Part shown: piece after piece, positions 1 to 64,000 of the stretch
Position numbering within the stretch: position 1 is the stretch's first letter
Layout of the letters: every line of letters begins with the position of its first letter
Assembly: GCA_019695035.1 (NCBI GenBank)
Contig: JAIBAU010000004.1
Location: forward strand, 1-64,000
Direction of reading: 5' to 3'
Length of the DNA: 64,000 nucleotides
Source: Caulobacteraceae bacterium
Lineage (GTDB): Bacteria; Pseudomonadota; Alphaproteobacteria; Caulobacterales; Caulobacteraceae
The notes under the pieces: generated by a model
What the model saw: only the letters and a program-made list of their open reading frames with translations
Told to the model about the DNA's origin: nothing
Database searches by the model: none
Program-made: the position numbers and the translations under genes

Positions 1-1
1 C

Positions 2-52
2 GCCGTGGCGCGCCTGGACGCCGTGGCCGGCCGGGCGCTGCGCGGCGCCTGA
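2..52 (+). CDS. C-terminal tail of an upstream gene (partial)
   Basis: An open frame enters from the left edge and ends at TGA 50-52, leaving 16 codons (AVARLDAVAGRALRGA). The Ala/Arg/Leu-rich codon use and strong third-position GC fit a real C-terminus on the plus strand. The fragment is far too short to name a family, and the frame choice rests only on the stop followed by about 100 non-coding bases before the next gene. Confidence 0.35.
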   Translation, partial: AVARLDAVAGRALRGA

Positions 53-155
53 GCGGCCTGCGCCGCCCACCGACCCGCGTTCGCCTCAAAGCCTCGACGG
101 GGTGGCGATACGGGGGCTATCGTCCGCGCCTCTCGCGTCACTCCGGGGTTTTCGA

Positions 156-1811
156 ATGATCCGCAAGTTCAGCGTGCTCGCCGCCGTCGCCGCCCTGGCG
201 GCAGGCGCATCGGCCTTCGCCGCGCCTTACGTTCCGCAGCTGTCGGCCCAGCGCCTCTCCGAGGACACCCGGATGCTGTCGTCCGACGCGTTCGAAGGCC
301 GCGGGCCGTCGTCCCCGGGCGAGGACAAGGCCATCGCCTACATCGCCCGCCAGATGCAGGCGGCAGGGCTGGAGCCCGGCGGGCCCGACGGCAGCTGGTA
401 CCAGGACGTCCTGGTGCGCCGCTTCAGCCAGGACGGCACGCCGCAGATGTCCTTCCGCGGGGCCGACGGCGCGGTGGTCCCCGTGGCGTTCGGCAGCCAG
501 GCGGTGGTCGGCTCCAAGCAGCTGAACGAGCATGTCCAGATCGCCAACGCGCCGCTGGTCTTCGTCGGCTACGGCATCCACGCGCCCGAGCGGGGCTGGG
601 ACGACTACGCGGGCCTCGACCTGCACGGCAAGATCGCCGTGGTGCTGATCAACGACGCCGACTTCGAGGAGCCCGAACTCAACACCTTCAACGGCAAGGC
701 CATGACCTACTACGGCCGCTGGACCTACAAATTCGAGGAGGCGGCCCGGCAGGGGGCGGCCGGCGTGCTGATCGTGCACGAGGACAAGCCGGCGTCCTAC
801 ACCTGGGCCACGGTCGAGGGGTCGTGGTCGGTGCTACCGCAATTCGACGTCATGCGCGATCATCCCGAGCGCGACTGGGCTCCGCTGCAGGGCTGGATCC
901 AGCGCGACGTGGCGGTCGACCTGTTCCGGCGCGCCGGCCTGAACTTCGACGAGCTGAAGGCCCGGGCGCGGGTGAAGGGTTTTAGGGCCGTGCCGATCAA
1001 CGCCACCTTCAGCGCCGACTTCCGCCAGAAGGTCGAGACCATCACCACCCACAACGTGGTCGGCGTGCTGAAGGGCGGCAAGCGGCCGAACGAGACCATT
1101 CTCTACACCGCCCACTGGGATCACCTCGGCGTGGGCAAGCCGGACGCCAACGGCGACAACATCTACAACGGCGCCCTGGACAACGCTTCGGGCACGGCGG
1201 GCCTGCTGGAGATCGCTCGCGCCTTCGGGGCCGGACCCCGGCCCGACCGCTCGGTGGTCTTCATCGCCTACACGCTCGAGGAGAAGGGCCTGCTGGGCTC
1301 TGAGTACTACGCCACCCACCCGGTCTTCCCCCTGGCCACCACCGTCGCCGGCTTCAACATGGACGGCCTGCAGGTGGACGGCCCCACGCGCGACATCAAT
1401 GTCGTGGGCTACGGTCAGTCGGACCTCGAGGATGCCCTGGTCGCCGTCGCCCGCACCCAGAACCGCGTGGTCAAGCCGGAGGGGCACCCCGAGAGCGGCA
1501 GCTTCTTCCGCTCCGACCACTTCCCGCTGGCCAAGCGGGGCGTGCCGATGCTTTACGCGGGTTCGGGCAGCGACCTGGTCAATGGCGGTGTCGAGGCCGG
1601 CGAGGCGGCGGGCCGCGACTACAACCGGAACCGCTACCACCAGCCCGATGACGAGTGGAACCCGAACTGGGACTGGTCCGGCGCCATCCTGGACCTGACC
1701 ATCAACTACACCATCGGCCGCGACCTGGCCTTTTCGAACCGCTGGCCGCAGTGGCGGGACGGATCGGAGTTCAAGCCCGAGCGGGACAAGACGGCGAGCC
1801 AACGCCACTGA
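156..1811 (+). CDS. Secreted M28-family metallopeptidase with PA domain
   Basis: A 551-residue exported zinc aminopeptidase-like protein. The ATG at 156 opens a clear signal peptide (basic MIRK, an Ala/Val-rich core, cleavage near ASAFA-AP). A GTG 54 bases upstream would bury it, so I reject that start. A protease-associated-like region (around residues 130-230, with VFVGYGIHAPERGWDDY) precedes the M28 catalytic domain. Its co-catalytic zinc ligands are visible: HWD near residues 320-322, the D of LDNASG near 341, the EE of EEKG near 374, the D of NMDG near 403 and the H of SDHF near 455. The family cleaves N-terminal residues from peptides in the periplasm or outside the cell. The exact substrate is unknown. 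The gene stands alone and faces ychF across a shared terminator. Confidence 0.9.
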   Translation: MIRKFSVLAAVAALAAGASAFAAPYVPQLSAQRLSEDTRMLSSDAFEGRGPSSPGEDKAIAYIARQMQAAGLEPGGPDGSWYQDVLVRRFSQDGTPQMSFRGADGAVVPVAFGSQAVVGSKQLNEHVQIANAPLVFVGYGIHAPERGWDDYAGLDLHGKIAVVLINDADFEEPELNTFNGKAMTYYGRWTYKFEEAARQGAAGVLIVHEDKPASYTWATVEGSWSVLPQFDVMRDHPERDWAPLQGWIQRDVAVDLFRRAGLNFDELKARARVKGFRAVPINATFSADFRQKVETITTHNVVGVLKGGKRPNETILYTAHWDHLGVGKPDANGDNIYNGALDNASGTAGLLEIARAFGAGPRPDRSVVFIAYTLEEKGLLGSEYYATHPVFPLATTVAGFNMDGLQVDGPTRDINVVGYGQSDLEDALVAVARTQNRVVKPEGHPESGSFFRSDHFPLAKRGVPMLYAGSGSDLVNGGVEAGEAAGRDYNRNRYHQPDDEWNPNWDWSGAILDLTINYTIGRDLAFSNRWPQWRDGSEFKPERDKTASQRH

Positions 1812-1816
1812 CGCAG

Positions 1817-1842
1817 AAAAGCCCGGCGAGAGCCGGGCTTTT
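1817..1842. terminator. Bidirectional intrinsic terminator between M28 peptidase and ychF
   Basis: A perfect hairpin with arms AAAAGCCCGGC and GCCGGGCTTTT around a GAGA loop sits 6 bases after the peptidase stop. The A and T runs flank the GC stem on both sides, so it can end transcription of the peptidase (plus strand) and of ychF (minus strand). Confidence 0.85.
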
Positions 1843-1871
1843 CACTGTTGGACAGGGCGAGTTCGAACGCG

Positions 1872-2969
1872 TCAGACGTTGAAGCGGAAGTGCATCACGT
1901 CGCCGTCCTTGACCACGTAGCTCTTGCCTTCCTTGCGCATCTTGCCGGCCTCGGCCGCGCCGGTCTCGCCCTTGAACTGGATGTAGTCGTCGTAGGCGAT
2001 GGTCTCGGCCGAGATGAAGCCCCGTTCGAAGTCGGTGTGGATCTCGCCGGCGGCGCGCGGCGCGGTGTCGCCCACGTGGATCGTCCAGGCGCGCGCCTCC
2101 TTGGGACCCACCGTGAAGTAGGTCTGCAGGCCCAGCAGGGCGTAGGCTTCGTCGATCAGGCGGTTCAGACCCGGCTCCTCCAGCCCGAGCGTCTCGAGGA
2201 ACTCGGCGCGTTCGCCGGTCTCCAGCATGGCGATCTCGCTTTCGATCTTGGCCGAGATCACCACCAGCTTGGCGTTGTCGCGGGCGGCGCGCTCGCCGAC
2301 CGTAGCGGACAGTTCGTTGCCGCCCGCCGCCGACTCCTCGTCGACGTTGGCGACATAGAGCGCGGGCAGGGAGGTCAGCAGCTGCAGCATGCGCCAGGCC
2401 TTCTCGTCGTCCTTCGACACAGCGGCGGCTCGCGCCGGTCGCCCTTCGCGCAGCTGCTCCAGGGCCAGGTTGACCAGCCGCAAGGTCGTGGCCGACTCCT
2501 TGTCCCCGGTCTTGGCGCGCTTCTCGAGGTTGGGGACGCGCTTCTCCAGGCTCTCCATGTCCGCCAGCATCAGCTCGGTCTCGATGATCTCGAGATCGGC
2601 GAGGGGATCGATGCGGCCCTCCACGTGGGTGATGTCGCCGTCGACGAAGCAGCGGGTCACGAAGGCCACCGCGTCGCAGTCCCGGATATTGGCGAGGAAC
2701 TGGTTGCCGAGGCCCTCGCCCTTGGAGGCGCCGCGGACCAGGCCGGCCACATCGACGAAGTTGATCCGCGCGGGAATGATCTCCTTCGAGCCCGCGATCG
2801 CCGCCAGCTTCTCCAGCCTCGGCTCGGGGACGGCCACGTCGCCCACGTTGGGCTCGATGGTGCAGAACGGATAGTTCGCCGCCTGGGCCGCCGCCGTCTG
2901 GGTGAGCGCATTGAAGAGGGTGGACTTGCCGACGTTCGGCAAGCCGACGATCGCGACTTTGAGGGCCAT
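1872..2969 (-). CDS. ychF: Redox-regulated/ribosome-binding ATPase YchF
   Basis: A 365-residue Obg-family P-loop protein that prefers ATP and binds ribosomes; it acts in the cytosol in translation and oxidative stress control. The P-loop GLPNVGKST lies at residues 9-17, the switch/G3 region reads DVAGLV, and the usual NKxD specificity motif is replaced by NVDE, as in YchF. The C-terminal TGS-type region ends in the typical YDDYIQFKGETGAAEAGKMR stretch. Length matches the family. Across bacteria ychF commonly follows pth. Here a two-gene plus-strand cassette separates them, so ychF probably has its own promoter. Confidence 0.97.
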   Translation of the reverse strand: MALKVAIVGLPNVGKSTLFNALTQTAAAQAANYPFCTIEPNVGDVAVPEPRLEKLAAIAGSKEIIPARINFVDVAGLVRGASKGEGLGNQFLANIRDCDAVAFVTRCFVDGDITHVEGRIDPLADLEIIETELMLADMESLEKRVPNLEKRAKTGDKESATTLRLVNLALEQLREGRPARAAAVSKDDEKAWRMLQLLTSLPALYVANVDEESAAGGNELSATVGERAARDNAKLVVISAKIESEIAMLETGERAEFLETLGLEEPGLNRLIDEAYALLGLQTYFTVGPKEARAWTIHVGDTAPRAAGEIHTDFERGFISAETIAYDDYIQFKGETGAAEAGKMRKEGKSYVVKDGDVMHFRFNV

Positions 2970-3061
2970 GGAAACGCTTCGCTGGAAAGGAGAAGCGGCG
3001 ACCTAGCACGGACCGTGCGCGGGCTCAAACCATGAGGGTTGCGCGGGCGTCGGGCAAGAAC

Positions 3062-3078
3062 TACCATACAGTATGGTA
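3062..3078. promoter_or_regulatory. 17-bp palindromic operator, probably for the adjacent TetR
   Basis: The sequence TACCATACAGTATGGTA is a perfect dyad (8-bp arms, single central A). It lies 15 bases before the preferred start of the membrane protein gene that is translationally coupled to a tetR. TetR repressors commonly bind 15-20 bp palindromes of this kind and repress their own operon. Assignment to this TetR is inference from position. The dyad overlaps the alternative ATG at 3073, which argues against that codon as the true start. Confidence 0.7.
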
Positions 3079-3093
3079 TGGAAAGGGAACCCG

Positions 3094-3462
3094 ATGTGGG
3101 GCTTTGCGATGGCGGGGGGCCTGGCGGCCCTGGGGATGTGCGTTCATACGCTGTTGGGCAGCCGTAGCGTGGTGCAGCCGTTTCTGCGCGCGCAGGACCT
3201 GCCGCACCGGTCGCGATGGTTGATGTTCCTGTGCTGGCACGCCGTGTCGGTTCTGTTGGTGGTGATGGCGGGTGGGTTCGCCTGGGCGGCGCTGTCCGCA
3301 GGCGCCCGCGAGCTGGGCGTCGGCATGACTGTCCTGGCCGGCCTCCTGGCGGTCCTGACGTACTACGTCGCGCGCAGGGCCCGGTTCGATCCCCTGAAGC
3401 TGCCACCCTTCGTTCTGTTCAGCCTGATGGCCGCGGGCGGCGCCTGGAGTTCGCTGGCGTGA
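3094..3462 (+). CDS. Small four-helix membrane protein of unknown function
   Basis: A 122-residue hydrophobic protein with about four predicted membrane helices (around residues 2-22, 40-62, 65-90 and 100-120) and a basic segment (RRARF) before the last helix. I chose ATG 3094 because AGGGA lies 6-8 bases upstream. An ATG at 3073 is in frame but sits inside the palindromic operator. The stop overlaps the start of the downstream tetR (GTGA at 3459-3462), so the two are co-translated. I do not recognise the family. Small membrane proteins paired with a TetR repressor are often exporters or membrane-stress proteins, but nothing in this sequence proves that. Confidence 0.7.
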   Translation: MWGFAMAGGLAALGMCVHTLLGSRSVVQPFLRAQDLPHRSRWLMFLCWHAVSVLLVVMAGGFAWAALSAGARELGVGMTVLAGLLAVLTYYVARRARFDPLKLPPFVLFSLMAAGGAWSSLA

Positions 3463-4019
3463 GCGAGCGCCGCTGGACGCGGGACCGCTGGCTGTCGCTG
3501 GGCGAACGGCGACTGAAGGAGGCCGGGCCGCAGGCGCTCGGGTTGGAGGCCATCTGCGAGGCGGCCGGCCGCACGCGGGGGTCGTTCTACCATCACTTTC
3601 CCACCACCGAGGCCTTCGTGGCGGCCCTGGTGGCGCGATGGCGAGCGCGCACCACGGACGGGATCGGCGAGGTGGCGTTGGCCTCGCGCAACGCCGAGAC
3701 CGCCTCCAAGACGCTGATGCGCCTCGCCGCGGAGATCGACCCGAGGCTGGACATGGCGATCCGAACCCTCGGCGTCACGCGTCCCGAGGTGGCCGCGGAG
3801 GTGGAGGCGATGGACGAGCGGCGGGAGGCGATCATCGCCGAGCTGCTGGTGCGCATCTACGGGCTGGATCCCGCGCGCGCCCTGGCCGGCGGACGGCTGT
3901 TCCATTCGATCTACCTGGCCGCCCAGGTGCGCCGCCCGGACGACCTGCGCGGCTTCATCGACGGGCCGTTCGCCCTGTTGTTCGAAACGCTGAAGGCCTC
4001 GGCCAGGCCGCCGGCCTAG
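3459..4019 (+). CDS. TetR/AcrR-family transcriptional regulator
   Basis: A 186-residue regulator starting at GTG 3459, which overlaps the stop of the membrane protein gene by 4 bases. The N-terminal helix-turn-helix is clear (LEAICEAAGRTRGSFYHHF, about residues 25-44). The C-terminal ligand domain is not recognisable as a subfamily. It probably represses its own two-gene operon through the 17-bp palindrome at 3062-3078. Its stop codon shares the tetranucleotide CTAG with the convergent pth stop. Confidence 0.88.
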   Translation: MSERRWTRDRWLSLGERRLKEAGPQALGLEAICEAAGRTRGSFYHHFPTTEAFVAALVARWRARTTDGIGEVALASRNAETASKTLMRLAAEIDPRLDMAIRTLGVTRPEVAAEVEAMDERREAIIAELLVRIYGLDPARALAGGRLFHSIYLAAQVRRPDDLRGFIDGPFALLFETLKASARPPA

Positions 4020-4648
4020 GCTTCGCCTCCGTCGCGGGCGTTCTGGCGGGGGCTGTACTTGGGGGCCGGGGCCAGACGCATCACCTCGGCCTGGAACCGG
4101 TCGTCGTCTCCGACGGCGAGGAACGGCAGGGCGTCGGAGATGGCTTCGTTGAGCGCGCGCAGCCAGGGCTGGTCGGCCTTGTGGAAGTCCGACAGGACCC
4201 AGCCGTGCACCAGTTCCTTCTGTCCCGGGTGATCGACACCCATGCGGGCGCGCCGGAAGTCGGGACCGATCTGGCTGATCGTCGAGCGGATGCCGTTGTG
4301 GCCGGCCGCCCCGCCCCCGGTCTTCATGCGAAAGCGCCCGGGCGCCAGGTCGATCTCGTCGTAGAAGACCACCACGTCGGCGGGCGTCGCCTTGTAGAAG
4401 CGCATGGCTTCGCCGATGGCGTGACCGGAGTTGTTCATGAAGGTCTGCGGCTTCATCAGCAGGGCCTTCACGGGACCACCGGGCGTGTCGATGGTCCCCT
4501 CGTTCACCACCGCCTGGAACTTGGCGCGGTCGGGCCCGAAGCGGTGGCGCGCGGCGATGGCGTCGATGGCCATGAAGCCGATGTTGTGCCGGTTGCCGGC
4601 GTATTTCGCGCCGGGATTGCCGAGGCCAGCCAGGATCAGCATGGGCAT
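4016..4648 (-). CDS. pth: Peptidyl-tRNA hydrolase
   Basis: A 210-residue cytosolic enzyme that cleaves peptidyl-tRNA released from stalled ribosomes. Family signatures are present: GLGNPGAKYAGNRHNIGF at the N-terminus with the catalytic His in NRHN, then KPQTFMNNSG, DEIDLAPG and the GHNGIRS loop. ATG 4648 is used here; ATG 4642 would give the MLILAGLGNPG start more typical of the family. It follows rplY by 85 bases, with a stable hairpin between them, in the conserved rplY-pth order. Confidence 0.97.
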   Translation of the reverse strand: MPMLILAGLGNPGAKYAGNRHNIGFMAIDAIAARHRFGPDRAKFQAVVNEGTIDTPGGPVKALLMKPQTFMNNSGHAIGEAMRFYKATPADVVVFYDEIDLAPGRFRMKTGGGAAGHNGIRSTISQIGPDFRRARMGVDHPGQKELVHGWVLSDFHKADQPWLRALNEAISDALPFLAVGDDDRFQAEVMRLAPAPKYSPRQNARDGGEA

Positions 4649-4676
4649 CTCAACGTCCAGGGTCCGGATATGGAAA

Positions 4677-4702
4677 CGGCCTCATCCGGCAGGATGAGGC
4701 CG
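4677..4702. terminator. Hairpin between rplY and pth
   Basis: Perfect 11-bp arms CGGCCTCATCC and GGATGAGGCCG flank a 4-base loop. Read on the minus strand, the stem is followed by TTTCC, a short U run. It probably acts as a partial terminator or attenuator, lowering pth expression relative to the ribosomal protein. Confidence 0.65.
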
Positions 4703-4733
4703 CGTCCGCGAAAACAGCAGGGCGATGGGAGGA

Positions 4734-5363
4734 TTACTCCTCGCCGCCGGCCTCGTCGGCGGCCTCGCCGCCCTCGGCGCCTTCGGTCGCTTCCGTCTCT
4801 TCCTTGTGGCCGGAGATGGTGGCGATCACGAAGTCACGGTCGGCGACGGTCAGGGTCACGCCCTTGGGAAGCGGCAGGGCCGAGGCGCGCACGGTGTCGC
4901 CGATGTCCAGGCCGGTCAGATCCACGACCAGCTCTTCCGGGATGGCGGTGGCCGGGGCCAGCACTTCCACGTCGTGACGGACGATCGACAGCGAACCGCC
5001 GCGCTTGATGCCCGGCGCCAGTTCCTGGTTCTTGAAGTGAACCGGGATGTTGATCTTGATCGAGGCGTTCTCGTCGACGCGCATCAGGTCGAAGTGCACG
5101 GGAGCGTCCGAAACCGGGTGGAACTGGACGTCCTTGGCGATGACCGGCTGCTTCTCCGTGCCGTACTGCAGGGTCACGAGGTGACCGAGCAGCTTGCCGG
5201 TGTAGAGCGCCTTCTTGAAATCCTTGTCGTTGACCGCGATGGCCACGGGATCCTTGCCGCCGCCGTACAGGATGCCCGGCACCTTGGCTTCGCCGCGCAC
5301 CGAACGGGCGCCGCCCGTGCCGGTCTTTTCGCGGACTTCGACGTTGAGAACGATATCGGCCAT
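4734..5363 (-). CDS. rplY: 50S ribosomal protein L25/general stress protein Ctc
   Basis: A 209-residue CTC-type L25 that binds 5S rRNA. The N-terminal L25 domain (ENR-like VEVREKTGTGGARSVR, LYGGG) is followed by a TL5/Ctc beta domain (residues about 100-185) and an acidic Glu/Ala/Gly tail (EETEATEGAEGGE). That is the long alphaproteobacterial form, not the 95-residue E. coli form. The start ATG has an AGAGGCAAGG Shine-Dalgarno region. A sigma70-like promoter and a leader hairpin lie upstream. Confidence 0.95.
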   Translation of the reverse strand: MADIVLNVEVREKTGTGGARSVRGEAKVPGILYGGGKDPVAIAVNDKDFKKALYTGKLLGHLVTLQYGTEKQPVIAKDVQFHPVSDAPVHFDLMRVDENASIKINIPVHFKNQELAPGIKRGGSLSIVRHDVEVLAPATAIPEELVVDLTGLDIGDTVRASALPLPKGVTLTVADRDFVIATISGHKEETEATEGAEGGEAADEAGGEE

Positions 5364-5385
5364 GGCCTTGCCTCTAAAACGAATT

Positions 5386-5406
5386 CGCCGCGCAGCGCGC
5401 GCGGCG
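5386..5406. promoter_or_regulatory. GC-rich hairpin in the rplY leader
   Basis: Arms CGCCGCGC and GCGCGGCG (8 bp) flank a 5-base loop in the 5-prime leader of rplY, about 20 bases upstream of the start codon on the minus strand. It could affect leader stability or translation of the ribosomal protein. No known L25 autoregulatory fold is recognised. Confidence 0.35.
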
Positions 5407-5436
5407 TTGGGGAGACCCCGAAATCAAGAGCGCGGC

Positions 5437-5465
5437 TTAATACAGGCATCGACGCCGTTTCGCAA
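5437..5465 (-). promoter_or_regulatory. Probable sigma70 promoter of rplY
   Basis: On the minus strand TTGCGA (5465-5460) and TATTAA (5442-5437) are separated by exactly 17 bases, giving a transcript that starts near 5430 with a leader of about 65 bases to rplY. It is the only good -35/-10 pair noticed in this 175-base gap. Confidence 0.55.
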
Positions 5466-5538
5466 CCGCGGCAGGCCTGAATCTTGCGCCGGTGGTTCCG
5501 GCCGGGCTTCCCCGGCCGGATTTCCGTCCGTCCGGTTG

Positions 5539-6579
5539 CTACTTGCGCGTCCGCGGCGCGGCGGCGGCGGCCGTGCGCGAGGCCGAGGCGGCGTCGGGAG
5601 CCGAGGCGAAGGTCCGCGACCAGGCCGGCAGCGGAGCCGCGCCCGAGATCTTGGTGACGCACTCGCCCGCGTCCATCAGCACGTGCTGGCCAAGGCAGAA
5701 CACGTCCTCGAAGTGCGGCTTGGCCACGGCCAGGCACTGGTAGAGGTTCAGCTTGGAGATGCGCAGGCAGTAGGGACCGGTGTTGTCGGCCAGCAGGGCG
5801 TTGATGTTGACCGCGTTATCGTCGCCGGCCGCGCCCAGCACCGACAGGGCCGCGATGGCCATGCCGCGCACGACGGCCTCGGTGTAGGGCGGCGAGGCCG
5901 CGCCCGGCTGGACGTTCAGCCCGGTGCCGCTCATGGCGGCTTGCATCAGCAGGGAGGCGTCGGCGGTGGCGCCCAGCATGGGCATGGCCGAGACCCGCTT
6001 CACATTGGCCAGTCGGCCTTCGCGGTCGGCGACGTACTCACGCGACCAGCGGTCGCGCTGGATGTCGTAGGCGGTCTGCTTGATGGCCGAACCGGCGGCG
6101 TACAGCTGGCGGCCGTCGGCCGCCAGGTTGGCGATGATCAATCCCGCAGCCGAGGAGGCGCCCGGGAGCTGGGCGGCGTAGGCCGGATCGGAGAACAGCT
6201 GCCGCACCACGGTGGCGCGGCCGGCCGGGTCGGCGGCGTAGGTCTTCACGCCCTGCACGAAGGCGGGATCCTGCAGCGCCAGGATGGCGGCGTAGGCCAC
6301 TGCGCCGCGGGCGAACTGCTCGGGCTCGTAGGCCGCGCCGCGGGCCAGGGAGTTCTGGATCGAGGCGGCGTCCGGGAAGGTCGAGGGGATCGAGGAGGCG
6401 TCCCGCACATAGTTGCGGTAGGCGGCCGCGGCCTGCACCACGCCCGTCGAAAGCGACATGGCCGGGGGCGGGGGCGGCGGGGGCGGCGGGGGCGGCTCCT
6501 CCGTCTTGCAGGCGGACAGGAACAGGGCGGTCCCGAAGGCCGCAACCAAAGCTCCGTAACGGATATGTGCCGATTTCAT
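5539..6579 (-). CDS. Poly-proline lipoprotein, conserved hypothetical
   Basis: A 346-residue predicted lipoprotein. Start ATG 6579 has an AGGGGGAG Shine-Dalgarno. The signal peptide ends at the lipobox LSAC (about residues 20-23), followed by KTEE and a run of eleven prolines that may act as a spacer across the periplasm. The remainder (about residues 45-310) is Ala-rich and helical, with repeated DPAFVQGV / DPAYAAQL-like segments and four cysteines in its last third that may form disulfides. I do not recognise a catalytic motif or named family. An upstream in-frame codon (6672) would destroy the lipoprotein signal. It lies between prs and rplY, where most relatives have nothing or a different gene. 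Confidence 0.8.
   Translation of the reverse strand: MKSAHIRYGALVAAFGTALFLSACKTEEPPPPPPPPPPPAMSLSTGVVQAAAAYRNYVRDASSIPSTFPDAASIQNSLARGAAYEPEQFARGAVAYAAILALQDPAFVQGVKTYAADPAGRATVVRQLFSDPAYAAQLPGASSAAGLIIANLAADGRQLYAAGSAIKQTAYDIQRDRWSREYVADREGRLANVKRVSAMPMLGATADASLLMQAAMSGTGLNVQPGAASPPYTEAVVRGMAIAALSVLGAAGDDNAVNINALLADNTGPYCLRISKLNLYQCLAVAKPHFEDVFCLGQHVLMDAGECVTKISGAAPLPAWSRTFASAPDAASASRTAAAAAPRTRK
6461..6496. repeat. Low-complexity GGCGGGGGC tract encoding poly-proline
   Basis: Imperfect tandem GGGGGC/GGCGGGGGC units encode the eleven-proline run of the lipoprotein on the minus strand. Slipped-strand length change by multiples of three would alter only the proline number. Confidence 0.7.
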
Positions 6580-6724
6580 GCCGGGTACTCCCCCTAGGAA
6601 CGACGCTGTGCAAGCGCCGGACCGCGCCACTTGTCCACAGACTATAGCCACACGGCGCCGAAAGTTCGACACCCGCGAATCAGCGACCGAACGCCGCCGT
6701 GCGATGAGCGACCGGCGAGGGTCG

Positions 6725-7663
6725 CTAGTCGAACAGCTTGGAGACCGATTCCTCGTTGGCGATCCGGCGGATGGCTTCGCCGATCAGGGCGGCCACCGGG
6801 ACGGTTCGGATCTTCTCGCACGCCTTCACGGGCTCGGCCGCCTGGATGGAGTCGGTGATGACCAGTTCGGTCAGGGCCGAATTGGTGATGCGCTCGACGG
6901 CGGGGCCCGAGAGCACCCCGTGGCTGATGTAGGCGGCCACCTCCTTGGCGCCCCGGCCGATCAGGGCCTCGGCGGCGTTTACCAGGGTGCCGGCGGAGTC
7001 GGCGATGTCGTCGAACAGGATGCAGCGCCGACCGGAAACGTCGCCGATGATGTTCATCACCTCGGACTTGCCGGGGGCGGGGCGGCGCTTGTCGACGATG
7101 GCTATCTCGGCGTTCAGGCGGTCGGCCAGGCTGCGCACGCGCACCACCCCGCCCACGTCGGGCGAGACGATCATCAGGTCGGCGGCCTTCTTGCCGTAGG
7201 TCTCTCGGATGTCCTGGGCGAACACGGGGATGGCCACCAGGTTGTCCGTGGGGATGTCGAAGAAGCCCTGAATCTGGCCCGCGTGGAGATCCATGGTCAG
7301 CACCCGGTCGGCGCCGGCCCGCGTGATCAGGTTGGCCACCAGCTTGGCCGAGATCGGCGTGCGGCCGCCGGTCTTCCGGTCCTGCCGGGCGTAGCCGAAG
7401 TAGGGCATCACCGCCGTGATCCGCCGCGCAGAGGCCCGCTTCAGGGCGTCGATGCAGATCAGCAGCTCCATCAGGTTGTCGTTGGCCGGAAAGCTCGTCG
7501 ACTGGATGACGAAGACGTCCTCGCCGCGGACGTTCTCGTCGACCGTCACGAAGATTTCGTTGTCCAGGAACCGCTTCACCTGCGCCTTGGTCAGGGGCAG
7601 GTCGAGGTGGCTGGCGATGGCCTGGGCCAGCGGTTGGTTCGAATTGCCGGCAAGAAGTTTCAT
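6725..7663 (-). CDS. prs: Ribose-phosphate pyrophosphokinase (PRPP synthase)
   Basis: A 312-residue enzyme making PRPP from ribose 5-phosphate and ATP for purine, pyrimidine, His, Trp and NAD synthesis. It shows the substrate-specifying N-terminus ([16 protein letters not shown]), the flexible loop [15 protein letters not shown], the metal site [12 protein letters not shown] and the PRPP-binding loop [10 protein letters not shown]. Length fits the bacterial class I enzyme. It is the upstream gene of the prs-rplY-pth-ychF cluster, separated from rplY by the poly-proline lipoprotein. Confidence 0.97.
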
Positions 7664-7809
7664 GCGCCGCTCATCCCCTAGCTCGCACCCCGATTGCGCG
7701 CGCTTCTAGCAGGGGACGGGGCGGGGGCAAGGAGAACTCGCCCAGAAGCGCCGGTTTGGCCATACCGGCGCCGATTTTCCCGCGCAGGTTCGCCTCACAG
7801 CGAGGCCTG

Positions 7810-8565
7810 ATGCGGCGGACCCTTTTCGATGACGGCGATCTGGAGGTGGCCGCGGCGCGGTACGCGCCCGCGTCCGCCCAGGCCGCCCACGTCGATGAGC
7901 GATCGCGGATCACGGCGCTGATGGCGGGTTCACTGGTCGAGGATACGGCCGGCGGCGCAGCGCTCCTGGAGCCGGGCGCATTGCTCTACAAGTCCAATGA
8001 CGTCTCCCATGAGGATCGTGTTTCGCCGGACGGGGCCGCCACCGTCTCGCTGGTATTCGCCCGGGAAGACGGGTTCACGCCCGGTCCGGGCACCTGGCGG
8101 GCGCGTCGGACGCCCGGCGGGCTGCGCGCCTTCGCCGCCCTGATGGACGCCGCCTTGGCGAAACGGCCGAACGGGGTGCACGCAGCCGCGGCGGACCTGC
8201 TGGCGGCGGTCGACGAAGGCGCGGGCCGCCGGAAGCCGCCGAGGTGGCTGGCCCGGCTGAAGGACGACCTCGAGTGCGCTGGGCTGTCTTCGGTCGACGT
8301 GGCGGGAGCGGCCAGGTCGGCCGGCTGCCATCCGGCTCACGCCTCCCGTCTCTTCCGTGCCGCATATGGCCTCTCCATCACCGATCATGGACAGGTGCAT
8401 GCGATGCGGCGCGCGCACGAGCGGCTGGCGCGCGGGGATTCGCTGAGCGACGTCGCTCAAGGCGCAGGCTTCTACGACCAGAGCCACATGAACCGCGTCT
8501 TCGTGCGGATATCGGGCGCCACTCCGGCGGCCTGGCGCCGCTTTGCCCGTGCAGCGGCCGGTTAG
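7810..8565 (+). CDS. AraC-family transcriptional regulator
   Basis: A 251-residue regulator. The N-terminal half resembles a small cupin-like sensing domain (MRRTLFDDGDLEVAAARYAP...DVSHEDRV). The C-terminal AraC double helix-turn-helix is clear: SSVDVAGAARSAGCHPAHASRLFRAAYG and SLSDVAQGAGFYDQSHMNRVF, followed by GATPAAWRRF. ATG 7810 with GAGG five bases upstream is preferred over the in-frame TTG at 7756. It lies 69 bases ahead of the serine hydrolase on the same strand, which it may control. The inducer is unknown. Confidence 0.85.
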   Translation: MRRTLFDDGDLEVAAARYAPASAQAAHVDERSRITALMAGSLVEDTAGGAALLEPGALLYKSNDVSHEDRVSPDGAATVSLVFAREDGFTPGPGTWRARRTPGGLRAFAALMDAALAKRPNGVHAAAADLLAAVDEGAGRRKPPRWLARLKDDLECAGLSSVDVAGAARSAGCHPAHASRLFRAAYGLSITDHGQVHAMRRAHERLARGDSLSDVAQGAGFYDQSHMNRVFVRISGATPAAWRRFARAAAG

Positions 8566-8634
8566 GATCGTCCAAGACAAGACCTCGACGGGCGGTGAAG
8601 CTTGGCGGACAGCTGGTTCGCGGAGTTCGTTCGG

Positions 8635-10158
8635 ATGTATCCAGACCGCCGTAGCGTTTCGACCGGGCTCGCCGCCCTGCTGGCCGCGGCCCCGTCTCCG
8701 GGCTGGGCCGGGGTTCGCCGTCTCGCTGCCGGGGACGCGATCCAGGCCGCGGTCTCGCACGCGCTGCGGGAGGCGCCGGACATCGCCGGATACGGGGTGG
8801 CGGTCTACAGCCGGGAGGGCGTCTACGCCCAGGGCTTCGGCGTTGCGGACGTCGAACTCGGCCTCCAGGCCGACGCGGACACCGCCTGGTATATCGCCTC
8901 CTCCACCAAGTCGTTCACGGCCATGGCGATGGCGTCCCTGGCCGCTCGGTCCCGGCTTGACCTCGACGCGCCGATTGACGGCCTCGCGGCGGGCGCTCCC
9001 TTTCCTCCCGAGGCAGAAGCGGGAAGGGTCAGGGTCCGGGACCTGCTGACCCACACCTCGGGTCTCTCGAATGATCCGATCAGCTTCAGGGTGGCGTACA
9101 GCGGTCAGCACGATCCGGAACTGCTGTGGCGTCTGCTGGCCCTGACAAAACCCAACGCCGAGGCGCCGCTCGGCCGCTACCGCTACACGAATGACGGCTA
9201 CAACATCCTGACCGTGCTGACCGATCGCATGCTGGGGATGCGCTGGCAGGACTTGCTTCAACGGGAGATCTTCGACCGCGCCGGGATGCGTCACACCACC
9301 GCCTACATGTCGCGCGCCAAGCGCAGCGGCTGGCGATTGGCGCGCGGTTATGCATCCGCCCTGCCGGAAGGACGCCAGCCCATCGCCCTTCGCAAGGTCG
9401 ACGCCACCATGCAGTCGGCCGGGGGTCTCATCATGAGCGCGAACGACGCCCTGCGCTGGCTGGAGCTTCTGCTCAACGATGGCAGGGTCGGCGGACGGCA
9501 GGCGATTCCGGCGGAGGCGGTCCGGCGCACCCGCGACCTGCGGGTCGAGACGGGCGACACCAGGGAGGAGTACGCGGCGGGCCAGTATTCGCTCGGCTGG
9601 AACATCGGCAAGCGCCGGTCCGACGAGATATTCTTCCACTTCGGCGGCTTTCCGGGATTCCGGACCCACGTCTCGTTCATTCCGTCCCAGGGCATGGGGG
9701 TCGCCGTGTTCTCGAATGACGGACCCGTGGGAGCCGAGCTGACCACGCCCATCGCGGAGCTCGCATACGGCCTGATGCTCGGTGAGCCTGACGCCGCCAC
9801 GGTTTTCGATGCCGCGATCGCGGACATGAAGGTCCAGCGGGAGGCCATGACAGCACGCGTGAAAGCCGATCGCGATCGCCGTGCGGCGCGGACATGGACG
9901 CTGAGCCAGCCCAATGCGGCCTACCTCGGCGTGTACTCCAGTCCGTCGTTCGGCGAGATGGTCGTGACCGAGGAGCGGGGCAAGCTGTTCGTGATCATCG
10001 GCGAACTGAAGTCCGTCGCGGAGCCCTTCACCGCGCCCGAGAGCCTGCGCGTCGAGCTCATTCCCTACAGCGGATCCGTCATCACATTCGAGATGGCAGA
10101 GGGCGGCCGTCCGCGCGCCCTGAGTTGGGACGGGGACCGTTACGCGAGGATCAGTTGA
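8635..10158 (+). CDS. Serine hydrolase of the beta-lactamase/class C (S12) family
   Basis: A 507-residue exported protein. ATG 8635 gives a twin-Arg-like, Ala-rich N-terminus (DRRSVSTGLAALLAAAP) typical of a signal peptide; TTG 8602 is rejected because it would lengthen the n-region. The SxxK nucleophile motif is at S89-S-T-K92, the second motif is YTN (within YRYTNDGYN), and a HFGG motif replaces the KTG box, as in many S12 esterase/peptidase relatives. A C-terminal beta domain (residues about 410-507) follows. It could be an esterase, a D-aminopeptidase or a carboxypeptidase, and the sequence alone does not decide. It overlaps the convergent pgeF by 8 bases. Confidence 0.85.
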   Translation: MYPDRRSVSTGLAALLAAAPSPGWAGVRRLAAGDAIQAAVSHALREAPDIAGYGVAVYSREGVYAQGFGVADVELGLQADADTAWYIASSTKSFTAMAMASLAARSRLDLDAPIDGLAAGAPFPPEAEAGRVRVRDLLTHTSGLSNDPISFRVAYSGQHDPELLWRLLALTKPNAEAPLGRYRYTNDGYNILTVLTDRMLGMRWQDLLQREIFDRAGMRHTTAYMSRAKRSGWRLARGYASALPEGRQPIALRKVDATMQSAGGLIMSANDALRWLELLLNDGRVGGRQAIPAEAVRRTRDLRVETGDTREEYAAGQYSLGWNIGKRRSDEIFFHFGGFPGFRTHVSFIPSQGMGVAVFSNDGPVGAELTTPIAELAYGLMLGEPDAATVFDAAIADMKVQREAMTARVKADRDRRAARTWTLSQPNAAYLGVYSSPSFGEMVVTEERGKLFVIIGELKSVAEPFTAPESLRVELIPYSGSVITFEMAEGGRPRALSWDGDRYARIS

Positions 10159-10924
10159 GGGCGATGGCGCTGATCAGCCGGCCGTAGTCCGGTTCGCCCC
10201 GCTTGAAGGCGCGGCGGTTGGAGAAGAACCGGTCTTCCTCGGCGCAGGTGTCGTGGCCGATCCACTCGCAGTTGTTCACGCCGGCCTGCTCAAGGCGCCA
10301 GAGCACGAATCCCGGCAGGTCGAAACGCGCCTTTCCCTCGGCGTCGGTGGGGTAGAAGAAGTGCTCCGATCCGGCGTCGTGGGCCAGGAAGCGTTCGACG
10401 AACTCCATGCCCACCTCGTAGCTGGCCGGACCGATGCACGGGCCGACCACGGCGACGATGTCGCCCGGCCGTGCGCCCGCGGCGCACATTGCGGAGACGG
10501 CGGAGGCCACGACGCCGTCCAGCGCCCCTTTCCAGCCGGCGTGGACGGAAGCGACCACCCGCGCCTGCGGATCGGCCAACAGAACCGGCGCACAGTCCGC
10601 CGTCAGGGCGCCGCAGGCGAGGCCCGGCGTGGCGGTGACGATGGCGTCCCCCTCGGGCCGCTGGTCCCCCCAAGGGCCTTCGGCGACCCGCACCAGAGTC
10701 GAATGGGTCTGGTAGCAGGAGAGCAGGGCGCCCGGCTCGACGCCCATGGCCTCGGCGACGCGGCGGCGGTTCTCCTCGACGGCGGCGGCGGCGTCCTGGC
10801 TGCCGCGACCGACGTTCAGGCTGTCGTAGATGCCGGTCGATACGCCCCCCTGACGGGTGAAGAAGGCATGCCGGACGCCGGGCAGTTGCTCGAGCCGTCG
10901 CGAGGTCAGGATGGGAACGGTCAT
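10151..10924 (-). CDS. pgeF: Purine nucleoside phosphorylase-type laccase-domain protein (YfiH/PgeF family)
   Basis: A 257-residue cytosolic multicopper-oxidase-fold protein. In relatives it acts as a peptidoglycan-editing factor and as an adenosine/inosine phosphorylase or deaminase. Family motifs are present: the His of QTHS, TADCAPVLLADP with the metal/catalytic Cys, VHAGWKGAL and GPCIGPASYEV. It is the last gene of the lgt-midA-pgeF operon, its start overlapping the upstream stop (ATGA at 10921-10924). Confidence 0.93.
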   Translation of the reverse strand: MTVPILTSRRLEQLPGVRHAFFTRQGGVSTGIYDSLNVGRGSQDAAAAVEENRRRVAEAMGVEPGALLSCYQTHSTLVRVAEGPWGDQRPEGDAIVTATPGLACGALTADCAPVLLADPQARVVASVHAGWKGALDGVVASAVSAMCAAGARPGDIVAVVGPCIGPASYEVGMEFVERFLAHDAGSEHFFYPTDAEGKARFDLPGFVLWRLEQAGVNNCEWIGHDTCAEEDRFFSNRRAFKRGEPDYGRLISAIALN

Positions 10925-12006
10925 GACGCTTCCTCGGCAAGGTCCTCGAAGGCGGGGGGCGGGGCGTCCGCCGGGTTCCAGATGGCGACAGCCTTGAACA
11001 GCCGGCCCATCTGGTCGTCGTCGATCAGGCGCGACAGCTGGCGCGCCACCATCTCCTGCCGGTCGGGGCGGGCGGCGGCAAGGGCGGCGGCGCGTTGTTC
11101 AACGCCCAGCCGGCGCAGGAAGGTCCCCTGGTTCAGCAGGCCGGATGCTGCGCCGGCCGCTCGGGCCGCGGCCTGGAATGCCGGAAAGTCGGCCCAGACG
11201 GTCAGGTCCGCGCGTCCTGGATCGGCCAGGGGATCCACCTTGCAGTGTCGATGCAGGGCCTGCAGCGTGTCGCCCGCCTCGGGCCGGTCCCGCCCATAGT
11301 CGATGAACAGCGCAGCCCCGCCTGTGGCGGTGACGCGCCCGGCCACCTGCAGCCCCAGGGCCTGCTGCGCCACGGAGAGCTCCCAGACAAGGCCCGGCGG
11401 CAGGTCGGCCGGGGCGCCCTCAGGGCGCAGGGCCGGGCGCAGGCCCAGCGCCAGTGCGCCCTGCGCGTCGAGACCCACCACGCGTTCGGCCCAGCCCGGG
11501 CCGTCGCGCAGGAACTGTCGGGCGGGAAGGCAGTCGAGCAACTCGTTGGCGATCAGGAGCACCGGCGCGTCCTCCGGCAGGGCCTCCAGCGTCTCGGCCC
11601 AGCGGGGCGACAGGGGGGCGTCGGACAGGGCCCGTGCCTGACGGGCGCGAAGGGGCCCCGACGGATCGATCAGCCAGAGGTCGGCGGCTTCGAGGAAGGC
11701 GGGAGCGAGGCGGGCGGCCCGGAGCGCGTCGCTCATCAGGGTTCCGTCCCCGGGCCCCATCTCGACCAGCAGCACCCGGGACGGGGCTCCCATCCGCAAC
11801 CAGGTCTCTGTCGCCCACAGGCCGATCAGCTCGCCGAACATCTGCGAGACCAGGGGAGCAGTGATGAAGTCGCCGTCCTCGCCGAGGGCCGGCCGCACGG
11901 CGTAGTAGCCGTCAGCCGGGTCGAACAGGCAGCGCGCCATGTAGTCCGAGACGGCGATCGGGCCCGTGGCGGCGATCTCGGCCTTCAGCCGGTCGGCGAG
12001 ACTCAC
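10921..12006 (-). CDS. SAM-dependent methyltransferase of the MidA/NDUFAF7 family
   Basis: A 361-residue class I methyltransferase. The hallmark GDGTLM SAM site follows VEMGP, with LIANELLDCLP as motif II, and the N-terminus FDPADGYYAVRPALGEDGDFITAP is characteristic of the family. The mitochondrial homologue methylates a complex I subunit (NDUFS2). The bacterial substrate is not established, though a respiratory role is plausible. The start is GTG 12006 overlapping the lgt stop (GTGA), and the end overlaps pgeF by 4 bases, giving a fully coupled operon. Confidence 0.93.
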   Translation of the reverse strand: MSLADRLKAEIAATGPIAVSDYMARCLFDPADGYYAVRPALGEDGDFITAPLVSQMFGELIGLWATETWLRMGAPSRVLLVEMGPGDGTLMSDALRAARLAPAFLEAADLWLIDPSGPLRARQARALSDAPLSPRWAETLEALPEDAPVLLIANELLDCLPARQFLRDGPGWAERVVGLDAQGALALGLRPALRPEGAPADLPPGLVWELSVAQQALGLQVAGRVTATGGAALFIDYGRDRPEAGDTLQALHRHCKVDPLADPGRADLTVWADFPAFQAAARAAGAASGLLNQGTFLRRLGVEQRAAALAAARPDRQEMVARQLSRLIDDDQMGRLFKAVAIWNPADAPPPAFEDLAEEAS

Positions 12007-12890
12007 GCCGGGCGCGGGCCGTTCTTCCTGGCCCGCAGGATCAGCCAGCCGCCGATCAGCGCCATCGGCACCGAGAGCAGCATGCCCATGGTGATCATGC
12101 CCCGCAGTTCGGGGGGCATCTGGGCGTCGGGCTCGCGCACCGTCTCCAGCAGCATGCGGATCACGCCGTATCCGATCAGGAAGGCGCCGGTGACCCAGCC
12201 CGGGTAGGGCAGCTTGCGGGCGATGTGCGTGGCCCAGCGCAGGAAGAAGAACAGGAACACACCCTCCAGCGCGGCTTCATAAAGCTGGCTGGGGTGGCGG
12301 GCGAAGCCCCCGGCGGGGCAGTCCCCGTAGGTGGCGCGGATGGTGTCGTTGCAGAACACCATGCCCCAGGGCAGGTCGGTCGGCCGGCCCCACAGCTCGC
12401 CGTTGATGAAGTTCGCGATGCGGCCGAAGAACAGGCCGATCGGCGCGCAGGCGGCGATGATGTCGCCCAGGCTGAGGATGCGCGGCCAGTCCATCTTGTT
12501 GGCGCGGGCGAACAGCAGGATCGCCGCCACCACCCCGATGAGCCCGCCGTGGAAGGACATGCCGCCGTCCCAGAGCTTCAGGATGCTGACCGGATCGCGG
12601 AACATGTCCGGGCTGTAGAAGAGGGCGTAACCCAGCCGGCCGCCGCCGATGATGCCCAGGGTGAGCCAAAGGATCAGGTCGTCGATCTGCAGCGAGGTGG
12701 CCGGCGGCTTCGACGGCTCCCACAGGCTCTCGCCGCGCACCAGCTTCAGGGCGTATCGCCACCCGAGAATGATGCCCATGACATAGGCCAGCGCGTACCA
12801 GCGCACGCCCAGCGGCCCGATGGTCAAGCCGAACAGGTGGAAGGCCGGGATCTGGCCGATGATGAACGGATCGATGTCGGGAAACTGCAC
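12003..12890 (-). CDS. lgt: Prolipoprotein diacylglyceryl transferase
   Basis: A 295-residue inner-membrane enzyme that moves diacylglycerol from phosphatidylglycerol to the lipobox Cys of prolipoproteins. The signature GRIANFINGELWG lies near residue 155, with MSFHGGLIG before it, and about seven hydrophobic helices are visible. The start is GTG 12890 with AGGGGG a few bases upstream. It heads the lgt-midA-pgeF operon and serves the many lipoproteins encoded nearby. Confidence 0.97.
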   Translation of the reverse strand: MQFPDIDPFIIGQIPAFHLFGLTIGPLGVRWYALAYVMGIILGWRYALKLVRGESLWEPSKPPATSLQIDDLILWLTLGIIGGGRLGYALFYSPDMFRDPVSILKLWDGGMSFHGGLIGVVAAILLFARANKMDWPRILSLGDIIAACAPIGLFFGRIANFINGELWGRPTDLPWGMVFCNDTIRATYGDCPAGGFARHPSQLYEAALEGVFLFFFLRWATHIARKLPYPGWVTGAFLIGYGVIRMLLETVREPDAQMPPELRGMITMGMLLSVPMALIGGWLILRARKNGPRPA

Positions 12891-13147
12891 GACGCCCCCT
12901 GCGGCTTGTCTCGGACCGGCTTGATAGCAGGGCGCCGGATTCGGTGCGAGCGCCCAGTCGGGTCCCAGTCCCCCAGCGACCCCGGCTTCTTACGGCCGCC
13001 CAATACGGCCACGCTGCAAGAATCCACAGAAATCCGTCTCACGGTCACGGCCCCGTCACGAATGGGTGCGCGTTAAGGTTTGACTCACCATATCGGGCGG
13101 AGGCTGCCCGCAGTGGGGCGGCTGTCGAACCGCTTCGAAGGACCCAG

Positions 13148-13408
13148 ATGCAGACGCGTAATCCCATCCTCGACGAATTCGCCAAGCTGACCACGGGGGC
13201 CGTGGGCCTGGCCCAGGCCGCCGGCGAGGAGGCGAAGGCCGCGTTCCGCGCCCAGGCCGATCGCTTCGCCGCCGACATGGATCTGGTCCGCAAGGACGAG
13301 TTCGAGGCCCTGAAGGCCGAGGTCGCCACTCTCAGGGCCGAGCTCGCCAGCCTCAAGGCCGGCGCGCCGTCCACAGCGAAAAAGCCTCCGAAGGGCGGCG
13401 CCGGTTGA
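13148..13408 (+). CDS. UbiK-like accessory factor (BMFP domain protein)
   Basis: An 86-residue small helical protein. Residues 1-45 form an amphipathic helix (PILDEFAKLTTGAVGLAQAA), and residues 45-75 are a coiled coil with KDEFEALKAEVATLRAELASL. The BMFP/UbiK family (E. coli YqiC) assists aerobic ubiquinone synthesis and membrane fusion in vitro. The start at ATG 13148 follows a GAAGGA-like ribosome site. The product tail is Lys/Pro/Gly-rich. Confidence 0.85.
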   Translation: MQTRNPILDEFAKLTTGAVGLAQAAGEEAKAAFRAQADRFAADMDLVRKDEFEALKAEVATLRAELASLKAGAPSTAKKPPKGGAG

Positions 13409-13499
13409 GCCGGCAGCTCGCCACCGCATACCCTTTCCCAAGCGGGCCTGAGTCGCGCCCGCATTACCCCGTCGGCTTCGGCCGGCGAAGGACCCGTGC

Positions 13500-14003
13500 A
13501 TGACCGCTCCGCGCGCCGATGACGCCGAACTGAACATGGATCCGCTGGACGTGGTCGAAAACGTCCTGTCGGCGGAAAACCTGCCGTTCGACCGGACCGA
13601 GGATGGGGATCTGGCCTTCGCCCTGACCGGCGATTGGAAGGATTACGAACTCTGGTTCGCCTGGCGGCCCGAGGGCGATTGCCTGCAGCTGTGCTGCTCC
13701 CTCGATCTGCGGGCCGCCAAGGCCAAGCGCACCCAGGCCTACGAACTGCTGAGCCTGGTGAACCAGCGCGTCTGGATGGGCCATTTCGAGGTCTGGCCCG
13801 AGGACGGCGAGGTGGTGTTCCGCCACTCCATGGCGCTGCCCCACGGCGAACGCCCGACCCTGGCGCAGGCCGCCTCGATGATCGACGCGGCCGTGGAAGC
13901 CTCGGATCGATTCTACCCGGCCTTCGATTTCCTGATCCGCGGCGCCAAGACTCCGTCGGACGCCATGGCCGCCTGCATGTTCGAGACGGTCGGACAGGCC
14001 TGA
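13500..14003 (+). CDS. YbjN domain-containing protein
   Basis: A 167-residue acidic cytosolic protein. The whole length matches the YbjN-like fold related to type III secretion chaperones (MDPLDVVENVLSAENLPF at the N-terminus, WFAWRPEGDCLQLCC, RVWMGHFEVWPEDGEVVFRH). E. coli YbjN is a sensory/regulatory protein of unclear mechanism, and in Caulobacterales this gene habitually precedes proC, as here (24-base gap). Function remains inferred. Confidence 0.85.
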   Translation: MTAPRADDAELNMDPLDVVENVLSAENLPFDRTEDGDLAFALTGDWKDYELWFAWRPEGDCLQLCCSLDLRAAKAKRTQAYELLSLVNQRVWMGHFEVWPEDGEVVFRHSMALPHGERPTLAQAASMIDAAVEASDRFYPAFDFLIRGAKTPSDAMAACMFETVGQA

Positions 14004-14027
14004 GCCGCAACTCCCCGGGGGCCGGTG

Positions 14028-14828
14028 ATGAAGCCCGATTCCACCCGTGTGCTGCTGATCGGCGCCGGCCGCATGGGCGGGGCGCTGGTCTCCGGCTGGC
14101 GACGCTCGCAGGCCTTTGACCTCGCCCGGCTGGTGGTGCGCGCGCCCCATCTCAACGAGGCCTGCGCCGAGGCCGCGCGCGCCGGCGCCCTGGTCAATCC
14201 GGAAGATGCGGCGCTGGCCGATGTCGGCGCCGTGGTTCTCTGCGTGAAGCCGCAGAAGTGGCGAGAGGTGGCGCCGATCTACGAACCGCTGCTGCCGCGC
14301 GACGCGGTCATCGTGTCGGTGCTGGTCGGGACCCGAGCGGCCGACGTCGGCGCCGGGTTCGGGGGCAGGGCGGTCGCGCGGGTGCTGCCCACGACGGCGG
14401 TGGCGACGGCTTCGGGGGTCACAAGCCTGTATGCGCCCGACCCCAGGGCGGCCGCCGCGGCGCGGGCGCTGTTCGAGCCTGTCTCGACGGTGGTCGGGCT
14501 GGACAGTGAGCCGCTGATGGATGTCGCCGGGGCCGTTTCGGCCTCGGGGGCCGCCTACGTCTACGCCTTCGCCAAGGCGCTGGAGGAAGCCGGGGCGGAG
14601 GCGGGTCTGTCCGCCGCCGCCGCGCGCACCCTGGCCCGCTCGACGGTGGTCAGCGCAGCCGCCTACATGGGGCAGACCCCCGCGCATCTCGAGGACCTCA
14701 TCGCCCAGGTCGCTTCGCCGGGCGGCACCACCCGGGCGGCGCTTGCAGTGCTGGAGCCCGCGCTGAGGGACGCTTTGGCCGCCGCGGTCGCGGCGGCGGT
14801 CCGCCGCGCCGAGGAACTCGCCGGCTAG
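14028..14828 (+). CDS. proC: Pyrroline-5-carboxylate reductase
   Basis: A 266-residue enzyme reducing pyrroline-5-carboxylate to proline with NAD(P)H. The Rossmann motif is GAGRMGGALVSGW near residue 12, followed by VVLCVKPQ. The C-terminal signature EAGLSAAAARTLARSTVVSA is followed by QVASPGGTT. ATG 14028 is chosen over the GTG directly before it. It ends 4 bases from the convergent stop of the next gene. Confidence 0.96.
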   Translation: MKPDSTRVLLIGAGRMGGALVSGWRRSQAFDLARLVVRAPHLNEACAEAARAGALVNPEDAALADVGAVVLCVKPQKWREVAPIYEPLLPRDAVIVSVLVGTRAADVGAGFGGRAVARVLPTTAVATASGVTSLYAPDPRAAAAARALFEPVSTVVGLDSEPLMDVAGAVSASGAAYVYAFAKALEEAGAEAGLSAAAARTLARSTVVSAAAYMGQTPAHLEDLIAQVASPGGTTRAALAVLEPALRDALAAAVAAAVRRAEELAG

Positions 14829-14831
14829 GGC

Positions 14832-15314
14832 CTATTCCCGGCCCTTGGCGTAGCGGCTGGCGAACAGGTCGAAGGCCCGGTGGGCGTCGGTCCAGGTCGT
14901 CCGGCTCTCGGCCCAGCGGATGTCGGATTCGTACCAGCTGAACTCCACGGAGCGACGCTCGCCATCGGGTCGGATCTCGAACCCTTCGATGGTCGCGCCG
15001 CCGTTCGAGACGCTGCGCATGTCGAGGCCCGGACGGCGCGCCATCTGTTCGAAGGTGGGGCGCGAAGGCTTGGCGTCGACCAGCGTCAGCTCGAGCCGCA
15101 CGCCGTCCACTCCCTTGCCCGATCGGGCCACGGCCTTCTCGACCGCCGCCTCCAGATCGGCGGTCAGGCGGTCCAGATCGTTCTGGCCCAGTTCTCGGGC
15201 CTGTTCCTGCAGTTCGGGACCGATGACGACATGCACCTCAGAGGCCTGCGCCTGGACGGCGGCGGGAGCAGCGGCGGCCAGCAGCAACGTCAGGAGGAGA
15301 GCGGGGCGGGTCAT
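14832..15314 (-). CDS. Secreted hypothetical protein
   Basis: A 160-residue protein with a standard signal peptide (MTRPALLLTLLLAAAAPAAVQAQA). The mature part (about 137 residues) has a predicted beta-alpha-beta layout with VRLELTLVDAKPSRPTFEQM and a SVEFSWYESD strand. No catalytic motif is visible. The length and pattern look like a small periplasmic protein conserved in Caulobacterales, but I cannot name a family. Confidence 0.75.
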   Translation of the reverse strand: MTRPALLLTLLLAAAAPAAVQAQASEVHVVIGPELQEQARELGQNDLDRLTADLEAAVEKAVARSGKGVDGVRLELTLVDAKPSRPTFEQMARRPGLDMRSVSNGGATIEGFEIRPDGERRSVEFSWYESDIRWAESRTTWTDAHRAFDLFASRYAKGRE

Positions 15315-15411
15315 GGCGGTGTCCTGCGATGGAACGGGTTGATTTCTCAGATGGTAATCGACTCAGCAGAAGGAAGGGGGTGACGCATGGAGCGGTTCCT
15401 TGAGATCGGCG

Positions 15412-16767
15412 TTATCCCGGCAGGCGGACAACAGCCCGCAGGCCGCCCATGGGGCTCTTGTCCAGGGTGACGTCGCCGCCGTGTCCGCGGGCGGCGTCCC
15501 GCGCGATGGCGAGGCCAAGGCCCACGCCCTTGAGGTTCTGGTTGCGCGCCTCGTCCAGCCGCGAGAACGGCTTGAAGGCTTCCTCCCGCTGATCCGGCGG
15601 GATGCCCGGGCCGTCGTCATCGACGCTGATCTCGAGGCCGCCGGAGGGGAGGGCGCGCGCCGTCAGTCGCACCTTGTCGGCATGGAAGGCCGCGTTCAGA
15701 GCCAGGTTCGAGACCGCGCGCCGCAGGGCGTTTGGACGGACCATGGCATGCAGGTCCTCCGGCGCTTCGACCTCGACCTCGGCTCCGGCGCGCCGGGCGT
15801 CGGCGGCGATGTCCTGGAGCAACGGCTCCACGGCGATGTCGGCCATCACCTCGCCGCCCTCGCCGCCGGCCTGCCCCCGGGCGAAGGCGAGATACTCGTC
15901 GATCATGTGCTCCATCTCGCCGAGGTCGCGCTTCATCGCATCCACCCGCTTCGACGGATCGGCCATCGCCAGTTCGAGCTTGAGCCGGGTGAGCGGCGTG
16001 CGCAGATCGTGGCTGACGGAGGCCAGCATGGTCGTGCGCTGATCGACGTAGCGGCGGATGCGCTCGCGCATGTCCAGGAAAGCGTGGGCGGCCTGCCGCA
16101 CCTCCTTGGCGCCACCGGGCTTGAACTCGTCGATCTCGACGCCGCGGCCGAACGCGTCAGCCGCCACCGCCAGGCGCTCGATCGCCCGCACCTGGTTGCG
16201 GATGAAAAGCACCGCCACGCCGGTGAGCAGGATCGTGGCGCCGGCCAGCCAGAGCACGAAGATGTGGGCCTGGCTGGCGAAGGCGCGGTCGCGCGGCGCG
16301 ATGACGCGCATGACGCCCCCGGGGACCTGGACGCGGATGTCGATCACCGCGGGGTAGCGGGTGGTGTCGAACCAGAAGGGGGCGTCGAGGGCGCCGGAGA
16401 GCGCATTCCTCAGCGTGCGGTCGTAGGCGACGAACAGGGACGCGCGCCGGCGCTTGGGCAGCGAGCGACCGGGCTGCACCACGATCGAAAGCTGCATCGA
16501 TTTCTCCGCCTGGTCGGCGAGCCGACGCACGGACTCCGGGCGCGGGTCATGCCGATAGCTGTCCACCGCCCAGGCGATGTCGCCCGCCAGGCTCTCGCTC
16601 AGGCGCGAGGTCACGGTCTGCCAGTGGGCGTCGAAGAAGACGTAGGTCACCGCCACCTGCATCAGGGCGATGGGCAGCACGATGATCAGCAGCGCTCGGC
16701 CCCACAGCGAAGTGGGCAGGCTGCGCTTCAGCCACCGCGACCACAGCTTGGGCGAGGCCCCCGGCAC
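15412..16767 (-). CDS. EnvZ-like sensor histidine kinase
   Basis: A 451-residue membrane kinase. TM1 lies near residues 24-46, a periplasmic domain of about 120 residues follows, TM2 lies near residues 175-197, then HAMP. The dimerisation/phosphoacceptor box SVSHDLRTPLTRLKLELAM has its His near residue 252. The ATPase boxes are NLALNAAFHADKV (N), DDGPGIP (G1) and KGVGLGLAI (G2). The start is GTG 16767, three bases after the stop of the response regulator it must partner. The signal is unknown; the large periplasmic loop suggests an envelope cue. Confidence 0.93.
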   Translation of the reverse strand: MPGASPKLWSRWLKRSLPTSLWGRALLIIVLPIALMQVAVTYVFFDAHWQTVTSRLSESLAGDIAWAVDSYRHDPRPESVRRLADQAEKSMQLSIVVQPGRSLPKRRRASLFVAYDRTLRNALSGALDAPFWFDTTRYPAVIDIRVQVPGGVMRVIAPRDRAFASQAHIFVLWLAGATILLTGVAVLFIRNQVRAIERLAVAADAFGRGVEIDEFKPGGAKEVRQAAHAFLDMRERIRRYVDQRTTMLASVSHDLRTPLTRLKLELAMADPSKRVDAMKRDLGEMEHMIDEYLAFARGQAGGEGGEVMADIAVEPLLQDIAADARRAGAEVEVEAPEDLHAMVRPNALRRAVSNLALNAAFHADKVRLTARALPSGGLEISVDDDGPGIPPDQREEAFKPFSRLDEARNQNLKGVGLGLAIARDAARGHGGDVTLDKSPMGGLRAVVRLPG

Positions 16768-16770
16768 GCG

Positions 16771-17460
16771 TCAGTCCGGAGCCAGCATGTAGCCCACGCC
16801 CCGCACGGTCTGCAGGTAGCGCGGGTTGCGCGGATCCGACTCGATCTTGCGGCGCAGGCGGGTGACCTGGACGTCGACGGCGCGGCCGATGCCGTCGGCG
16901 GAGTCGCGGGCCAGGTCCATGCGGTCGACCGCCGCGTGGGCGTGGTTGGCGAGCTGCTTGAGCAACTGCGCTTCGGCCTCGGTGAGGCGAACCAGGGTTC
17001 CGGCCCTGGACAGCTCGGCCCGGTCGAGGTCGAACTCGAAGGCGCCCAGGTTGACCTTGCGGGGGCCGGTCGGCTTGGGGCCGGCGCGCCGCAGCACGGC
17101 CTCTACCCGCAGCAGCAGCTCCTGCGGTTCGAACGGCTTGGCCAGGTAATCGTCGGCGCCGATGCTGAGGCCCTCGATGCGGTCCGTGGGAAGACCGCGG
17201 GCGGTCAGGATCAGGACCGGCGTCGCGCCCTGCTTGCGCACCCAACGCGTGAAGGCGAAGCCGTCCTCGCCCGGCATCATGACGTCCACCACCAGCAGGT
17301 CGAAGTCGAGCAGCTCCATCAGCCGGCGCGCCGCCGCCGCATCGGCCGCACCCGTCACCCGGAACCCATGCTTGGACAGATATTCCTTCAGAAGCTCGCG
17401 AATCCGGTCGTCGTCGTCGACCACCAGCAGGTGCCTCTGTCCCGACTCCGGCGTCACCAT
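16771..17460 (-). CDS. OmpR-family response regulator
   Basis: A 229-residue regulator, first gene of the two-component operon. The receiver domain has acidic residues in VVDDDDRI, the phosphorylated Asp59 in LLVVDVMMPGEDG, and the conserved Lys in YLAKPFEPQE. A C-terminal winged helix ends in the standard RYLQTVRGVGYMLAPD. ATG 17460 is preferred; the in-frame TTG at 17475 has no support. It is divergent from ilvE with an 85-base shared promoter region. Confidence 0.94.
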   Translation of the reverse strand: MVTPESGQRHLLVVDDDDRIRELLKEYLSKHGFRVTGAADAAAARRLMELLDFDLLVVDVMMPGEDGFAFTRWVRKQGATPVLILTARGLPTDRIEGLSIGADDYLAKPFEPQELLLRVEAVLRRAGPKPTGPRKVNLGAFEFDLDRAELSRAGTLVRLTEAEAQLLKQLANHAHAAVDRMDLARDSADGIGRAVDVQVTRLRRKIESDPRNPRYLQTVRGVGYMLAPD

Positions 17461-17487
17461 CGCGCGAGCTCCCAAGGGCGCCCGCCG

Positions 17488-17516
17488 TTGACGGCGGCGC
17501 GCAAGACAGGTCTAAA
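17488..17516 (+). promoter_or_regulatory. Probable sigma70 promoter of ilvE
   Basis: TTGACG (17488-17493) and TCTAAA (17511-17516) are separated by 17 bases, 30 bases upstream of the ilvE start, with AGGGAGAA as a ribosome site between. The region is shared with the divergent response-regulator gene. Confidence 0.6.
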
Positions 17517-17545
17517 CTGGTCTGCAGATAGGGAGAAATCGTTCA

Positions 17546-18442
17546 ATGTCGTTCGTTCCATTCGACGATCGTGACGGTTGGATCTGGCAAGACGGTGAAT
17601 TTGTGCCCTGGCGGGACGCCAAGACGCACGTTTTGACCCACGCCCTTCACTACGGCACCTCGGTCTTCGAAGGCGAGCGCATGTACGCCGGCGAGATCTT
17701 CAAGCTGACCGAGCACTCCGAGCGGCTGCACCGTTCCGCCAACCTCCTCGACTTCGAAATTCCCTTCAGCGTGGCCGAGATCGATCAGGCCTGCAAGGAG
17801 ACCTGCGCCAAGGCGGGGCTCGACGATTGCTATATCCGGCCGGTGGCGTTCCGCGGACCCGAGCAGGTTTCGGTCTCGGCCTTCAAGACCCGCACCCATG
17901 TGGCGATCGCGGTCTGGGAATGGCCCAGCTACTTCGACCCCGAGACCAAGGCCAGGGGCATCAAGCTGGAGTGGGCCAAGTGGCGCCGCCCCGATCCGCT
18001 CACCGCGCCGTCGACCTCGAAGGCCGCCGGCCTCTACATGATCTGCACCATGGCCAAGATGGCCGCGGAGCGGAACGGCTTCTCCGACGCCATGATGCTG
18101 GACTGGCGGGGCTACGTGGCCGAGGCCACCGGGGCCAACGTCTTCTTCGTGCGCGATGGCGAACTCCACACCCCGCCGGTGGACGCCATCCTGGACGGAA
18201 TCACCCGTCGCACGGTGATCCAGCTGGCCGAGGCCAAGGGCATCAAGGTCAACGTCCGCCTGTTCAAGCCCGAGGAGTTGGCCACCTTCTCCGAGTGTTT
18301 CGTCACCGGAACGGCCGCTGAGGTGACCCCGGTCAGCCAGATCGGCGAGTACGCCTTCAAGCCGGCGGCGCTGTCGCTGGGCCTGATGGAAGATTACGGC
18401 CGGCTGGTGCGCGGCCAGCTCTCGACCCCGGCAGCCGCCTGA
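17546..18442 (+). CDS. ilvE: Branched-chain amino acid aminotransferase
   Basis: A 298-residue fold-type IV PLP enzyme transferring the amino group between glutamate and Leu/Ile/Val. The PLP lysine is in APSTSKAAGLYMICTMAK. The family signature EATGANVFFVRDGELHTPPVDAILDGITRRTVI and the N-terminal HALHYGTSVFEGER are present. Length fits the class. The gene is monocistronic and is followed by a long perfect stem shared with the convergent DUF4349 gene. Confidence 0.95.
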   Translation: MSFVPFDDRDGWIWQDGEFVPWRDAKTHVLTHALHYGTSVFEGERMYAGEIFKLTEHSERLHRSANLLDFEIPFSVAEIDQACKETCAKAGLDDCYIRPVAFRGPEQVSVSAFKTRTHVAIAVWEWPSYFDPETKARGIKLEWAKWRRPDPLTAPSTSKAAGLYMICTMAKMAAERNGFSDAMMLDWRGYVAEATGANVFFVRDGELHTPPVDAILDGITRRTVIQLAEAKGIKVNVRLFKPEELATFSECFVTGTAAEVTPVSQIGEYAFKPAALSLGLMEDYGRLVRGQLSTPAAA

Positions 18443-18459
18443 GCCGGATGGCCTGATCG

Positions 18460-18487
18460 CGCCGCGGACCCTTGCGGGTCCGCGGCG
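18460..18487. terminator. Long perfect stem between ilvE and the convergent lipoprotein gene
   Basis: Arms CGCCGCGGACCC and GGGTCCGCGGCG (12 bp, no mismatch) enclose a TTGC loop between two convergent genes. There is no U run on either strand, so it is a stem-only terminator or transcript-stabilising hairpin. Confidence 0.6.
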
Positions 18488-18498
18488 GATCCAGGCGC

Positions 18499-19365
18499 TC
18501 ATTCCGCCGCCGGAGCCGGTCGGCGGCGACGCGAGGCGACCAGCCAGACCACAGGCCCGAACACGATCACGAAGGGCAGGGCGACCGCCGCAAACCAGGC
18601 CAGGCCGGCCAAGACCCCCATGAAGGTCCTTACGAACGCGCCCGAGGCGCCGCGGAACGGCTTGAAGGCGCTCTCCGGCGCGAGCGGTGCGATGGAGCGG
18701 TATTCGACGGTGATGCGGCTGGCCTCGACCCGGGTGTTGAGCTGGTTAAGCGATGATCGGGCCGCATCGATCTGCTCCTGCACCCGCTCGAGATCGGCGG
18801 AGATCTGGCGCACGTCGTCGAGGCGGCCGGGTCGTTTCAGCATCTCCCGCAGGCGATCGCGGACGGCGATCTTGGACTTCAGCGCAGCGTCCGTGTCGCT
18901 GATGGTCCGGGTCAGATCCTCCGAGTCCGTCCCCGCGGTCGTCAATTCTCCCCCGGCCTCATGGGCGTCGGTGTCGAGGGTGGGGCGGAACATCCGCACC
19001 CAGGCCTGCGTGGCGCGAAGCTCCAGGCGGCCCCGGGCTTCGTCACGGCCTTCCGACGTGAGGTCGGAACCCAGCACCTGGCACTGGGCGGGGCCGCTGT
19101 CGATGCAGAGCTGCTCGTGGCGACGCATCATCTCCGGGATCGAGCGCGCAGGGGCCTCGAGGCTGAAGCCGTAGGTGTAGGCGAGGGAAGGCAAGTCCAG
19201 CGACAGGCTCGCAGGCGCGGCCTGCCGCCCCGGTTCCGCAGCGGTGGTCGAGGCGTCGTCGTCGCTCGCTGCTTCGGCTGGCCCGGAGGGGGGCGGGGCG
19301 TCGTGCTTCTGGCAGGCGCCGGCCGCGGCGGCGACCAGAGCGAGCGCGATCAGGGTCCGTTTCAT
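18499..19365 (-). CDS. DUF4349 lipoprotein (downstream paralogue)
   Basis: A 288-residue predicted lipoprotein: signal peptide with lipobox AGAC (Cys18), a variable acidic linker, then the DUF4349 core (about residues 55-235). The core carries LAYTYGFSLEAPARSIPEMM, a coiled coil around RLREMLKRPGRLDDVRQISADLERVQEQIDAARSSLNQL and the SRITVEYRSI strand. A C-terminal membrane helix (FAAVALPFVIVFGPVVWLV) and a basic tail follow. Function is unknown. It is the paralogue of the gene immediately upstream and lies 101 bases behind it, separated by a hairpin that includes its Shine-Dalgarno. Confidence 0.85.
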   Translation of the reverse strand: MKRTLIALALVAAAAGACQKHDAPPPSGPAEAASDDDASTTAAEPGRQAAPASLSLDLPSLAYTYGFSLEAPARSIPEMMRRHEQLCIDSGPAQCQVLGSDLTSEGRDEARGRLELRATQAWVRMFRPTLDTDAHEAGGELTTAGTDSEDLTRTISDTDAALKSKIAVRDRLREMLKRPGRLDDVRQISADLERVQEQIDAARSSLNQLNTRVEASRITVEYRSIAPLAPESAFKPFRGASGAFVRTFMGVLAGLAWFAAVALPFVIVFGPVVWLVASRRRRPAPAAE

Positions 19366-19374
19366 GGTGCGTGT

Positions 19375-19397
19375 CCTTCCCCAGGGCCCGGGGAAGG
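19375..19397. promoter_or_regulatory. Intergenic hairpin burying the ribosome site of the second DUF4349 gene
   Basis: On the minus strand, arms CCTTCCCC and GGGGAAGG enclose a 7-base loop. The 3-prime arm plus the next A (GGGGAAGGA) is the only Shine-Dalgarno-like sequence, 8 bases before ATG 19365. The stem can therefore work as an RBS-sequestering switch or as a partial terminator between the paralogues. Confidence 0.5.
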
Positions 19398-19466
19398 AAG
19401 CTGGTCGGCGATTGCGGCGAGATCACGGGGCTGTGATCGATGTGTGATCGAGCGTGAATGCAGGTC

Positions 19467-20396
19467 CTATGCAGCGGGGCCCGGCGGGGGAGCCTGGGCG
19501 GCGACGCGGGCCGCCTTCCGCTTCCGCAGCCAGCGGGCCAGCAGCCAGACAAGGGGGCCGAACACCACTGCAAAGGGGAACAGGGCGGCGAGGATGTAGA
19601 TGATTGCGGCGAAGCCGCCGGCGACGGTTTTCGAAACGTCGTGCAGGGCCTTGTCCAGCGGGCGCATGGCGCTGTCCGGAGCCAGGGCGCCGGGGGAGTA
19701 GTAGTTCACTGTCAGCTTCGACGTGGCGATACGGGTGCGCATCACCGCCAGTTCGGATTGTGTGGCGTCGATCTCGCCCTGGACCCGCGCCAGCTCACGC
19801 TCCGTCTCCAGGAGGTCGGACAGGCTGCCGTTGCGGGTCGCCAGCAGCTGCTCGAGCCGCGAGCGAAGGGTGGTCTTGGCGCGCAGGGCGGCCTCGGTGT
19901 CCACGATGGCCCGGGTCAGGTCCTCGGCCTGGACGCTGGTGTTGGCCAGCTTGCCGCCGGCCGCGCCCACGTCCTTCTGGATCCTCGCGCGGAACGCCTT
20001 CAGCCAGGCGGGCTGCGCGCGGATGACCAGGCTCGCGTGGGTGGCCCCATCCGGTCCGTCCGAAGCGGTGTTGGCGCCGATCACCTGACAGACCGCGGGG
20101 CCGGCGTCGGCGCAGGCCTTCTCGTGACTGTCGACGAGTCCGGCCAGACGGTTCAGGGGCGCTTCCACCCCCATGGAATAGTCGTAGGCCAGCATCGGCA
20201 CGGAGACGGCCGGCTGGGCGGGCGCGGAGGCGTCGCTCGGCGCCGCGCTCGACGGAGGGGCAGCGTCACGCGCCGGAGCCATCGCCGTCTCGGCGGCGGG
20301 CGCCGGCGCGCCGGCGGTCGCTTCGCTGGAAGGAGCCGCGTTGCTGCAGGCGCCCAGCAGACTGACCGCGGCCAGGGTGATGAGGAAACGCTGCAT
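19467..20396 (-). CDS. DUF4349 lipoprotein (upstream paralogue)
   Basis: A 309-residue predicted lipoprotein with lipobox LGAC (Cys17), an Ala/Pro/Ser-rich linker to about residue 65 and the DUF4349 core (MLAYDYSMGVEAPLNRLAGL, RSRLEQLLATRNGSLSDLLETERELARVQGEIDATQSEL, KLTVNYYSPG). A C-terminal membrane helix (FAAIIYILAALFPFAVVFGPLVWLL) and a basic tail KRKAAR complete it. The two paralogues share the coiled-coil and membrane-anchor layout, which would link a lipidated N-terminus to an inner-membrane helix. Function is unknown. Confidence 0.85.
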   Translation of the reverse strand: MQRFLITLAAVSLLGACSNAAPSSEATAGAPAPAAETAMAPARDAAPPSSAAPSDASAPAQPAVSVPMLAYDYSMGVEAPLNRLAGLVDSHEKACADAGPAVCQVIGANTASDGPDGATHASLVIRAQPAWLKAFRARIQKDVGAAGGKLANTSVQAEDLTRAIVDTEAALRAKTTLRSRLEQLLATRNGSLSDLLETERELARVQGEIDATQSELAVMRTRIATSKLTVNYYSPGALAPDSAMRPLDKALHDVSKTVAGGFAAIIYILAALFPFAVVFGPLVWLLARWLRKRKAARVAAQAPPPGPAA

Positions 20397-20446
20397 GTCC
20401 GGCCTCCTGCCTGAACGGCCGAGCTTAGCGGTCGCCGCCGCCGTGG

Positions 20447-21466
20447 CTAGTCCGTCTCGCCGAAGGTGTCCCGGAACAGACTGCGCAGCTTGCCCGACTG
20501 GGCCATGTTGAACAGCGCGCCGTGGCCCGCCAGCCCGGACAGTGGGTGCAGGCGCACGTTGCGAACGCCCTCCAGGAAGGCCGCATGATAACGATCCTCG
20601 GGCATCTCCTCGCCATAGTAGAGATGCACCTCGGTGTCGCCCTCGGCTTCCTCCAGGCGAGTGCGGAAATCGCGCAGAGGCACCGGCACATTGGTCTTGA
20701 GCCGCTGGTTGAACACGGCGGTGCGCCGGTCGATCTGGTCGGTCGAATCCAGAAGGGCCACCGGCGCCGAGAAGCCCAGCACGGCCCGGGCGCCGAGCTC
20801 GAGCCCGTAGGACACTGCGCCGATGCCCCCCGCCGAATTGCCCAGGGTGAAGACCTGCTCGGCTCCGACATCGTCCAGTATCCGCCTGAGGCCGGCGATG
20901 CTCTCGTCGTAGTCGCCCAGCGACGACACCCCCTTGAAGAAGCCGAAGCGACGCTGGTCGCGCAGGAAGATCGAGGTCAGGTCCAGTTCGGCCAGGTAGC
21001 GGTCGAAGAGCGGCAGCGGCATGACCATGCGGTCGGCCAGACCGGTGAAGACGATGACGGCGGTTTTGCGTCCGCCCCGGCCGACGATGACGTCCGGCGT
21101 GCCATCGTCCTCGATGACCGGACGCTTCAGTTGGGCGTCCGTGGGCACGTCGTCGCCCAACGCCTTCATCTGGGTCTCTTCCGTCAGCGTGAGCTCGGGA
21201 AGCAGCTGGCGGTAGAGCTCGCTGTTCAGGAGCTTGGGCCAGCGCCGCAGAGTCTGACGCAGGGCGCCGGTGGCCTCACCCATCCGGCCGGACTTGCGCA
21301 GCACGCGGATGGCTTCGAGAGGCCAGCGCGGATTGGCGGAGTCGACCTGAGCCAGAGCCCGGAAGAAGCCCAGCGCCCGATCCATGTCTCCGGCGTCCTC
21401 GGCCTGGCGCGCGGTCTGCTCCAGCTGCGCCTGGGCGCCCTGGACCTCTGTATCGATGGCGCTCAT
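20447..21466 (-). CDS. TPR-like plus alpha/beta-hydrolase protein, paralogue 2
   Basis: A 339-residue cytosolic-looking protein with no signal peptide. Residues 14-80 form TPR-like helices (AEDAGDMDRALGFFRALAQVDSANPRW). Residues 120-330 look like an alpha/beta hydrolase, with the nucleophile elbow GNSAGG (Ser211 by my count), an Asp-rich strand and a late His in GLAGHGALF. ATG 21466 overlaps the stop of the upstream paralogue (ATGA at 21463-21466). The enzyme class and substrate are unknown; the pattern is of an esterase or an acyl/glycan hydrolase. Sequences upstream of 21466 in this frame belong to the paralogue. Confidence 0.78.
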   Translation of the reverse strand: MSAIDTEVQGAQAQLEQTARQAEDAGDMDRALGFFRALAQVDSANPRWPLEAIRVLRKSGRMGEATGALRQTLRRWPKLLNSELYRQLLPELTLTEETQMKALGDDVPTDAQLKRPVIEDDGTPDVIVGRGGRKTAVIVFTGLADRMVMPLPLFDRYLAELDLTSIFLRDQRRFGFFKGVSSLGDYDESIAGLRRILDDVGAEQVFTLGNSAGGIGAVSYGLELGARAVLGFSAPVALLDSTDQIDRRTAVFNQRLKTNVPVPLRDFRTRLEEAEGDTEVHLYYGEEMPEDRYHAAFLEGVRNVRLHPLSGLAGHGALFNMAQSGKLRSLFRDTFGETD

Positions 21467-22494
21467 GCGTCGGCCTTGGCGAAGGTCTCGGCGAACAGGC
21501 GGCGAAGCCCGCGGTTCTCGGCGATGCGGAACAGAGCGCCGTGGCCCGCCAGCCCCTCGATCGGGTGCAGGGTCACGCACGGAACCTCCTCCATCGCCGA
21601 GGCGTGGAAGCGATCCTCCGGCATGTCCTTGCCGTAGTAGAGGTGGATGCGAGTGACGCCGCGGGACTTCAGGGCGCGCGCCCGCAGGTCGCGCCGCTCA
21701 GGCGGAACCCCGGGGCCCAGGATGCGCTCGGCGAACACCGCCGTGCGGCGGTCAAGGTCGGCCGCTTCCCGGGTCAGGGCGACAGGGGCCGAGAAGCCCA
21801 GGACGGTGCGCGCATGCAGGTCCAGTCCGTAGCTCACCGCAGCCATGCCGCCGGCCGAATTGCCGATGGTGTGGACCGCCATGGCGCCCAGGTCGACCAG
21901 CAGCTCCTTCAGCCGCACGATGGTCCCGTCGTAGTCGTCGGCCAGGGAGGCGACGCCGTTGAAGTAGCCGATGCGCTTGGTGTCGCGCAGGTAGACCGCC
22001 GACAGATCCAGTTCCGCCAGATAGCGGTCGAACAGGGGCAAGGGCATGGTCATGCGGTCGGCCAGACCGGTGAAGACCAGGACCGCTTCCTTGCGGCCGC
22101 CGCGCGCGACGATGCAGTCGCTTGAGCCGTCGTCTTCGATCACCGGACGCTTCAGGGCCGAGTCGTCCGGCATGTCTTCACGCAGGGCCGAGCGCAGTTG
22201 CGCCTCGCTGGGATTCAGCTCGGGGACCAGGCGCGTCAGGGCAGGATTGGAAGAGGCCCGCGGCCACTTGCGCAGGGCCGCGCTCAGGGCCTCGCGAGCC
22301 TCCTCATTGCGGTCTGACTTGCGCAGCACGCGGACCGCCTCGAAGGCCCAGCGCGGATTGCGCGGTTCGATCTCCCCGAGGCCCCGGTAGAATCCGAGCG
22401 CGCGGTCCATGTCGCCGGCGGACTCGGCGGTCTGGGCGACTTTCAGCAGTTGCTGGGTGCTCAACTGGTGCGACCCGGCGGTATCGGACGTCAT
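21463..22494 (-). CDS. TPR-like plus alpha/beta-hydrolase protein, paralogue 1
   Basis: A 343-residue protein with the same architecture as its downstream neighbour: TPR-like repeats (AESAGDMDRALGFYRGLGEIEPRNPRW, residues 23-49), a central VIEDDG.D.IV.RGGRK segment, then a hydrolase fold with GNSAGG at 211-216 (Ser213) and GLAGHGALF near the end. ATG 22494 has AGGGGAA immediately upstream. The two proteins are alignable over their full length, so this is a tandem duplication kept in one translationally coupled operon. Function is unknown. Confidence 0.78.
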   Translation of the reverse strand: MTSDTAGSHQLSTQQLLKVAQTAESAGDMDRALGFYRGLGEIEPRNPRWAFEAVRVLRKSDRNEEAREALSAALRKWPRASSNPALTRLVPELNPSEAQLRSALREDMPDDSALKRPVIEDDGSSDCIVARGGRKEAVLVFTGLADRMTMPLPLFDRYLAELDLSAVYLRDTKRIGYFNGVASLADDYDGTIVRLKELLVDLGAMAVHTIGNSAGGMAAVSYGLDLHARTVLGFSAPVALTREAADLDRRTAVFAERILGPGVPPERRDLRARALKSRGVTRIHLYYGKDMPEDRFHASAMEEVPCVTLHPIEGLAGHGALFRIAENRGLRRLFAETFAKADA

Positions 22495-22625
22495 GTTTCC
22501 CCTCAATCTTACTCGCGGTTACGGCGTCCCGCCGCGGCCACGGCCCACCTCTAGCTGTTTCCGGACGCTTGCGCACGCCCTCCGGACAGCGTTTGAAGGG
22601 GCAGGGGAAAAATCGGGGGTTTCGC

Positions 22626-23897
22626 ATGTACGGCTGGGAGAACGCCCAGAGCGGATTCGGCATCGTGTTCGTGATCGCCGTCTGCTGGGCCCTGTCCGAG
22701 GACAAGCGCCGCTTTCCGTGGCGCCTGACGATCGGCGCCGTCCTCGTCCAGGCGGGACTGGTCTGGCTGTTGTTCGGCTTCCCCGCCTCGCAGTCTGTGC
22801 TCGACGCCATCAATGCAGGCGTCGACGGTCTGTCCTCCGCAACTCACAAGGGGGCGCAGTTCGTTTTCGGCTACCTGGCGGGGGGGCCGCAGCCCTATGC
22901 TCTGCAGGACCAGGGCGCGCTGTTCGTGTTCGCCTTCGAGGTCCTGCCCCTGATTCTCGTGATCTCGGCGCTGTCGGCGCTGTTGTGGCACTGGAAGATC
23001 CTCAAGTGGATCACCCAGGCTTTCGGGTTCGTCTTCGAGAAGACCATGGGGCTTGGCGGCGCCTCGGCCCTCTCGGTGGCCGCCAACATCTTCCTCGGCA
23101 TGATCGAGAGCCAGATCGTCATCCGCGCCTACCTCGACCGGCTGACCCGGTCGGAGCTCTTCCTGCAGATGGTGGTGGGCCTGGCCACGGTCGCCGGCTC
23201 GACCATGGTCGCCTACGCCGCCATCCTGAAGGACACCCTGACCAACGCCGCCGGCCATGTGCTGGTGGCCTCGATCATCTCCGCGCCCGCCGGCGTCATG
23301 CTGGCCCGCATCATGGTCCCGGAGAGGGCGGGCGCGGGCAAGGCGTTCGACGAGGGCGAGGTCGACCTCCGTTACGACAGCTCCATCGACGCCATCGTGA
23401 AAGGCACGGCCGACGGCCTCTCGGTGGTTCTTAACATCTCGGCGGTGCTGATCGTCTTCGTGGCGCTGGTGGCCCTGGCGAACGTGATGATGGGTGGTCT
23501 CTGGTGGGAAGGCCCAATCACGGTCGAGCGCATCCTGGGCTACGTCTTCACGCCGGTGGCCTGGCTGATCGGCGTGCCGTGGAGCGAGGCGCAGACCGCC
23601 GGGCACCTGCTCGGGGTCAAGCTGGTGTTGACCGAGTTCGTGGCCTTCATCGAATTGGGCAAGGTCCCCGCGGCTGAGCTCTCCGAGCGCTCTCGCATGC
23701 TGTTGACCTACGCCCTCTGCGGCTTCGCGAACATCGCGTCGGTGGGAATCACGGTCACAGGGTTCTCGGTCCTGATGCCGAGTCGTCGCGCCGAGGTGAT
23801 CGGCATGGTGTGGAAATCGCTGGTCGCGGGGTTCCTCGCGACCTGCCTGACGGCCTCCATCGTAGGGCTGATGCCGCCTGCGCTGTTCGGCCAGTAG
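22626..23897 (+). CDS. Concentrative nucleoside transporter (NupC/CNT family)
   Basis: A 423-residue inner-membrane permease importing nucleosides with H+ or Na+. CNT landmarks are clear: QGALFVFAFEVLPLILVISALSALLWHW, GLGGASALSVAANIFLGMIESQI, GLATVAGSTMVAYA, ASIISAPAGVMLARIM and LVLTEFVAFIELG with LTYALCGFANIASVGI. The start ATG 22626 is preceded by a weak ribosome site, and there is no partner gene. It is divergent from the hydrolase pair. Specificity for purine or pyrimidine nucleosides cannot be read here. Confidence 0.95.
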   Translation: MYGWENAQSGFGIVFVIAVCWALSEDKRRFPWRLTIGAVLVQAGLVWLLFGFPASQSVLDAINAGVDGLSSATHKGAQFVFGYLAGGPQPYALQDQGALFVFAFEVLPLILVISALSALLWHWKILKWITQAFGFVFEKTMGLGGASALSVAANIFLGMIESQIVIRAYLDRLTRSELFLQMVVGLATVAGSTMVAYAAILKDTLTNAAGHVLVASIISAPAGVMLARIMVPERAGAGKAFDEGEVDLRYDSSIDAIVKGTADGLSVVLNISAVLIVFVALVALANVMMGGLWWEGPITVERILGYVFTPVAWLIGVPWSEAQTAGHLLGVKLVLTEFVAFIELGKVPAAELSERSRMLLTYALCGFANIASVGITVTGFSVLMPSRRAEVIGMVWKSLVAGFLATCLTASIVGLMPPALFGQ

Positions 23898-23924
23898 CCG
23901 GCGACAGGCGGTGCGACGGGTCGG

Positions 23925-24371
23925 TCAGTGAGGGTGTGACGGTTCGCCGGGCGTCCGCACGCTCGCCTGCACCGTGACGGGGGGGGCGTTGCGGAACTTG
24001 AGAGTCAGGGCCGCCCGGTCGCCGACCGACAGCGGACGGACCAGCCCCACGAGCATCAGGTGGTCGCCGCCCGGCTGCAGCTGCACCGACTCGCCAGCCG
24101 GCAGCGGCAGGCCCTCGGGCAGCGGAGCCATGCGCATGACGCCGCCCTCCATCGACATGCTGTGAATCTGGGCATCCGTGGCCGCCGGGGTCTCGACCGC
24201 GAGGAGCTGGTCCGCCCCGGAGGCCTTGAGCGTGACGTAGCAGGCCCCCGTGGTCGACTGGCCGAGCGTCGGCCGGCACCAGGCGTCAGAGACGGCGACG
24301 GCCGCGGGCCGGCCCCCCGGCGCACAGGCGGAGAGCGCGGCCAAGAGAAGCGCGGCAGGAAGGGTTCGCAT
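23925..24371 (-). CDS. PCu(A)C copper chaperone lipoprotein
   Basis: A 148-residue periplasmic copper(I) chaperone that typically delivers Cu to the CuA/CuB sites of cytochrome oxidase. It has lipobox LSAC (Cys16). The metal motif H(M)x10Mx21HxM is recognisable: His70 and the following methionines in IHSMSMEGGVMRM, then His104-x-Met106 in GGDHLMLVGL. It stands without a SenC/Sco gene beside it. Its C-terminal PSHPH tail adds possible metal ligands. Confidence 0.92.
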   Translation of the reverse strand: MRTLPAALLLAALSACAPGGRPAAVAVSDAWCRPTLGQSTTGACYVTLKASGADQLLAVETPAATDAQIHSMSMEGGVMRMAPLPEGLPLPAGESVQLQPGGDHLMLVGLVRPLSVGDRAALTLKFRNAPPVTVQASVRTPGEPSHPH

Positions 24372-24418
24372 GGACAGCCCCTTACGGCGAGGTGTGGAAG
24401 GATCGGATGTGAGGCGGC

Positions 24419-24853
24419 TCAGCCTCTGGGCTTCATCCGTTTGATGATGCCGGAAAAGGTCAGCAGGGTCCGGCCCTCGTCGGTGATCTGGCCCCGAACG
24501 AAGATCAGGCTGCCCCCGGCGCGGACCACCTCGCCGGTGGCCTCGATGAGATCGCCGACGTAACCGCCGTCGACGAAGGTCGAGTCCAGCTGCACGGTGA
24601 CACCCCGTGACCCCTCCATTTCCTGGTAGGCGATCTGAAAGAGGGCGATGTCGGCGAAGGTCATCAGGCAGCCGCCGTGCATGCGGCCACCCATGTTCAT
24701 GTGCTTCTGTTCGGCGCGGAACGCGCCGCGGGTCCTGCCGTTCTCATCCTGCCTGAAGTAGAAGGGGCCGATCAGGGCGTCGAAGGTGTCGGTGGTGTCG
24801 AAGCGGCGCCAGCCGGCGAATTCCCCTTCGGTCTCGATGATGACTCCGGGCAT
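24419..24853 (-). CDS. PaaI-family hotdog thioesterase
   Basis: A 144-residue hotdog-fold acyl-CoA thioesterase. The characteristic MGGRMHGGCLMTFADIALF helix carries the catalytic-site HGG, and the C-terminal strands read VTVQLDSTFVDGGYVGDLIEATGEVVRAG. ATG 24853 follows GGAGGG. Substrate acyl group is unknown. It is divergent from the small DUF3253 gene with only 47 bases between starts. Confidence 0.88.
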   Translation of the reverse strand: MPGVIIETEGEFAGWRRFDTTDTFDALIGPFYFRQDENGRTRGAFRAEQKHMNMGGRMHGGCLMTFADIALFQIAYQEMEGSRGVTVQLDSTFVDGGYVGDLIEATGEVVRAGGSLIFVRGQITDEGRTLLTFSGIIKRMKPRG

Positions 24854-24900
24854 GGGCCCTCCGACTCGAAATCTCTGTTGCGGTGCAACATATAGCGGCC

Positions 24901-25140
24901 ATGACGCGAAACGTAGAAGAAGTGATCTTCGAACTCCTGGCCGCGGCGCCTGCAGGCAAGTCGGTCAGCCCCGAAGAGGTGGCGCGGGCCGCAGACCCTG
25001 AAGCCTGGCGACGCGTGTTGCCGCAGGTGCGCTCGACCTCCATCGGCCTCGCGAGGCAGGAACGCCTGGTGATCACCCGCCACGGCAAGCCGGCCGACCC
25101 GGACAGCTTCAAGGGAGTGTACCGGCTGAGGCTGCCGTGA
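24901..25140 (+). CDS. DUF3253 winged-helix-like small protein
   Basis: A 79-residue protein matching DUF3253 over its length: VEEVIFELLAAAPAGKSVSPEEVARAADPEAWRRVLPQVRSTSIGLARQERLVITRHGKPADPDSFKGVYRL. The layout is a winged helix with a basic C-terminal wing. ATG 24901 is used; a GTG 18 bases upstream is possible. Its stop overlaps the start of the uracil-DNA glycosylase-family gene (GTGA at 25137-25140), suggesting a shared role in DNA or nucleotide metabolism. Function is not established. Confidence 0.82.
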   Translation: MTRNVEEVIFELLAAAPAGKSVSPEEVARAADPEAWRRVLPQVRSTSIGLARQERLVITRHGKPADPDSFKGVYRLRLP

Positions 25141-25793
25141 AGGGGGCCGCCGACAGCCTCGAGACGCTGATCGGGGAAATCCGCGCCTGCCGCGCCTGCG
25201 CCGGCTCCATCCCCGAGCCGCGACCGGTGGTGTGGGTGAGTCCTGAAACCCGTATCCTCATCTGCGGGCAGGCGCCTGGGCGGCGAGTGCACGAGAGCGG
25301 CCGGCCTTTCACCGACGCCTCGGGCGACCGCCTCCGCAGCTGGATGGGGGTCGACTACGAGACCTTCTACGGCGACCGCCGGATCGGCGTGGCGGCCATG
25401 GCGTTCTGCTTCCCCGGCACCAACCCGAAGGGAGGCGACTTCCCCCCGCCGCCCCGTTGCGCGCAACTTTGGCGCAAGCGACTCATCGATACCTTGCCAG
25501 CGGTCGAGCTGACCCTGCTGGTGGGCGGATACGCCCAGAAGTGGGCCCTCGGAGAGGGCGTCCGCCCTTCCATGACCGAGACGGTCGCACATTGGCGTGA
25601 CTTCGCACCTGCGGGATATCTGCCCATGCCACACCCGTCGTGGCGCAACACCGCCTGGCTGAAGCGCAATCCCTGGTTCGAGATCGAGGTGATTCCGTAC
25701 CTGCGAAGGCGCGTGGCCGACCTGCTTGGACGGCCTCACCTTGACAGTGATCACCAAAAATCCGGCCTTGCGAGCGCCCAATTCCCGGCGTAA
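25137..25793 (+). CDS. Uracil-DNA glycosylase superfamily protein
   Basis: A 218-residue protein starting at GTG 25137. It has UDG-fold landmarks: CRAC near residues 18-21 as an iron-sulfur-type pair, motif A GQAPGRRVHESGRPFTD and motif B MPHPSWRN with the catalytic-region His. Further cysteines (AFCFPG, RCAQLW) could complete a 4Fe-4S site. Family members range from real glycosylases to proteins of unknown activity, so uracil excision is inferred. It is translationally coupled to the DUF3253 gene. Confidence 0.85.
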   Translation: MKGAADSLETLIGEIRACRACAGSIPEPRPVVWVSPETRILICGQAPGRRVHESGRPFTDASGDRLRSWMGVDYETFYGDRRIGVAAMAFCFPGTNPKGGDFPPPPRCAQLWRKRLIDTLPAVELTLLVGGYAQKWALGEGVRPSMTETVAHWRDFAPAGYLPMPHPSWRNTAWLKRNPWFEIEVIPYLRRRVADLLGRPHLDSDHQKSGLASAQFPA

Positions 25794-25832
25794 CCGCCCG
25801 GCCAATTGTTCCAACCAGGACGCAAATCCCGC

Positions 25833-26924
25833 ATGACTCTGTTCGATTCGCCCGATTTCGCGGGGCATGAAGGCGTGCACGCCTTCTTCGATGAAAAAAC
25901 CGGTCTCAAGGCGATTGTCGCCGTCCACTCGACTGCACGCGGCCCGGCCGCGGGCGGCTGCCGCATGTGGAACTACGAGTCGGCCCAGGACGCCCTCACG
26001 GACGTGCTGCGTCTGTCGCGGGGCATGAGCTACAAGAACGCCATCGCCGACCTCGACCTGGGGGGCGGCAAGGCGGTGATCATCGGCGACAGCCGCACCC
26101 AGAAGAACCCCGAACTGTTCCGGGCCTTCGGTCGGGCGGTGAACTCGCTGGGCGGGATGTACTACTCGGCCGAGGACGTGGGCGTGTCCGTCGCGGACAT
26201 CGCCGAAGCGCGCAAGGAAACGCCCTACATGCTGGGGCTGAACGACGGAAAGTGGGGATCGGGCGATCCCAGCCCCGTGACGGCTGACGGCGTCTATCGC
26301 GCCACCCTGAGGGCGGTGAAGCGCCTGTGGAAGCAGGATGACCTGAACGGACTGACCGTCGCCGTGCAGGGCGTCGGCCACGTCGGCGGCTACCTGTGCG
26401 ACCATCTGCACAAGGCCGGGGCCAAGCTGATCGTCACCGATGTGAACCAGGCTGTGCTGCGCGAAGTCGCGGAACGCACCAACGCCACGATCGTCGCTCC
26501 GGACGAAATCTACGACGCCCAGGCCGAGATCTATGCGCCGTGCGCCCTCGGCGCGACCCTGAACCAGGACACGCTTCCCCGATTGAAGTGCAAGGCGGTC
26601 ATCGGCGCGGCGAACAATCAGCTCGCCCACCCGGGCATCGGCCAGTGGCTCTACGACATGGAAGTGCTGTACGGGCCCGACTACCTGGTCAACGGCGGCG
26701 GCATCACTAACGTGGCCGCCGAGCTGAAGGCCCGCGAGAGCGGCGGGTCTTTCGATCCGGAATGGGTGGAGCGCAAGCTGGTGCGTCTCATGGAGACCTT
26801 CGACGAGGTCCTGGATCGTTCGGAGGCGGAGAAGCGCCCGACCCACGAGGTCGCCGACGCCATCGCCGAAGGCCGCATCCAGGCGGCCAAGGACGCCAAG
26901 GAAGCGGCTCGCAAGGCCGCGTGA
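25833..26924 (+). CDS. Leu/Phe/Val (amino acid) dehydrogenase
   Basis: A 363-residue NAD-dependent oxidative deaminase of the Glu/Leu/Phe/Val family. The substrate site GGCRMW and the catalytic lysine region MSYKNAIADLDLGGGKAVI are present, followed by the Rossmann motif GVGHVGGYL and NGGGITNVAAEL near the end. Length fits leucine/phenylalanine dehydrogenases rather than hexameric GDH. It would feed branched-chain or aromatic amino acids into catabolism. Confidence 0.92.
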   Translation: MTLFDSPDFAGHEGVHAFFDEKTGLKAIVAVHSTARGPAAGGCRMWNYESAQDALTDVLRLSRGMSYKNAIADLDLGGGKAVIIGDSRTQKNPELFRAFGRAVNSLGGMYYSAEDVGVSVADIAEARKETPYMLGLNDGKWGSGDPSPVTADGVYRATLRAVKRLWKQDDLNGLTVAVQGVGHVGGYLCDHLHKAGAKLIVTDVNQAVLREVAERTNATIVAPDEIYDAQAEIYAPCALGATLNQDTLPRLKCKAVIGAANNQLAHPGIGQWLYDMEVLYGPDYLVNGGGITNVAAELKARESGGSFDPEWVERKLVRLMETFDEVLDRSEAEKRPTHEVADAIAEGRIQAAKDAKEAARKAA

Positions 26925-26937
26925 TCGGTGCTGAAAT

Positions 26938-26958
26938 GGGCGGCCGCAGGAGCCGCCC
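26938..26958. promoter_or_regulatory. Hairpin abutting the start codon of the VOC gene
   Basis: Arms GGGCGGC and GCCGCCC (7 bp) enclose CGCAGGA and end at the base before ATG 26959. The Shine-Dalgarno AGGAG lies mostly in the loop. It may terminate the upstream dehydrogenase transcript or tune initiation of the VOC gene. Confidence 0.4.
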
Positions 26959-27351
26959 ATGAACCGTCCCATCCACTTCGAGATCCACGCCGAGGATCCC
27001 GCGCGCGCCCAGGGCTTCTACGAGGCGCTGCTCGACTGGTCGTTCACCAAGTGGGGCGGCGAGTGGGACTACTGGCTGATCAAGACCGGCGAAGGCGCCC
27101 CGGGAATCGACGGCGGCATGCTGCGACGCATGGGTGGGACGCCGGCCGCCGACGCCATGACGCCGGTGGTCGCTTATGTGTGCACCGTCGGTGTCGAGGA
27201 TGTCGACGCCAAGGTCGCGCAGGCCCTGGAGCTGGGGGGCGCCGTCGCGGTTCCCAAGATGGCGGTCAAGGGTGTCGGCTGGCTGGCCTATGTGAAGGAC
27301 ACCGAGGGCAACATCCTCGGCCTGATGGACGAGGACAGGAACGCCGCCTGA
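26959..27351 (+). CDS. VOC-family (glyoxalase/bleomycin-resistance fold) protein
   Basis: A 130-residue protein with two beta-alpha-beta-beta-beta modules: MNRPIHFEIHAEDPARAQGFYEALLDW and the second half ending in WLAYVKDTEGNILGLMDED. The His of FEIHAED and the late Glu of TEGN are the usual metal-ligand positions of the family. Substrate is unknown. It is convergent with the iron transporter ATPase gene. Confidence 0.88.
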   Translation: MNRPIHFEIHAEDPARAQGFYEALLDWSFTKWGGEWDYWLIKTGEGAPGIDGGMLRRMGGTPAADAMTPVVAYVCTVGVEDVDAKVAQALELGGAVAVPKMAVKGVGWLAYVKDTEGNILGLMDEDRNAA

Positions 27352-27364
27352 CCCCGGCCGCGAC

Positions 27365-28381
27365 CTAGTCGGGGAACACGGTGCAGAAGGCCGGCTCAAG
27401 CCGGATGTGAACGAGATCGCCGGACGAGGGCGCCAGGGCATGGGGCACCCGCGCCACGGCCTTTTGTCCCTCCGCCTCGATCTCGGCGAGCACGAACGGA
27501 CCCGCGAAGCTGACTGACCCGACCCGCACGGGCGCCCCCGAGTCGGCGATCCGGAACGCCTCGGGGCGGGCAACCAGCCGGCCCGGCCCGGACCCGGCGG
27601 CCGGCAGTGCGCCGAATGGAGTCTCTGCCCGTCCATCCCGGATCGTGGCGGCGAGTTCTACGGTGTCGCCCAGCAGGCGGGCGGCCTCGGGCGAGACGGG
27701 TTGCAGGTAGCAGTCGCGGGGCGAGCCGGTCTGCAGGATGCGTCCGTGTTTCATGAGCGCCAGCTCGTCCGCCATCATCATGGCCTCCTCGGCGTCGTGG
27801 GTGACTACGAGCACCGCCGCGCCGGACTCCCGAAGCGTCCGGAGGGCGGCCGCCCGGACCTCCTGCTTGAGCCGTCCGTCGAGGCCCGAGAACGGTTCGT
27901 CCAGCAGGACCACGCCCGGTTCGCAAACCAGCGCCCGCGCCAGCGCGACCCTTTGCTGCTCCCCGCCGGACAGGGCCTGCGGGTAGGCGTCGGCGCGGTC
28001 GGCCATGCGCACACGTTCCAGCTGCGCCATCACCCGGGCGCGTCGCTCGGCGCCGCCAAGCCGATTGAGTCCGAAACCGACGTTCTGCTCGACGGTCAGG
28101 TGCGGGAACAGCGCGTAGTCCTGGAACACCAGCCCGATGTCCCGCTGCTCCGGAGGAGTGAAGGAGGCGGCGTCAGAGAGCACCCGATCCGGCGTGCGGA
28201 CCTCGCCGGCGTCCGGGCGCTCGAGCCCGGCGATCAGGCGCAGGAGGGTGCTCTTGCCGCAGCCGGAGGGACCGAGCAGGCAGGTGATCCGCCCGTGGCG
28301 CAGTTCGAGACCGGCGCGGTCCACCGCGGGGACCCGTGCTCCGTAGGACTTGCTGAGGCCGGCGGCGGTGAGCGCGGTCAC
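27365..28381 (-). CDS. fbpC: Ferric iron ABC transporter, ATP-binding protein
   Basis: A 338-residue ATPase. Walker A GPSGCGKST is at residues 37-45, followed by Q-loop VFQDYALFPHLTV, signature LSGGEQQRVALARAL, Walker B VVLLDEPFSGLD and the H-loop VVTHDAEEAM. A C-terminal TOBE-like domain (about residues 240-338) is typical of the FbpC/PotA group. GTG 28381 overlaps the permease stop (GTGA). With the permease and the iron-binding lipoprotein upstream it forms a Fe3+ importer of the inner membrane. Confidence 0.92.
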   Translation of the reverse strand: MTALTAAGLSKSYGARVPAVDRAGLELRHGRITCLLGPSGCGKSTLLRLIAGLERPDAGEVRTPDRVLSDAASFTPPEQRDIGLVFQDYALFPHLTVEQNVGFGLNRLGGAERRARVMAQLERVRMADRADAYPQALSGGEQQRVALARALVCEPGVVLLDEPFSGLDGRLKQEVRAAALRTLRESGAAVLVVTHDAEEAMMMADELALMKHGRILQTGSPRDCYLQPVSPEAARLLGDTVELAATIRDGRAETPFGALPAAGSGPGRLVARPEAFRIADSGAPVRVGSVSFAGPFVLAEIEAEGQKAVARVPHALAPSSGDLVHIRLEPAFCTVFPD

Positions 28382-29991
28382 TGCGAAGCTCCCAGGGCGG
28401 CGCCGGGGCGCGAGGCGCCGACCCGGCGGGTCAGCCAGATGACGGCCGGGATGGAGACCAGCACGATCAGCAGCGACGGCCAGGCGGCGTCGGCGAGCCG
28501 CTCATCCTTGGCGTAGTAGTCGGCCATCACAGCCAGGGTGTCGAAGCCGAAGGGCCGCAGGATGACGGTCGCGGGCAACTCCTTGAGCACGTCGATGAAG
28601 ACCAGCAGGGCGGCGGTGACCAGGGCGCCGGTGGCCATGGGGAGTTCCACCCGCCAGGCCGCGCCGCTTTCGGTCTGGCCCAGCATGCGCGCCGCGCCGA
28701 TCATCGATGGCGTGACCCGCTCCAGCCCTGCGTCGACCGGCTCGAGCGCGGCCGCCATCAGACGCGCGGCGTAGGCCAGCAACAGAAGCGCGATGGAGAC
28801 GCCGAAGCCTCCGGCCGCCCCGGCCAGGCCACGCCACAGGAAGCCCGCCGGCGCCAGCAGCCCGATGGCCATCACGGCGCCGGGCGTCGCATATCCGAGG
28901 CTGGTCAGGCGCGCGATGAGCCGGCTCTTGCGGGCCCCGAGGGCGATGGAAGCCGCCAACGCCGTGGTGAACAGGGCCGCCACGACCGCGAGGCCGAGCG
29001 CATTGAGCCCTCCGTGCAGGAGGCGCGCTGCGTCGGGCTGGACCGACAGTCCGCGGTAGGCCAGCCATCCGGCCGGCAGCAGCAGGCCCAGCGTGATGAG
29101 CGCGAGGCAGAAGGCGAAGGCCGCGGTCGCCCCGGGTCCCTTCAGCTGTTGCGTGGGGAGCGGACGCCAGCGCGACGGGCCGACGTCCGCCGATCGATTG
29201 GCCCGGCTCAGCCGCTCGATCAGCAGCAGGACGGCCGCGGCGCCGAGCAGAGGCAGCGCCAGGCGCGCCGCCTCGGCAGTGGATCCGAACACCGACCAGG
29301 CGCGCACCACGCCGGTGGTCAGCGTCTGCACGCCCAGGAAGGATGACGCGCCGTAGTCCGCCAGGGTCTCCATCACCGCCAGGGCCATGCCGGCGGCGAT
29401 CGCGGGACGGGCCATGGGCAAGGTGACGGCCCAGAAGGCCCCATTGGCGCTGCGTCCGAGCGATCGGGCCGCTTCGAGCGCGCCGACCGACTGGTTCACC
29501 AGCGCGGCCCGAAGCGTGAGATAGACATAGGGATAGAACGCCAGCGACAGGACGATGGCCGCGCCGGGTAGGCTGCGCATCTCCAGCGGCGCGTCAAACC
29601 CCAAGGCGGCGCGCAGCCCCGTCCGCACGGGGCCCGCAACATCGAACAGGTCGGCGTAGCCATAAGCTGTGGCGAAGGCAGGGGCGGCGAGGGGGAGCAC
29701 CAGGGCCCAGGCGAACAGATCGCGGCCCGGGAACCGGTGCATCACCACCAGCCAGGCAGCCAGCGCGCCAAGGACGCCGGCTCCCACGGCCACCGATCCG
29801 GCCAGCGCGACCGAGGTCAGGGCATAGCGGGCGAAGGTCTGGGCGGTCAGGCTGTCGGCGCCCGGCCCGAGCGCCGTCGCCACCACCGCCAGCAGCGGCG
29901 CGAGGGCGATCACGGCCGCCAGGATGGCCGCCAGATGGAGGCCGCCCAGGCGCGGAAAGGGGCGCGCGCGGGGGACCGCGGCCGTGGTCAC
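28378..29991 (-). CDS. fbpB: Ferric iron ABC transporter, fused permease
   Basis: A 537-residue permease with about twelve membrane helices and two inner-membrane components in tandem. Each half carries the EAA-type loop: ALEAARSLGRSANGAFWAVTLPMARPA in the N-half and GAARMLGQTESGAAWRVELPMATGA in the C-half. The start is GTG 29991, overlapping the binding-protein stop (GTGA). Upstream codons in the same frame run into the binding-protein gene in another frame and are not used. Domain fusion is normal in the FbpB/ThiP group. Confidence 0.92.
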   Translation of the reverse strand: MTTAAVPRARPFPRLGGLHLAAILAAVIALAPLLAVVATALGPGADSLTAQTFARYALTSVALAGSVAVGAGVLGALAAWLVVMHRFPGRDLFAWALVLPLAAPAFATAYGYADLFDVAGPVRTGLRAALGFDAPLEMRSLPGAAIVLSLAFYPYVYLTLRAALVNQSVGALEAARSLGRSANGAFWAVTLPMARPAIAAGMALAVMETLADYGASSFLGVQTLTTGVVRAWSVFGSTAEAARLALPLLGAAAVLLLIERLSRANRSADVGPSRWRPLPTQQLKGPGATAAFAFCLALITLGLLLPAGWLAYRGLSVQPDAARLLHGGLNALGLAVVAALFTTALAASIALGARKSRLIARLTSLGYATPGAVMAIGLLAPAGFLWRGLAGAAGGFGVSIALLLLAYAARLMAAALEPVDAGLERVTPSMIGAARMLGQTESGAAWRVELPMATGALVTAALLVFIDVLKELPATVILRPFGFDTLAVMADYYAKDERLADAAWPSLLIVLVSIPAVIWLTRRVGASRPGAALGASQ

Positions 29992-31037
29992 CGCCAACCC
30001 GCCTCTTCGAACAGACGCTGGGCCTCGGCCTGGCGGGCGCCGTAGGCGCCCACCGGGATCGGGTCGACAGGCATGGCGGCGTAGCGGGCGACCCGGTCGG
30101 GCATGGGCGTCCCGGCCACGACGGGGAATTCGTTCGTCGCGCTGGCGAAGATGCCCTGAGCCCGGGCTTCGAGCAGATAGTTGAGGAAGCGCACGGCGTT
30201 CGCCCGGTTCGGCGCATGGGCGGCGACGCCGGCGCCCGAGACGTTTTCGTGCGCGCCTCGACCGTCGAGCGAAGGCCAGGCCAGCAGCACGCGCCCGACC
30301 AGCGCCTTGTCCTGGGCGGCCGGCGAGCCGGCAATCCGCAGGTAGTAGTAGCTGTTGGTGATGGCTACCTCGCACTGGCCTGCGCCGACGGCGCGGATCT
30401 GGTCGATGTCGCCGCCCTGTGGCGGGCGAGCCATGTTGGCGACGACGCCCTTGGCCCAGGCGCGCGCCCGATCCGCCCCCCAGCGCTCGATCAGGGCCGA
30501 GAGCAGGGACAGGTTGTAGGGGTTGTCGGAAGAGCGGACGCAAAGCTTGCCGCGAAAGCGGGGAGAGGCGAGCTGATCGTAGGTGGCGACCTCCTCGGGC
30601 CGCACCTTCGCCGCGTCGTACGCGACTACGCGGGCGCGCCGCGAGACGGCGTACCAGCGATCCTGCGGGTCGCGGAGATTGGCGGCTACCCGGGATTCCA
30701 GACCAGCGTCCGGCGTCGCCTGGAGCAGTCCCGCGTCCGCCGCGATCGCCATCGAGCCCGCGTCTGCGATGATCAGCACGTCCGCCGGTGACTGCGCTCC
30801 TTCCGCCTTCATGCGCGCGATCAACTGATCGGCGGGGGCCTCGATGCGGCGCACCCGGATCCCCGTGTCCCGGGTGAAGGCGTCGTAGATCTGGGCGTCG
30901 GAGTCGTAGTGGCGGGCAGAATAGAGGTTGACCACCTGGCCGCTGGAAGCCGTGTCGTCGCCGCCCTTTTCGCCGCTGCAACCCGCCAGGGTCGCGAGCA
31001 GGGAAAGGACGATCAGAAGACGATTTTGCAAGGACAT
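29988..31037 (-). CDS. fbpA: Ferric iron-binding lipoprotein of the FbpA family
   Basis: A 349-residue periplasmic solute-binding protein. The lipobox LAGC (Cys20) anchors it, unlike soluble FbpA. The Fe3+-binding tyrosine cluster NSYYYLR lies near residues 229-234, and the N-terminal LYSARHYDSD strand and GDIDQIRAV region fit the family. It heads the fbpABC operon; a probable Fur box lies 41-55 bases upstream of its start. Confidence 0.9.
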   Translation of the reverse strand: MSLQNRLLIVLSLLATLAGCSGEKGGDDTASSGQVVNLYSARHYDSDAQIYDAFTRDTGIRVRRIEAPADQLIARMKAEGAQSPADVLIIADAGSMAIAADAGLLQATPDAGLESRVAANLRDPQDRWYAVSRRARVVAYDAAKVRPEEVATYDQLASPRFRGKLCVRSSDNPYNLSLLSALIERWGADRARAWAKGVVANMARPPQGGDIDQIRAVGAGQCEVAITNSYYYLRIAGSPAAQDKALVGRVLLAWPSLDGRGAHENVSGAGVAAHAPNRANAVRFLNYLLEARAQGIFASATNEFPVVAGTPMPDRVARYAAMPVDPIPVGAYGARQAEAQRLFEEAGWR

Positions 31038-31077
31038 GGTCCGGGTCCGGAAACAGGAGCGGGCTAGGTCGCATGAA

Positions 31078-31092
31078 TGCGAACCATTCGCA
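31078..31092. promoter_or_regulatory. Probable Fur box upstream of fbpA
   Basis: TGCGAACCATTCGCA is a 15-bp dyad (6-bp arms with a 3-base centre). It resembles the proteobacterial Fur operator in its GC-shifted form (TGCGAAT-ATTCGCA). It lies between fbpA (minus) and the radical SAM gene (plus), near the fbpA start. Iron repression of the transporter is the expected consequence; I infer it from sequence and context. Confidence 0.65.
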
Positions 31093-31148
31093 ACTACGGA
31101 CCTTTACGGATACCGCCGGTCTTCCGAAAAGCTAAGCAATTCGGGCGC

Positions 31149-31177
31149 TTGCACGCTCCGGTGTTCTGGAACATTAT
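31149..31177 (+). promoter_or_regulatory. Probable promoter of the radical SAM-udgX operon
   Basis: TTGCAC (31149-31154) and CATTAT (31172-31177) are separated by 17 bases. The predicted transcription start is near 31184, only about 3 bases before ATG 31187, so the mRNA may be leaderless. The -10 lies inside the LexA box. Confidence 0.5.
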
Positions 31178-31183
31178 GTGAAC
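31169..31183. promoter_or_regulatory. LexA (SOS) box of the alphaproteobacterial type
   Basis: GAACATTATGTGAAC is GAAC-N7-GAAC, the exact reverse complement form of the alphaproteobacterial LexA operator GTTC-N7-GTTC. It covers the predicted -10 and start region of the radical SAM-udgX operon, the ideal place for repression. This is a direct sequence match. DNA-damage induction of the operon is the inference. Confidence 0.8.
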
Positions 31184-31186
31184 ATC

Positions 31187-32428
31187 ATGGCCGTTCTCGA
31201 GCTCAAGCGGAAACTGCAAATCCTGTCGGACGCCGCCAAGTACGACGCGTCCTGCGCCTCCTCAGGGTCGAACAAGCGTAATTCGATGGGCGGCAGGGGG
31301 GTCGGATCGACGGAAGGAATGGGCATTTGCCACGCCTACACGCCGGACGGCCGATGCGTGTCCCTGCTCAAGATCCTCCTGACCAACTTCTGCATCTTCG
31401 ATTGCGTCTACTGCGTGAACCGCGTCAGCTCGAACGTGCCGCGGGCCCGCTTCTCGGTCGACGAGGTGGTCCAGCTCACGATCGGCTTCTACAAGCGGAA
31501 TTACATTGAGGGGCTGTTCCTATCGTCCGGCATCATCCGTGACAGCGACTACACCATGGAGGAAATGGTCGAGGTGGCCCGTCGGCTGCGTCGGGACCAC
31601 GACTTCCGGGGCTACATCCACCTCAAGCTGATTCCTGAAGCCTCTCCCAGGCTCGTCGAACTGGCCGGGCTTTATGCCGATCGTCTGTCGGTGAACATCG
31701 AGCTGCCGAAGGATGAAAGCATCGCGACTCTGGCCCCCGAAAAGGACGTCGGAGTGATCAAGAAGGCCATGGGCGAGGTGCGCCTGCGCCTGCAGGCGGC
31801 CCGTCCAGGAAAGAAGGATCGCACCCCTCCGCCTCGCTTCGCGCCGGCGGGCCAGTCCACCCAGATGATCGTCGGAGCGGACGGAGCCCGCGACGCGGAC
31901 ATCCTGGACCGTTCCGCAGCGCTGTACGGCTCCTATCAGCTCAGGCGCGTCTACTATTCGGCCTTCAGCCCGATCCCGGACTCCTCTCGCCGACTGCCCC
32001 TGGTGAAGCCGCCGCTTGCGCGCGAGCATCGACTGTACCAGGCCGACTGGCTGATGCGCTTCTACGGTTTCGAGCGACAGGAAATTGTGGCCGGCGGCGA
32101 GGGCGGCATGCTCGACCTCGACATCGACCCCAAGCTGGCCTGGGCGTTGAAGCATCGCGAAGACTTCCCGGTCGACGTGAACACGGCGGACCGCGAGCGG
32201 CTGCTGCGCGTGCCGGGCTTCGGGGTGAAGTCGGTCGATCGAATGATCCGCGTCCGGCGTCACCAGCGGCTGCGGCTCGACGACGTCCAGCGGCTGTGTC
32301 GCAATCTGGAGAAGGTTCGACCCTTCATCGTGGCCGCGGATTGGACGCCCGGCTCGCTGACGGACTCCACCGCCCTGGCCAACCGCCTGCGCCCTGCGGT
32401 CGAGCCGGAGCAATTGGCGCTCTTCTGA
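31187..32428 (+). CDS. Putative DNA modification/repair radical SAM protein
   Basis: A 413-residue cytosolic radical SAM protein of the group found beside UdgX (TIGR03916-like). The 4Fe-4S/SAM motif is C69-IFD-C73-VY-C76 (CX3CX2C), preceded by GMGICHAYTPDGRCVSLLKILLTNF. The C-terminus (residues about 320-365) holds helix-hairpin-helix elements (VNTADRERLLRVPGFGVKSVDRMI) that bind DNA non-specifically. ATG 31187 is chosen; the GTG at 31178 lies inside the LexA box. The stop overlaps the next gene (TGATG). The chemical reaction is not known. The DNA-binding end plus the UdgX partner suggest repair or modification of damaged bases. Confidence 0.9.
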   Translation: MAVLELKRKLQILSDAAKYDASCASSGSNKRNSMGGRGVGSTEGMGICHAYTPDGRCVSLLKILLTNFCIFDCVYCVNRVSSNVPRARFSVDEVVQLTIGFYKRNYIEGLFLSSGIIRDSDYTMEEMVEVARRLRRDHDFRGYIHLKLIPEASPRLVELAGLYADRLSVNIELPKDESIATLAPEKDVGVIKKAMGEVRLRLQAARPGKKDRTPPPRFAPAGQSTQMIVGADGARDADILDRSAALYGSYQLRRVYYSAFSPIPDSSRRLPLVKPPLAREHRLYQADWLMRFYGFERQEIVAGGEGGMLDLDIDPKLAWALKHREDFPVDVNTADRERLLRVPGFGVKSVDRMIRVRRHQRLRLDDVQRLCRNLEKVRPFIVAADWTPGSLTDSTALANRLRPAVEPEQLALF

Positions 32429-33858
32429 TGAAGACGGTCCGGCTGGCGCACGAAACCGACTTCGCAGGCTGGCGGGACGGCGCACGTGCGCTGGTCAACG
32501 CGGGGGTCCTGCCCGGCGAGGCGCGCTTCGGAGTGGGGTGCAACGACAATGGATTGTTCGACGAGCCGCTGTCGGCGGTCGGCGGGCCGGCCATTGTCGT
32601 TCCACGGCGCTTTCTGGAACTGGCGCAAGAGGTGGTCCTGCACCGGACGGCCGACCGGTTCGACCTGCTGTATCGGCTCCTCTGGCGGATGCGCGAACGA
32701 CCCGACTTGCTCCACGTGGATTCGGACGCCGACGTGGCCGACGCTCTGGAGCGCGCGCGCAACGTCAGCCGCGCCTCTCACAAGATGAAGGCCTTTGTCC
32801 GCTTTCGGGAGGTCGAAGACGACGCGGGAGAGGCTTACGTCAGCTGGTTCGAACCTGCGCACCGGGTGGTCGAGAAGACCGCGCCCTTCTTCGTGCGCCG
32901 CTTCACCACCATGCGCTGGTCTATCCTCACCCCCGACCTGTCTGCGATCTGGGACGGCGAGCGACTGGTCTATGCGCCCGGGGCCAGCCGGCAGGACGCG
33001 CCCGGCGACGATCGGCTGGAGGACTTCTGGCGCGCCTACTACGCCTCGATCTTCAATCCCGCCCGATTGAAGGCGCGCACCATGCAGGGCGAGATGCCCA
33101 AGCGCTATTGGCGGAACCTGCCCGAGGCCGTCCTCATTCCATCCCTGATCGCCCAAGCTGGAAGGCGGACAGAGGACATGCGTGCAAGCCCGGCCAGCGA
33201 AAGCCGAAAGCAGACCGCGCGCGCTGTGGCGCGACCGGCCCGCGCCTCATCGCCGCACGAAGGCAAGGTCCTGGACGATCTGGCCGAACTCCGTCCCGCC
33301 CTGCAGGGGTGCCGGCGGTGCGATCTGTGGCGGCACGCGACCCAGGGGGTAGCCGGCGAGGGCCCGAGGCGCGCCGACCTGATGCTGGTCGGCGAGCAGC
33401 CGGGAGATCAGGAGGACCTCGCCGGGCAGCCGTTTGTCGGACCGGCCGGAAAGCTGCTCGATCGCGCCCTCCAGGCGGCTGGAGTGGATCGCGAGAACGC
33501 CTACGTCACCAACGCGGTGAAGCACTTCAAATTCGAGCCCCGGGGCAAGCGCCGGCTGCATCAGTCTCCCGACGCCGGCGAGATCGGGGCGTGCCGTTGG
33601 TGGTACGAACAGGAGCTCGCCCTGGTGAAGCCGAAGGTGGTCGTGGCTTTGGGCGCGACGGCGGCGCGGCAGGTGCTGGGCCGTCCGGTCAGCCTGATGA
33701 AGGAGCGCGGGAGCCCCATTGATCTAGGCGGCGGTGTCACGGCTTTGCTGAGCATCCATCCATCCTTCGCGCTACGGACGCCCGGAGAGGCAGAAAAGGC
33801 GCGGGTCGTGGCGCTGCTGGAAGGCGATCTCCGGATGGCTGCAAAGCTCGTCGGTTGA
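32428..33858 (+). CDS. udgX: DUF4130-UdgX fusion, uracil-DNA-binding protein
   Basis: A 476-residue two-domain protein. Residues about 1-245 are the DUF4130 domain that accompanies the radical SAM partner. Residues about 275-476 are UdgX, with motif A GEQPGDQED at 322-330, the R-loop KRRLHQSP at 374-381 and motif B HPSFALR at 444-450. In characterised UdgX the R-loop His (His378 here) forms a covalent bond with the sugar after uracil excision, so the protein remains on DNA. Iron-sulfur ligands are Cys295, Cys298 and Cys389; His366 stands where family 4 enzymes have a Cys. Expression is tied to the LexA-controlled upstream gene. Confidence 0.93.
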   Translation: MKTVRLAHETDFAGWRDGARALVNAGVLPGEARFGVGCNDNGLFDEPLSAVGGPAIVVPRRFLELAQEVVLHRTADRFDLLYRLLWRMRERPDLLHVDSDADVADALERARNVSRASHKMKAFVRFREVEDDAGEAYVSWFEPAHRVVEKTAPFFVRRFTTMRWSILTPDLSAIWDGERLVYAPGASRQDAPGDDRLEDFWRAYYASIFNPARLKARTMQGEMPKRYWRNLPEAVLIPSLIAQAGRRTEDMRASPASESRKQTARAVARPARASSPHEGKVLDDLAELRPALQGCRRCDLWRHATQGVAGEGPRRADLMLVGEQPGDQEDLAGQPFVGPAGKLLDRALQAAGVDRENAYVTNAVKHFKFEPRGKRRLHQSPDAGEIGACRWWYEQELALVKPKVVVALGATAARQVLGRPVSLMKERGSPIDLGGGVTALLSIHPSFALRTPGEAEKARVVALLEGDLRMAAKLVG

Positions 33859-33878
33859 GGGAAAACTGTTTCTCAACC
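33853..33878. terminator. Hairpin overlapping the udgX stop
   Basis: Arms GGTTGAG and CTCAACC flank a 12-base A/T-richer loop and include the TGA stop of udgX. No U run follows, so termination is only possible, not strong. It separates the SOS operon from the lipid transporter genes. Confidence 0.35.
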
Positions 33879-33987
33879 GACACAGGCTGTTGCTGAAAAC
33901 CGCGCATTTCGTCGGATCGGCTGCTACACTGGTTTTCGCAAGCGGAGCCACAGGTTAATCCCGGTCCTGCTCTGCTATGAGGGGGAC

Positions 33988-35100
33988 ATGCGAGCGGCCG
34001 GCTTCCGAATCGACCAGGGTCCGAACGGCCCCGTCCTCGCCCTGTCGGGCGACTGGACCGCCGGCGGCATGGGCGACGCCGGCAAGCGCCTGCTGGCTTC
34101 CATGCGCGGCCAGCCTTTCCGGAACTGGGACATCCGCGACCTGGGCAAGATGGACACGGCCGGCGCCTTCATCCTGCTGATGGCCGGCGGGGGGACGATC
34201 CCGGCGGAGGTATTCGCCGCCCGCCCGGAAACCGCCCGTATCGTCGCGCTCGTCGATTCGGTCGACGAGCGGGCCGAACGGAAGGTGGTCCGTGTCGACC
34301 CGATCGTTCGCACGCTCGAAAAGACCGGCCGCGGGGTGGCCAACTTCGGGTCGGAACTCTACCGCACCCTGGCCTTCAACGGGCACCTTCTCGCGACCGC
34401 CGGCCGCGCCGTCGTCCAACCCAAGCGTATCCGCTGGGCCGCCTGGTTCAGCCAGATTGACCGGGCTGGTCTGGACGCCTTGCCGATCGTTGCCATCACC
34501 ACCTTCTTCATCGGCGCCGTGGTGGCCTTCCTCGCCGCCGACATGCTGCAGCAGTTCGGCGCGGCGGTGTTCGCAGTCGAACTGATCGGCATCTCGGTGC
34601 TGCGCGAGTTCGGCGTCGTGTTGACAGCAGTGCTCCTGGCTGGCCGCTCAGCCTCGTCCTTCGCCGCCGAAATCGGAGCGATGAAGATGAACCAGGAGGT
34701 CGACGCCATGAAGGTTATGGGCGTCGATCCGTTCGACGCGCTGGTGCTGCCGAGACTGGCCGCCCTGGTCATCATGCTGCCGGCCCTGACCCTGGTCGCG
34801 GATCTGTCCGGGCTGTTCGGGGGCGCCATCGTGGCCTGGACCAAGCTGGATCTGTCTCCGGCCTTCTTCCTTCAGCGCATCCAGGAGAACGTCGGCGCCA
34901 TGCAGTTCTGGGTGGGCATGTCCAAGGCCCCCGTGTTCGCCCTCGTGATCGCCGCCATCGGCGCACGTCAGGGCATGGCGGTGGGCGGCGACGTCGAGAG
35001 CCTGGGTGAACGCGTCACCTCGGCCGTGGTGCAGGCGATCTTCGCCATCATCGTCATCGATGCGATCTTCGCGATGATCTACCTCGAGCTCAACATATGA
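33988..35100 (+). CDS. MlaE-type ABC permease with N-terminal STAS domain
   Basis: A 370-residue inner-membrane permease of an MCE lipid transporter. Residues about 1-100 form a STAS-like domain (ALSGDWTAGGMGDAGKRLL, DLGKMDTAGAFILL), fused to the MlaE domain (about 125-370) with VAFLAADMLQQFGAAVFAVELIGI, REFGVVLTAVLLAGRSASSFAAEIG and MKVMGVDPFDALVLPRL. In E. coli the STAS protein MlaB is separate. ATG 33988 follows GAGGGGG. It opens a four-gene overlapping operon. Lipid trafficking between the membranes is the family role, though direction and substrate are not readable. Confidence 0.92.
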   Translation: MRAAGFRIDQGPNGPVLALSGDWTAGGMGDAGKRLLASMRGQPFRNWDIRDLGKMDTAGAFILLMAGGGTIPAEVFAARPETARIVALVDSVDERAERKVVRVDPIVRTLEKTGRGVANFGSELYRTLAFNGHLLATAGRAVVQPKRIRWAAWFSQIDRAGLDALPIVAITTFFIGAVVAFLAADMLQQFGAAVFAVELIGISVLREFGVVLTAVLLAGRSASSFAAEIGAMKMNQEVDAMKVMGVDPFDALVLPRLAALVIMLPALTLVADLSGLFGGAIVAWTKLDLSPAFFLQRIQENVGAMQFWVGMSKAPVFALVIAAIGARQGMAVGGDVESLGERVTSAVVQAIFAIIVIDAIFAMIYLELNI

Positions 35101-35894
35101 TGACGGCGCTGACCCCGGAGGACGACCGGTCGATCCCGCCGATCGAGGTGCGCGGACTGGTCAACGGCTTCGACGGCCGCATCATCCACCAGGACCTCGA
35201 CCTGACGGTGGATCGCGGCAAGGTGCTCGGCATCGTGGGAGGCTCGGGCACCGGCAAGTCCGTCCTGCTCAACTCGATCATCGGCCTTCGCGACCCGGAC
35301 GCCGGCTCGATCCGCCTGTTCGGCAAGGACACCAACGAGATGTCCGAAGACGAGCGGGCCGAGGTCGAGCGCCGCTGGGGCGTGCTGTTCCAGCAAGGGG
35401 CGCTGTTCTCCTCGCTGACCGTCCGCGAAAACGTCGCTTCGCCCCTCATCGAGCACACACGGATTCCCACCGAGATGGCCGACCGGATCGCCGATCTGAA
35501 GATCGCCCTGGTCGGACTGCCGAACGTGGCGGGGGACCTCAAACCGGCCGAGCTCTCCGGCGGCATGCGCAAGCGTGTGGGCCTGGCGCGGGCGTTGGCG
35601 CTCGATCCGGATCTTCTGTTCCTGGACGAGCCGACGGCGGGTCTGGATCCCATCGGGGCGGCGGCCTTCGACGATCTCATCCGATCCCTGGCCGACAACC
35701 TCGGCCTGACGGTCTTCATGATCACTCACGACCTCGATAGCCTGTACGCCATCTGCGACGAAGTCGCGGTGCTGGCGGACAAGAAGGTGGTGGCCAAGGC
35801 CCCGCTTTCGGAACTCGAGAAATCCGACCACCCGTGGATCAAGGAGTACTTCCTGGGTCCGCGCGGCCGCGCCGCGCAGCGAGGAGCGCACTGA
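35097..35894 (+). CDS. MlaF-type ABC ATPase
   Basis: A 265-residue ATPase: Walker A GGSGTGKS at 48-55, Q-loop FQQGALFSSLTV, signature LSGGMRKRVGLARALALDPDLLFLDEPTAGLDP and H-loop MITHDLDSL. The C-terminal tail matches the MlaF handshake helix region. ATG 35097 overlaps the permease stop by 4 bases. It energises the MCE transporter. Confidence 0.94.
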   Translation: MMTALTPEDDRSIPPIEVRGLVNGFDGRIIHQDLDLTVDRGKVLGIVGGSGTGKSVLLNSIIGLRDPDAGSIRLFGKDTNEMSEDERAEVERRWGVLFQQGALFSSLTVRENVASPLIEHTRIPTEMADRIADLKIALVGLPNVAGDLKPAELSGGMRKRVGLARALALDPDLLFLDEPTAGLDPIGAAAFDDLIRSLADNLGLTVFMITHDLDSLYAICDEVAVLADKKVVAKAPLSELEKSDHPWIKEYFLGPRGRAAQRGAH

Positions 35895-36832
35895 TGGAAC
35901 GTAACGCCCACTACGCGGCGATCGGCTTGGCGACCCTGGTCCTGTTCCTGGGCCTGATTCTGTTTGTCGTCTGGCTCGCCCGATTCCAGTTCGCCAAGGA
36001 ATACGATCTCTACGACATCGTCTTCTACGGACCCGTGCGCGGCCTCTCGGAAGGCGGCGAGGTGCACTTCAACGGGATCAAGGTGGGCGAGGTCACGGAT
36101 CTTCAGCTTGACCGCAAGAACCCGAACAAGGTGATCGCGCGCGCGCGGCTGCAGGCCGACGTGCCCATCAAGACCGACAGCCGCGCCATGCTCGAGCCCC
36201 AGGGGATCACGGGCGTGAACTACATCCAGATCACCGCTGGCGGTCCCCGCTCCCCGCTCCTGCGGGCAGGTCTGCCCGATGACGCAGTGCCCGTGATCAT
36301 GAGCCAGCCCAGCCCGTTCTCCGAACTACTGCAGGGTTCCGGCACGGTGCTCGCATCGGCGGTCGAGGCGCTGAACCGTGTGAACCGAGTGCTCTCCGAC
36401 GAAAACATCTCCAACTTCTCGAACACCGTGAAGAACGTCGACGAGATCACCGCCGAGCTGAAGGCCCGCAAGGCCCTGTTCGCCAAGATGGAGGTGGCCA
36501 TCGAGAACGCCGGCAAGGCCGCTGCGGAGTTCGAGGCCCTGTCGCGCTCCGGTCGTAACATGCTGGAGGGCGACGGCGCCCGCGCGCTCAGGAATCTGGA
36601 GCGCGCCTCCAAGGAGCTTGAGGACACCGCCCGTGAGGCCAAGGCGATGATCGCGAACCTGAACGGCCCGACCACCGACTTCGCCAACAACGGCCTGCCG
36701 CAGCTGACCGAAGCGGTGGACTCGCTGCAGCGCACGTCGGAATCCCTCAACCAACTGATCGAGGAAGCGCGGGCCAACCCGCAGGGCCTCGTCGCCAAAC
36801 CGCCCGCCCAGGAAATCGAGGTGCAACCGTGA
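35894..36832 (+). CDS. MCE-domain (MlaD-like) lipid-binding protein
   Basis: A 312-residue inner-membrane-anchored periplasmic protein: one N-terminal membrane helix (about residues 8-30), an MCE domain (about 40-118, FYGPVRGLSEGGEVHFNGIKVGEV) and a long helical/coiled region with repeated Leu/Ala/Asn (about 150-290) likely to form a hexameric tunnel. ATG 35894 overlaps the ATPase stop (TGATG). An upstream in-frame codon within the ATPase gene is rejected. Confidence 0.93.
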   Translation: MERNAHYAAIGLATLVLFLGLILFVVWLARFQFAKEYDLYDIVFYGPVRGLSEGGEVHFNGIKVGEVTDLQLDRKNPNKVIARARLQADVPIKTDSRAMLEPQGITGVNYIQITAGGPRSPLLRAGLPDDAVPVIMSQPSPFSELLQGSGTVLASAVEALNRVNRVLSDENISNFSNTVKNVDEITAELKARKALFAKMEVAIENAGKAAAEFEALSRSGRNMLEGDGARALRNLERASKELEDTAREAKAMIANLNGPTTDFANNGLPQLTEAVDSLQRTSESLNQLIEEARANPQGLVAKPPAQEIEVQP

Positions 36833-37437
36833 AACCGATCGCCAAGGCCTTCACGGCCGGACTCGCCGCCCTCACCCTGACCGGTTGCATCTCGCTGTTT
36901 CCCAAGCAGGAGCCGGCGCGCCTTTATCGCTTCGGGTCGGTTCCCGCCCAGGCCGGCGCGCACGCGCCCGGTTCGGTGAACGTCGCTGTGGCCCCGGTGG
37001 ACTTCAACGCCGCCGCGGCCGGAGACCGTCTGCTGACGGTGACCGGATCAGAAGTCGCCTACATCGCTTCGGCGCGGTGGGCGACGCCGGCGCGGATCCA
37101 GTTCGCGGACGCCCTGGCGGCCGCCTTCGACGGAGCCAGCAACGTCAGCATCGCCGGACGCCGGGAACTGCGCTCCGCCTCCGCCCTGCTCGAAGTGAAC
37201 GTGACCAGCTTCGAGGTCCGCTATCTGCAGGGACAGGGCGCGGCTCCCACCGCCGTGGTCGGCCTCAACGCCACCTTGGTGAAGCTGCCGGAGCGTACGA
37301 TCATCGCCCGGCGGACCTTCGTGCAGCAGCAGCCGGCCAGCGAAAACCGGGTCAGCGCGATCGTAGCGGCGCTGGACGGAGCGAATTCGGCGGCCCTGGG
37401 CGAACTGGTGGCCTGGACCGATCAGAACGCTCGATAG
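36829..37437 (+). CDS. ABC-type transport auxiliary lipoprotein (PqiC/DUF330 type)
   Basis: A 202-residue outer-membrane lipoprotein, lipobox LTGC (Cys20). The N-terminal RLYRFG strand and the C-terminal RTFVQQQPASENRVSAIVAALDGANSAALGELVAWT helix match the ABC_trans_aux family, which receives MCE tunnels such as PqiB. GTG 36829 overlaps the MCE gene stop. It completes the permease-ATPase-MCE-lipoprotein set. Confidence 0.88.
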   Translation: MKPIAKAFTAGLAALTLTGCISLFPKQEPARLYRFGSVPAQAGAHAPGSVNVAVAPVDFNAAAAGDRLLTVTGSEVAYIASARWATPARIQFADALAAAFDGASNVSIAGRRELRSASALLEVNVTSFEVRYLQGQGAAPTAVVGLNATLVKLPERTIIARRTFVQQQPASENRVSAIVAALDGANSAALGELVAWTDQNAR

Positions 37438-37441
37438 GCGC

Positions 37442-38302
37442 TCAGGCTTTCAAGGCGCCGGCGGCTGCCGCCTTCATGCGGCTTTCGGCGTCGGCGCGCC
37501 TCGCCACATGATCGGCCAGAATGGCCGCGATGCGAGCCAGGGCCTGCACGGCCTTCAGCTTGTTTTCCGCGAGGGCTGGAAGGTGGGGTCGAACCTTGTC
37601 ATTTCGTCCGATCCCCAGGAGTTCGCTCCATGATCCCCGCCAGGCCGTGGCGGCCGGACGGACCCCGGCCAGCGCCTCCGAAAGGAAATGATCGGTGTTC
37701 TGGATCACGCGGGACAGGGGCAGCTGCTGGAGGGCGGCCAAGCGAGTGCGCTCCAGGTCCTCCAGGCGCGCACCGAGGCGTTCGGCCGCCGTCTGATCTG
37801 CCGCGCCGCGAGCCTCCGCCAGCCGGGCCCGGCCGGCGTCGAGATAGGCGTCCAGATCGAGGATCAGGGCCCGCGCCTGCTCGTGCAGGCCGTTGAGGGC
37901 GTCGGACTGGCGCCCGATCTTCTGCATTCGGGCTTCCATCTCGCCGGCTGTGCGGTCGAGTTCCGTCGCTGCAGCCTCGAAGGCGCGACGAAAGCGATGC
38001 AACCGGGCGGTACGTCCATTGAACAGGTTGTCGAGACCCCCGCGGGGCTCCAGCTCGTTGGGGTCGAGCGCCTCCAGCCGCGCCTGGACCGCCCTGAGGC
38101 GCTGAACGGCGTCCCCGAGGGGGTCGCTGCGCACCTCCACGAGGAATCGCTCCACGCCCGCCAGGACACCCTTGCGCGCCGGCTCGCCGAAGGAGGCCAG
38201 TTCTCCGGCGTTCTTCAGGTCGAGCTTGTTGCGGATGGCCGCGACGCGGGAGGCGTCCGCCGCCGGCGCGGCGATGCTGCGGCCCAAGGCCCCGACTGAC
38301 AT
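37442..38302 (-). CDS. TelA/KlaA-like toxic anion resistance family protein (short form)
   Basis: A 286-residue helical protein. Its order of motifs follows TelA-like proteins: LDLKNAGELASFGEPARKGVLAGVERFLVEVRS, ALDPNELEPRGGLDNLFNG, an Arg-rich RLHRFRRAFE segment, LDLDAYLDAGRARLAE, and RVIQNTDHFLSEALAGVRPAATAWRGSW near the end. Family members run to about 350-400 residues, so this is short. Tellurite resistance is only the historical name; the actual role of these proteins is unclear. It converges on the lipid transporter operon, 4 bases between the stops. Confidence 0.72.
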   Translation of the reverse strand: MSVGALGRSIAAPAADASRVAAIRNKLDLKNAGELASFGEPARKGVLAGVERFLVEVRSDPLGDAVQRLRAVQARLEALDPNELEPRGGLDNLFNGRTARLHRFRRAFEAAATELDRTAGEMEARMQKIGRQSDALNGLHEQARALILDLDAYLDAGRARLAEARGAADQTAAERLGARLEDLERTRLAALQQLPLSRVIQNTDHFLSEALAGVRPAATAWRGSWSELLGIGRNDKVRPHLPALAENKLKAVQALARIAAILADHVARRADAESRMKAAAAGALKA

Positions 38303-38415
38303 GACGCCCTCCGCCGTCGCCAGGACGGCACTTACCCAACTGGATCAGGGCAATATGGCAAAGAAAACGGCGATTACGAAACCCCGTCGCCGGGGACGCG
38401 AACCGCCGTCCGGGT

Positions 38416-39075
38416 TCAGGCCGCCGTCTTCAGTGCGGGCGAGACGGTGAAGGCCGCCTCGGTCTTGGCCTCGACCTCGTCCAGCGCAACGCCTGGCGCC
38501 AGCTCGATCAGTTCGAGCCCCGAGCCGTCCTTCTTCACGTCGAAGACGCACAGGTCGGTAATGATGCGCTCGACGACGCGCGTTCCCGTGAGGGGCAGGG
38601 TGCAGGCCTTCAGCACCTTGGACTGACCATGCTTGTTGGCGTGCTCCATGACGACCACGACGCGCTTGACGCCCGCCACTAGGTCCATGGCCCCGCCCAT
38701 GCCCTTCACCAGTTTGCCCGGGATCATCCAGTTGGCGATGTCGCCGTTCTCGGCCACCTCCATGGCGCCCAGGATGGACAGATTGATGTGCCCCCCGCGG
38801 ATCATGGCGAAGCTGTCGGCGGACGAGAAATAGCTGGTCTCGTCCAGTTCGGTGATGGTCTGCTTGCCGGCGTTGATCAGGTCGGCGTCCTCCTCACCCG
38901 CGTAGGGGAAGGGACCCATGCCCAGCATGCCGTTCTCGGACTGCAGCGTGACGGTCATCCCCGCCGGGATGTAGTTGGCCACCAGCGTGGGAATGCCGAT
39001 CCCGAGGTTCACGTAGAAGCCGTCCTGAAGTTCCTTGGCGGCGCGCTCGGCGAGTTGGTCGCGAGTCCAGGGCAT
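38416..39075 (-). CDS. scoB: 3-oxoacid CoA-transferase subunit B
   Basis: A 219-residue CoA-transferase beta subunit. The active-site Glu lies in the SENGMLGMGPFPY motif, and ELDETSYFSSADSFAMIRGGHINLSILGAMEV and GAMDLVAGVKRVVVVMEH follow. The start overlaps the subunit A stop (TGATG). Succinyl-CoA:3-ketoacid transferase is the usual assignment; acetoacetate/adipate relatives cannot be excluded. Confidence 0.92.
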   Translation of the reverse strand: MPWTRDQLAERAAKELQDGFYVNLGIGIPTLVANYIPAGMTVTLQSENGMLGMGPFPYAGEEDADLINAGKQTITELDETSYFSSADSFAMIRGGHINLSILGAMEVAENGDIANWMIPGKLVKGMGGAMDLVAGVKRVVVVMEHANKHGQSKVLKACTLPLTGTRVVERIITDLCVFDVKKDGSGLELIELAPGVALDEVEAKTEAAFTVSPALKTAA

Positions 39076-39779
39076 CAGGCGTGTTCCTTCTGGCGGACGG
39101 TGCGTTGTTCGATGCGCTTTTCAAAGGTCGACTGGACGATGCGGTCGACATAGATGCCGGGCGTGTGGATTTGGTCCGCACCCAGCGACCCTACCGGCAC
39201 GATCTCCTCGACCTCGGCGATGCACACCGCGCCCGCGGTGGCCATCATCGGGTTGAAGTTGCGGGCCGTCTTGCGGAACATCAGGTTGCCGCGCGCGTCG
39301 CCCTTCCAGGCTTTCACGATCGAAAGGTCGGCCTTCAGGCCGGTTTCCATCACGTACTGGCGACCGTCGAACTCGCGCACTTCCTTGCCCTCGGCCACCA
39401 GGGTGCCGACGCCGGTGGCGGTGAAGAAGGCGGGGATGCCCGCGCCGCCCGCCCGGATGCGCTCCGCCAGGGTGCCCTGCGGGTTGAACTCAAGCTCCAG
39501 CTCGCCGGCCAGATACTGCCGCTCGAACTCCTTGTTCTCGCCGACGTAGGAGGAGACCATCTTGGCGATCTGGCGCGTCTGCAGCAGCAGTCCCAAGCCA
39601 AAGTCGTCCACGCCCGCGTTGTTCGAGATCACCGTCAGGCCCCTGGTCCCGGCGTCGCGGATCGCGAGGATCAGGTTCTCGGGGATGCCGCACAGCCCGA
39701 AGCCGCCGCTCATCACGGTCATGCCGTCGAAGAGCACGCCCTCCAGCGCCGCGCGCGCGTCGGGATAGACCTTTTGCAT
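39075..39779 (-). CDS. scoA: 3-oxoacid CoA-transferase subunit A
   Basis: A 234-residue alpha subunit: [24 protein letters not shown] carries the oxyanion/CoA glycine loop, followed by [17 protein letters not shown] and [18 protein letters not shown] 39779 ([12 protein letters not shown]) is the family-like start; the upstream extension is not used. It transfers CoA from succinyl-CoA to acetoacetate in ketone-body/PHB use together with subunit B. Confidence 0.92.
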
Positions 39780-39945
39780 CGCCTTACTCGTCTCCTTGGT
39801 GCGGGCCTGTCTCCTAGGTAAAGCCGGCCGCCAAGACAAGGCTGCGCAGCCGCCGGCGGCTTCGCAGAACGCTGTAATCAACTTGTCGGCACGAAACTAC
39901 TTCTAGATGCAATGATGGGTTTGGCTGAACGTGTTTGACGAGTAG

Positions 39946-39968
39946 GATGCGCAGCAGAGGGGCGCATC
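39946..39968. promoter_or_regulatory. Inverted repeat upstream of the phosphorelay operon
   Basis: GATGCGC and GCGCATC (7-bp arms, 9-base spacer) lie 26 bases upstream of the first phosphorelay gene in a 214-base gap. It could be an operator or a leader hairpin. No named motif is recognised and the remainder of the gap shows nothing clear. Confidence 0.35.
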
Positions 39969-39993
39969 TTGGATCGAGTATCGGAGCATCCGG

Positions 39994-40353
39994 GTGGGCA
40001 AGACTGTCTGCGTTATCGAGGACGACGAATTGGTCCGCGCCCGGTTGGGCGACATGCTGCGCGAGGATGGTCATAATGTCTTCGAGGCGGAATCGGCGGA
40101 TCGCGGCATCGACCTGATCCGGGCCGAACGCGCCGATGTGGCGGTGGTCGACATTCTCATGCCGGACCGTGATGGCCTGGAGGCGATCGGCCAGCTGCGG
40201 CGCACGCGCCCGGACCTTCGTATCATCGCCATCTCCGGCGGGGGGCGGGTCGGGCCGGACGTCTACCTCAATCTCGCAAGGCAGGTCGGGGCGGACGCCA
40301 GTCTCACCAAGCCCATCGGACAGGACGACCTGCGGGCCGCGGTCGGGGGATGA
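39994..40353 (+). CDS. Single-domain response regulator (receiver only)
   Basis: A 119-residue CheY-like receiver starting at GTG 39994. Acidic pocket EDD at 9-11, phospho-acceptor Asp53 in VVDILMPDRDG, and the conserved Lys in SLTKPIG near 105. There is no output domain, so it must work by protein contact or phosphotransfer. Its stop overlaps the hybrid kinase start (ATGA). Confidence 0.9.
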   Translation: MGKTVCVIEDDELVRARLGDMLREDGHNVFEAESADRGIDLIRAERADVAVVDILMPDRDGLEAIGQLRRTRPDLRIIAISGGGRVGPDVYLNLARQVGADASLTKPIGQDDLRAAVGG

Positions 40354-42314
40354 GCCTGCCCGCCTGGGGGCTCATCGTCGGCGGGTTGATCCCCGGCCTT
40401 GTCGCGGGAGGGGCCCTGGTCGCCCTGTTTTTGGGCCTTCGGGCCGCCCGTCGCCGCGATCTGGTCGCTGCCCTCCATTCCGAAGCGGCCCGCCATCGCG
40501 CCCTTTTCGAAGCGGCTCCCGAAGGCATCATGACCTTTGACCGGCAGGGGGTGATCACCAACGCCAACCCGGCCGCCCATCGACTCTTCGGGTTCGGCAA
40601 GGGCCGTCTGATCGGCCAGCTGGGCGCCGAGACCCTGGCTCCTCAGGACCGAGAGCGGGCGCTGCAGGCCATGCTGGACCCCGCCAATATCGCCAAGGGT
40701 GGACTGCGGACCGAGTACCGGGGACTGCACGCCAGCGGCGTCACCTTTCCTATGCAGGTCAGTCTCACCTACGCGCCGTCGGGGGAGGACTGGTTCGCCC
40801 TGGTCTTCATCCGCGACATCTCGCGTCAGCGGGACGCCGAGCGGATGAAAGACGAGTTCGTCTCCACCGTCAGCCACGAACTGCGCACGCCCCTGACCTC
40901 GATCGCCGGATCGCTCGGCCTGATCGCGGGGGGCGCGGTGGGGGTGCTGCCGGAAAAGGCCTCGCGCCTGATCGCCATCGCCCAGTCCAATTCGCAGAGG
41001 CTGGTGCGACTGATCAACGACGTTCTCGACATGGAGAAGCTGGCATCCGGCTCGCTGCCCTTCCACATGAGCGAGACGTCGCTCAGGGAAGTCGCCCAGC
41101 GGGCCATCGAGATGACGCGAGGCTACGCCGACCAGCTGGGCGTGGAGCTGGCCCTCAGCGAGCAGTCCGGGGCCTTGCCCGTCCGCGGCGACCCGGATCG
41201 CTTGATACAGGTGGTGACCAATCTCTTGTCCAACGCCGCCAAATACTCGCCGCGGGGCGAGACGGTCACGGTGGCGGTCGAGGGAGACGCCGCGACGGTG
41301 CGTCTCACCGTCAAGGACAAGGGACCCGGCGTTCCCGAGGCCTTTCGTGACCGAATTTTCTCCCGCTTTGCGCAGGCCGACAGCTCCGATGCGCGGGGGA
41401 AGAGCGGCACCGGCCTCGGCTTGTACATAGCCCGCGAGATCGCCGAGCGGCATGGAGGCCGACTCTGGTACGAAACGCCCGCCGCCGGCGGCGCGACCTT
41501 TCATCTGGAACTGCCGGCCCTGGCCGAGGATGCAGGCGGCCGCGTTTCGGCGACGGATCGGATCCTGCTGGTCGAGGACGAGCCTGCCGCAGCCGCTCTG
41601 CTCAGCGCCATCATGGAAGACAACGGTCTCAAGGTGGACGAAGCGGGGACCCTCGCCGACGCCCGGGCCTATCTGCAGAAGTACGGCCGCTACGGCGCCG
41701 TGATTCTGGACCTGCGCCTGCCGGACGGAGACGGCGTCGACCTGGCCAAGGAAATACGCGCCGACCCGGAACTGGCGCGCACCCCCATTGTCGTCGTTTC
41801 CGCCGACGCTCGCCGCGGAAAGGACCCCGAGGTCCGCATGCTGGAAGTGACCGACTGGATGGAGAAGCCGGTCGATCCGGACCGGCTGACCGAGTTGGTT
41901 CGGGCCGCGCTAGCCAGGGTCGACGCGCCGCCACGGCTGATCCTGCACATCGATGATGACCGTGATATCCGCGAGGTCGTCGCCACGGCGCTGTCGGACT
42001 GGGGCGAGGTCGTGTCCGTCGACGGGCTGGACGAGGCGCGCGAGGTGATCGCCCGCAAGCCGCCCGACCTCATCGTGCTGGACCTGGAGCTGGCGGACGG
42101 CGACGGAGCCGAACTGCTGGACGAACTGGGCTTGTGGGGCGAACCGCCGCCGGTGATCGTCTTCACCGCCCAGGACACGACGCGTGACCTTGGCGCACCG
42201 GTCGCGCAGGTTCTGATCAAGTCCCGCACTCCGCTGCAGGACCTGGTCGCGGCGGTCAGCAGTCAGCTTGCTCCGCCTGAGCGCGCATCGCCGACGCGCG
42301 GGGAGGGGACATGA
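40350..42314 (+). CDS. PAS hybrid histidine kinase with two receiver domains
   Basis: A 654-residue kinase. An N-terminal membrane helix (about 5-28) precedes a PAS domain (about 45-160), a HisKA box STVSHELRTPLTSIAG with His176, a HATPase domain (about 285-395) with NLLSNAAKYSPRGE, DKGPGVP and GTGLGLYI, then two receivers: REC1 (about 407-520, LLVEDEP, VILDLRLPDGDG) and REC2 (about 528-645, HIDDDRD, IVLDLELADGDG). A near-absent sensory exterior suggests a cytosolic or redox/ligand signal through PAS. It overlaps genes on both sides by 4 bases. Confidence 0.93.
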   Translation: MSLPAWGLIVGGLIPGLVAGGALVALFLGLRAARRRDLVAALHSEAARHRALFEAAPEGIMTFDRQGVITNANPAAHRLFGFGKGRLIGQLGAETLAPQDRERALQAMLDPANIAKGGLRTEYRGLHASGVTFPMQVSLTYAPSGEDWFALVFIRDISRQRDAERMKDEFVSTVSHELRTPLTSIAGSLGLIAGGAVGVLPEKASRLIAIAQSNSQRLVRLINDVLDMEKLASGSLPFHMSETSLREVAQRAIEMTRGYADQLGVELALSEQSGALPVRGDPDRLIQVVTNLLSNAAKYSPRGETVTVAVEGDAATVRLTVKDKGPGVPEAFRDRIFSRFAQADSSDARGKSGTGLGLYIAREIAERHGGRLWYETPAAGGATFHLELPALAEDAGGRVSATDRILLVEDEPAAAALLSAIMEDNGLKVDEAGTLADARAYLQKYGRYGAVILDLRLPDGDGVDLAKEIRADPELARTPIVVVSADARRGKDPEVRMLEVTDWMEKPVDPDRLTELVRAALARVDAPPRLILHIDDDRDIREVVATALSDWGEVVSVDGLDEAREVIARKPPDLIVLDLELADGDGAELLDELGLWGEPPPVIVFTAQDTTRDLGAPVAQVLIKSRTPLQDLVAAVSSQLAPPERASPTRGEGT

Positions 42315-42691
42315 GTGTGCTGAAGGTCCTCTATGTCGACGACGAACCGGACATCCGCGAAGTCGCGGCCATGGCGCTTGAACTGGACGGCTCCATAGAG
42401 GCGCGGCAGGCGGGCTCGGGCCGCGAAGCCATGCAGATTCTCGACGAGGGGTTCGATCCGGACGCCGTCCTGCTGGACGTGATGATGCCGGGCAAGGACG
42501 GACCGGCCGTCCTGGCGGAACTGCGGTCGCGGGGATTTCGTCGCCCCGTCATTTTCATCACCGCACGCGCCCAGGCTCACGAACTGGCGCACTACCTGGC
42601 CATCGGCGCGGCGGGGGTGATCACCAAGCCGTTCGATCCCATGACCCTGGCGTTGGAACTGCGCGCCGTCCTCGCACGGGCGGGGCGATGA
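42311..42691 (+). CDS. Single-domain response regulator (second)
   Basis: A 126-residue receiver: acidic pocket DDE at 10-12, Asp56 in VLLDVMMPGKDG, Thr/Ala switch in FITARAQ and Lys in VITKPFDP. No output domain. It starts ATG 42311 behind GGGAGGGG and its end overlaps the Hpt gene (ATGA at 42688-42691). Confidence 0.9.
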   Translation: MSVLKVLYVDDEPDIREVAAMALELDGSIEARQAGSGREAMQILDEGFDPDAVLLDVMMPGKDGPAVLAELRSRGFRRPVIFITARAQAHELAHYLAIGAAGVITKPFDPMTLALELRAVLARAGR

Positions 42692-42981
42692 GCGGGTTCG
42701 ACGAGCGCTACCAGGCCCTGCGCACCCGCTTCGTCGAGCGCTCACGGGCGGACCTTCCGGTGCTGCTCGCAGCGGCGGCGGAGCCCGCAGGTGATGTCCC
42801 CGCGCTGCGCATGGTGGTGCATCGTATGAGCGGGGCCGCCGGGACCTTCGGATTTCCCGAGATCAGTCGGCTGGCCGGCGAGGTCGACGACCAGTTGATC
42901 GAGACCGGTAGAGTGGACCTTGACGTACTGCTCGCCCTGACGCGAGCCGTCGAAGGCCTGACTTCGGGCGGCCAGATCTAG
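42688..42981 (+). CDS. Histidine phosphotransfer (Hpt) domain protein
   Basis: A 97-residue helical protein. The HPt signature HRMSGAAGTFGF carries the phosphorylatable His45, followed by EISRLAGEVDDQLIETG. With the hybrid kinase and the receiver proteins it completes a His-Asp-His-Asp chain. Its stop shares CTAG with the convergent outer-membrane protein. Confidence 0.88.
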   Translation: MSGFDERYQALRTRFVERSRADLPVLLAAAAEPAGDVPALRMVVHRMSGAAGTFGFPEISRLAGEVDDQLIETGRVDLDVLLALTRAVEGLTSGGQI

Positions 42982-43790
42982 AACCGCTTCGCGACCCCCA
43001 CGCCCAAAGCCACGTCGGGGGTGTCCTCATTCAGCCCGAAATCGACGCCGACGTCGAATTGGAGGTCATGGAGGGAGGCCGGCGTCCACATCAGCTGCAC
43101 CCCTGCCGAAGCTTGGGTCAGGGTCTTTGAGGGGTCATCGTCGCGCTGGACCCACAGTTCACCCGCCAGGGTGAGCTCGCCAAGGCCGTGCTCGATCCCC
43201 ACCACCCCGGACCAGGCCGAGTGGTGTCCGCCTCCTCCGGCGTCGCCGACCCAGTCCCATTCGACCATTCCAGTCAGCGCCGCCTCCTCGGTCAGCTCGA
43301 AGGAGACGGGCAGCATGAGCGAGCCTTCCCAGACACCGGCGCCGATTCCGTCGGCGCCGGTCGGGGCGGTCACGATCATCTGGAGCGCGACGGAGGCGCC
43401 CGATCCATCCGGGTTCAGCAGATTCTGGCGCAGGGAGACGCCAAGGTCGCCGCTGCCGCGGCTGTCGTCGGTCAGGCCGCCGACCGTCTCGCGGGCGACC
43501 GTATACGGCGTCCAGAGGATTTGACCCTCCAGGCTGTCGGTCAAGCCAAGCCGAAGCGTCATGGCCCCGTAGCCGAACTCCTCCGCCTCGACGCCAGCCT
43601 GGTCGAAATGACTGTAATCGAACCCGGCCTCAGCCTGGAACACCCCCGGATCAAGAGTGCAGGTTGGTGATCCCTTGCCCGGCCGGTCGGCGCAGAACGG
43701 GCGCTGACCGCTTTCCTGGGCCGATGCGGGCGACGCAATGAGCCCCGCCAGGAGGCACGCAGCCGCCAGCCGCGAAATGGTTCTTGTCAC
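42978..43790 (-). CDS. Outer-membrane transporter-like protein (Phenol_MetA_deg type)
   Basis: A 270-residue exported beta-rich protein. GTG 43790 gives a clean signal peptide (TRTISRLAAACLLAGLIASPASA). The mature chain begins with two Cys in a short disulfide-like loop (PFCADRPGKGSPTCTLD), then alternating beta-strands ending in a C-terminal aromatic (VAKRF), typical of outer-membrane barrels. The family name comes from a phenol degradation locus; the actual cargo is unknown. Confidence 0.75.
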   Translation of the reverse strand: MTRTISRLAAACLLAGLIASPASAQESGQRPFCADRPGKGSPTCTLDPGVFQAEAGFDYSHFDQAGVEAEEFGYGAMTLRLGLTDSLEGQILWTPYTVARETVGGLTDDSRGSGDLGVSLRQNLLNPDGSGASVALQMIVTAPTGADGIGAGVWEGSLMLPVSFELTEEAALTGMVEWDWVGDAGGGGHHSAWSGVVGIEHGLGELTLAGELWVQRDDDPSKTLTQASAGVQLMWTPASLHDLQFDVGVDFGLNEDTPDVALGVGVAKRF

Positions 43791-43898
43791 CGGCTCACCC
43801 CCGACGCTGAGGCTGCCGTTATGGAGGCGCCGACGGGCCTGGCGCCAGAACCGATACGCCACATCCGTTGGATTCTCCGCCGCCGGAGCAGCGGTGGC

Positions 43899-45104
43899 TC
43901 AGGCCGTCACGTCCTTCATCGACACGCCGGCGTCCGCCAACTTGCCCGGATCGACTGGCGCTCGCCTTCCGATCAGCAGCCGGCCCCCCATGAATTCCTG
44001 GGGCGCGTTCACGGCCTCCACAGCCTGGATCAGATCGTCGGACATGTGGAACACCGCAAAGCGGTTCTCTTCCGGCCGGCCCCGGACCACCAGCCGGTCG
44101 ACGGCGTAGGGCAGGCCGGCGATCTGCAGCTTGATCTCGTACTGGTCGGACCAGAACCAGGGCACCTCGGCGGGCGGCGGCGTGCGCTGCGTGATGGCGG
44201 ATGCCGCCTGTTTGGCCTGCTCGAGCGCATTCGGAACACTCTCCAGCCTGGTCTCCGCGTCGTAAAGCGGCAAGGGACGGAAACTGCAGTCGCCAATCGC
44301 GAAGACGTTCCGGTCCGAAGTGCGCGCCTGTCCGTCGACGATGACGCCGTTTGAGCAGCCGAGGCCCGACGCTGCGGCCAGTTCGTCGCGGGCCTTCGCT
44401 CCCACGCCGATCAGGATGGCGTCGCCCTCCAGCGTCTCGCCGCCGGCGAGCACCACGCGCGTGCCATCCTCGAAACGCTCAACGTTCACATTCAGGCGAA
44501 TCTCCACGCCGCGCTCGCGGTGCAGCCGTTCGAAGAAGGCCGACAGCGGCGGCGAGGCCACCCGCGCCAGAACCCGGCTCTCGCGCTCCAGCACCGTCGC
44601 CTCGCAGCCGAGCGCGCGGGCCGAGGCGGCGACCTCCAGGCCGATGTAGCCGGCGCCCACCACGATCAGCCGCTTGCCGGGCGTCAGCGCCGCCTTGATG
44701 CGGTCGGCGTCCGCGGCTGTGCGCAGTTCCAGCATCGCCGGATGGTCGGCGCCCGGAATGGGCAGCTTCCGCGTCTCCGAGCCGGTGGCCAGGATCAGCC
44801 AGTCGTAGTCGATCCGGCTGCCGTCGCTCAGCGTGACGAACCGGTCGTCGCGGTCGACGGCGGTCGCGGTGGTGTTGAGGCGCAGGTCGATGGAGTGATC
44901 CGGATAGAAAGTCGGCTCCTTGAGGATCAGCGCCTCGCCGTCGGCCTCGCCCTTCAGCCAGGCCTTCGACAGGGGCGGCCGCTGGTAGGGCGCCAGGGGC
45001 TCTTCGCCGATGAGTACGATCTCGCCCTCGAAGCCATACTGGCGCAACAGGGCCGCGGCCGTGCCGCCCGCATGTCCCGCGCCGATGATCACCACCCGCG
45101 CCAT
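43899..45104 (-). CDS. FAD-dependent ferredoxin-type reductase
   Basis: A 401-residue pyridine nucleotide-disulfide-fold oxidoreductase. FAD motif GAGHAGG (residues 8-14), NAD motif GAGYIGLE (about 150), FAD-closing FAIGDC (about 290) and a C-terminal reductase domain with VPWFWSDQYEIKLQIAGL. The family (rhodocoxin/putidaredoxin reductases) passes electrons from NAD(P)H to a [2Fe-2S] ferredoxin for a P450 or oxygenase, but no ferredoxin gene lies beside it. Its start overlaps the folD stop by one base (TGATG). Confidence 0.9.
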   Translation of the reverse strand: MARVVIIGAGHAGGTAAALLRQYGFEGEIVLIGEEPLAPYQRPPLSKAWLKGEADGEALILKEPTFYPDHSIDLRLNTTATAVDRDDRFVTLSDGSRIDYDWLILATGSETRKLPIPGADHPAMLELRTAADADRIKAALTPGKRLIVVGAGYIGLEVAASARALGCEATVLERESRVLARVASPPLSAFFERLHRERGVEIRLNVNVERFEDGTRVVLAGGETLEGDAILIGVGAKARDELAAASGLGCSNGVIVDGQARTSDRNVFAIGDCSFRPLPLYDAETRLESVPNALEQAKQAASAITQRTPPPAEVPWFWSDQYEIKLQIAGLPYAVDRLVVRGRPEENRFAVFHMSDDLIQAVEAVNAPQEFMGGRLLIGRRAPVDPGKLADAGVSMKDVTA

Positions 45105-46015
45105 CAGTCGGGCAGCGTCGGGTCGAGCCCGGCCGAGCGGCAGGCGGCGGTGTAGGTGTTGGCGAGCAGGCAGGCGATGGTCATGGGTCCGACGCCGCGC
45201 GGCACCGGCGTGATGTGGGCGGCGACCTGCACGGCTTCGTCGAAGGCCACGTCGCCGACCACGCGTGTCTTGCCCTCGGCGGCCTTCTCCGGGTCCTTCG
45301 ACGGCACGCGGTTGATGCCGACGTCGATGACGGTGGCGCCGGGCTTGATCCAGTCGCCGCGCACCATCTCGGGCCGGCCGACGGCGGCGACCAGGATGTC
45401 GGCGGTGCGGCAGAGCGCAGGCAGGTCCCTGGTGCGCGAGTGGGCGATGGTGACGGTGCAGTTCTGGGCCAGCAGCAGCTGGGCCATCGGCTTGCCGACG
45501 ATGTTCGAGCGGCCGACGATCACCGCGTGCAGGCCCGACAGGTCGAGCACGTCCTGCAGCATCATCAGGCAGCCCAGCGGCGTGCAGGGCACGAGGCCGG
45601 GCAGGCCGGCGGCCAGGCGCCCGACATTGATGACGTGGAAGCCATCGACGTCCTTGTCCGGATCGATGGCGTCCAGGACGGCGGCGGAGTCGATCTGACG
45701 GGGCAGAGGGAGCTGGACCAGGATGCCGTGGATGCCCGGATCTGTGTTGAGCTGCCCGATCAGCGCCAGCAGCTCGTCGGTCGTGGTCGTGTCCGCCAAG
45801 CGGTGGGTGTCCGACCGCATGCCCGAGGCGGCGGTCATCTCGCCCTTGCTTTTCACATAGATCTGGCTGGCCGGATCCTCGCCGACGATCACCACCGCCA
45901 GCCCCGGCGTCAGGCCATGGGTGTCCTGCAGGTTGGACACGCCCCGCGCCACCCGCTCGCGCAGACGCGCCGCGAAGGCCTGGCCGTCGATGATCTTGCC
46001 TTGGGATTCGGACAT
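45104..46015 (-). CDS. folD: Bifunctional methylenetetrahydrofolate dehydrogenase/cyclohydrolase
   Basis: A 303-residue one-carbon enzyme making 10-formyl-THF. Family signatures: [19 protein letters not shown] with the catalytic Lys, [38 protein letters not shown] (dinucleotide site) and [19 protein letters not shown] 46015 (MSESQGK) is chosen; upstream extension lacks family similarity. Translational coupling with the reductase gene is unexpected. Confidence 0.95.
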
Positions 46016-46172
46016 GAGCGGCAGCGTATAGCGGGGCCTGAGGCCGCGCGAAACGCACAAGGTCCGTAGGGTTACGAGAACGACCCGTCTCGGGAAGCAG
46101 TGGATCATTGCGTAGCCCCCCGCCGCGCGCGAATCCGATCCTGCACCGCCGGATTAAATCTCCGTCATCTTA

Positions 46173-46204
46173 TGCAAGCTACCTTGCACCGACAGCTAGC
46201 TTGC
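46173..46204. promoter_or_regulatory. Nested inverted repeats upstream of padR
   Basis: TGCAAG-CTAC-CTTGCA (46173-46188) is a 6-bp-arm dyad, and a larger dyad GCAAGCTA (46174-46181) / TAGCTTGC (46197-46204) spans it. They lie 16-47 bases before ATG 46220. PadR regulators bind such inverted repeats to repress their own operon; assignment to this PadR is inferred. Confidence 0.6.
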
Positions 46205-46219
46205 GTCATACACCCGGTC

Positions 46220-46600
46220 ATGAACGCTGAAACCGGGCCGACCGGAACAATCGATGTCCAGCTGAAGAAAGGCGTCCTGACGCTCTGCGTCCTGGCCGTC
46301 CTCTCCAGAGGCGACAGTTACGCCTACGAGATCGCGTCGGTGCTCTCGCAGGCGATCGGAATGGGGGAGGGCACCATCTATCCCCTGATGCGGCGGATGC
46401 AGACCGACGGGCTGGTCGAAACCTATCTGGTCGAAAGCTCCGCCGGACCCTCGCGCAAGTACTATCGCCTGACCCAGGCGGGGCAGGACGCTTTCATCAT
46501 TCAGCAGGCGGACTGGCGCGAATTCTCCGACGCCGTGAACGCCGTCCTGACCACCCCCGCTCCGCGCGCCGCGGCCCCTACCGAGGAACCTCAACAATGA
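46220..46600 (+). CDS. PadR-family transcriptional regulator
   Basis: A 126-residue winged-helix regulator. The PadR core is LKKGVLTLCVLAVLSRGDSYAYEIASVL with EGTIYPLMRRMQTDGLVETY and RKYYRLTQAG. ATG 46220 is preferred; an upstream ATG (46172) would begin inside the operator repeats. It heads an overlapping PadR-DUF1700-adhesin operon, a common arrangement in which PadR represses the membrane/adhesin pair. Confidence 0.9.
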   Translation: MNAETGPTGTIDVQLKKGVLTLCVLAVLSRGDSYAYEIASVLSQAIGMGEGTIYPLMRRMQTDGLVETYLVESSAGPSRKYYRLTQAGQDAFIIQQADWREFSDAVNAVLTTPAPRAAAPTEEPQQ

Positions 46601-47190
46601 CCCGCGCCGAATTCATCGCCCGCCTCCGCGCAGGCCTGGTCGGCATGCCGACCGCCACCGCGACGGAGATCGTCGCCGACTACGAGGCCCACTTCGGCGA
46701 TGGCGCAGCCGCCGGCCGCAGTGAGGCCGACGTGGCGTCGGCCCTCGGCGACCCCAATCGCCTGGCTCGCGAGCTGAAGGCCGAGGCGGGCATCCAGCGC
46801 TGGCGCCAGGAGCAGAACCCGTCGGCGGCCACAGGCGCGATCCTGGCCGTCCTGGGCCTCGGCGCCATCGACATCCTGTTCCTGCTGCCCTTCTTCCTGG
46901 GCGTGCTGGGGACCTTGTTCGGCCTTTTCATCGCGGTCGCAGGCGTCTTCATCGCTGGCGGCTTCGTGATGGTGGCGGGGCCTTTCGCCCAGGCTCCCGG
47001 GGGCGCGCTCGGCGCCATCCTGGCGGGGCTGGGGATGATGGCCGGATCGGTCTCGGTCGGCGCCCTGCTGACGGTCTTCACCGTCTGGCTGGTCAACGGA
47101 ACCGTCTGGTTCGCCCGCCTGCACTACCGTCTGCTCAAGCCTGCGCTTGAGCCCACCCCTTCGACTCAAGCCGCGGGAGATCCGGCATGA
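46597..47190 (+). CDS. DUF1700 (HAAS-type) membrane protein
   Basis: A 197-residue protein. Residues 1-60 form a HAAS/DUF1700 helical signature (MTRAEFIARLRAGLVGMPTATATEIVADYEAHFGDG...SEADVASALGDPNRLARELKAE). The rest has about four membrane helices (residues about 75-165). The family accompanies PadR and DUF4097-like adhesins. It starts at ATG 46597 overlapping the padR stop. Confidence 0.86.
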   Translation: MTRAEFIARLRAGLVGMPTATATEIVADYEAHFGDGAAAGRSEADVASALGDPNRLARELKAEAGIQRWRQEQNPSAATGAILAVLGLGAIDILFLLPFFLGVLGTLFGLFIAVAGVFIAGGFVMVAGPFAQAPGGALGAILAGLGMMAGSVSVGALLTVFTVWLVNGTVWFARLHYRLLKPALEPTPSTQAAGDPA

Positions 47191-47969
47191 TCCGCACCCT
47201 CTTCATCGTCGCCGGCGGCGCCCTCGTCCTGAGCATCGCCTGCATCGCGGGCGCGGCCGCCCTCGGTGGCCGCGACCTGGCCGCCAACGACTGGACCTGG
47301 ATCGTTAGCAATGACGGCCACGACGACAGCAACCTGCACTTCCGGCGGGGGCGAGTCGCTCCCGATGTGACGCGCACCCTGGCGTGGGCGGGCGGCAAGA
47401 GCCTGACCGTCGATCTGCCGGTGGATGTCACCTACGTCCAGGGCGCGAAGGCTTCAGTCGAAGTGAGCGGCCCACAGTCCGCGGTGGACCGGGTCCAACT
47501 GGTCGACGGTCGCCTTACGCTGCGCGACAGCGAGGATGAACGGGAGGAGCGCGGGTACATCCGCATGGGCCCGACCGGCATCCACATCTGGAGCGAAACC
47601 GAACGACTGAAGATCACCGTGACGGCGCCGGACGTGACCAGCTTCCGCGTGGCGGGATCGGGCGACCTCGATATCGAGCGCTACAACCAGCCGAGCCTGG
47701 AGCTCAGGATCGACGGTTCCGGCGATGTCGAAGCCAACGGCAACGCCGCGAGCGTGAACCTGCGTCACAACGCGATCGGCGACGCCGACCTGGCGGGTCT
47801 CGATGTCGGCGACGCCGACATCGAGAACACCGGCTCCGGCGACGTCGAGATCGGGCCGAAGGGCAAGGCCAAAGTCTCGCTCAGTGGATCGGGCGACGTG
47901 CAGCTCACCCGTCGACCCGTGTCGCTCGAGCGCGACGTCACCGGCTCCGGCGAATTGATCGGCGGCTAG
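47187..47969 (+). CDS. Head-GIN/DUF2807-like putative auto-transporter adhesin
   Basis: A 260-residue exported protein: an N-terminal signal/anchor helix (about 3-25), then a beta-solenoid of short Gly-Ser-Gly-Asp repeats ([51 protein letters not shown]) characteristic of head-GIN domains. The role is unknown, perhaps surface or envelope binding. The start overlaps the DUF1700 gene (ATGA), and its stop shares CTAG with hutH. Confidence 0.82.
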
Positions 47970-49504
47970 GCCGAGGGCAGCAGGGCCTTGGCGTAACCCA
48001 GCGCCTGCCCGCTCAATACGAACGCGCCGGCGAAGGCCAGGTCCGGGGCGAAATAGCGGTCCTGCTCATAGGGGCCGGCTCCGGCGCGCAAGGCGGCGTG
48101 CAGCTGCTCCATGGGCTGCGAGGAGGTCAGCGGCCGTTGGAACTCAACTCCCTGCGCCGCAGCCAGCAGCTCGATCCCCACCACGGTCGCCGCGTTGGCC
48201 GCCATGTCCGCCAGGCGCCGCGCTCCATGCGCGGCCATCGACACGTGGTCTTCCTGATTGGCGCTCGTAGGAACGGTGTCCACAACGGCGGGGTGAGCGA
48301 GCATGCGGTTCTCGGCCACCAGCGCTGCCGCGGTGACCTGGGCGATCATGAAGCCGGAATTCAGCCCGCTCTCGCGCACGAGGAAGGCCGGCAGTCCGCT
48401 CATCTTCGGATCGACCAGAATGGCCGTGCGCCGCTCGGAGATGTTGCCGATTTCGCAGAGCGCCATCGCCAACATATCTGCTGCAAAAGCAACTGGTTCG
48501 GCGTGGAAGTTTCCGCCCGACAAGACCTCGCCCGTATCCGCGAAGACCAGCGGGTTGTCGGTCACGCCCGAAGCCTCGGTCTCCAGCATTCGGGCCGCCG
48601 TGCGGACAACGTCCAGGGCGGCGCCCATGACTTGGGGCTGACAGCGGAACGAGTAAGGGTCCTGCACCTTGGTGCACTCGGGGCCTTGGTGCGACGCATG
48701 GATGGCGCTGCCCGCATGCAGCCTGAGCAACGCGGCGGCGACGTCCATCTGGCCCGGCTGGCCTCGCAGGGCGTGGATGCGGGGATCGAACGGCGTGTCG
48801 GAGCCCTTCACGGCGTCGGTCGACAGGACCCCCGCGGCGATCGCGGCGGCGAAGACATTCTCGGTCTGGAACAGCCCGGCCAAGGCCATGGCGCAGGACG
48901 CCTGGGTTCCGTTCAGCAGCGCCAGCCCCTCCTTGGCGCCCAGCACCAGCGGCGATGCTCCGACCCGGGCAAGGGCGGCTTCCGCGCTGATCACCACGCC
49001 GTCCGATCGGCATTCGCCAACGCCGATCAGCACCGCCGCCAAGTGGGCAAGCGGGGCCAGGTCGCCTGAAGCGCCAACGGAGCCTTTGGACGGAATGATC
49101 GGATAAATCTCAGCTTTCAGCAGGTTGCAGAGAAGCTCGATCGTCTCCCGCCGGACGCCCGAAGCGCCGCGGGAAAGAGACGCAACCTTCAACACCATCA
49201 TCAGGCGCACCACGGCGTCCGGCAGGGGTTCGCCGACCCCGCAAGCGTGGCTCAGCACCAGATTGCGCTGCAGGGTTTCGAGCTGGTCGCGGGGGATCGA
49301 GGTGTTGGCTAGCAGGCCGAAGCCCGTATTGATGCCGTAGACCGTCGCACCGGCGTCGATGATGTCGGAAACGGCTTGGCGGCCGGCTCGTACGGCGTCC
49401 ACGGCCGTCGCCGTAAGGCTGATGTCGACAGGCCCCTCCCAACAGGCGCGCAGGCGCGACAGGGAGAGGGGGGCGTCGCCGATCCGGAACCGCGTCACGC
49501 TCAC
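47966..49504 (-). CDS. hutH: Histidine ammonia-lyase
   Basis: A 512-residue enzyme deaminating L-histidine to trans-urocanate. The autocatalytic MIO cofactor triad Ala-Ser-Gly is in [15 protein letters not shown] near residue 145, and YGINTGFG lies upstream. The C-terminal QEDHVSMA loop is present. The start is GTG 49504, 2 bases after the hutU stop; a further GTG lies two codons on. It is the last gene of the hutI-hutU-hutH operon. Confidence 0.95.
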
Positions 49505-49506
49505 CT

Positions 49507-51168
49507 TCAGCCCTCCAGCGACGGCAGGTTCAGGCCCTGCTGCCGGGCCCAATCGCGCGCTATGCCGTAGCCTGCGTCGGCATGGCGCATCACGCCGGTC
49601 GCCGGGTCGTTCCAGAGCACGCGCTCCAGTCGCCCGGCTGCTTCCGGCGTGCCGTCCGCCACGATGACCATGCCCGAGTGCTGCGAATACCCCATACCGA
49701 CGCCACCGCCGTGGTGCAGGGAAACCCAGGTCGCGCCCGACGCCGTATTCAGCAGGGCGTTGAGCAGGGGCCAATCCGATACGGCGTCGGAACCGTCCAT
49801 CATGCTCTCGGTTTCGCGGTTGGGGCTGGCGACCGAACCGGAGTCCAGGTGATCACGGCCGATCACGATGGGTCCCTTGATCTCGCCCGAGGCGACCATC
49901 TCATTGAACATGAGGCCGGCGCGATGGCGGTCGCCCAAGCCGATCCAGCATATCCGCGCCGGCAGGCCCTGGAAGGCGATGCGCTCCTTCGCCATGTCAA
50001 GCCATTGATGCAGGTGCTTGTTTTCGGGGAAGAGTTTCTTCATCGCGGCGTCGGTCTTGAAGATATCCTCCGGATCGCCCGACAGGGTCGCCCATCGGAA
50101 CGGGCCCACGCCGCGGCAGAACAGCGGACGGATGTAGGCGGGCACGAAACCAGGGAAGTCGAAGGCGTCCTTCACGCCCTCATCGAACGCCACCTGTCGG
50201 ATGTTGTTGCCGTAGTCCAGCGTCGGCGTGCCGGCGTGCTGGTAGTGAAGCATCGCCTTCACGTGCGCGACGATCGAAGCGCGCGCGGCCGCCTCGACCG
50301 CCGCCGGATCGGACTGGCGCTTCTCCTCCCATTCAGCGACGGTCCAGCCTTTTGGAAGGTAGCCGTTGACGAGATCGTGGGCCGAGGTCTGGTCGGTGAC
50401 GGCATCGGGTCTGACGCCCCGTCGCACCAATTCCGGCAGGATGTCTGCCGCATTGCCCAGCAGGCCGACGGACAGCGGCCTGCGGTCCTTCACCGACTGG
50501 TCGATCAGCTGAAGGGCCTCGTCCAGGTCCTCGACGGCGACGTCGAGGTAGCGCGTCTCCAGTCGCTTCTCCAGCCGCGATCTCTGGCATTCCACCGCCA
50601 GGCACGAGGCGCCGGCCATCGTCGCCGCCAGCGTCTGCGCGCCCCCCATTCCGCCCAGACCCGCGGTCAGAATCCAGCGTCCCGACAGGTCCCCGCCGTA
50701 GTGCTGGCGCCCCACCTCGACAAAGGTCTCGTAGGTGCCCTGAACGATGCCCTGGGTGCCGATGTAGATCCACGACCCGGCGGTCATCTGGCCGTACATC
50801 ATCAACCCCTTGCGATCGAGGTCGTTGAAGACGTCCCAGGTGGCCCATTTGGGAACCAGGTTCGAATTGGCGATCAGCACCCGCGGGCTGTCGGGGGTCG
50901 TGCGGAACACGCCGACCGGCTTGCCCGACTGGACCAGCAGAGTCTGATCCGCCTCCAGCCCGCGCAGCGCCACCACGATGCGGTCGAAGGCCTCCCAGTT
51001 GCGCGCCGCCTTGCCGATGCCGCCGTAGACCACCAGGTCCTCCGGCCGCTCGGCCACCTCGGGATCGAGGTTGTTCATGAGCATGCGGAGGGCGGCTTCG
51101 GCGCCCCAGGTCTTGCACGACATCTCCGGGCCGCGCGGGGCGCGCACCACTCGGGTGTTGCTGGTCAT
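49507..51168 (-). CDS. hutU: Urocanate hydratase
   Basis: A 553-residue NAD+-dependent hydratase converting urocanate to imidazolonepropionate. NAD and active-site regions are clear: [21 protein letters not shown], the conserved Cys in [14 protein letters not shown], and [23 protein letters not shown] 51168 overlaps the hutI stop (TGATG). Extension upstream in the frame is not used. Confidence 0.96.
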
Positions 51169-52400
51169 CAGGCCTCTGCAGTTTGCTCGCGGCCGGCGAG
51201 GTAGCGCGCGGCCAGCGGATTTGCGCCCATCCAATAGGCAAGCTCGGCAGGATCGTCGACCCGCCAGACGGCGAGGTCAGCGGCTTTCCCGCGCTCCAGG
51301 GCGCCACATTCGGCGGCGAGGCCCAGCGCCCGCGCCCCTTCGCGAGTGAAGCCGGCCAACGCTTCTTCGGGCGTCAGGCGGAACAGGGTGCAGGCCATGT
51401 TCATGGCCAGGAGCGGCGAGGTCAGCGGCGAGGTTCCCGGATTGCAGTCGGTCGCGACCGCCATGGGCACCCCGGCGCGGCGCAGGGCGTCCACCGGCGG
51501 GGCTTTCGTATCCCTCAGGAAATAATAGGCGCCGGGCAAAAGTACGGCCACCGTCCCGGCCCGGGCCATCGCCTTCACCCCCTCGTCGCTAAGGTGCTCG
51601 AGATGATCGGCCGACAGCGCGCCGCAGTCCGCGGCCAGCGCAGCGCCGCCCTGGTCCGACAGCTGCTCGGCGTGCAGCTTGACGCGCAGGCCGTGCGCCT
51701 TGGCGGCGGCGAAGAGGCGGCGGGTCTCGCCGGGCGTGAAGCCGATTGTCTCGCAGTACACATCGACGGCGTCCGCTAGCGCCTCGCGGGCCGCGGCCGG
51801 AATGATCTCGTTTGCGATGAGGTCGACGTAGCCGCTTCTGTCGTCTCTGAATTCCTGTGGAACGGCGTGAGCCGACAGGAGCGTCCTCACCACATTCACC
51901 CCTGCAAGCGGGCCAAGCCGGGTCGCTGCGCGCAAGCTCCGCAGTTCACTCTCCGTCTCGAGGCCGTACCCTGACTTCACCTCGACGGTCGTCACCCCCT
52001 GGGCGGTCAGGGCGCGCAATCGGCGCAGACCGCTTTCCACCAGGTCATCTTCACTTGCCGCCCGCGTCGCCCGCACGCTCGACAGGATGCCGCCGCCCGC
52101 GCGTGCGATTTCCTCGTAGGTCGCGCCGTTCAGCCGCCGCTCCCATTCCACCGCGCGATTGCCGCCGAACACCAGATGGGTGTGGCAGTCCACCAGTCCT
52201 GGGGTGATCCAGGCGCCCTGCAGGGAGCGCACCTCGCGCGTCAGGTCCTCAAAATCGGCGGAGAGCGCGCTGCGCGGGCCGATCCAGGCGATTCGACCGT
52301 CCTGGATCGCCACTGCCGCGTCCCTCACGGCCCCATAGGGCGTATCCGTGTCGGCCGACATGGTGGCGGCGTGGCAGTCGAGCAGCAGCAGGTCCCACAT
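51168..52400 (-). CDS. hutI: Imidazolonepropionase
   Basis: A 410-residue amidohydrolase that opens the imidazolone ring to N-formimino-glutamate. Metal ligands HTH at 73-75 ([12 protein letters not shown]), KSGYGL, a His in KLHAEQL and the Asp in [12 protein letters not shown]. First gene of the leftward hut operon. It is divergent from hutG, with 51 bases between starts that must hold both promoters. Confidence 0.95.
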
Positions 52401-52451
52401 GGTTGCCGTCTTAAATGGACAGCCCCCGCGCGGCTAGGCTAGGCCTTGGAC

Positions 52452-53363
52452 ATGCGCGATCCCAATGCTTCCGAATGCAAAGGCTGGCTGTCGGCGGCCG
52501 ACCTCGTGGGCGATCATCCGGACGCCCCCCTGGCCGTTGTGGGCGCACCGCTCGGCGAACGGTCGCTCACCCCCGGTCGCTGCGACCTGGCGCCGACGAT
52601 GGTGCGGCGCGCCCTCCCGCGGATGAGCACCTATGATCTCGAAACCGGGGCGGACCTGGCCGGCCTTCGCGTTCACGACGCGGGCGATGTCCCGCTGAAG
52701 ATCACGCCGCCCGCTGACGCCTTCGAGCCGATCCGCGACGCCGTGGCCGCGCAGGCCTCCAGGCGCGACCTGACCATCGTCCTCGGCGGCAACAACGCCG
52801 TGACGCGCCCGGGCGTGCACGGGCTGGGCGACCTCGCCGACGTCGCCGTGCTGACGCTGGACGCCCACTTCGACCTTCGAGACACCGACTGCGGGCTTAA
52901 CAACGGCAACCCCATCCGCGCCCTTCTGGAAGACGGTCTCGACGGACGGCGCATCGTCCAGGTCGGGCTGGCCCCGTTCGCCAACACCCGTCGCGCCCAC
53001 GACACGGCGCGCCAGGCCGGCATCACGGTGCGGACGGCGAGGGAATGCCGTGAGATGGGAACCGCGAAGATCGTCGCCGAAGAGCTTGAAAGGCTGTCGA
53101 AAATGGCCAGGCGCATTTACGTCGACTTCGACATCGACGTGATCGACCGCGGCCAGTTTCCCGCCGCCCCCGGGGCGCGCCCGGGCGGCATCTCCGTGCA
53201 CGACTTCTTCGATGCGACGCGCATCATCGGCGCCCATCCGGCCGTGCGTGCGGTCGACCTGACCGAATACGACCCCGCCTGCGAAGTCGGCGACCTCGGC
53301 TCGCTGACGGCGGCGCGCTGGTTCGTCGAACTCCTGGCCGGCTTCCAGCGGCGGACGGGGTGA
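52452..53363 (+). CDS. hutG: Arginase-family protein, probable formimidoylglutamase
   Basis: A 303-residue arginase-fold protein. Metal motifs 2 and 3 are intact: DAHFDLRD and DFDIDVIDR. Motif 1, usually GGxH(D/E), reads GGNNAVTRPG, so the first Mn-ligand His is absent. By location beside hutIUH, formimidoylglutamase (formimino-glutamate to glutamate plus formamide) is the best assignment. The motif change leaves activity or metal content uncertain. ATG 52452 is used over TTG 52446. Its stop overlaps the tetR start (GTGA). Confidence 0.8.
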   Translation: MRDPNASECKGWLSAADLVGDHPDAPLAVVGAPLGERSLTPGRCDLAPTMVRRALPRMSTYDLETGADLAGLRVHDAGDVPLKITPPADAFEPIRDAVAAQASRRDLTIVLGGNNAVTRPGVHGLGDLADVAVLTLDAHFDLRDTDCGLNNGNPIRALLEDGLDGRRIVQVGLAPFANTRRAHDTARQAGITVRTARECREMGTAKIVAEELERLSKMARRIYVDFDIDVIDRGQFPAAPGARPGGISVHDFFDATRIIGAHPAVRAVDLTEYDPACEVGDLGSLTAARWFVELLAGFQRRTG

Positions 53364-53965
53364 GTTCCCGTCAGGAACAGTCCGTTCGGCGCCGCGCCTT
53401 GGTCGAGGCCGCGCTGGCATCCCTCGCTGAGCGGGGGGTCGCCGCCGTTTCGGTGCGGGACGTAGCCGCCCGGGCGGACGTCTCGCCCGGTCTCCTGAGA
53501 CATCACTTCGGCAGCTTCAATAATCTGCTGAACGAGGCCTATCGCTTTGCGGTACAGCGGGTGGACGCCGCGCTGGAGCAGGCTGTCGCCGGCGCGGGCG
53601 CCGACCCCCAGGCGCGGATGGACGCCTTCCTGATCGCCAGCTTCGCCCCCTCGATCGTTGACCGGGAGCTGTTGGCCGCCTGGCTGGCGTTCTGGGGGCT
53701 GGTCCGATCCGATCCAGCGGCAGCCTCGATCCACGCCGACAGCTACGCCGCCTACCGGGCCCGCATTGAGCGCCTGCTCGGCGACCTCGCCGCGGCCCGC
53801 GGCGTCAAAGCCGACTCGCGGTCCGGCGCCATCGGCCTGACCGCCATGCTTGACGGAATGTGGCTGGAACTCTGCCTCGATCCGTCCACCTTTTCGGCCT
53901 CGGAGGCGGCCCAAATCGCGCGGGCCTGGGTCGATCGGTTCGTGGGGGAGGCGGCTGAGCGGTGA
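53360..53965 (+). CDS. TetR-family regulator (BetI-like)
   Basis: A 201-residue regulator starting at GTG 53360 within the hutG stop. The helix-turn-helix reads VRDVAARADVSPGLLRHHFGSFNNLLNEAYRFA (about residues 35-65), with the LLRHHF signature of BetI-like repressors. The C-terminal domain has the FWGLVRSDPAAASIH segment of that group. It probably binds the 16-bp palindrome just downstream and controls the Rieske/FAD pair, perhaps also hut. Confidence 0.88.
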   Translation: MSSRQEQSVRRRALVEAALASLAERGVAAVSVRDVAARADVSPGLLRHHFGSFNNLLNEAYRFAVQRVDAALEQAVAGAGADPQARMDAFLIASFAPSIVDRELLAAWLAFWGLVRSDPAAASIHADSYAAYRARIERLLGDLAAARGVKADSRSGAIGLTAMLDGMWLELCLDPSTFSASEAAQIARAWVDRFVGEAAER

Positions 53966-53990
53966 GGCTCGCCGCGTCGCGATTCTGCTG

Positions 53991-54006
53991 CTATACGATC
54001 GTATAG
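53991..54006. promoter_or_regulatory. 16-bp perfect palindrome upstream of the Rieske gene
   Basis: CTATACGATCGTATAG reads the same on both strands and lies 15 bases before ATG 54022, directly behind the TetR gene. This is the expected size and place for a TetR operator. It shares the ATAC/GTAT half-sites with the other TetR palindrome of this window (3062-3078). Confidence 0.72.
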
Positions 54007-54021
54007 TTTCCGGGGACGGTC

Positions 54022-55146
54022 ATGACCGAGATGAGCCTTCCGGCCTGGATGTATTACGATCCGGGCTTCTTCGAGCTTGAGCGCGAGCGCCTGTTTCGCA
54101 CCACCTGGCAGTTGGTTTGCCATGTGAACGACGTCCCGGAGCCGGGCGACTACATGACCCTTGATCTGCTGGGCGAGCGAGCGCTGGTTCTGCGCGGCTC
54201 CGACGGTGAGGTCCGGGCCTTCCACAACGTCTGCCGGCACCGCGCCTTCAAGCTGGCCGACGGCCAGGGCAACTGCGGCCTGCGCCTGACCTGTCCGTAT
54301 CACGCCTGGGCCTACGAGCTGGACGGCAAGCTGCGCGGCGCGCCGAAGTGGCAAGGCTTCGAGGACCTCGACAAGGTGGCCAACAGCCTCATCGAACTGT
54401 CCATGGAAGTCTGGCGAGGTTTCATCTTCGTGCGCTTCGCCGAGGCGGAGTCCGGCGCCGCCACCGTGGCGGAGATGATGGCGCCTTACGACGCCGAGAT
54501 CGAACCTCACGGATTCGAGACACTCGTGCCGCAGGGCCGCGTCACCCTGCGCCCGCGGCCGGTGAACTGGAAAAACGTCTCGGACAACTACTCTGACAGC
54601 CTGCACATCCCCGTGGCCCACCCGGGGCTGACGCGCCTCTTCGGGTCCTCCTACGCCATCGAGGCGGAGGACTGGGTCGACAAGATGAGCGGCGTCATTG
54701 TGGAGCGGACCTCGACCAACTGGTCCGAGCGCGCCTACCAAAGCCTGCTGGGGGCGTTCGACCACCTGACGCCCGAACAGGCGCGGACCTGGAACTATTA
54801 CAAGCTCTGGCCGAACGTGGCCTTCGACGTCTACGCCGACCAGGTCGACTTCATGCAGTTCATTCCGGTTTCGCCGACCGAGACGATGATCCGCGAGATC
54901 GCCTATGTCCGTCCCGACAGTCGACGCGAGGTGAGAGCTGCGCGGTACCTCAATTGGCGCATAAACCGCCAGGTCAACGCTGAGGACACCACCCTGATCC
55001 AGCGTGTGCAGGAGGGCATGATGTCCTCGGCCTATGTCTCCGGCCCACTGGGCCCCGGCGAGGTCTGCCTCCGCTCCTTCGCCCGGCGCCTACGCGCCGC
55101 GATCCCCGAAGCCAATCTCAATCATCCGCCTGTGAGAGCTGCCTGA
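54022..55146 (+). CDS. Rieske non-heme iron oxygenase, alpha subunit
   Basis: A 374-residue oxygenase. The Rieske [2Fe-2S] site is C71-x-H73...C91-xx-H94 (CRHRAF, CPYHAW). The mononuclear iron site follows NVSDNYSDSLHIPVAHPGL, giving two His and an Asp-type ligand set. The family hydroxylates aromatic rings or demethylates quaternary amines (GbcA, Stc2, CntA). No ferredoxin or reductase partner lies adjacent, but the following FAD oxidoreductase is coupled to it. Substrate is unknown; its setting beside hut is unusual. Confidence 0.92.
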   Translation: MTEMSLPAWMYYDPGFFELERERLFRTTWQLVCHVNDVPEPGDYMTLDLLGERALVLRGSDGEVRAFHNVCRHRAFKLADGQGNCGLRLTCPYHAWAYELDGKLRGAPKWQGFEDLDKVANSLIELSMEVWRGFIFVRFAEAESGAATVAEMMAPYDAEIEPHGFETLVPQGRVTLRPRPVNWKNVSDNYSDSLHIPVAHPGLTRLFGSSYAIEAEDWVDKMSGVIVERTSTNWSERAYQSLLGAFDHLTPEQARTWNYYKLWPNVAFDVYADQVDFMQFIPVSPTETMIREIAYVRPDSRREVRAARYLNWRINRQVNAEDTTLIQRVQEGMMSSAYVSGPLGPGEVCLRSFARRLRAAIPEANLNHPPVRAA

Positions 55147-56747
55147 TGGCGACCAGCAACACCGACATTGTCATCATCGGCGGGGGTCACAACGGCCTCG
55201 TCTGCGCCTTCTACCTCGCCCGCAAGGGGTTCAAGGTGACTGTGCTTGAGCGGCGCGACGTGGTGGGCGGCGCAGCCGTTACCGAGGAGTTCCATCCCGG
55301 GTTCCGCAACTCGGTCGCCAGCTACACGGTGAGCCTGCTCAATCCCAAGGTCATCCACGACCTCGACCTGCACCGCCACGGGCTGAAGGTCGTCGAGCGG
55401 AAGATGTCGAACTTCCTGCCCATCGACAAAAAGCAATACCTCGCCACCGGCGGTGATCGCACCTACGCCGAGGTCGCCAAATTCAGCCAGCGCGACGCCG
55501 ACCAGCTGGACGCCTACAACACCCGCCTGGACGTCATCGCCGACGTGCTGCGAGACCTGATCCTGGTGACGCCGCCCAACATGGTCGAGGGCGGCTTTGT
55601 CCAGGCGCTGCCGGAACTGCTGAAGTCGGCGACCATCGGCAGGAAGCTCTCGAAGCTCGACACCACCGCGCGTCGCGATCTGCTGGCGCTGTTCTCCCAA
55701 TCCGCCGGTGACTGGCTGGACGGCTGGTTCGAGAGCGATCCGATCAAGGCGGTCTACGGCTTCGACGGCGTCGTCGGCGCCTACGCCAGCCCCTATACGC
55801 CCGGCACGGCCTATGTGCTGCTGCATCACGTCTTCGGTGAGGTGAATGGCAAGAAGGGCGCCTGGGGCCATGCCATCGGCGGCATGGGCGCCATTACCCA
55901 GGCCATGGCAAAGGCCGCTCGCGAGAAGGGCGTCGACATCCGGACCGGCGTTTCGGTGCGCGAGGTCCTGATCGAACACGGGCAGGCGGCGGGGGTCGTG
56001 ACCGATGCGGGGGACGTCATTCGCGCCGAGAAGGTGGTCTCCAACATTCATCCGCAACTCCTGTTCCAGAAGCTGGTGGATCCGGCGCACCTCCCGGGGG
56101 ACTTCAACGAGCGCATGACCCGCTACCGGTCCGGCTCGGCGACCTTCCGCATGAACGTCGCCCTGTCGGAACTGCCGAAGTTCAGTTGCCTGCCCACGCC
56201 GGGTGACCACCACACCGCCGGCATTATCGTCGCGCCGTCACTGGACTACATGGACCGGGCCTACATGGACGCCCGGCGCGATGGCTGGTCGAAGGAGCCC
56301 ATCGTCGAGATGGTCATCTCGTCCACCCTGGACGACACACTGGCGCCCAAAGGCAAGCATGTGGCGTCACTATTCTGCCAGCACGTTCAGCCGGTGCTCT
56401 CGGGTGGCCGCAGCTGGGATGACCACCGCGAGGAGGTGGCCGACCTGATGATCGCCACCGTCGACAGGATGGCGCCAGGCTTCAAGAAGTCGGTGCTCGG
56501 CCGGATGGTGCTGTCGCCTCTCGACCTCGAGCGCAAACTGGCCCTGGTCGGCGGCGACATCTTCCATGGCCAGCTGAATCTGGACCAGCTGTTCAGCGCC
56601 CGCCCGACGCTCGGCCACGGCAACTACCGCGCGCCGTTGAAGGGACTGTACCTCTGCGGTTCAGGGACCCACCCCGGCGGCGGGGTGACCGGCGCGCCCG
56701 GCCACAACGCAGCGCGGGAAATCCTCAGGGACTGCGGCCTGGCCTAG
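55146..56747 (+). CDS. FAD-dependent phytoene-dehydrogenase-like oxidoreductase (PYROXD2 type)
   Basis: A 533-residue flavoprotein. The dinucleotide motif VIIGGGHNGLVCAFYLARKG and VLERRDVVGGAA lie at the N-terminus; the C-terminal FAD-closing motif LYLCGSGTHPGGGVTGAPGHNAAREIL matches the phytoene dehydrogenase/PYROXD2 group. No transmembrane helices. It overlaps the Rieske gene by one base (TGATG) and may oxidise the same substrate or its product. No carotenoid genes are nearby, so a carotenoid role is unlikely. Confidence 0.9.
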   Translation: MATSNTDIVIIGGGHNGLVCAFYLARKGFKVTVLERRDVVGGAAVTEEFHPGFRNSVASYTVSLLNPKVIHDLDLHRHGLKVVERKMSNFLPIDKKQYLATGGDRTYAEVAKFSQRDADQLDAYNTRLDVIADVLRDLILVTPPNMVEGGFVQALPELLKSATIGRKLSKLDTTARRDLLALFSQSAGDWLDGWFESDPIKAVYGFDGVVGAYASPYTPGTAYVLLHHVFGEVNGKKGAWGHAIGGMGAITQAMAKAAREKGVDIRTGVSVREVLIEHGQAAGVVTDAGDVIRAEKVVSNIHPQLLFQKLVDPAHLPGDFNERMTRYRSGSATFRMNVALSELPKFSCLPTPGDHHTAGIIVAPSLDYMDRAYMDARRDGWSKEPIVEMVISSTLDDTLAPKGKHVASLFCQHVQPVLSGGRSWDDHREEVADLMIATVDRMAPGFKKSVLGRMVLSPLDLERKLALVGGDIFHGQLNLDQLFSARPTLGHGNYRAPLKGLYLCGSGTHPGGGVTGAPGHNAAREILRDCGLA

Positions 56748-57193
56748 GCTGAGGCCTTCAGCGGGCTGGTATGTTCGAGTTCGATCCGCCAGCCTGCGGC
56801 CGACTTCACCCATACGTTCGAGAAGCGCTCCACAGAGTGATCGGTCTGGCCGTCCTGAACCGTGTCGCCCTCCCAGACGCCGATGACCTGCACCACCGTC
56901 GGGGCGATGGCGCGAATGACGACGTCGCGCGAACTGCTGACCGTCATGTCGTGCCCCCGCGTCGCGTCCTCGATGAAGGCGGCCTTGTCCATGGTCTCGC
57001 CCTCCCAGCCGATGAAGGTGAAGTCATCGGCCAGCACCGCGCCAAGGGCGGCGGCGTCGCCGTCGAGCAGCGCCTTCTCGTAGGCTTCGTTGGCCTTTCG
57101 TACGGCTCCGGCGGCGTCCGTCGCCGGCGCGATCTGCGGGACGCAGGCCGAGAGGAAAGCGGTCGCAATCACGGCGGCGAGGAGATGGCGCAA
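56744..57193 (-). CDS. NTF2-like (SnoaL/DUF4440) lipoprotein
   Basis: A 149-residue predicted lipoprotein, lipobox LSAC (Cys17). The fold matches nuclear transport factor 2-like domains: ANEAYEKALLDGDAAALGAVLADDFTFIGWEG and a C-terminal SVERFSNVWVKSAAGWRIELEHTSPL strand pair. The start is TTG 57193: AGGAGGT stands 6 bases upstream and there is no nearer ATG or GTG in frame that keeps the signal. Substrate is unknown. Its stop shares CTAG with the convergent oxidoreductase. Confidence 0.85.
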   Translation of the reverse strand: MRHLLAAVIATAFLSACVPQIAPATDAAGAVRKANEAYEKALLDGDAAALGAVLADDFTFIGWEGETMDKAAFIEDATRGHDMTVSSSRDVVIRAIAPTVVQVIGVWEGDTVQDGQTDHSVERFSNVWVKSAAGWRIELEHTSPLKASA

Positions 57194-57236
57194 TTCGACC
57201 TCCTGGTTTCCAAGCGCAGCATAGCAGGGGAGGCGA

Positions 57237-57311
57237 TGGTGGACGCGGCAGGGATTGAACCTGCGACCCTTCGCGTGTGAAGCGAATGCTCTCCCGCTGA
57301 GCTACGCGTCC
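57237..57311 (-). tRNA. tRNA-Val(CAC)
   Basis: Read on the minus strand, a complete cloverleaf begins GGACGCG and ends CGCGTCC-A-CCA, the acceptor arms pairing over 7 bases. The D arm (GCTCAGCGGGAGAGC), anticodon stem TTCGC/GCGAA and loop TTCACAC give anticodon CAC (valine, GUG). The T arm is TCGCAGGTTCAATCCCTGC-like. CCA is genomically encoded. No other tRNA was found. Confidence 0.95.
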
Positions 57312-57363
57312 GTTCCGTCGGGGAGGCGTGCACATAGCCCGAGGCCGCGCGGCCCGCAAGGCT

Positions 57364-58038
57364 TCAGGTGAGCAGTTTGCGCGCGACGGCCGGCAGCTGG
57401 TCGAAGTGTTCGATCAACGCGTCCGCTCCCAGGTCGGCGGCGGGGGTCTCGGTGTAACCGAAGCTGACTGCGACCACAGGCATGCCGGCCGCCCTGGCCG
57501 GCAGAACGTCATTCATACTGTCGCCAACCATGAGAGCCCGGCCTGGATCGCCCCCCGCCTTTCGCACCGCTTCCACCAGGTGGGCGGGATCCGGCTTGCG
57601 GCGGGTGACGGCGTCGGGCCCCACGACGGCGGCGAAGCGATCCAGAAGTCCCAGCCGCTCCAGAAGTTCGAGCGAAAGGTCCGTCCGCTTGTTGGTGGCC
57701 ACGACCAGGACGGCCCCCTCCGCCGCCAGCTGGTTCAGCGCCGCCTCGACGCCGGGGAACGGGCGACTCTGTTCGGCGATCCGGCCACGATAGATCTCGA
57801 CGAAGCGGTCCACGAGCAGGGGCATGTCCCCCGCGTCGTAGGTCGCGCCGGCCTCTCGAAAGCCGTGCTCGAGCATGACCCGCGCTCCGAGCCCGACGAG
57901 GTGGCGCGCGCTGGCGAGCGGCAGGGCCGGGAGCCGCCGCTCGGACAGCACGGCGTTGAGCGCCCCGATCAGGTCGGGCGCGGTCTCCACCAGGGTGCCG
58001 TCTAGGTCGAAGGCGATGGCGGCGCCGGTCAGGGCCAC
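57364..58038 (-). CDS. gph: Phosphoglycolate phosphatase (HAD superfamily)
   Basis: A 224-residue HAD phosphatase. The nucleophile motif is [10 protein letters not shown] (Asp near residue 10), motif II VATNKR, motif III KPDP, and motif [17 protein letters not shown]. The start is GTG 58038. It removes the phosphate from 2-phosphoglycolate arising from DNA repair and oxygenation. It is divergent from glmU. Confidence 0.92.
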
Positions 58039-58118
58039 GTCGGAATCCTCATCGTCGGGGTGTCGCTGCCCGGCCCGTTTCGGCTAAACGGGCGACAACC
58101 GCAATCGGAGAGTCGAGG

Positions 58119-59483
58119 ATGGACACCCCCGGCATGGAGCGTCGCGCCGCTGTCATCCTGGCCGCCGGCCAAGGGACCCGCATGCGCAGCGCAACGCCCA
58201 AGGTGCTGCATCCGGTGGGCGGGCGCAGCATGCTCGACCGCGCCATCGACGCCGCTCAGGGGCTGGGCTGCGCGCCCGTCGTCGTCGTCGTCGGCGCGCA
58301 TTCCCCGCAGGTCGGCGAGCACGTCGAGCGGCGGCTGGGACCCGGTTCGACAGCGCTCCAGGACCCGCCGCTGGGGACCGGACACGCCGTGCGCTCTGCT
58401 GAGGCTGCGCTTGCGAATTTCGACGGCGACGTGGTCATCACCTACGCGGACGTGCCCCTGCTCGACGATACCGCTATGTCCGCCCTTTTCAGCGTGCGAG
58501 CCGAGGGGGCCGATATCGCCGTGCTGGGATTCCACGCCGAGGATCCCGGCGCCTATGGCCGCCTGGTCATGGGGTTCGGCGACGACCTCGCCGCCATCGT
58601 CGAGGCCAAGGACGCGACCCCCGAGCAACTGCATATCAGCCTGTGCAACTCGGGCGTGATGGCGCTGCCGGCGCGGCTGTTGTTCGAGCTGCTGGCCGAG
58701 GTGACGAACGACAACGCGAAGGGCGAGTTCTACCTGACCGACATCGTCGCTCTGGCCCGCGCGCGCAAGCTGCATTGCCGCGTCGCCGTGGCCGCCGAGG
58801 AAGATGTAATGGGGGTCAACTCCCAGGTCGAACTCGCTATCGCGGAGTCGATCTTCCAGACCCGGCGGCGCGGTGAACTGCTTGAGGCCGGGGTGTCCAT
58901 GACCGCTCCGGAAACCGTCTATCTGGCCTTCGACACAGAAGTCGCCGGGGGCGTGCAGATCGAACCTAACGTGGTGTTCGGGCCGGGCGTGAGGGTTGAA
59001 GCCGGCGCGCGCATCCGCGCTTTCTCCCACCTGGAGGGCTGCACCGTGCGCGAGGGCGCCGAAGTCGGCCCCTACGCCCGGCTGCGCCCAAAGGCGGACA
59101 TCGGGCCCAAGGCCAAGGTCGGCAACTTCGTCGAGGTGAAGAACGTCACCATGGGCGCAGGCGCCAAGGCAAACCATCTGGCCTATCTCGGCGACGGCGA
59201 GGTGGGGGCGAAGGCCAACATCGGCGCGGGCACGATCTTCTGCAACTACGACGGCTTCGGGAAGGCGAAGACGACGGTGGGCGAGGGGGCCTTCGTGGGC
59301 TCCAACTCATCGCTGGTCGCGCCGGTTAGCATCGGCGCGGGAGCCTACGTCGGCTCCGGCTCGGTTGTGACGAAGGACGTGTCCGCCGACGCCCTGGCGT
59401 TCGAGCGTTCCGACCAGATCGAGAAGCCCGGCTGGGCCAAGCGCTTCCGCGAGGCCAAGTCCGCCCGTAAGGACAAGGCGTGA
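58119..59483 (+). CDS. glmU: Bifunctional GlcNAc-1-P uridyltransferase/GlcN-1-P acetyltransferase
   Basis: A 454-residue enzyme making UDP-GlcNAc for peptidoglycan and LPS. The N-terminal nucleotide site [13 protein letters not shown] lies near residues 9-21, and [15 protein letters not shown] and the metal region [10 protein letters not shown] follow. The C-terminal left-handed beta-helix (about 250-450) has hexapeptide repeats ([40 protein letters not shown]). ATG 58119 or the in-frame ATG 58134 could start it. Next gene rpiA overlaps its stop. Confidence 0.96.
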
Positions 59484-60175
59484 GCGCCGACGATCAAAAG
59501 AAGGCGGCCGGCGAGGCGGCTGCGGCCCTCGTCGAGACCGGCATGGTCGTTGGCCTTGGCACCGGCTCGACGGCCGCCTGGTTCGTTCGCGCCCTCTCGG
59601 CGCGCATGAAGGACGGTCTGACCATTACCGCCGGCGTGCCGACGTCCGAGTCCACCGCGGCGCTGGCGCGCGAACTCGGCATTCCGTTGCAGACCCTGGA
59701 CGAGGCCAGGCGCATCGATCTGACCGTCGACGGAGCCGACGAGATCGGACCCGGACTTTCGCTGATCAAGGGCGGCGGCGCGGCGCTGCTGCGCGAGAAG
59801 CTGGTCTGGGAGGCGTCCAACCGCTGCGTCTGCATCGCCGACGCCGCCAAGCTGGTGGAGACCCTGGGCAAGTTCCACCTGCCCATCGAGGTCGTCGCCT
59901 TCGGTCACCGCAAGACCGCAAACCGCATCCTCGACGTGCTCATGGACCACGACATCGAGATGCCGGCCAGGCTGCGCCAGAAGGACGGTGCGCCGGTCCT
60001 TACCGACGGCGGCAACCTGATCTACGACGCCAACTGTGTCGCCATCCATAACCCCGCCCAGTTGGCCGACGACCTCAAGCGCGTCACCGGCGTGGTCGAC
60101 CACGGGCTGTTCCTGGACCTCTGCGACGAGGCGCTCGTGGGGAGCGAAAGCGGTGTGGATCGGATACTGCCCTGA
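59480..60175 (+). CDS. rpiA: Ribose-5-phosphate isomerase A
   Basis: A 231-residue enzyme interconverting ribose 5-phosphate and ribulose 5-phosphate. Signatures: [45 protein letters not shown] with the catalytic Asp/Lys, and [11 protein letters not shown] near the end. GTG 59480 overlaps the glmU stop (GTGA). Its product feeds prs PRPP synthesis. Confidence 0.95.
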
Positions 60176-60230
60176 CCAGCGGCTGCCGGCGGACCGGGAG
60201 GGTGACGGATCGCCGACGAGTGATTAGGTG

Positions 60231-60251
60231 AAGCTCCGCACGCAGGAGCTT
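60231..60251. promoter_or_regulatory. RBS-sequestering hairpin upstream of gor
   Basis: AAGCTCC and GGAGCTT (7-bp arms) enclose GCACGCA. The AGGAG Shine-Dalgarno (60244-60248) is part of the 3-prime arm and lies 6 bases before ATG 60255. A translation switch is possible. Confidence 0.45.
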
Positions 60252-60254
60252 TCC

Positions 60255-61637
60255 ATGGCCTACGACTACGACCTCTTTGTCATCGGCGCCGGATCTGGCG
60301 GCGTGCGGGCGGCGCGGCTTACAGCGCTTTCGGGTAAGAAGGTGGCCATAGCCGAGGAATACCGCGTTGGCGGCACCTGCGTGGTGCGCGGCTGCGTGCC
60401 CAAGAAGTTCATGGTCTACGCCTCGGAGTTCTCGTCCGCCTTCAAGGTGGCAGAGGGCTACGGCTGGTCGTTCCCGGAAAAGCCTAGCTTTGACTGGAAG
60501 ACCTTCATTACCGCCAAGGACGTCGAAATCGCGCGCCTGTCGGGAATCTACGCCGCCAACCTTGGCAAGGCCGGCGTCGACCTGATCCACGGCCGCGCCG
60601 TGCTGAAGGACGCCCATACCGTCGAGATCGCCGAGAAGGGCCTGACCCTCACGGCCGAGACCATCCTGATCGCCACCGGGGGGCGCCCCTTCAAGCCGGC
60701 GCTGCCGGGCATCGAGCACGCCATCACCTCGGAGGAGGCCTTCCACCTGGACGACTTGCCCCGGCGGGTTCTTGTCGCCGGCGGCGGCTACATCGCCGTG
60801 GAGTTCGCCGGCATTTTTGCGGGCATGGGCTCCGAGGTGACGCTGCTCTATCGAGGCCCCAACATCCTGCGCGGCTTCGACGACGACGTGCGCGCCCACC
60901 TCGCCGGTGAGCTTGAGAAGAAGGGCGTGCGCGTTATCCTCGCGGCCCAGCACGACCGCATCGAGAAGCGGGAAAGCGGTCTTCTGAACGTGCTGGACAA
61001 CGGTATCGAGTGCGAGACCGACGTCGTCATGTTCGCCACCGGCCGCAAGCCTTACGTCGCCGACCTTGGCCTGGAGGCGGCGGGTGTCGAGCTGAACGAG
61101 GCGGGAGCAATCAGGGTCAACGAGTTCTCGAAGACCTCGGCGGACAACATCTGGGCCGTGGGCGATGTCACCGACCGCATCAACCTGACGCCCGTGGCCA
61201 TCCGCGAAGCGGTGGCGTTTCACGAGACGGTATACCGCGACAATCCCAGCAGCTTCGACCACGACATGGTGCCCTCGGCCGTGTTCAGCCAGCCGCCGGT
61301 CGGCGTGGTCGGCCTCTCGGAAGCAGAAGCGCGCAAGACCGTGGGCAAGGTCGACATCTACCTGACGCGGTTCCGCCCGATGAAGTACGCCTTCATGGGG
61401 TCGGATGAGCGGATGCTGATGAAGTTGGTCGTGGAGGCCGCCACGGACCGGCTCCTGGGGGTGCATATCGTCGGTCCCGACGCCCCGGAGATGATTCAGC
61501 TGGCGGCGATCGCCGTGAAGGCGGGCATCACAAAGAAGCAGTGGGATTCGACCTGCGCCCTGCACCCGACGGCGGCGGAGGAACTCGTCACCCTGCGGGA
61601 CAAGTACATCGAACCTGAGCTGCAGGCCGCCGAATAG
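60255..61637 (+). CDS. gor: Glutathione reductase
   Basis: A 460-residue FAD/NADPH disulfide reductase. FAD site VIGAGSGGVRAARL (about residues 9-22), redox cysteines C42-VVRG-C47, NADPH motif VLVAGGGYIAVEFAGI and the C-terminal catalytic pair in CALHPTAAEE. ATG 60255 is used; a GTG 27 bases upstream lacks a ribosome site. It maintains reduced glutathione in the cytosol. Confidence 0.95.
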   Translation: MAYDYDLFVIGAGSGGVRAARLTALSGKKVAIAEEYRVGGTCVVRGCVPKKFMVYASEFSSAFKVAEGYGWSFPEKPSFDWKTFITAKDVEIARLSGIYAANLGKAGVDLIHGRAVLKDAHTVEIAEKGLTLTAETILIATGGRPFKPALPGIEHAITSEEAFHLDDLPRRVLVAGGGYIAVEFAGIFAGMGSEVTLLYRGPNILRGFDDDVRAHLAGELEKKGVRVILAAQHDRIEKRESGLLNVLDNGIECETDVVMFATGRKPYVADLGLEAAGVELNEAGAIRVNEFSKTSADNIWAVGDVTDRINLTPVAIREAVAFHETVYRDNPSSFDHDMVPSAVFSQPPVGVVGLSEAEARKTVGKVDIYLTRFRPMKYAFMGSDERMLMKLVVEAATDRLLGVHIVGPDAPEMIQLAAIAVKAGITKKQWDSTCALHPTAAEELVTLRDKYIEPELQAAE

Positions 61638-61682
61638 GCGAGCCCTGTGGATATTTGCGGCGCCGCAGCATAATCTGGCGCC

Positions 61683-63059
61683 ATGAGCACGCGTTGGACG
61701 CCCCAGTCGTGGCGGGACTTCCCCGCCAAGCACATGCCCGCCGACTATCCGGACATGGCTGCGGTGGCGCGCGCGGAAGGCGAGCTCCGCCGACAGCCGC
61801 CGCTGGTCTTCGCGGGCGAGGCGCGCCGGCTCACCGAACTCTTGGGCACGGTCGCCCAGGGCAAAGCCTTCCTGCTGCAGGGCGGCGACTGCGCAGAGAG
61901 TTTCAAGGAATTCTCCGCCGACAACATCCGCGATCTGTTCCGACTGATCCTGCAGATGGCGGTGGTGCTCACCTTCGCCGGCGGCCAGCCGGTGGTGAAG
62001 GTCGGCCGCCTGGCTGGACAGTTCGCCAAACCCCGGTCGAGTCCGCTCGAGAACATCGACGGGGTGGAGCTTCCGAGCTATCGCGGCGACATCATCAATG
62101 CGATGGAGTTTGACCCAGCATCGCGCACCCCCGACCCGGAGCGCCTACTGAAGGCTTATCATCAGGCGTCGTCCACCCTGAACCTGCTGCGCGCGTTCGC
62201 CGGCGGGGGCTATGCCGACCTCTACAACGTGCACCGCTGGACTCTGGGGTTCGTCGCCGACAGCCCTCAGGGGGCGCGGTACCGTGAACTGGCGGACAAG
62301 ATCGGCGAGACGCTGGACTTCATGTCGGCGATCGGCCTGACGCCGGACAAGCAGCCCGAAATTCACCGCGTCGAGGTGTTCACCAGTCACGAGGCGCTGC
62401 TGCTGAACTACGAGGAGGCGCTGACCCGCGTCGATTCCGCGACCGGCGACTGGTACGACACCTCGGCCCACATGCTCTGGATCGGCGAGCGCACGCGACA
62501 GCTCGACGGAGCCCATGTGGAATACGCCCGCGGCGTGAAGAACCCGATCGGCGTGAAGGTGGGCCCCACGGTCGAGCCCGACGACCTGATCCGTCTTATC
62601 GACGCCCTGAACCCGCAGAACCTGCCTGGCCGACTGACCCTGATCGGCCGGTACGGCTCGGATAGGATCGCCGAGCGTTTCCCGCGCCTGGCGGCCCTGA
62701 CCGCGCGCGAAGGCCGCTCAGTGGTCTGGTCGATCGATCCGATGCACGGCAACACACTGACGGCGGCCGGTTACAAGACGCGGCCCTTCGACCGGATCCT
62801 CTCCGAGGTGAAGAGCTTCATCGAGATCGCCCGATCCGAGTGCGTGCACCCTGGCGGCGTTCATCTTGAGATGACAGGCCAGAATGTGACTGAGTGCATC
62901 GGCGGCGCCCACGCCCTGTCGGAAAACGAACTGAGCGCCCGCTATCACACGCACTGCGATCCGCGGCTGAATGCGGATCAGGCCCTGGAGCTGGCGTTCC
63001 TGCTTGCCGAGAAGCTGAAGGCCGAGCGTGTCGCCCCTCGCCAGGCCGCGGCGGGCTAG
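61683..63059 (+). CDS. Class II 3-deoxy-7-phosphoheptulonate (DAHP) synthase
   Basis: A 458-residue plant-type DAHP synthase, the first step of the shikimate pathway. Signatures include [23 protein letters not shown] with the metal Cys, [48 protein letters not shown] and the C-terminal SIDPMHGNT and [18 protein letters not shown]. Length fits the class II group (about 450-470). Aromatic amino acid feedback may apply, but no attenuator is visible. Confidence 0.95.
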
Positions 63060-63097
63060 CACCGATCCCGGGCGCCGTCCCCGACATCCATTGATTC

Positions 63098-63955
63098 TTA
63101 CAACCTTCCCGTTGCGATGAACCGCGCCGCGCGTTCCCCTTCCGGGTCCCCGGGGAGGCCGAAGTCGCGGTTGACGGTCATGTGGGTCTCACCGGGCGCG
63201 GCCACGACCTCGGCCGTCCCGCCGGCGGCGCGCAGGGCCTCGGCCAGGCCGATGGACTGTTCGTGCGCGTCCGCCCGGCTCTCGACGTGGAAGATCAGGA
63301 ACGGCGGATAGGCGCGGCCGGGCCTGGCCAGCAGGGTGGGGGACAGGCCCGCCGGGTCCTCGCTGAAGGCCAGGTCGTACATCTCGTCGAGGCGCCGGCC
63401 GATGGGCCCCGGTCGCTGGGGCCGCGCCATTTGCCTGACCGCGTCATAGCCCGCCCCATCGATGGGAATGACGCCGGCGATTTCGGCGGGCGCGTGGCCG
63501 TAGGCGTCGAGGTAGACCGGATCGATCCCGACCAGGGCGACCAGATGGGCGCCCGCGGAATGTCCGGCGATGAACAGGCGTTGCGGGTCGCCGCCGTGCT
63601 CGGCGCCGTGCTTCAGCATCCAGGCGACGGCTCCGGCGACGTCCTGGGCGCACTCGCGGGCGGTGACATCCGGCGTCAGGCGGTAGTTGGTCGAGGCGAA
63701 CAACAGGCCGTGGCGCTCGGCGAACCCGGGCAGGGCGTTGACCCCGCGCTTGTCGCCGATGTTCCAGCCGCCGCCGTGGACGAACAACAGCATGGACGCG
63801 CCACTGAGCCCCGGCTGGGGGTAGAGGTCCAGGGTCTGGCGCGGATCGCCGCCGTAGGCGAACTCGGTCGGCGTCGTCGCTGCGCCCATCAGCACGGGTG
63901 CAGCCGCAAGGCCCATCATCGCGCCAAGCGCGGCTCTCCGGGTCGTGCCTCTCAT
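63098..63955 (-). CDS. Secreted alpha/beta hydrolase (esterase/carboxylesterase-like)
   Basis: A 285-residue exported hydrolase. ATG 63955 opens a Tat-like RGTTRRAALGAMMG leader. The oxyanion motif is LLFVHGGGWNIGDK, the nucleophile elbow AGHSAGAHL, and the catalytic His probably in GETHMTVNR. It belongs to the HGGG (BD-FAE/hormone-sensitive lipase-like) group. Substrate is unknown. Upstream codons (63994) are not needed. Confidence 0.88.
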   Translation of the reverse strand: MRGTTRRAALGAMMGLAAAPVLMGAATTPTEFAYGGDPRQTLDLYPQPGLSGASMLLFVHGGGWNIGDKRGVNALPGFAERHGLLFASTNYRLTPDVTARECAQDVAGAVAWMLKHGAEHGGDPQRLFIAGHSAGAHLVALVGIDPVYLDAYGHAPAEIAGVIPIDGAGYDAVRQMARPQRPGPIGRRLDEMYDLAFSEDPAGLSPTLLARPGRAYPPFLIFHVESRADAHEQSIGLAEALRAAGGTAEVVAAPGETHMTVNRDFGLPGDPEGERAARFIATGRL

Positions 63956-64000
63956 GTCGTGGCTCTCATGTCGCGTCGCCCCAAAAGATTGCACGATCGG

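Follow-up and report, generated by a model that had tools for sequence, protein, structure and literature searches.

A four-gene phosphorelay operon of a Caulobacteraceae bacterium that may pass its signal to a receiver-only protein

Where does a phosphorelay deliver its signal if none of its genes encodes an output domain? Receiver-only proteins are common, and few have known targets. The question is raised by a stretch of 64,000 nucleotides (the window) of contig JAIBAU010000004.1 from a Caulobacteraceae bacterium, in which we confirmed four plus-strand ORFs at 39994-42981, encoding a receiver-only protein (REC1), a hybrid histidine kinase, a second receiver-only protein (REC4) and an Hpt protein. 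Pfam assigned to the four products, in this order, Response_reg; PAS, HisKA, HATPase_c and two Response_reg domains; Response_reg; and Hpt, and found none of them to carry a DNA-binding or enzymatic output domain. The original prediction of four genes overlapping by 4 bases throughout, with four receivers, one Hpt and no output domain, thus holds, all three junctions being ATGA. As a sign of special coupling, the overlaps are weak evidence, because 12 of the 42 same-strand junctions in the window share them, as delineated by a simple GC3-based gene caller. A terminal regulator with an output domain, which is usual but not required in HHK-Hpt-REC relays (CpdR-type ends exist), is missing from the operon. 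A search of the literature, represented by parts of the sources, found no published account of this four-gene operon; one may still be in print. We favor, with a probability of roughly 0.47, the reading that the operon encodes a self-contained multi-step phosphorelay in which REC1 would be the end point, acting via protein contact, and REC4 a relay or sink.

The output might have been encoded next door, a finding that the original prediction had named as evidence against itself, but no such gene was found. Both flanking genes, a CoA-transferase gene upstream of REC1 (39075-39881, minus strand, a listed ORF) and a PF13557 gene tail to tail with the Hpt gene (42978-43862, minus strand, identified with Pfam), are on the opposite strand, so that no plus-strand gene adjoins the four-gene unit and an output gene on the same transcript is ruled out. 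The divergent region preceding REC1 (39780..39993), read from the sequence and aligned with three relatives, probably serves as the operon's promoter region; its left bound depends on the assumption that the CoA-transferase, whose listed ORF reaches 39881, starts at an internal ATG. A promoter scan yielded one sigma-70-like match, located inside REC1 (40049-40077; 0.1 expected from shuffles), and a terminator scan one terminator-like match versus 1.3 expected. PF13557 is common to the convergent gene of the window and to genes following REC4 at two other loci (L219 and L225). However, blastp of the locus stretches found no relative at three loci with the same gene order (L003, L050 and L051), and the link was therefore left aside.

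The hybrid kinase (40350..42314, plus strand; 654 aa) consists, by Pfam, alignment and hydropathy, of one N-terminal transmembrane helix, PAS, HisKA, HATPase_c, REC2 and REC3, and thus combines in one protein the HisKA, HATPase_c and C-terminal receiver of a hybrid-kinase phosphorelay. The HisKA (DHp) domain, identified with Pfam and alignment (40845..41051, plus strand), contains H176; its identity to the three closest orthologues is 84-87%. Domain matches and residue checks identified REC2 (41562..41900, plus strand), with the phospho-acceptor D454, Trp at K-3 and K-P, and the matched part of REC3 (41940..42188, plus strand), with D578 and K-S replacing K-P. REC2 retains E409, D410, D454, S484 and K506. 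In the family set, the HisKA His is conserved in 38/38 sequences, the REC2 Asp in 37/37 aligned sequences and the REC3 Asp in 38/38. The 'DDR' letters of REC3 sit in its own acid pocket, outside the linker.

The input side of this kinase differs from that of its relatives. The single transmembrane helix, predicted by hydropathy and alignment at about residues 8-30 (40371..40439, plus strand), aligns with the second helix of orthologues bearing CHASE3, which would precede it; all 38 of the 38 compared family kinases have an N-terminal CHASE3 between two transmembrane helices, whereas a CHASE3 scan and Pfam detected none in the window kinase. With the kinase of L003 as the query, the alignment begins only at residue 202. 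The missing CHASE3 and output gene could indicate that the operon is decaying, its signal no longer mattering in this lineage, and the PAS domain is only 37-43% identical to those of relatives. We consider this very improbable, given that the four frames are open, the catalytic residues and overlaps are intact, and HisKA and REC1 are strongly conserved.

Downstream of the kinase, REC4 (42311..42691, plus strand; 126 aa; Pfam Response_reg) has D56, T84, K106 and Val at K-3, as determined by residue check. No partner of this kinase family is more constant, and the REC4 Asp is kept in 56/56. The Hpt protein (42688..42981, plus strand; 97 aa; Pfam Hpt, 8.3e-11) contains the likely phospho-accepting H45 in VHRMSGAAGTFGF, aligned in nine sequences, as expected of the Hpt of a phosphorelay. 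The whole genome has two PF01627 matches, the operon Hpt being one.

REC1 (39994..40353, plus strand; 119 aa; Pfam Response_reg) has, with residue roles read from the sequence, the phospho-acceptor D53, S81 and K106, and S103 at K-3, where classical regulators have an aromatic residue linking phosphorylation to the 4-5-5 face, according to the cited excerpt (PMC9981736). The aromatic residue is also absent in REC3 and REC4, so its absence does not single out the terminal receiver, and it would also suit a passive relay or sink, which counts against REC1 as the end point. REC1 shares the lack of an aromatic coupling residue with the FATGUY class, but is ruled out as a FATGUY receiver: the motif that, in the excerpts available, marks MrrA/SdrG receiver-only proteins at beta-4 (PMC9981736, PMC5964349) is replaced by ISGGGR (AISGGGRVG). 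PDB sequence searches returned only generic receivers among the 60 best matches listed. At E<=1e-20, 36 of 299 family genomes contain REC1-like receivers, and many of these lack this kinase; receivers of this type are thus not confined to the relay. In a tree of 36 rows, a branch (87/79) that is not starred splits off the window REC1 and eight other operon-linked copies. L077, a long row whose position is unsure, joins this group at 98/90. At its locus (G155, L125), REC4 and Hpt are beside REC1, yet the kinase is a different one, of the MASE1-PAS type. REC1 is tied to the module in three gene arrangements.

The same four-gene order is found in three other genomes (L003/G008, L050/G024 and L051/G003), where that CoA-transferase gene again flanks REC1 and folD follows Hpt at a distance of a few genes; this shared order and neighborhood indicate that the four-gene set is more than chance. 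Identity to these co-operonic relatives is 84-87% for HisKA, 81-84% for REC1, 66-79% for HATPase, 65-71% for REC4, 61-67% for REC2, 59% for REC3, 45-46% for Hpt and 37-43% for PAS. That conservation is highest in HisKA and REC1, as if the two touched, would fit a module in which the kinase is under feedback from REC1 or REC4, as CckA is from Osp, making the operon autoregulated; in Rhodobacter, a receiver-like protein is described to inhibit a hybrid kinase via its transmitter domain (PMC9430884). Nevertheless, feedback is an unlikely explanation: across the five g3 loci compared, HisKA is 75-80% identical and REC1 47-50%, so the pair is not changing in step, and the REC1 of G155 adjoins an unrelated kinase.

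Across the relatives, the kinase/REC4 core recurs and the accompanying genes vary. A receiver-only REC1 is near in 9 of 41 family loci, a LuxR-type regulator, carrying GerE by Pfam, in 4, and neither in 29, the last count being an argument against the end-point reading of REC1; in the 26 class-level loci, Hpt is fused to REC and GGDEF in 5, and 25 lack both REC1 and LuxR nearby. Because the genes of the relatives were delineated with home-made HMMs and the simple GC3-based caller, absences among these counts are soft, those of Hpt above all. At two loci (L052 and L209), the LuxR-type regulator is just upstream of the kinase on the same strand, in the place of REC1. REC1 is not a plain replacement of LuxR, however, because the two coexist, side by side at L117 (G281) and in four genomes with a linked REC1 and a LuxR-type relative elsewhere (G314, 340 bits; G311, 191; G227, 173; G110, 179). 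Searching 14 genomes with four aligned LuxR-type sequences produced a match in 11, the one in G024 being weak (77 bits); this genome (G000), G003 and G008 had none at E<=1e-20. Since LuxR-type or Hpt-REC-GGDEF proteins accompany the core in other genomes, the lack of an output gene is one state of a variable set. The original prediction, that the output lies elsewhere in the genome or consists of protein-protein control, needs to be narrowed: at this threshold, the LuxR-type output of the relatives is not simply elsewhere, but other distant regulators are possible.

Such a distant response regulator, DNA-binding or GGDEF, fed by Hpt, with REC1 and REC4 as shuttles or sinks like MrrA and LovR, is a real possibility. 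Candidates are many, with 55 receiver matches in the genome, four of which are in the operon, and the loci without REC1 or LuxR, the five Hpt-REC-GGDEF proteins, the LuxR-type relatives elsewhere in several REC1-bearing genomes and the missing aromatic switch residue of REC1 and REC4 all point this way; receiver-only sinks and shuttles are documented in Caulobacter in the excerpt cited (PMC5964349). Set against this are the lack of a match to the LuxR-type regulator of relatives here at E<=1e-20, the conservation of REC1 above all compared domains except HisKA in the co-operonic group, and its linkage in three gene arrangements, which exceeds the expectation for a dispensable sink.

Returning to the end-point reading, what the sequences show is the gene set with its domains and catalytic residues, the conserved linkage, the changing output genes alongside and the lack of CHASE3; the individual phosphotransfers, the parts played by REC1 and REC4 and a target protein are inferred. 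The PAS domain would sense a cytoplasmic or membrane-linked cue and the kinase would autophosphorylate at H176, with the phosphoryl group predicted to move to D454 and/or D578 in the receivers of the kinase itself, from there to H45 of Hpt and on to the receiver-only proteins. REC1 is the likely terminal receiver, occupying the place of the LuxR-type regulator of two relatives, and, having no output domain, would act by binding a target protein depending on phosphorylation. REC4, which accompanies most kinases of the family whatever the neighbors, more probably serves as a common relay or sink receiver and sets the flux. Given that relatives bear different outputs nearby, the signal here may well end in a small receiver.

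More tentatively, these loci could represent an unnamed alphaproteobacterial relay chassis, with Trp-type REC2, Lys-Ser REC3, Val REC4 and often Hpt, in which the output (diguanylate cyclase, LuxR-type regulator or bare receiver) changes around a kept core; here, the CHASE3 input would be gone and a bare receiver would contact a conserved putative target. The comparison of loci suggests that REC4 is the constant receiver and REC1 the changing end point, which makes targets and roles open to comparative testing. One relay core, seen beside a LuxR-type regulator at some loci and elsewhere beside a GGDEF protein or a bare receiver, provides natural controls, and the signature residues close to the active-site Lys, namely Trp for REC2, Lys-Ser for REC3 and Val for REC4, a sequence handle on which receiver does what.

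Several known systems, as described in excerpts of the cited accounts, resemble this operon in part. MrrA/SdrG (PMC5964349) are, like REC1, receiver-only proteins that lack the full Y-T coupling pair and belong to alphaproteobacterial phosphorelays, but have the FATGUY motif instead of ISGGGR after beta-4, and MrrA, as a hub, receives input from six or more kinases, whereas REC1 is encoded in the operon of one relay. Osp (PMC9430884) is likewise a receiver-only protein acting through protein contact, but inhibits a kinase, CckA, an action not known for REC1 and REC4. HmrABCX of C. crescentus (PMC11481889), compared by description only, combines a hybrid kinase with putative Hpt proteins in the Caulobacteraceae, the final regulator not being identified; HmrB is an atypical Hpt without HxxKG, HmrC a membrane protein, and the system as described there has no receiver-only genes, unlike the window operon. 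In ShkA-ShpA-TacA of Caulobacter (PMC7010744), the kinase also has two C-terminal receivers followed by a phosphotransferase, but the central one is a pseudo-receiver; REC2 and REC3 of the window both keep the phospho-acceptor Asp, so neither looks like a pseudo-receiver of the ShkA kind, which is ruled out, and a TacA-like output is missing. The CckA-ChpT-CtrA/CpdR relay (PMC9981736) differs in having ChpT rather than an Hpt-domain protein, two receivers in the kinase and receiver-only genes in the operon being features of the unit described here, and a separate CckA is present in this genome; its likeness lies in a hybrid kinase, a phosphotransferase and a receiver-only end, CpdR, that acts via complex formation.

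We identified four genes on the forward strand that encode a receiver-only protein (REC1, 39994-40353; Pfam Response_reg), a hybrid kinase (40350-42314; Pfam PAS, HisKA, HATPase_c and two Response_reg domains, REC2 and REC3), a second receiver-only protein (REC4, 42311-42691; Response_reg) and an Hpt protein (42688-42981; Pfam Hpt). The open reading frames, the Pfam matches and the ATGA overlaps of 4 bases at all three junctions bear out the gene set of the original prediction, as does the lack of any Pfam output domain in the four genes. The overlaps are not special in themselves, because they occur at 12 of the 42 same-strand junctions of the window. An adjoining output gene on a longer transcript, which would have spoken against the prediction, is largely discounted, since both flanking genes, encoding a CoA-transferase (39075-39881) and a PF13557-family protein (42978-43862, convergent with the Hpt gene), were placed by ORF and Pfam analysis on the reverse strand. 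The original finding of a four-gene relay without its own output is correct. A PF13557 gene also begins 7-9 bases past REC4, on the same strand, in two loci from another bacterial family (L219, 3966-4763; L225, 4123-4935), and blastp found no further relative among the fetched loci.

Elsewhere in the window, an ordinary HAMP-type histidine kinase is paired with an OmpR-type regulator (15412-17475, reverse strand). The genome (G000; 2.9 Mb, 64 contigs) contains a single other PF01627 Hpt match, within a 120-aa frame (C35:10431-10793, locus L056), and a 1031-bit match to NCBIfam HisKinCckACaul, the cut-off of which (1000) is passed by 1 of 14 control genomes, presumably that of Caulobacter vibrioides. 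The genome thus most probably belongs to Caulobacterales.

The operon is conserved: in three relatives, L003, L050 and L051 (genomes G008, G024 and G003), the four genes are in identical order and, as in the window, a CoA-transferase gene adjoins REC1 and folD lies a few genes past Hpt. Identities of the window proteins to L003/L050/L051 are 84/81/81% for REC1, 87/84/84% for HisKA, 79/66/66% for HATPase, 67/62/61% for REC2, 59/59/59% for REC3, 65/69/71% for REC4, 46/45/45% for Hpt, 37/43/43% for PAS and 24-27% for the N-terminal segment of the kinase, with REC1 and the phospho-acceptor domain being the most conserved and PAS and the N-terminal segment the least. A TelA-family protein (37442-38302, reverse strand) is encoded just past the CoA-transferase genes in the window; L003 and L050 encode relatives close to the operon, and L051 has a partial relative at its contig edge.

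A search of 299 family genomes, drawn from a larger group, yielded 41 further kinase loci spread over 40 genomes (E<=1e-75), and 385 class genomes yielded 27 further matches in 19 genomes (E<=1e-80), 26 of which were fetched. By home-made profiles, which make absences soft, REC4 follows the kinase in 38 of the 41 family loci and Hpt was detected in 29, whereas REC1 lies nearby in nine, a LuxR-type regulator (Response_reg + GerE) in four and neither in 29, L117 containing both; the same profiles found REC4 in 18/26 class loci, an Hpt domain in 11/26, a REC1-like receiver in 1/26 and a LuxR-type regulator near the kinase in 0/26. Three loci of genus g22 (L196, L202 and L206) contain a CHASE3-PAS-kinase-REC-REC orthologue, with neither REC4 nor Hpt within the stretch fetched.

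In L052 and L209, the gene for the LuxR-type regulator directly precedes the kinase gene and shares its strand, thus occupying the position of REC1 in the window; in L117 and L182, it lies downstream on the opposite strand. REC1 is divergent from the kinase in five loci of genus g3 (L117, L118, L119, L120 and L123), as is a weaker REC1 in L193. In class loci L226, L229, L232, L235 and L238, the gene after REC4 encodes Hpt, Response_reg and GGDEF in one protein (in L235 with an Hpt match of 22.1 bits, below the Pfam cut-off of 24.6), and L215, L231 and L233 encode Hpt-REC or Hpt-REC-REC proteins without GGDEF, that of L215 extending to near the contig edge. Relatives of the relay are therefore accompanied by a diguanylate cyclase, a transcription regulator, a bare receiver or nothing visible nearby. 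In L052, a 153-aa frame (12682-13143) that runs divergently to the LuxR-type regulator contains the Hpt-motif-like HRMIGLAGILGF but has no Pfam match.

A 36-row tree places the REC1 of the window on the same side of a branch (87/79, unstarred) as eight other operon-linked REC1 (G003, G008, G024, G110, G227, G281, G311 and G314). The REC1 of L077 (G155), a long row of unsure placement, joins them at 98/90. In G155, REC1 adjoins REC4 and Hpt, and the neighboring kinase is a MASE1-PAS protein. Three gene arrangements thus bring REC1 together with REC4 and Hpt, including one in which the kinase differs. In the G155 cluster (L125, 5609-11549), the kinase has no Pfam receiver of its own and is surrounded by REC4, Hpt, REC1 and a further receiver of 131 aa, suggesting that a free receiver feeds Hpt there. 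The REC1 of G227 has an earlier stop codon than other copies. The receiver type is common, given that 36 of the 299 family genomes encode REC1-like receivers (E<=1e-20), many of them 38-48% identical and adjoining other kinases or alone. Genomes with linked REC1 also encode LuxR-type relatives (G281, 379 bits; G314, 340; G311, 191; G110, 179; G227, 173), G024 has a single one at 77 bits, and none was found at E<=1e-20 in G000, G003 or G008; because both proteins are present in several genomes, we rejected the idea that REC1 simply replaced the LuxR-type regulator.

CHASE3 was detected in all 38 kinases of the family set, using a profile built from four of them, and in some examples by Pfam as well, but neither Pfam nor this profile detected it in the window kinase, which is 654 aa long compared with about 830 for the CHASE3-bearing family kinases. 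The sole transmembrane segment of the window kinase aligns with the second one of the others, and with the L003 kinase as query the match starts at residue 202. Although an assembly fault may underlie this absence, the window kinase has an uninterrupted frame and begins at ATGA, which argues for a real in-frame loss. Other inputs occur in more distant relatives, given that CHASE3 is present in 9 of the 29 remaining rows (the 26 class loci and the short or partial L210-L212, tallied with the class rows in the residue counts too).

Across the alignments, the catalytic residues are retained with few exceptions: the HisKA His (38/38 family kinases), the REC2 Asp (37, with one gap) and the REC3 Asp (38/38). 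At the second acidic position of REC2, 34 rows have Asp, two have Ser and one has Asn. REC4 has Val at K-3, the third residue before the active-site Lys, together with Asp, Thr and Lys-Pro in 56/56; REC2 has Trp at K-3 in 37/37 aligned family and 26/26 aligned other rows; REC3 has Lys-Ser replacing Lys-Pro in 38/38 family and 23/25 other rows; and K-3 is Ser, Thr, Ala or His in the operon-linked REC1 as well as in L077. Absence of Tyr/Phe at K-3 argues against classical coupling, according to PMC9981736. Because REC1, REC3 and REC4 all lack these residues there, K-3 does not discriminate which receiver is terminal.

As the preferred reading, we propose that phosphoryl groups could pass from H176 of the kinase to D454 and/or D578, from there to H45 of Hpt, and from H45 to D53 of REC1 and D56 of REC4; REC1 would be the end point, acting through protein contact, and REC4 might be a relay or sink. 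According to PMC5964349 and PMC9981736, receiver-only proteins can regulate by contact or serve as shuttles or sinks, and PMC9430884 records an inhibitor of a hybrid kinase. Another Caulobacter relay, tied to c-di-GMP and with an open last step, is described in PMC11481889. PMC7010744 presents a two-receiver kinase with a pseudo-receiver, which the window kinase does not resemble. The relay is built from parts of known kinds; its unusual features are the output, which changes or is missing around one conserved core, and, in G000, the missing CHASE3 input.
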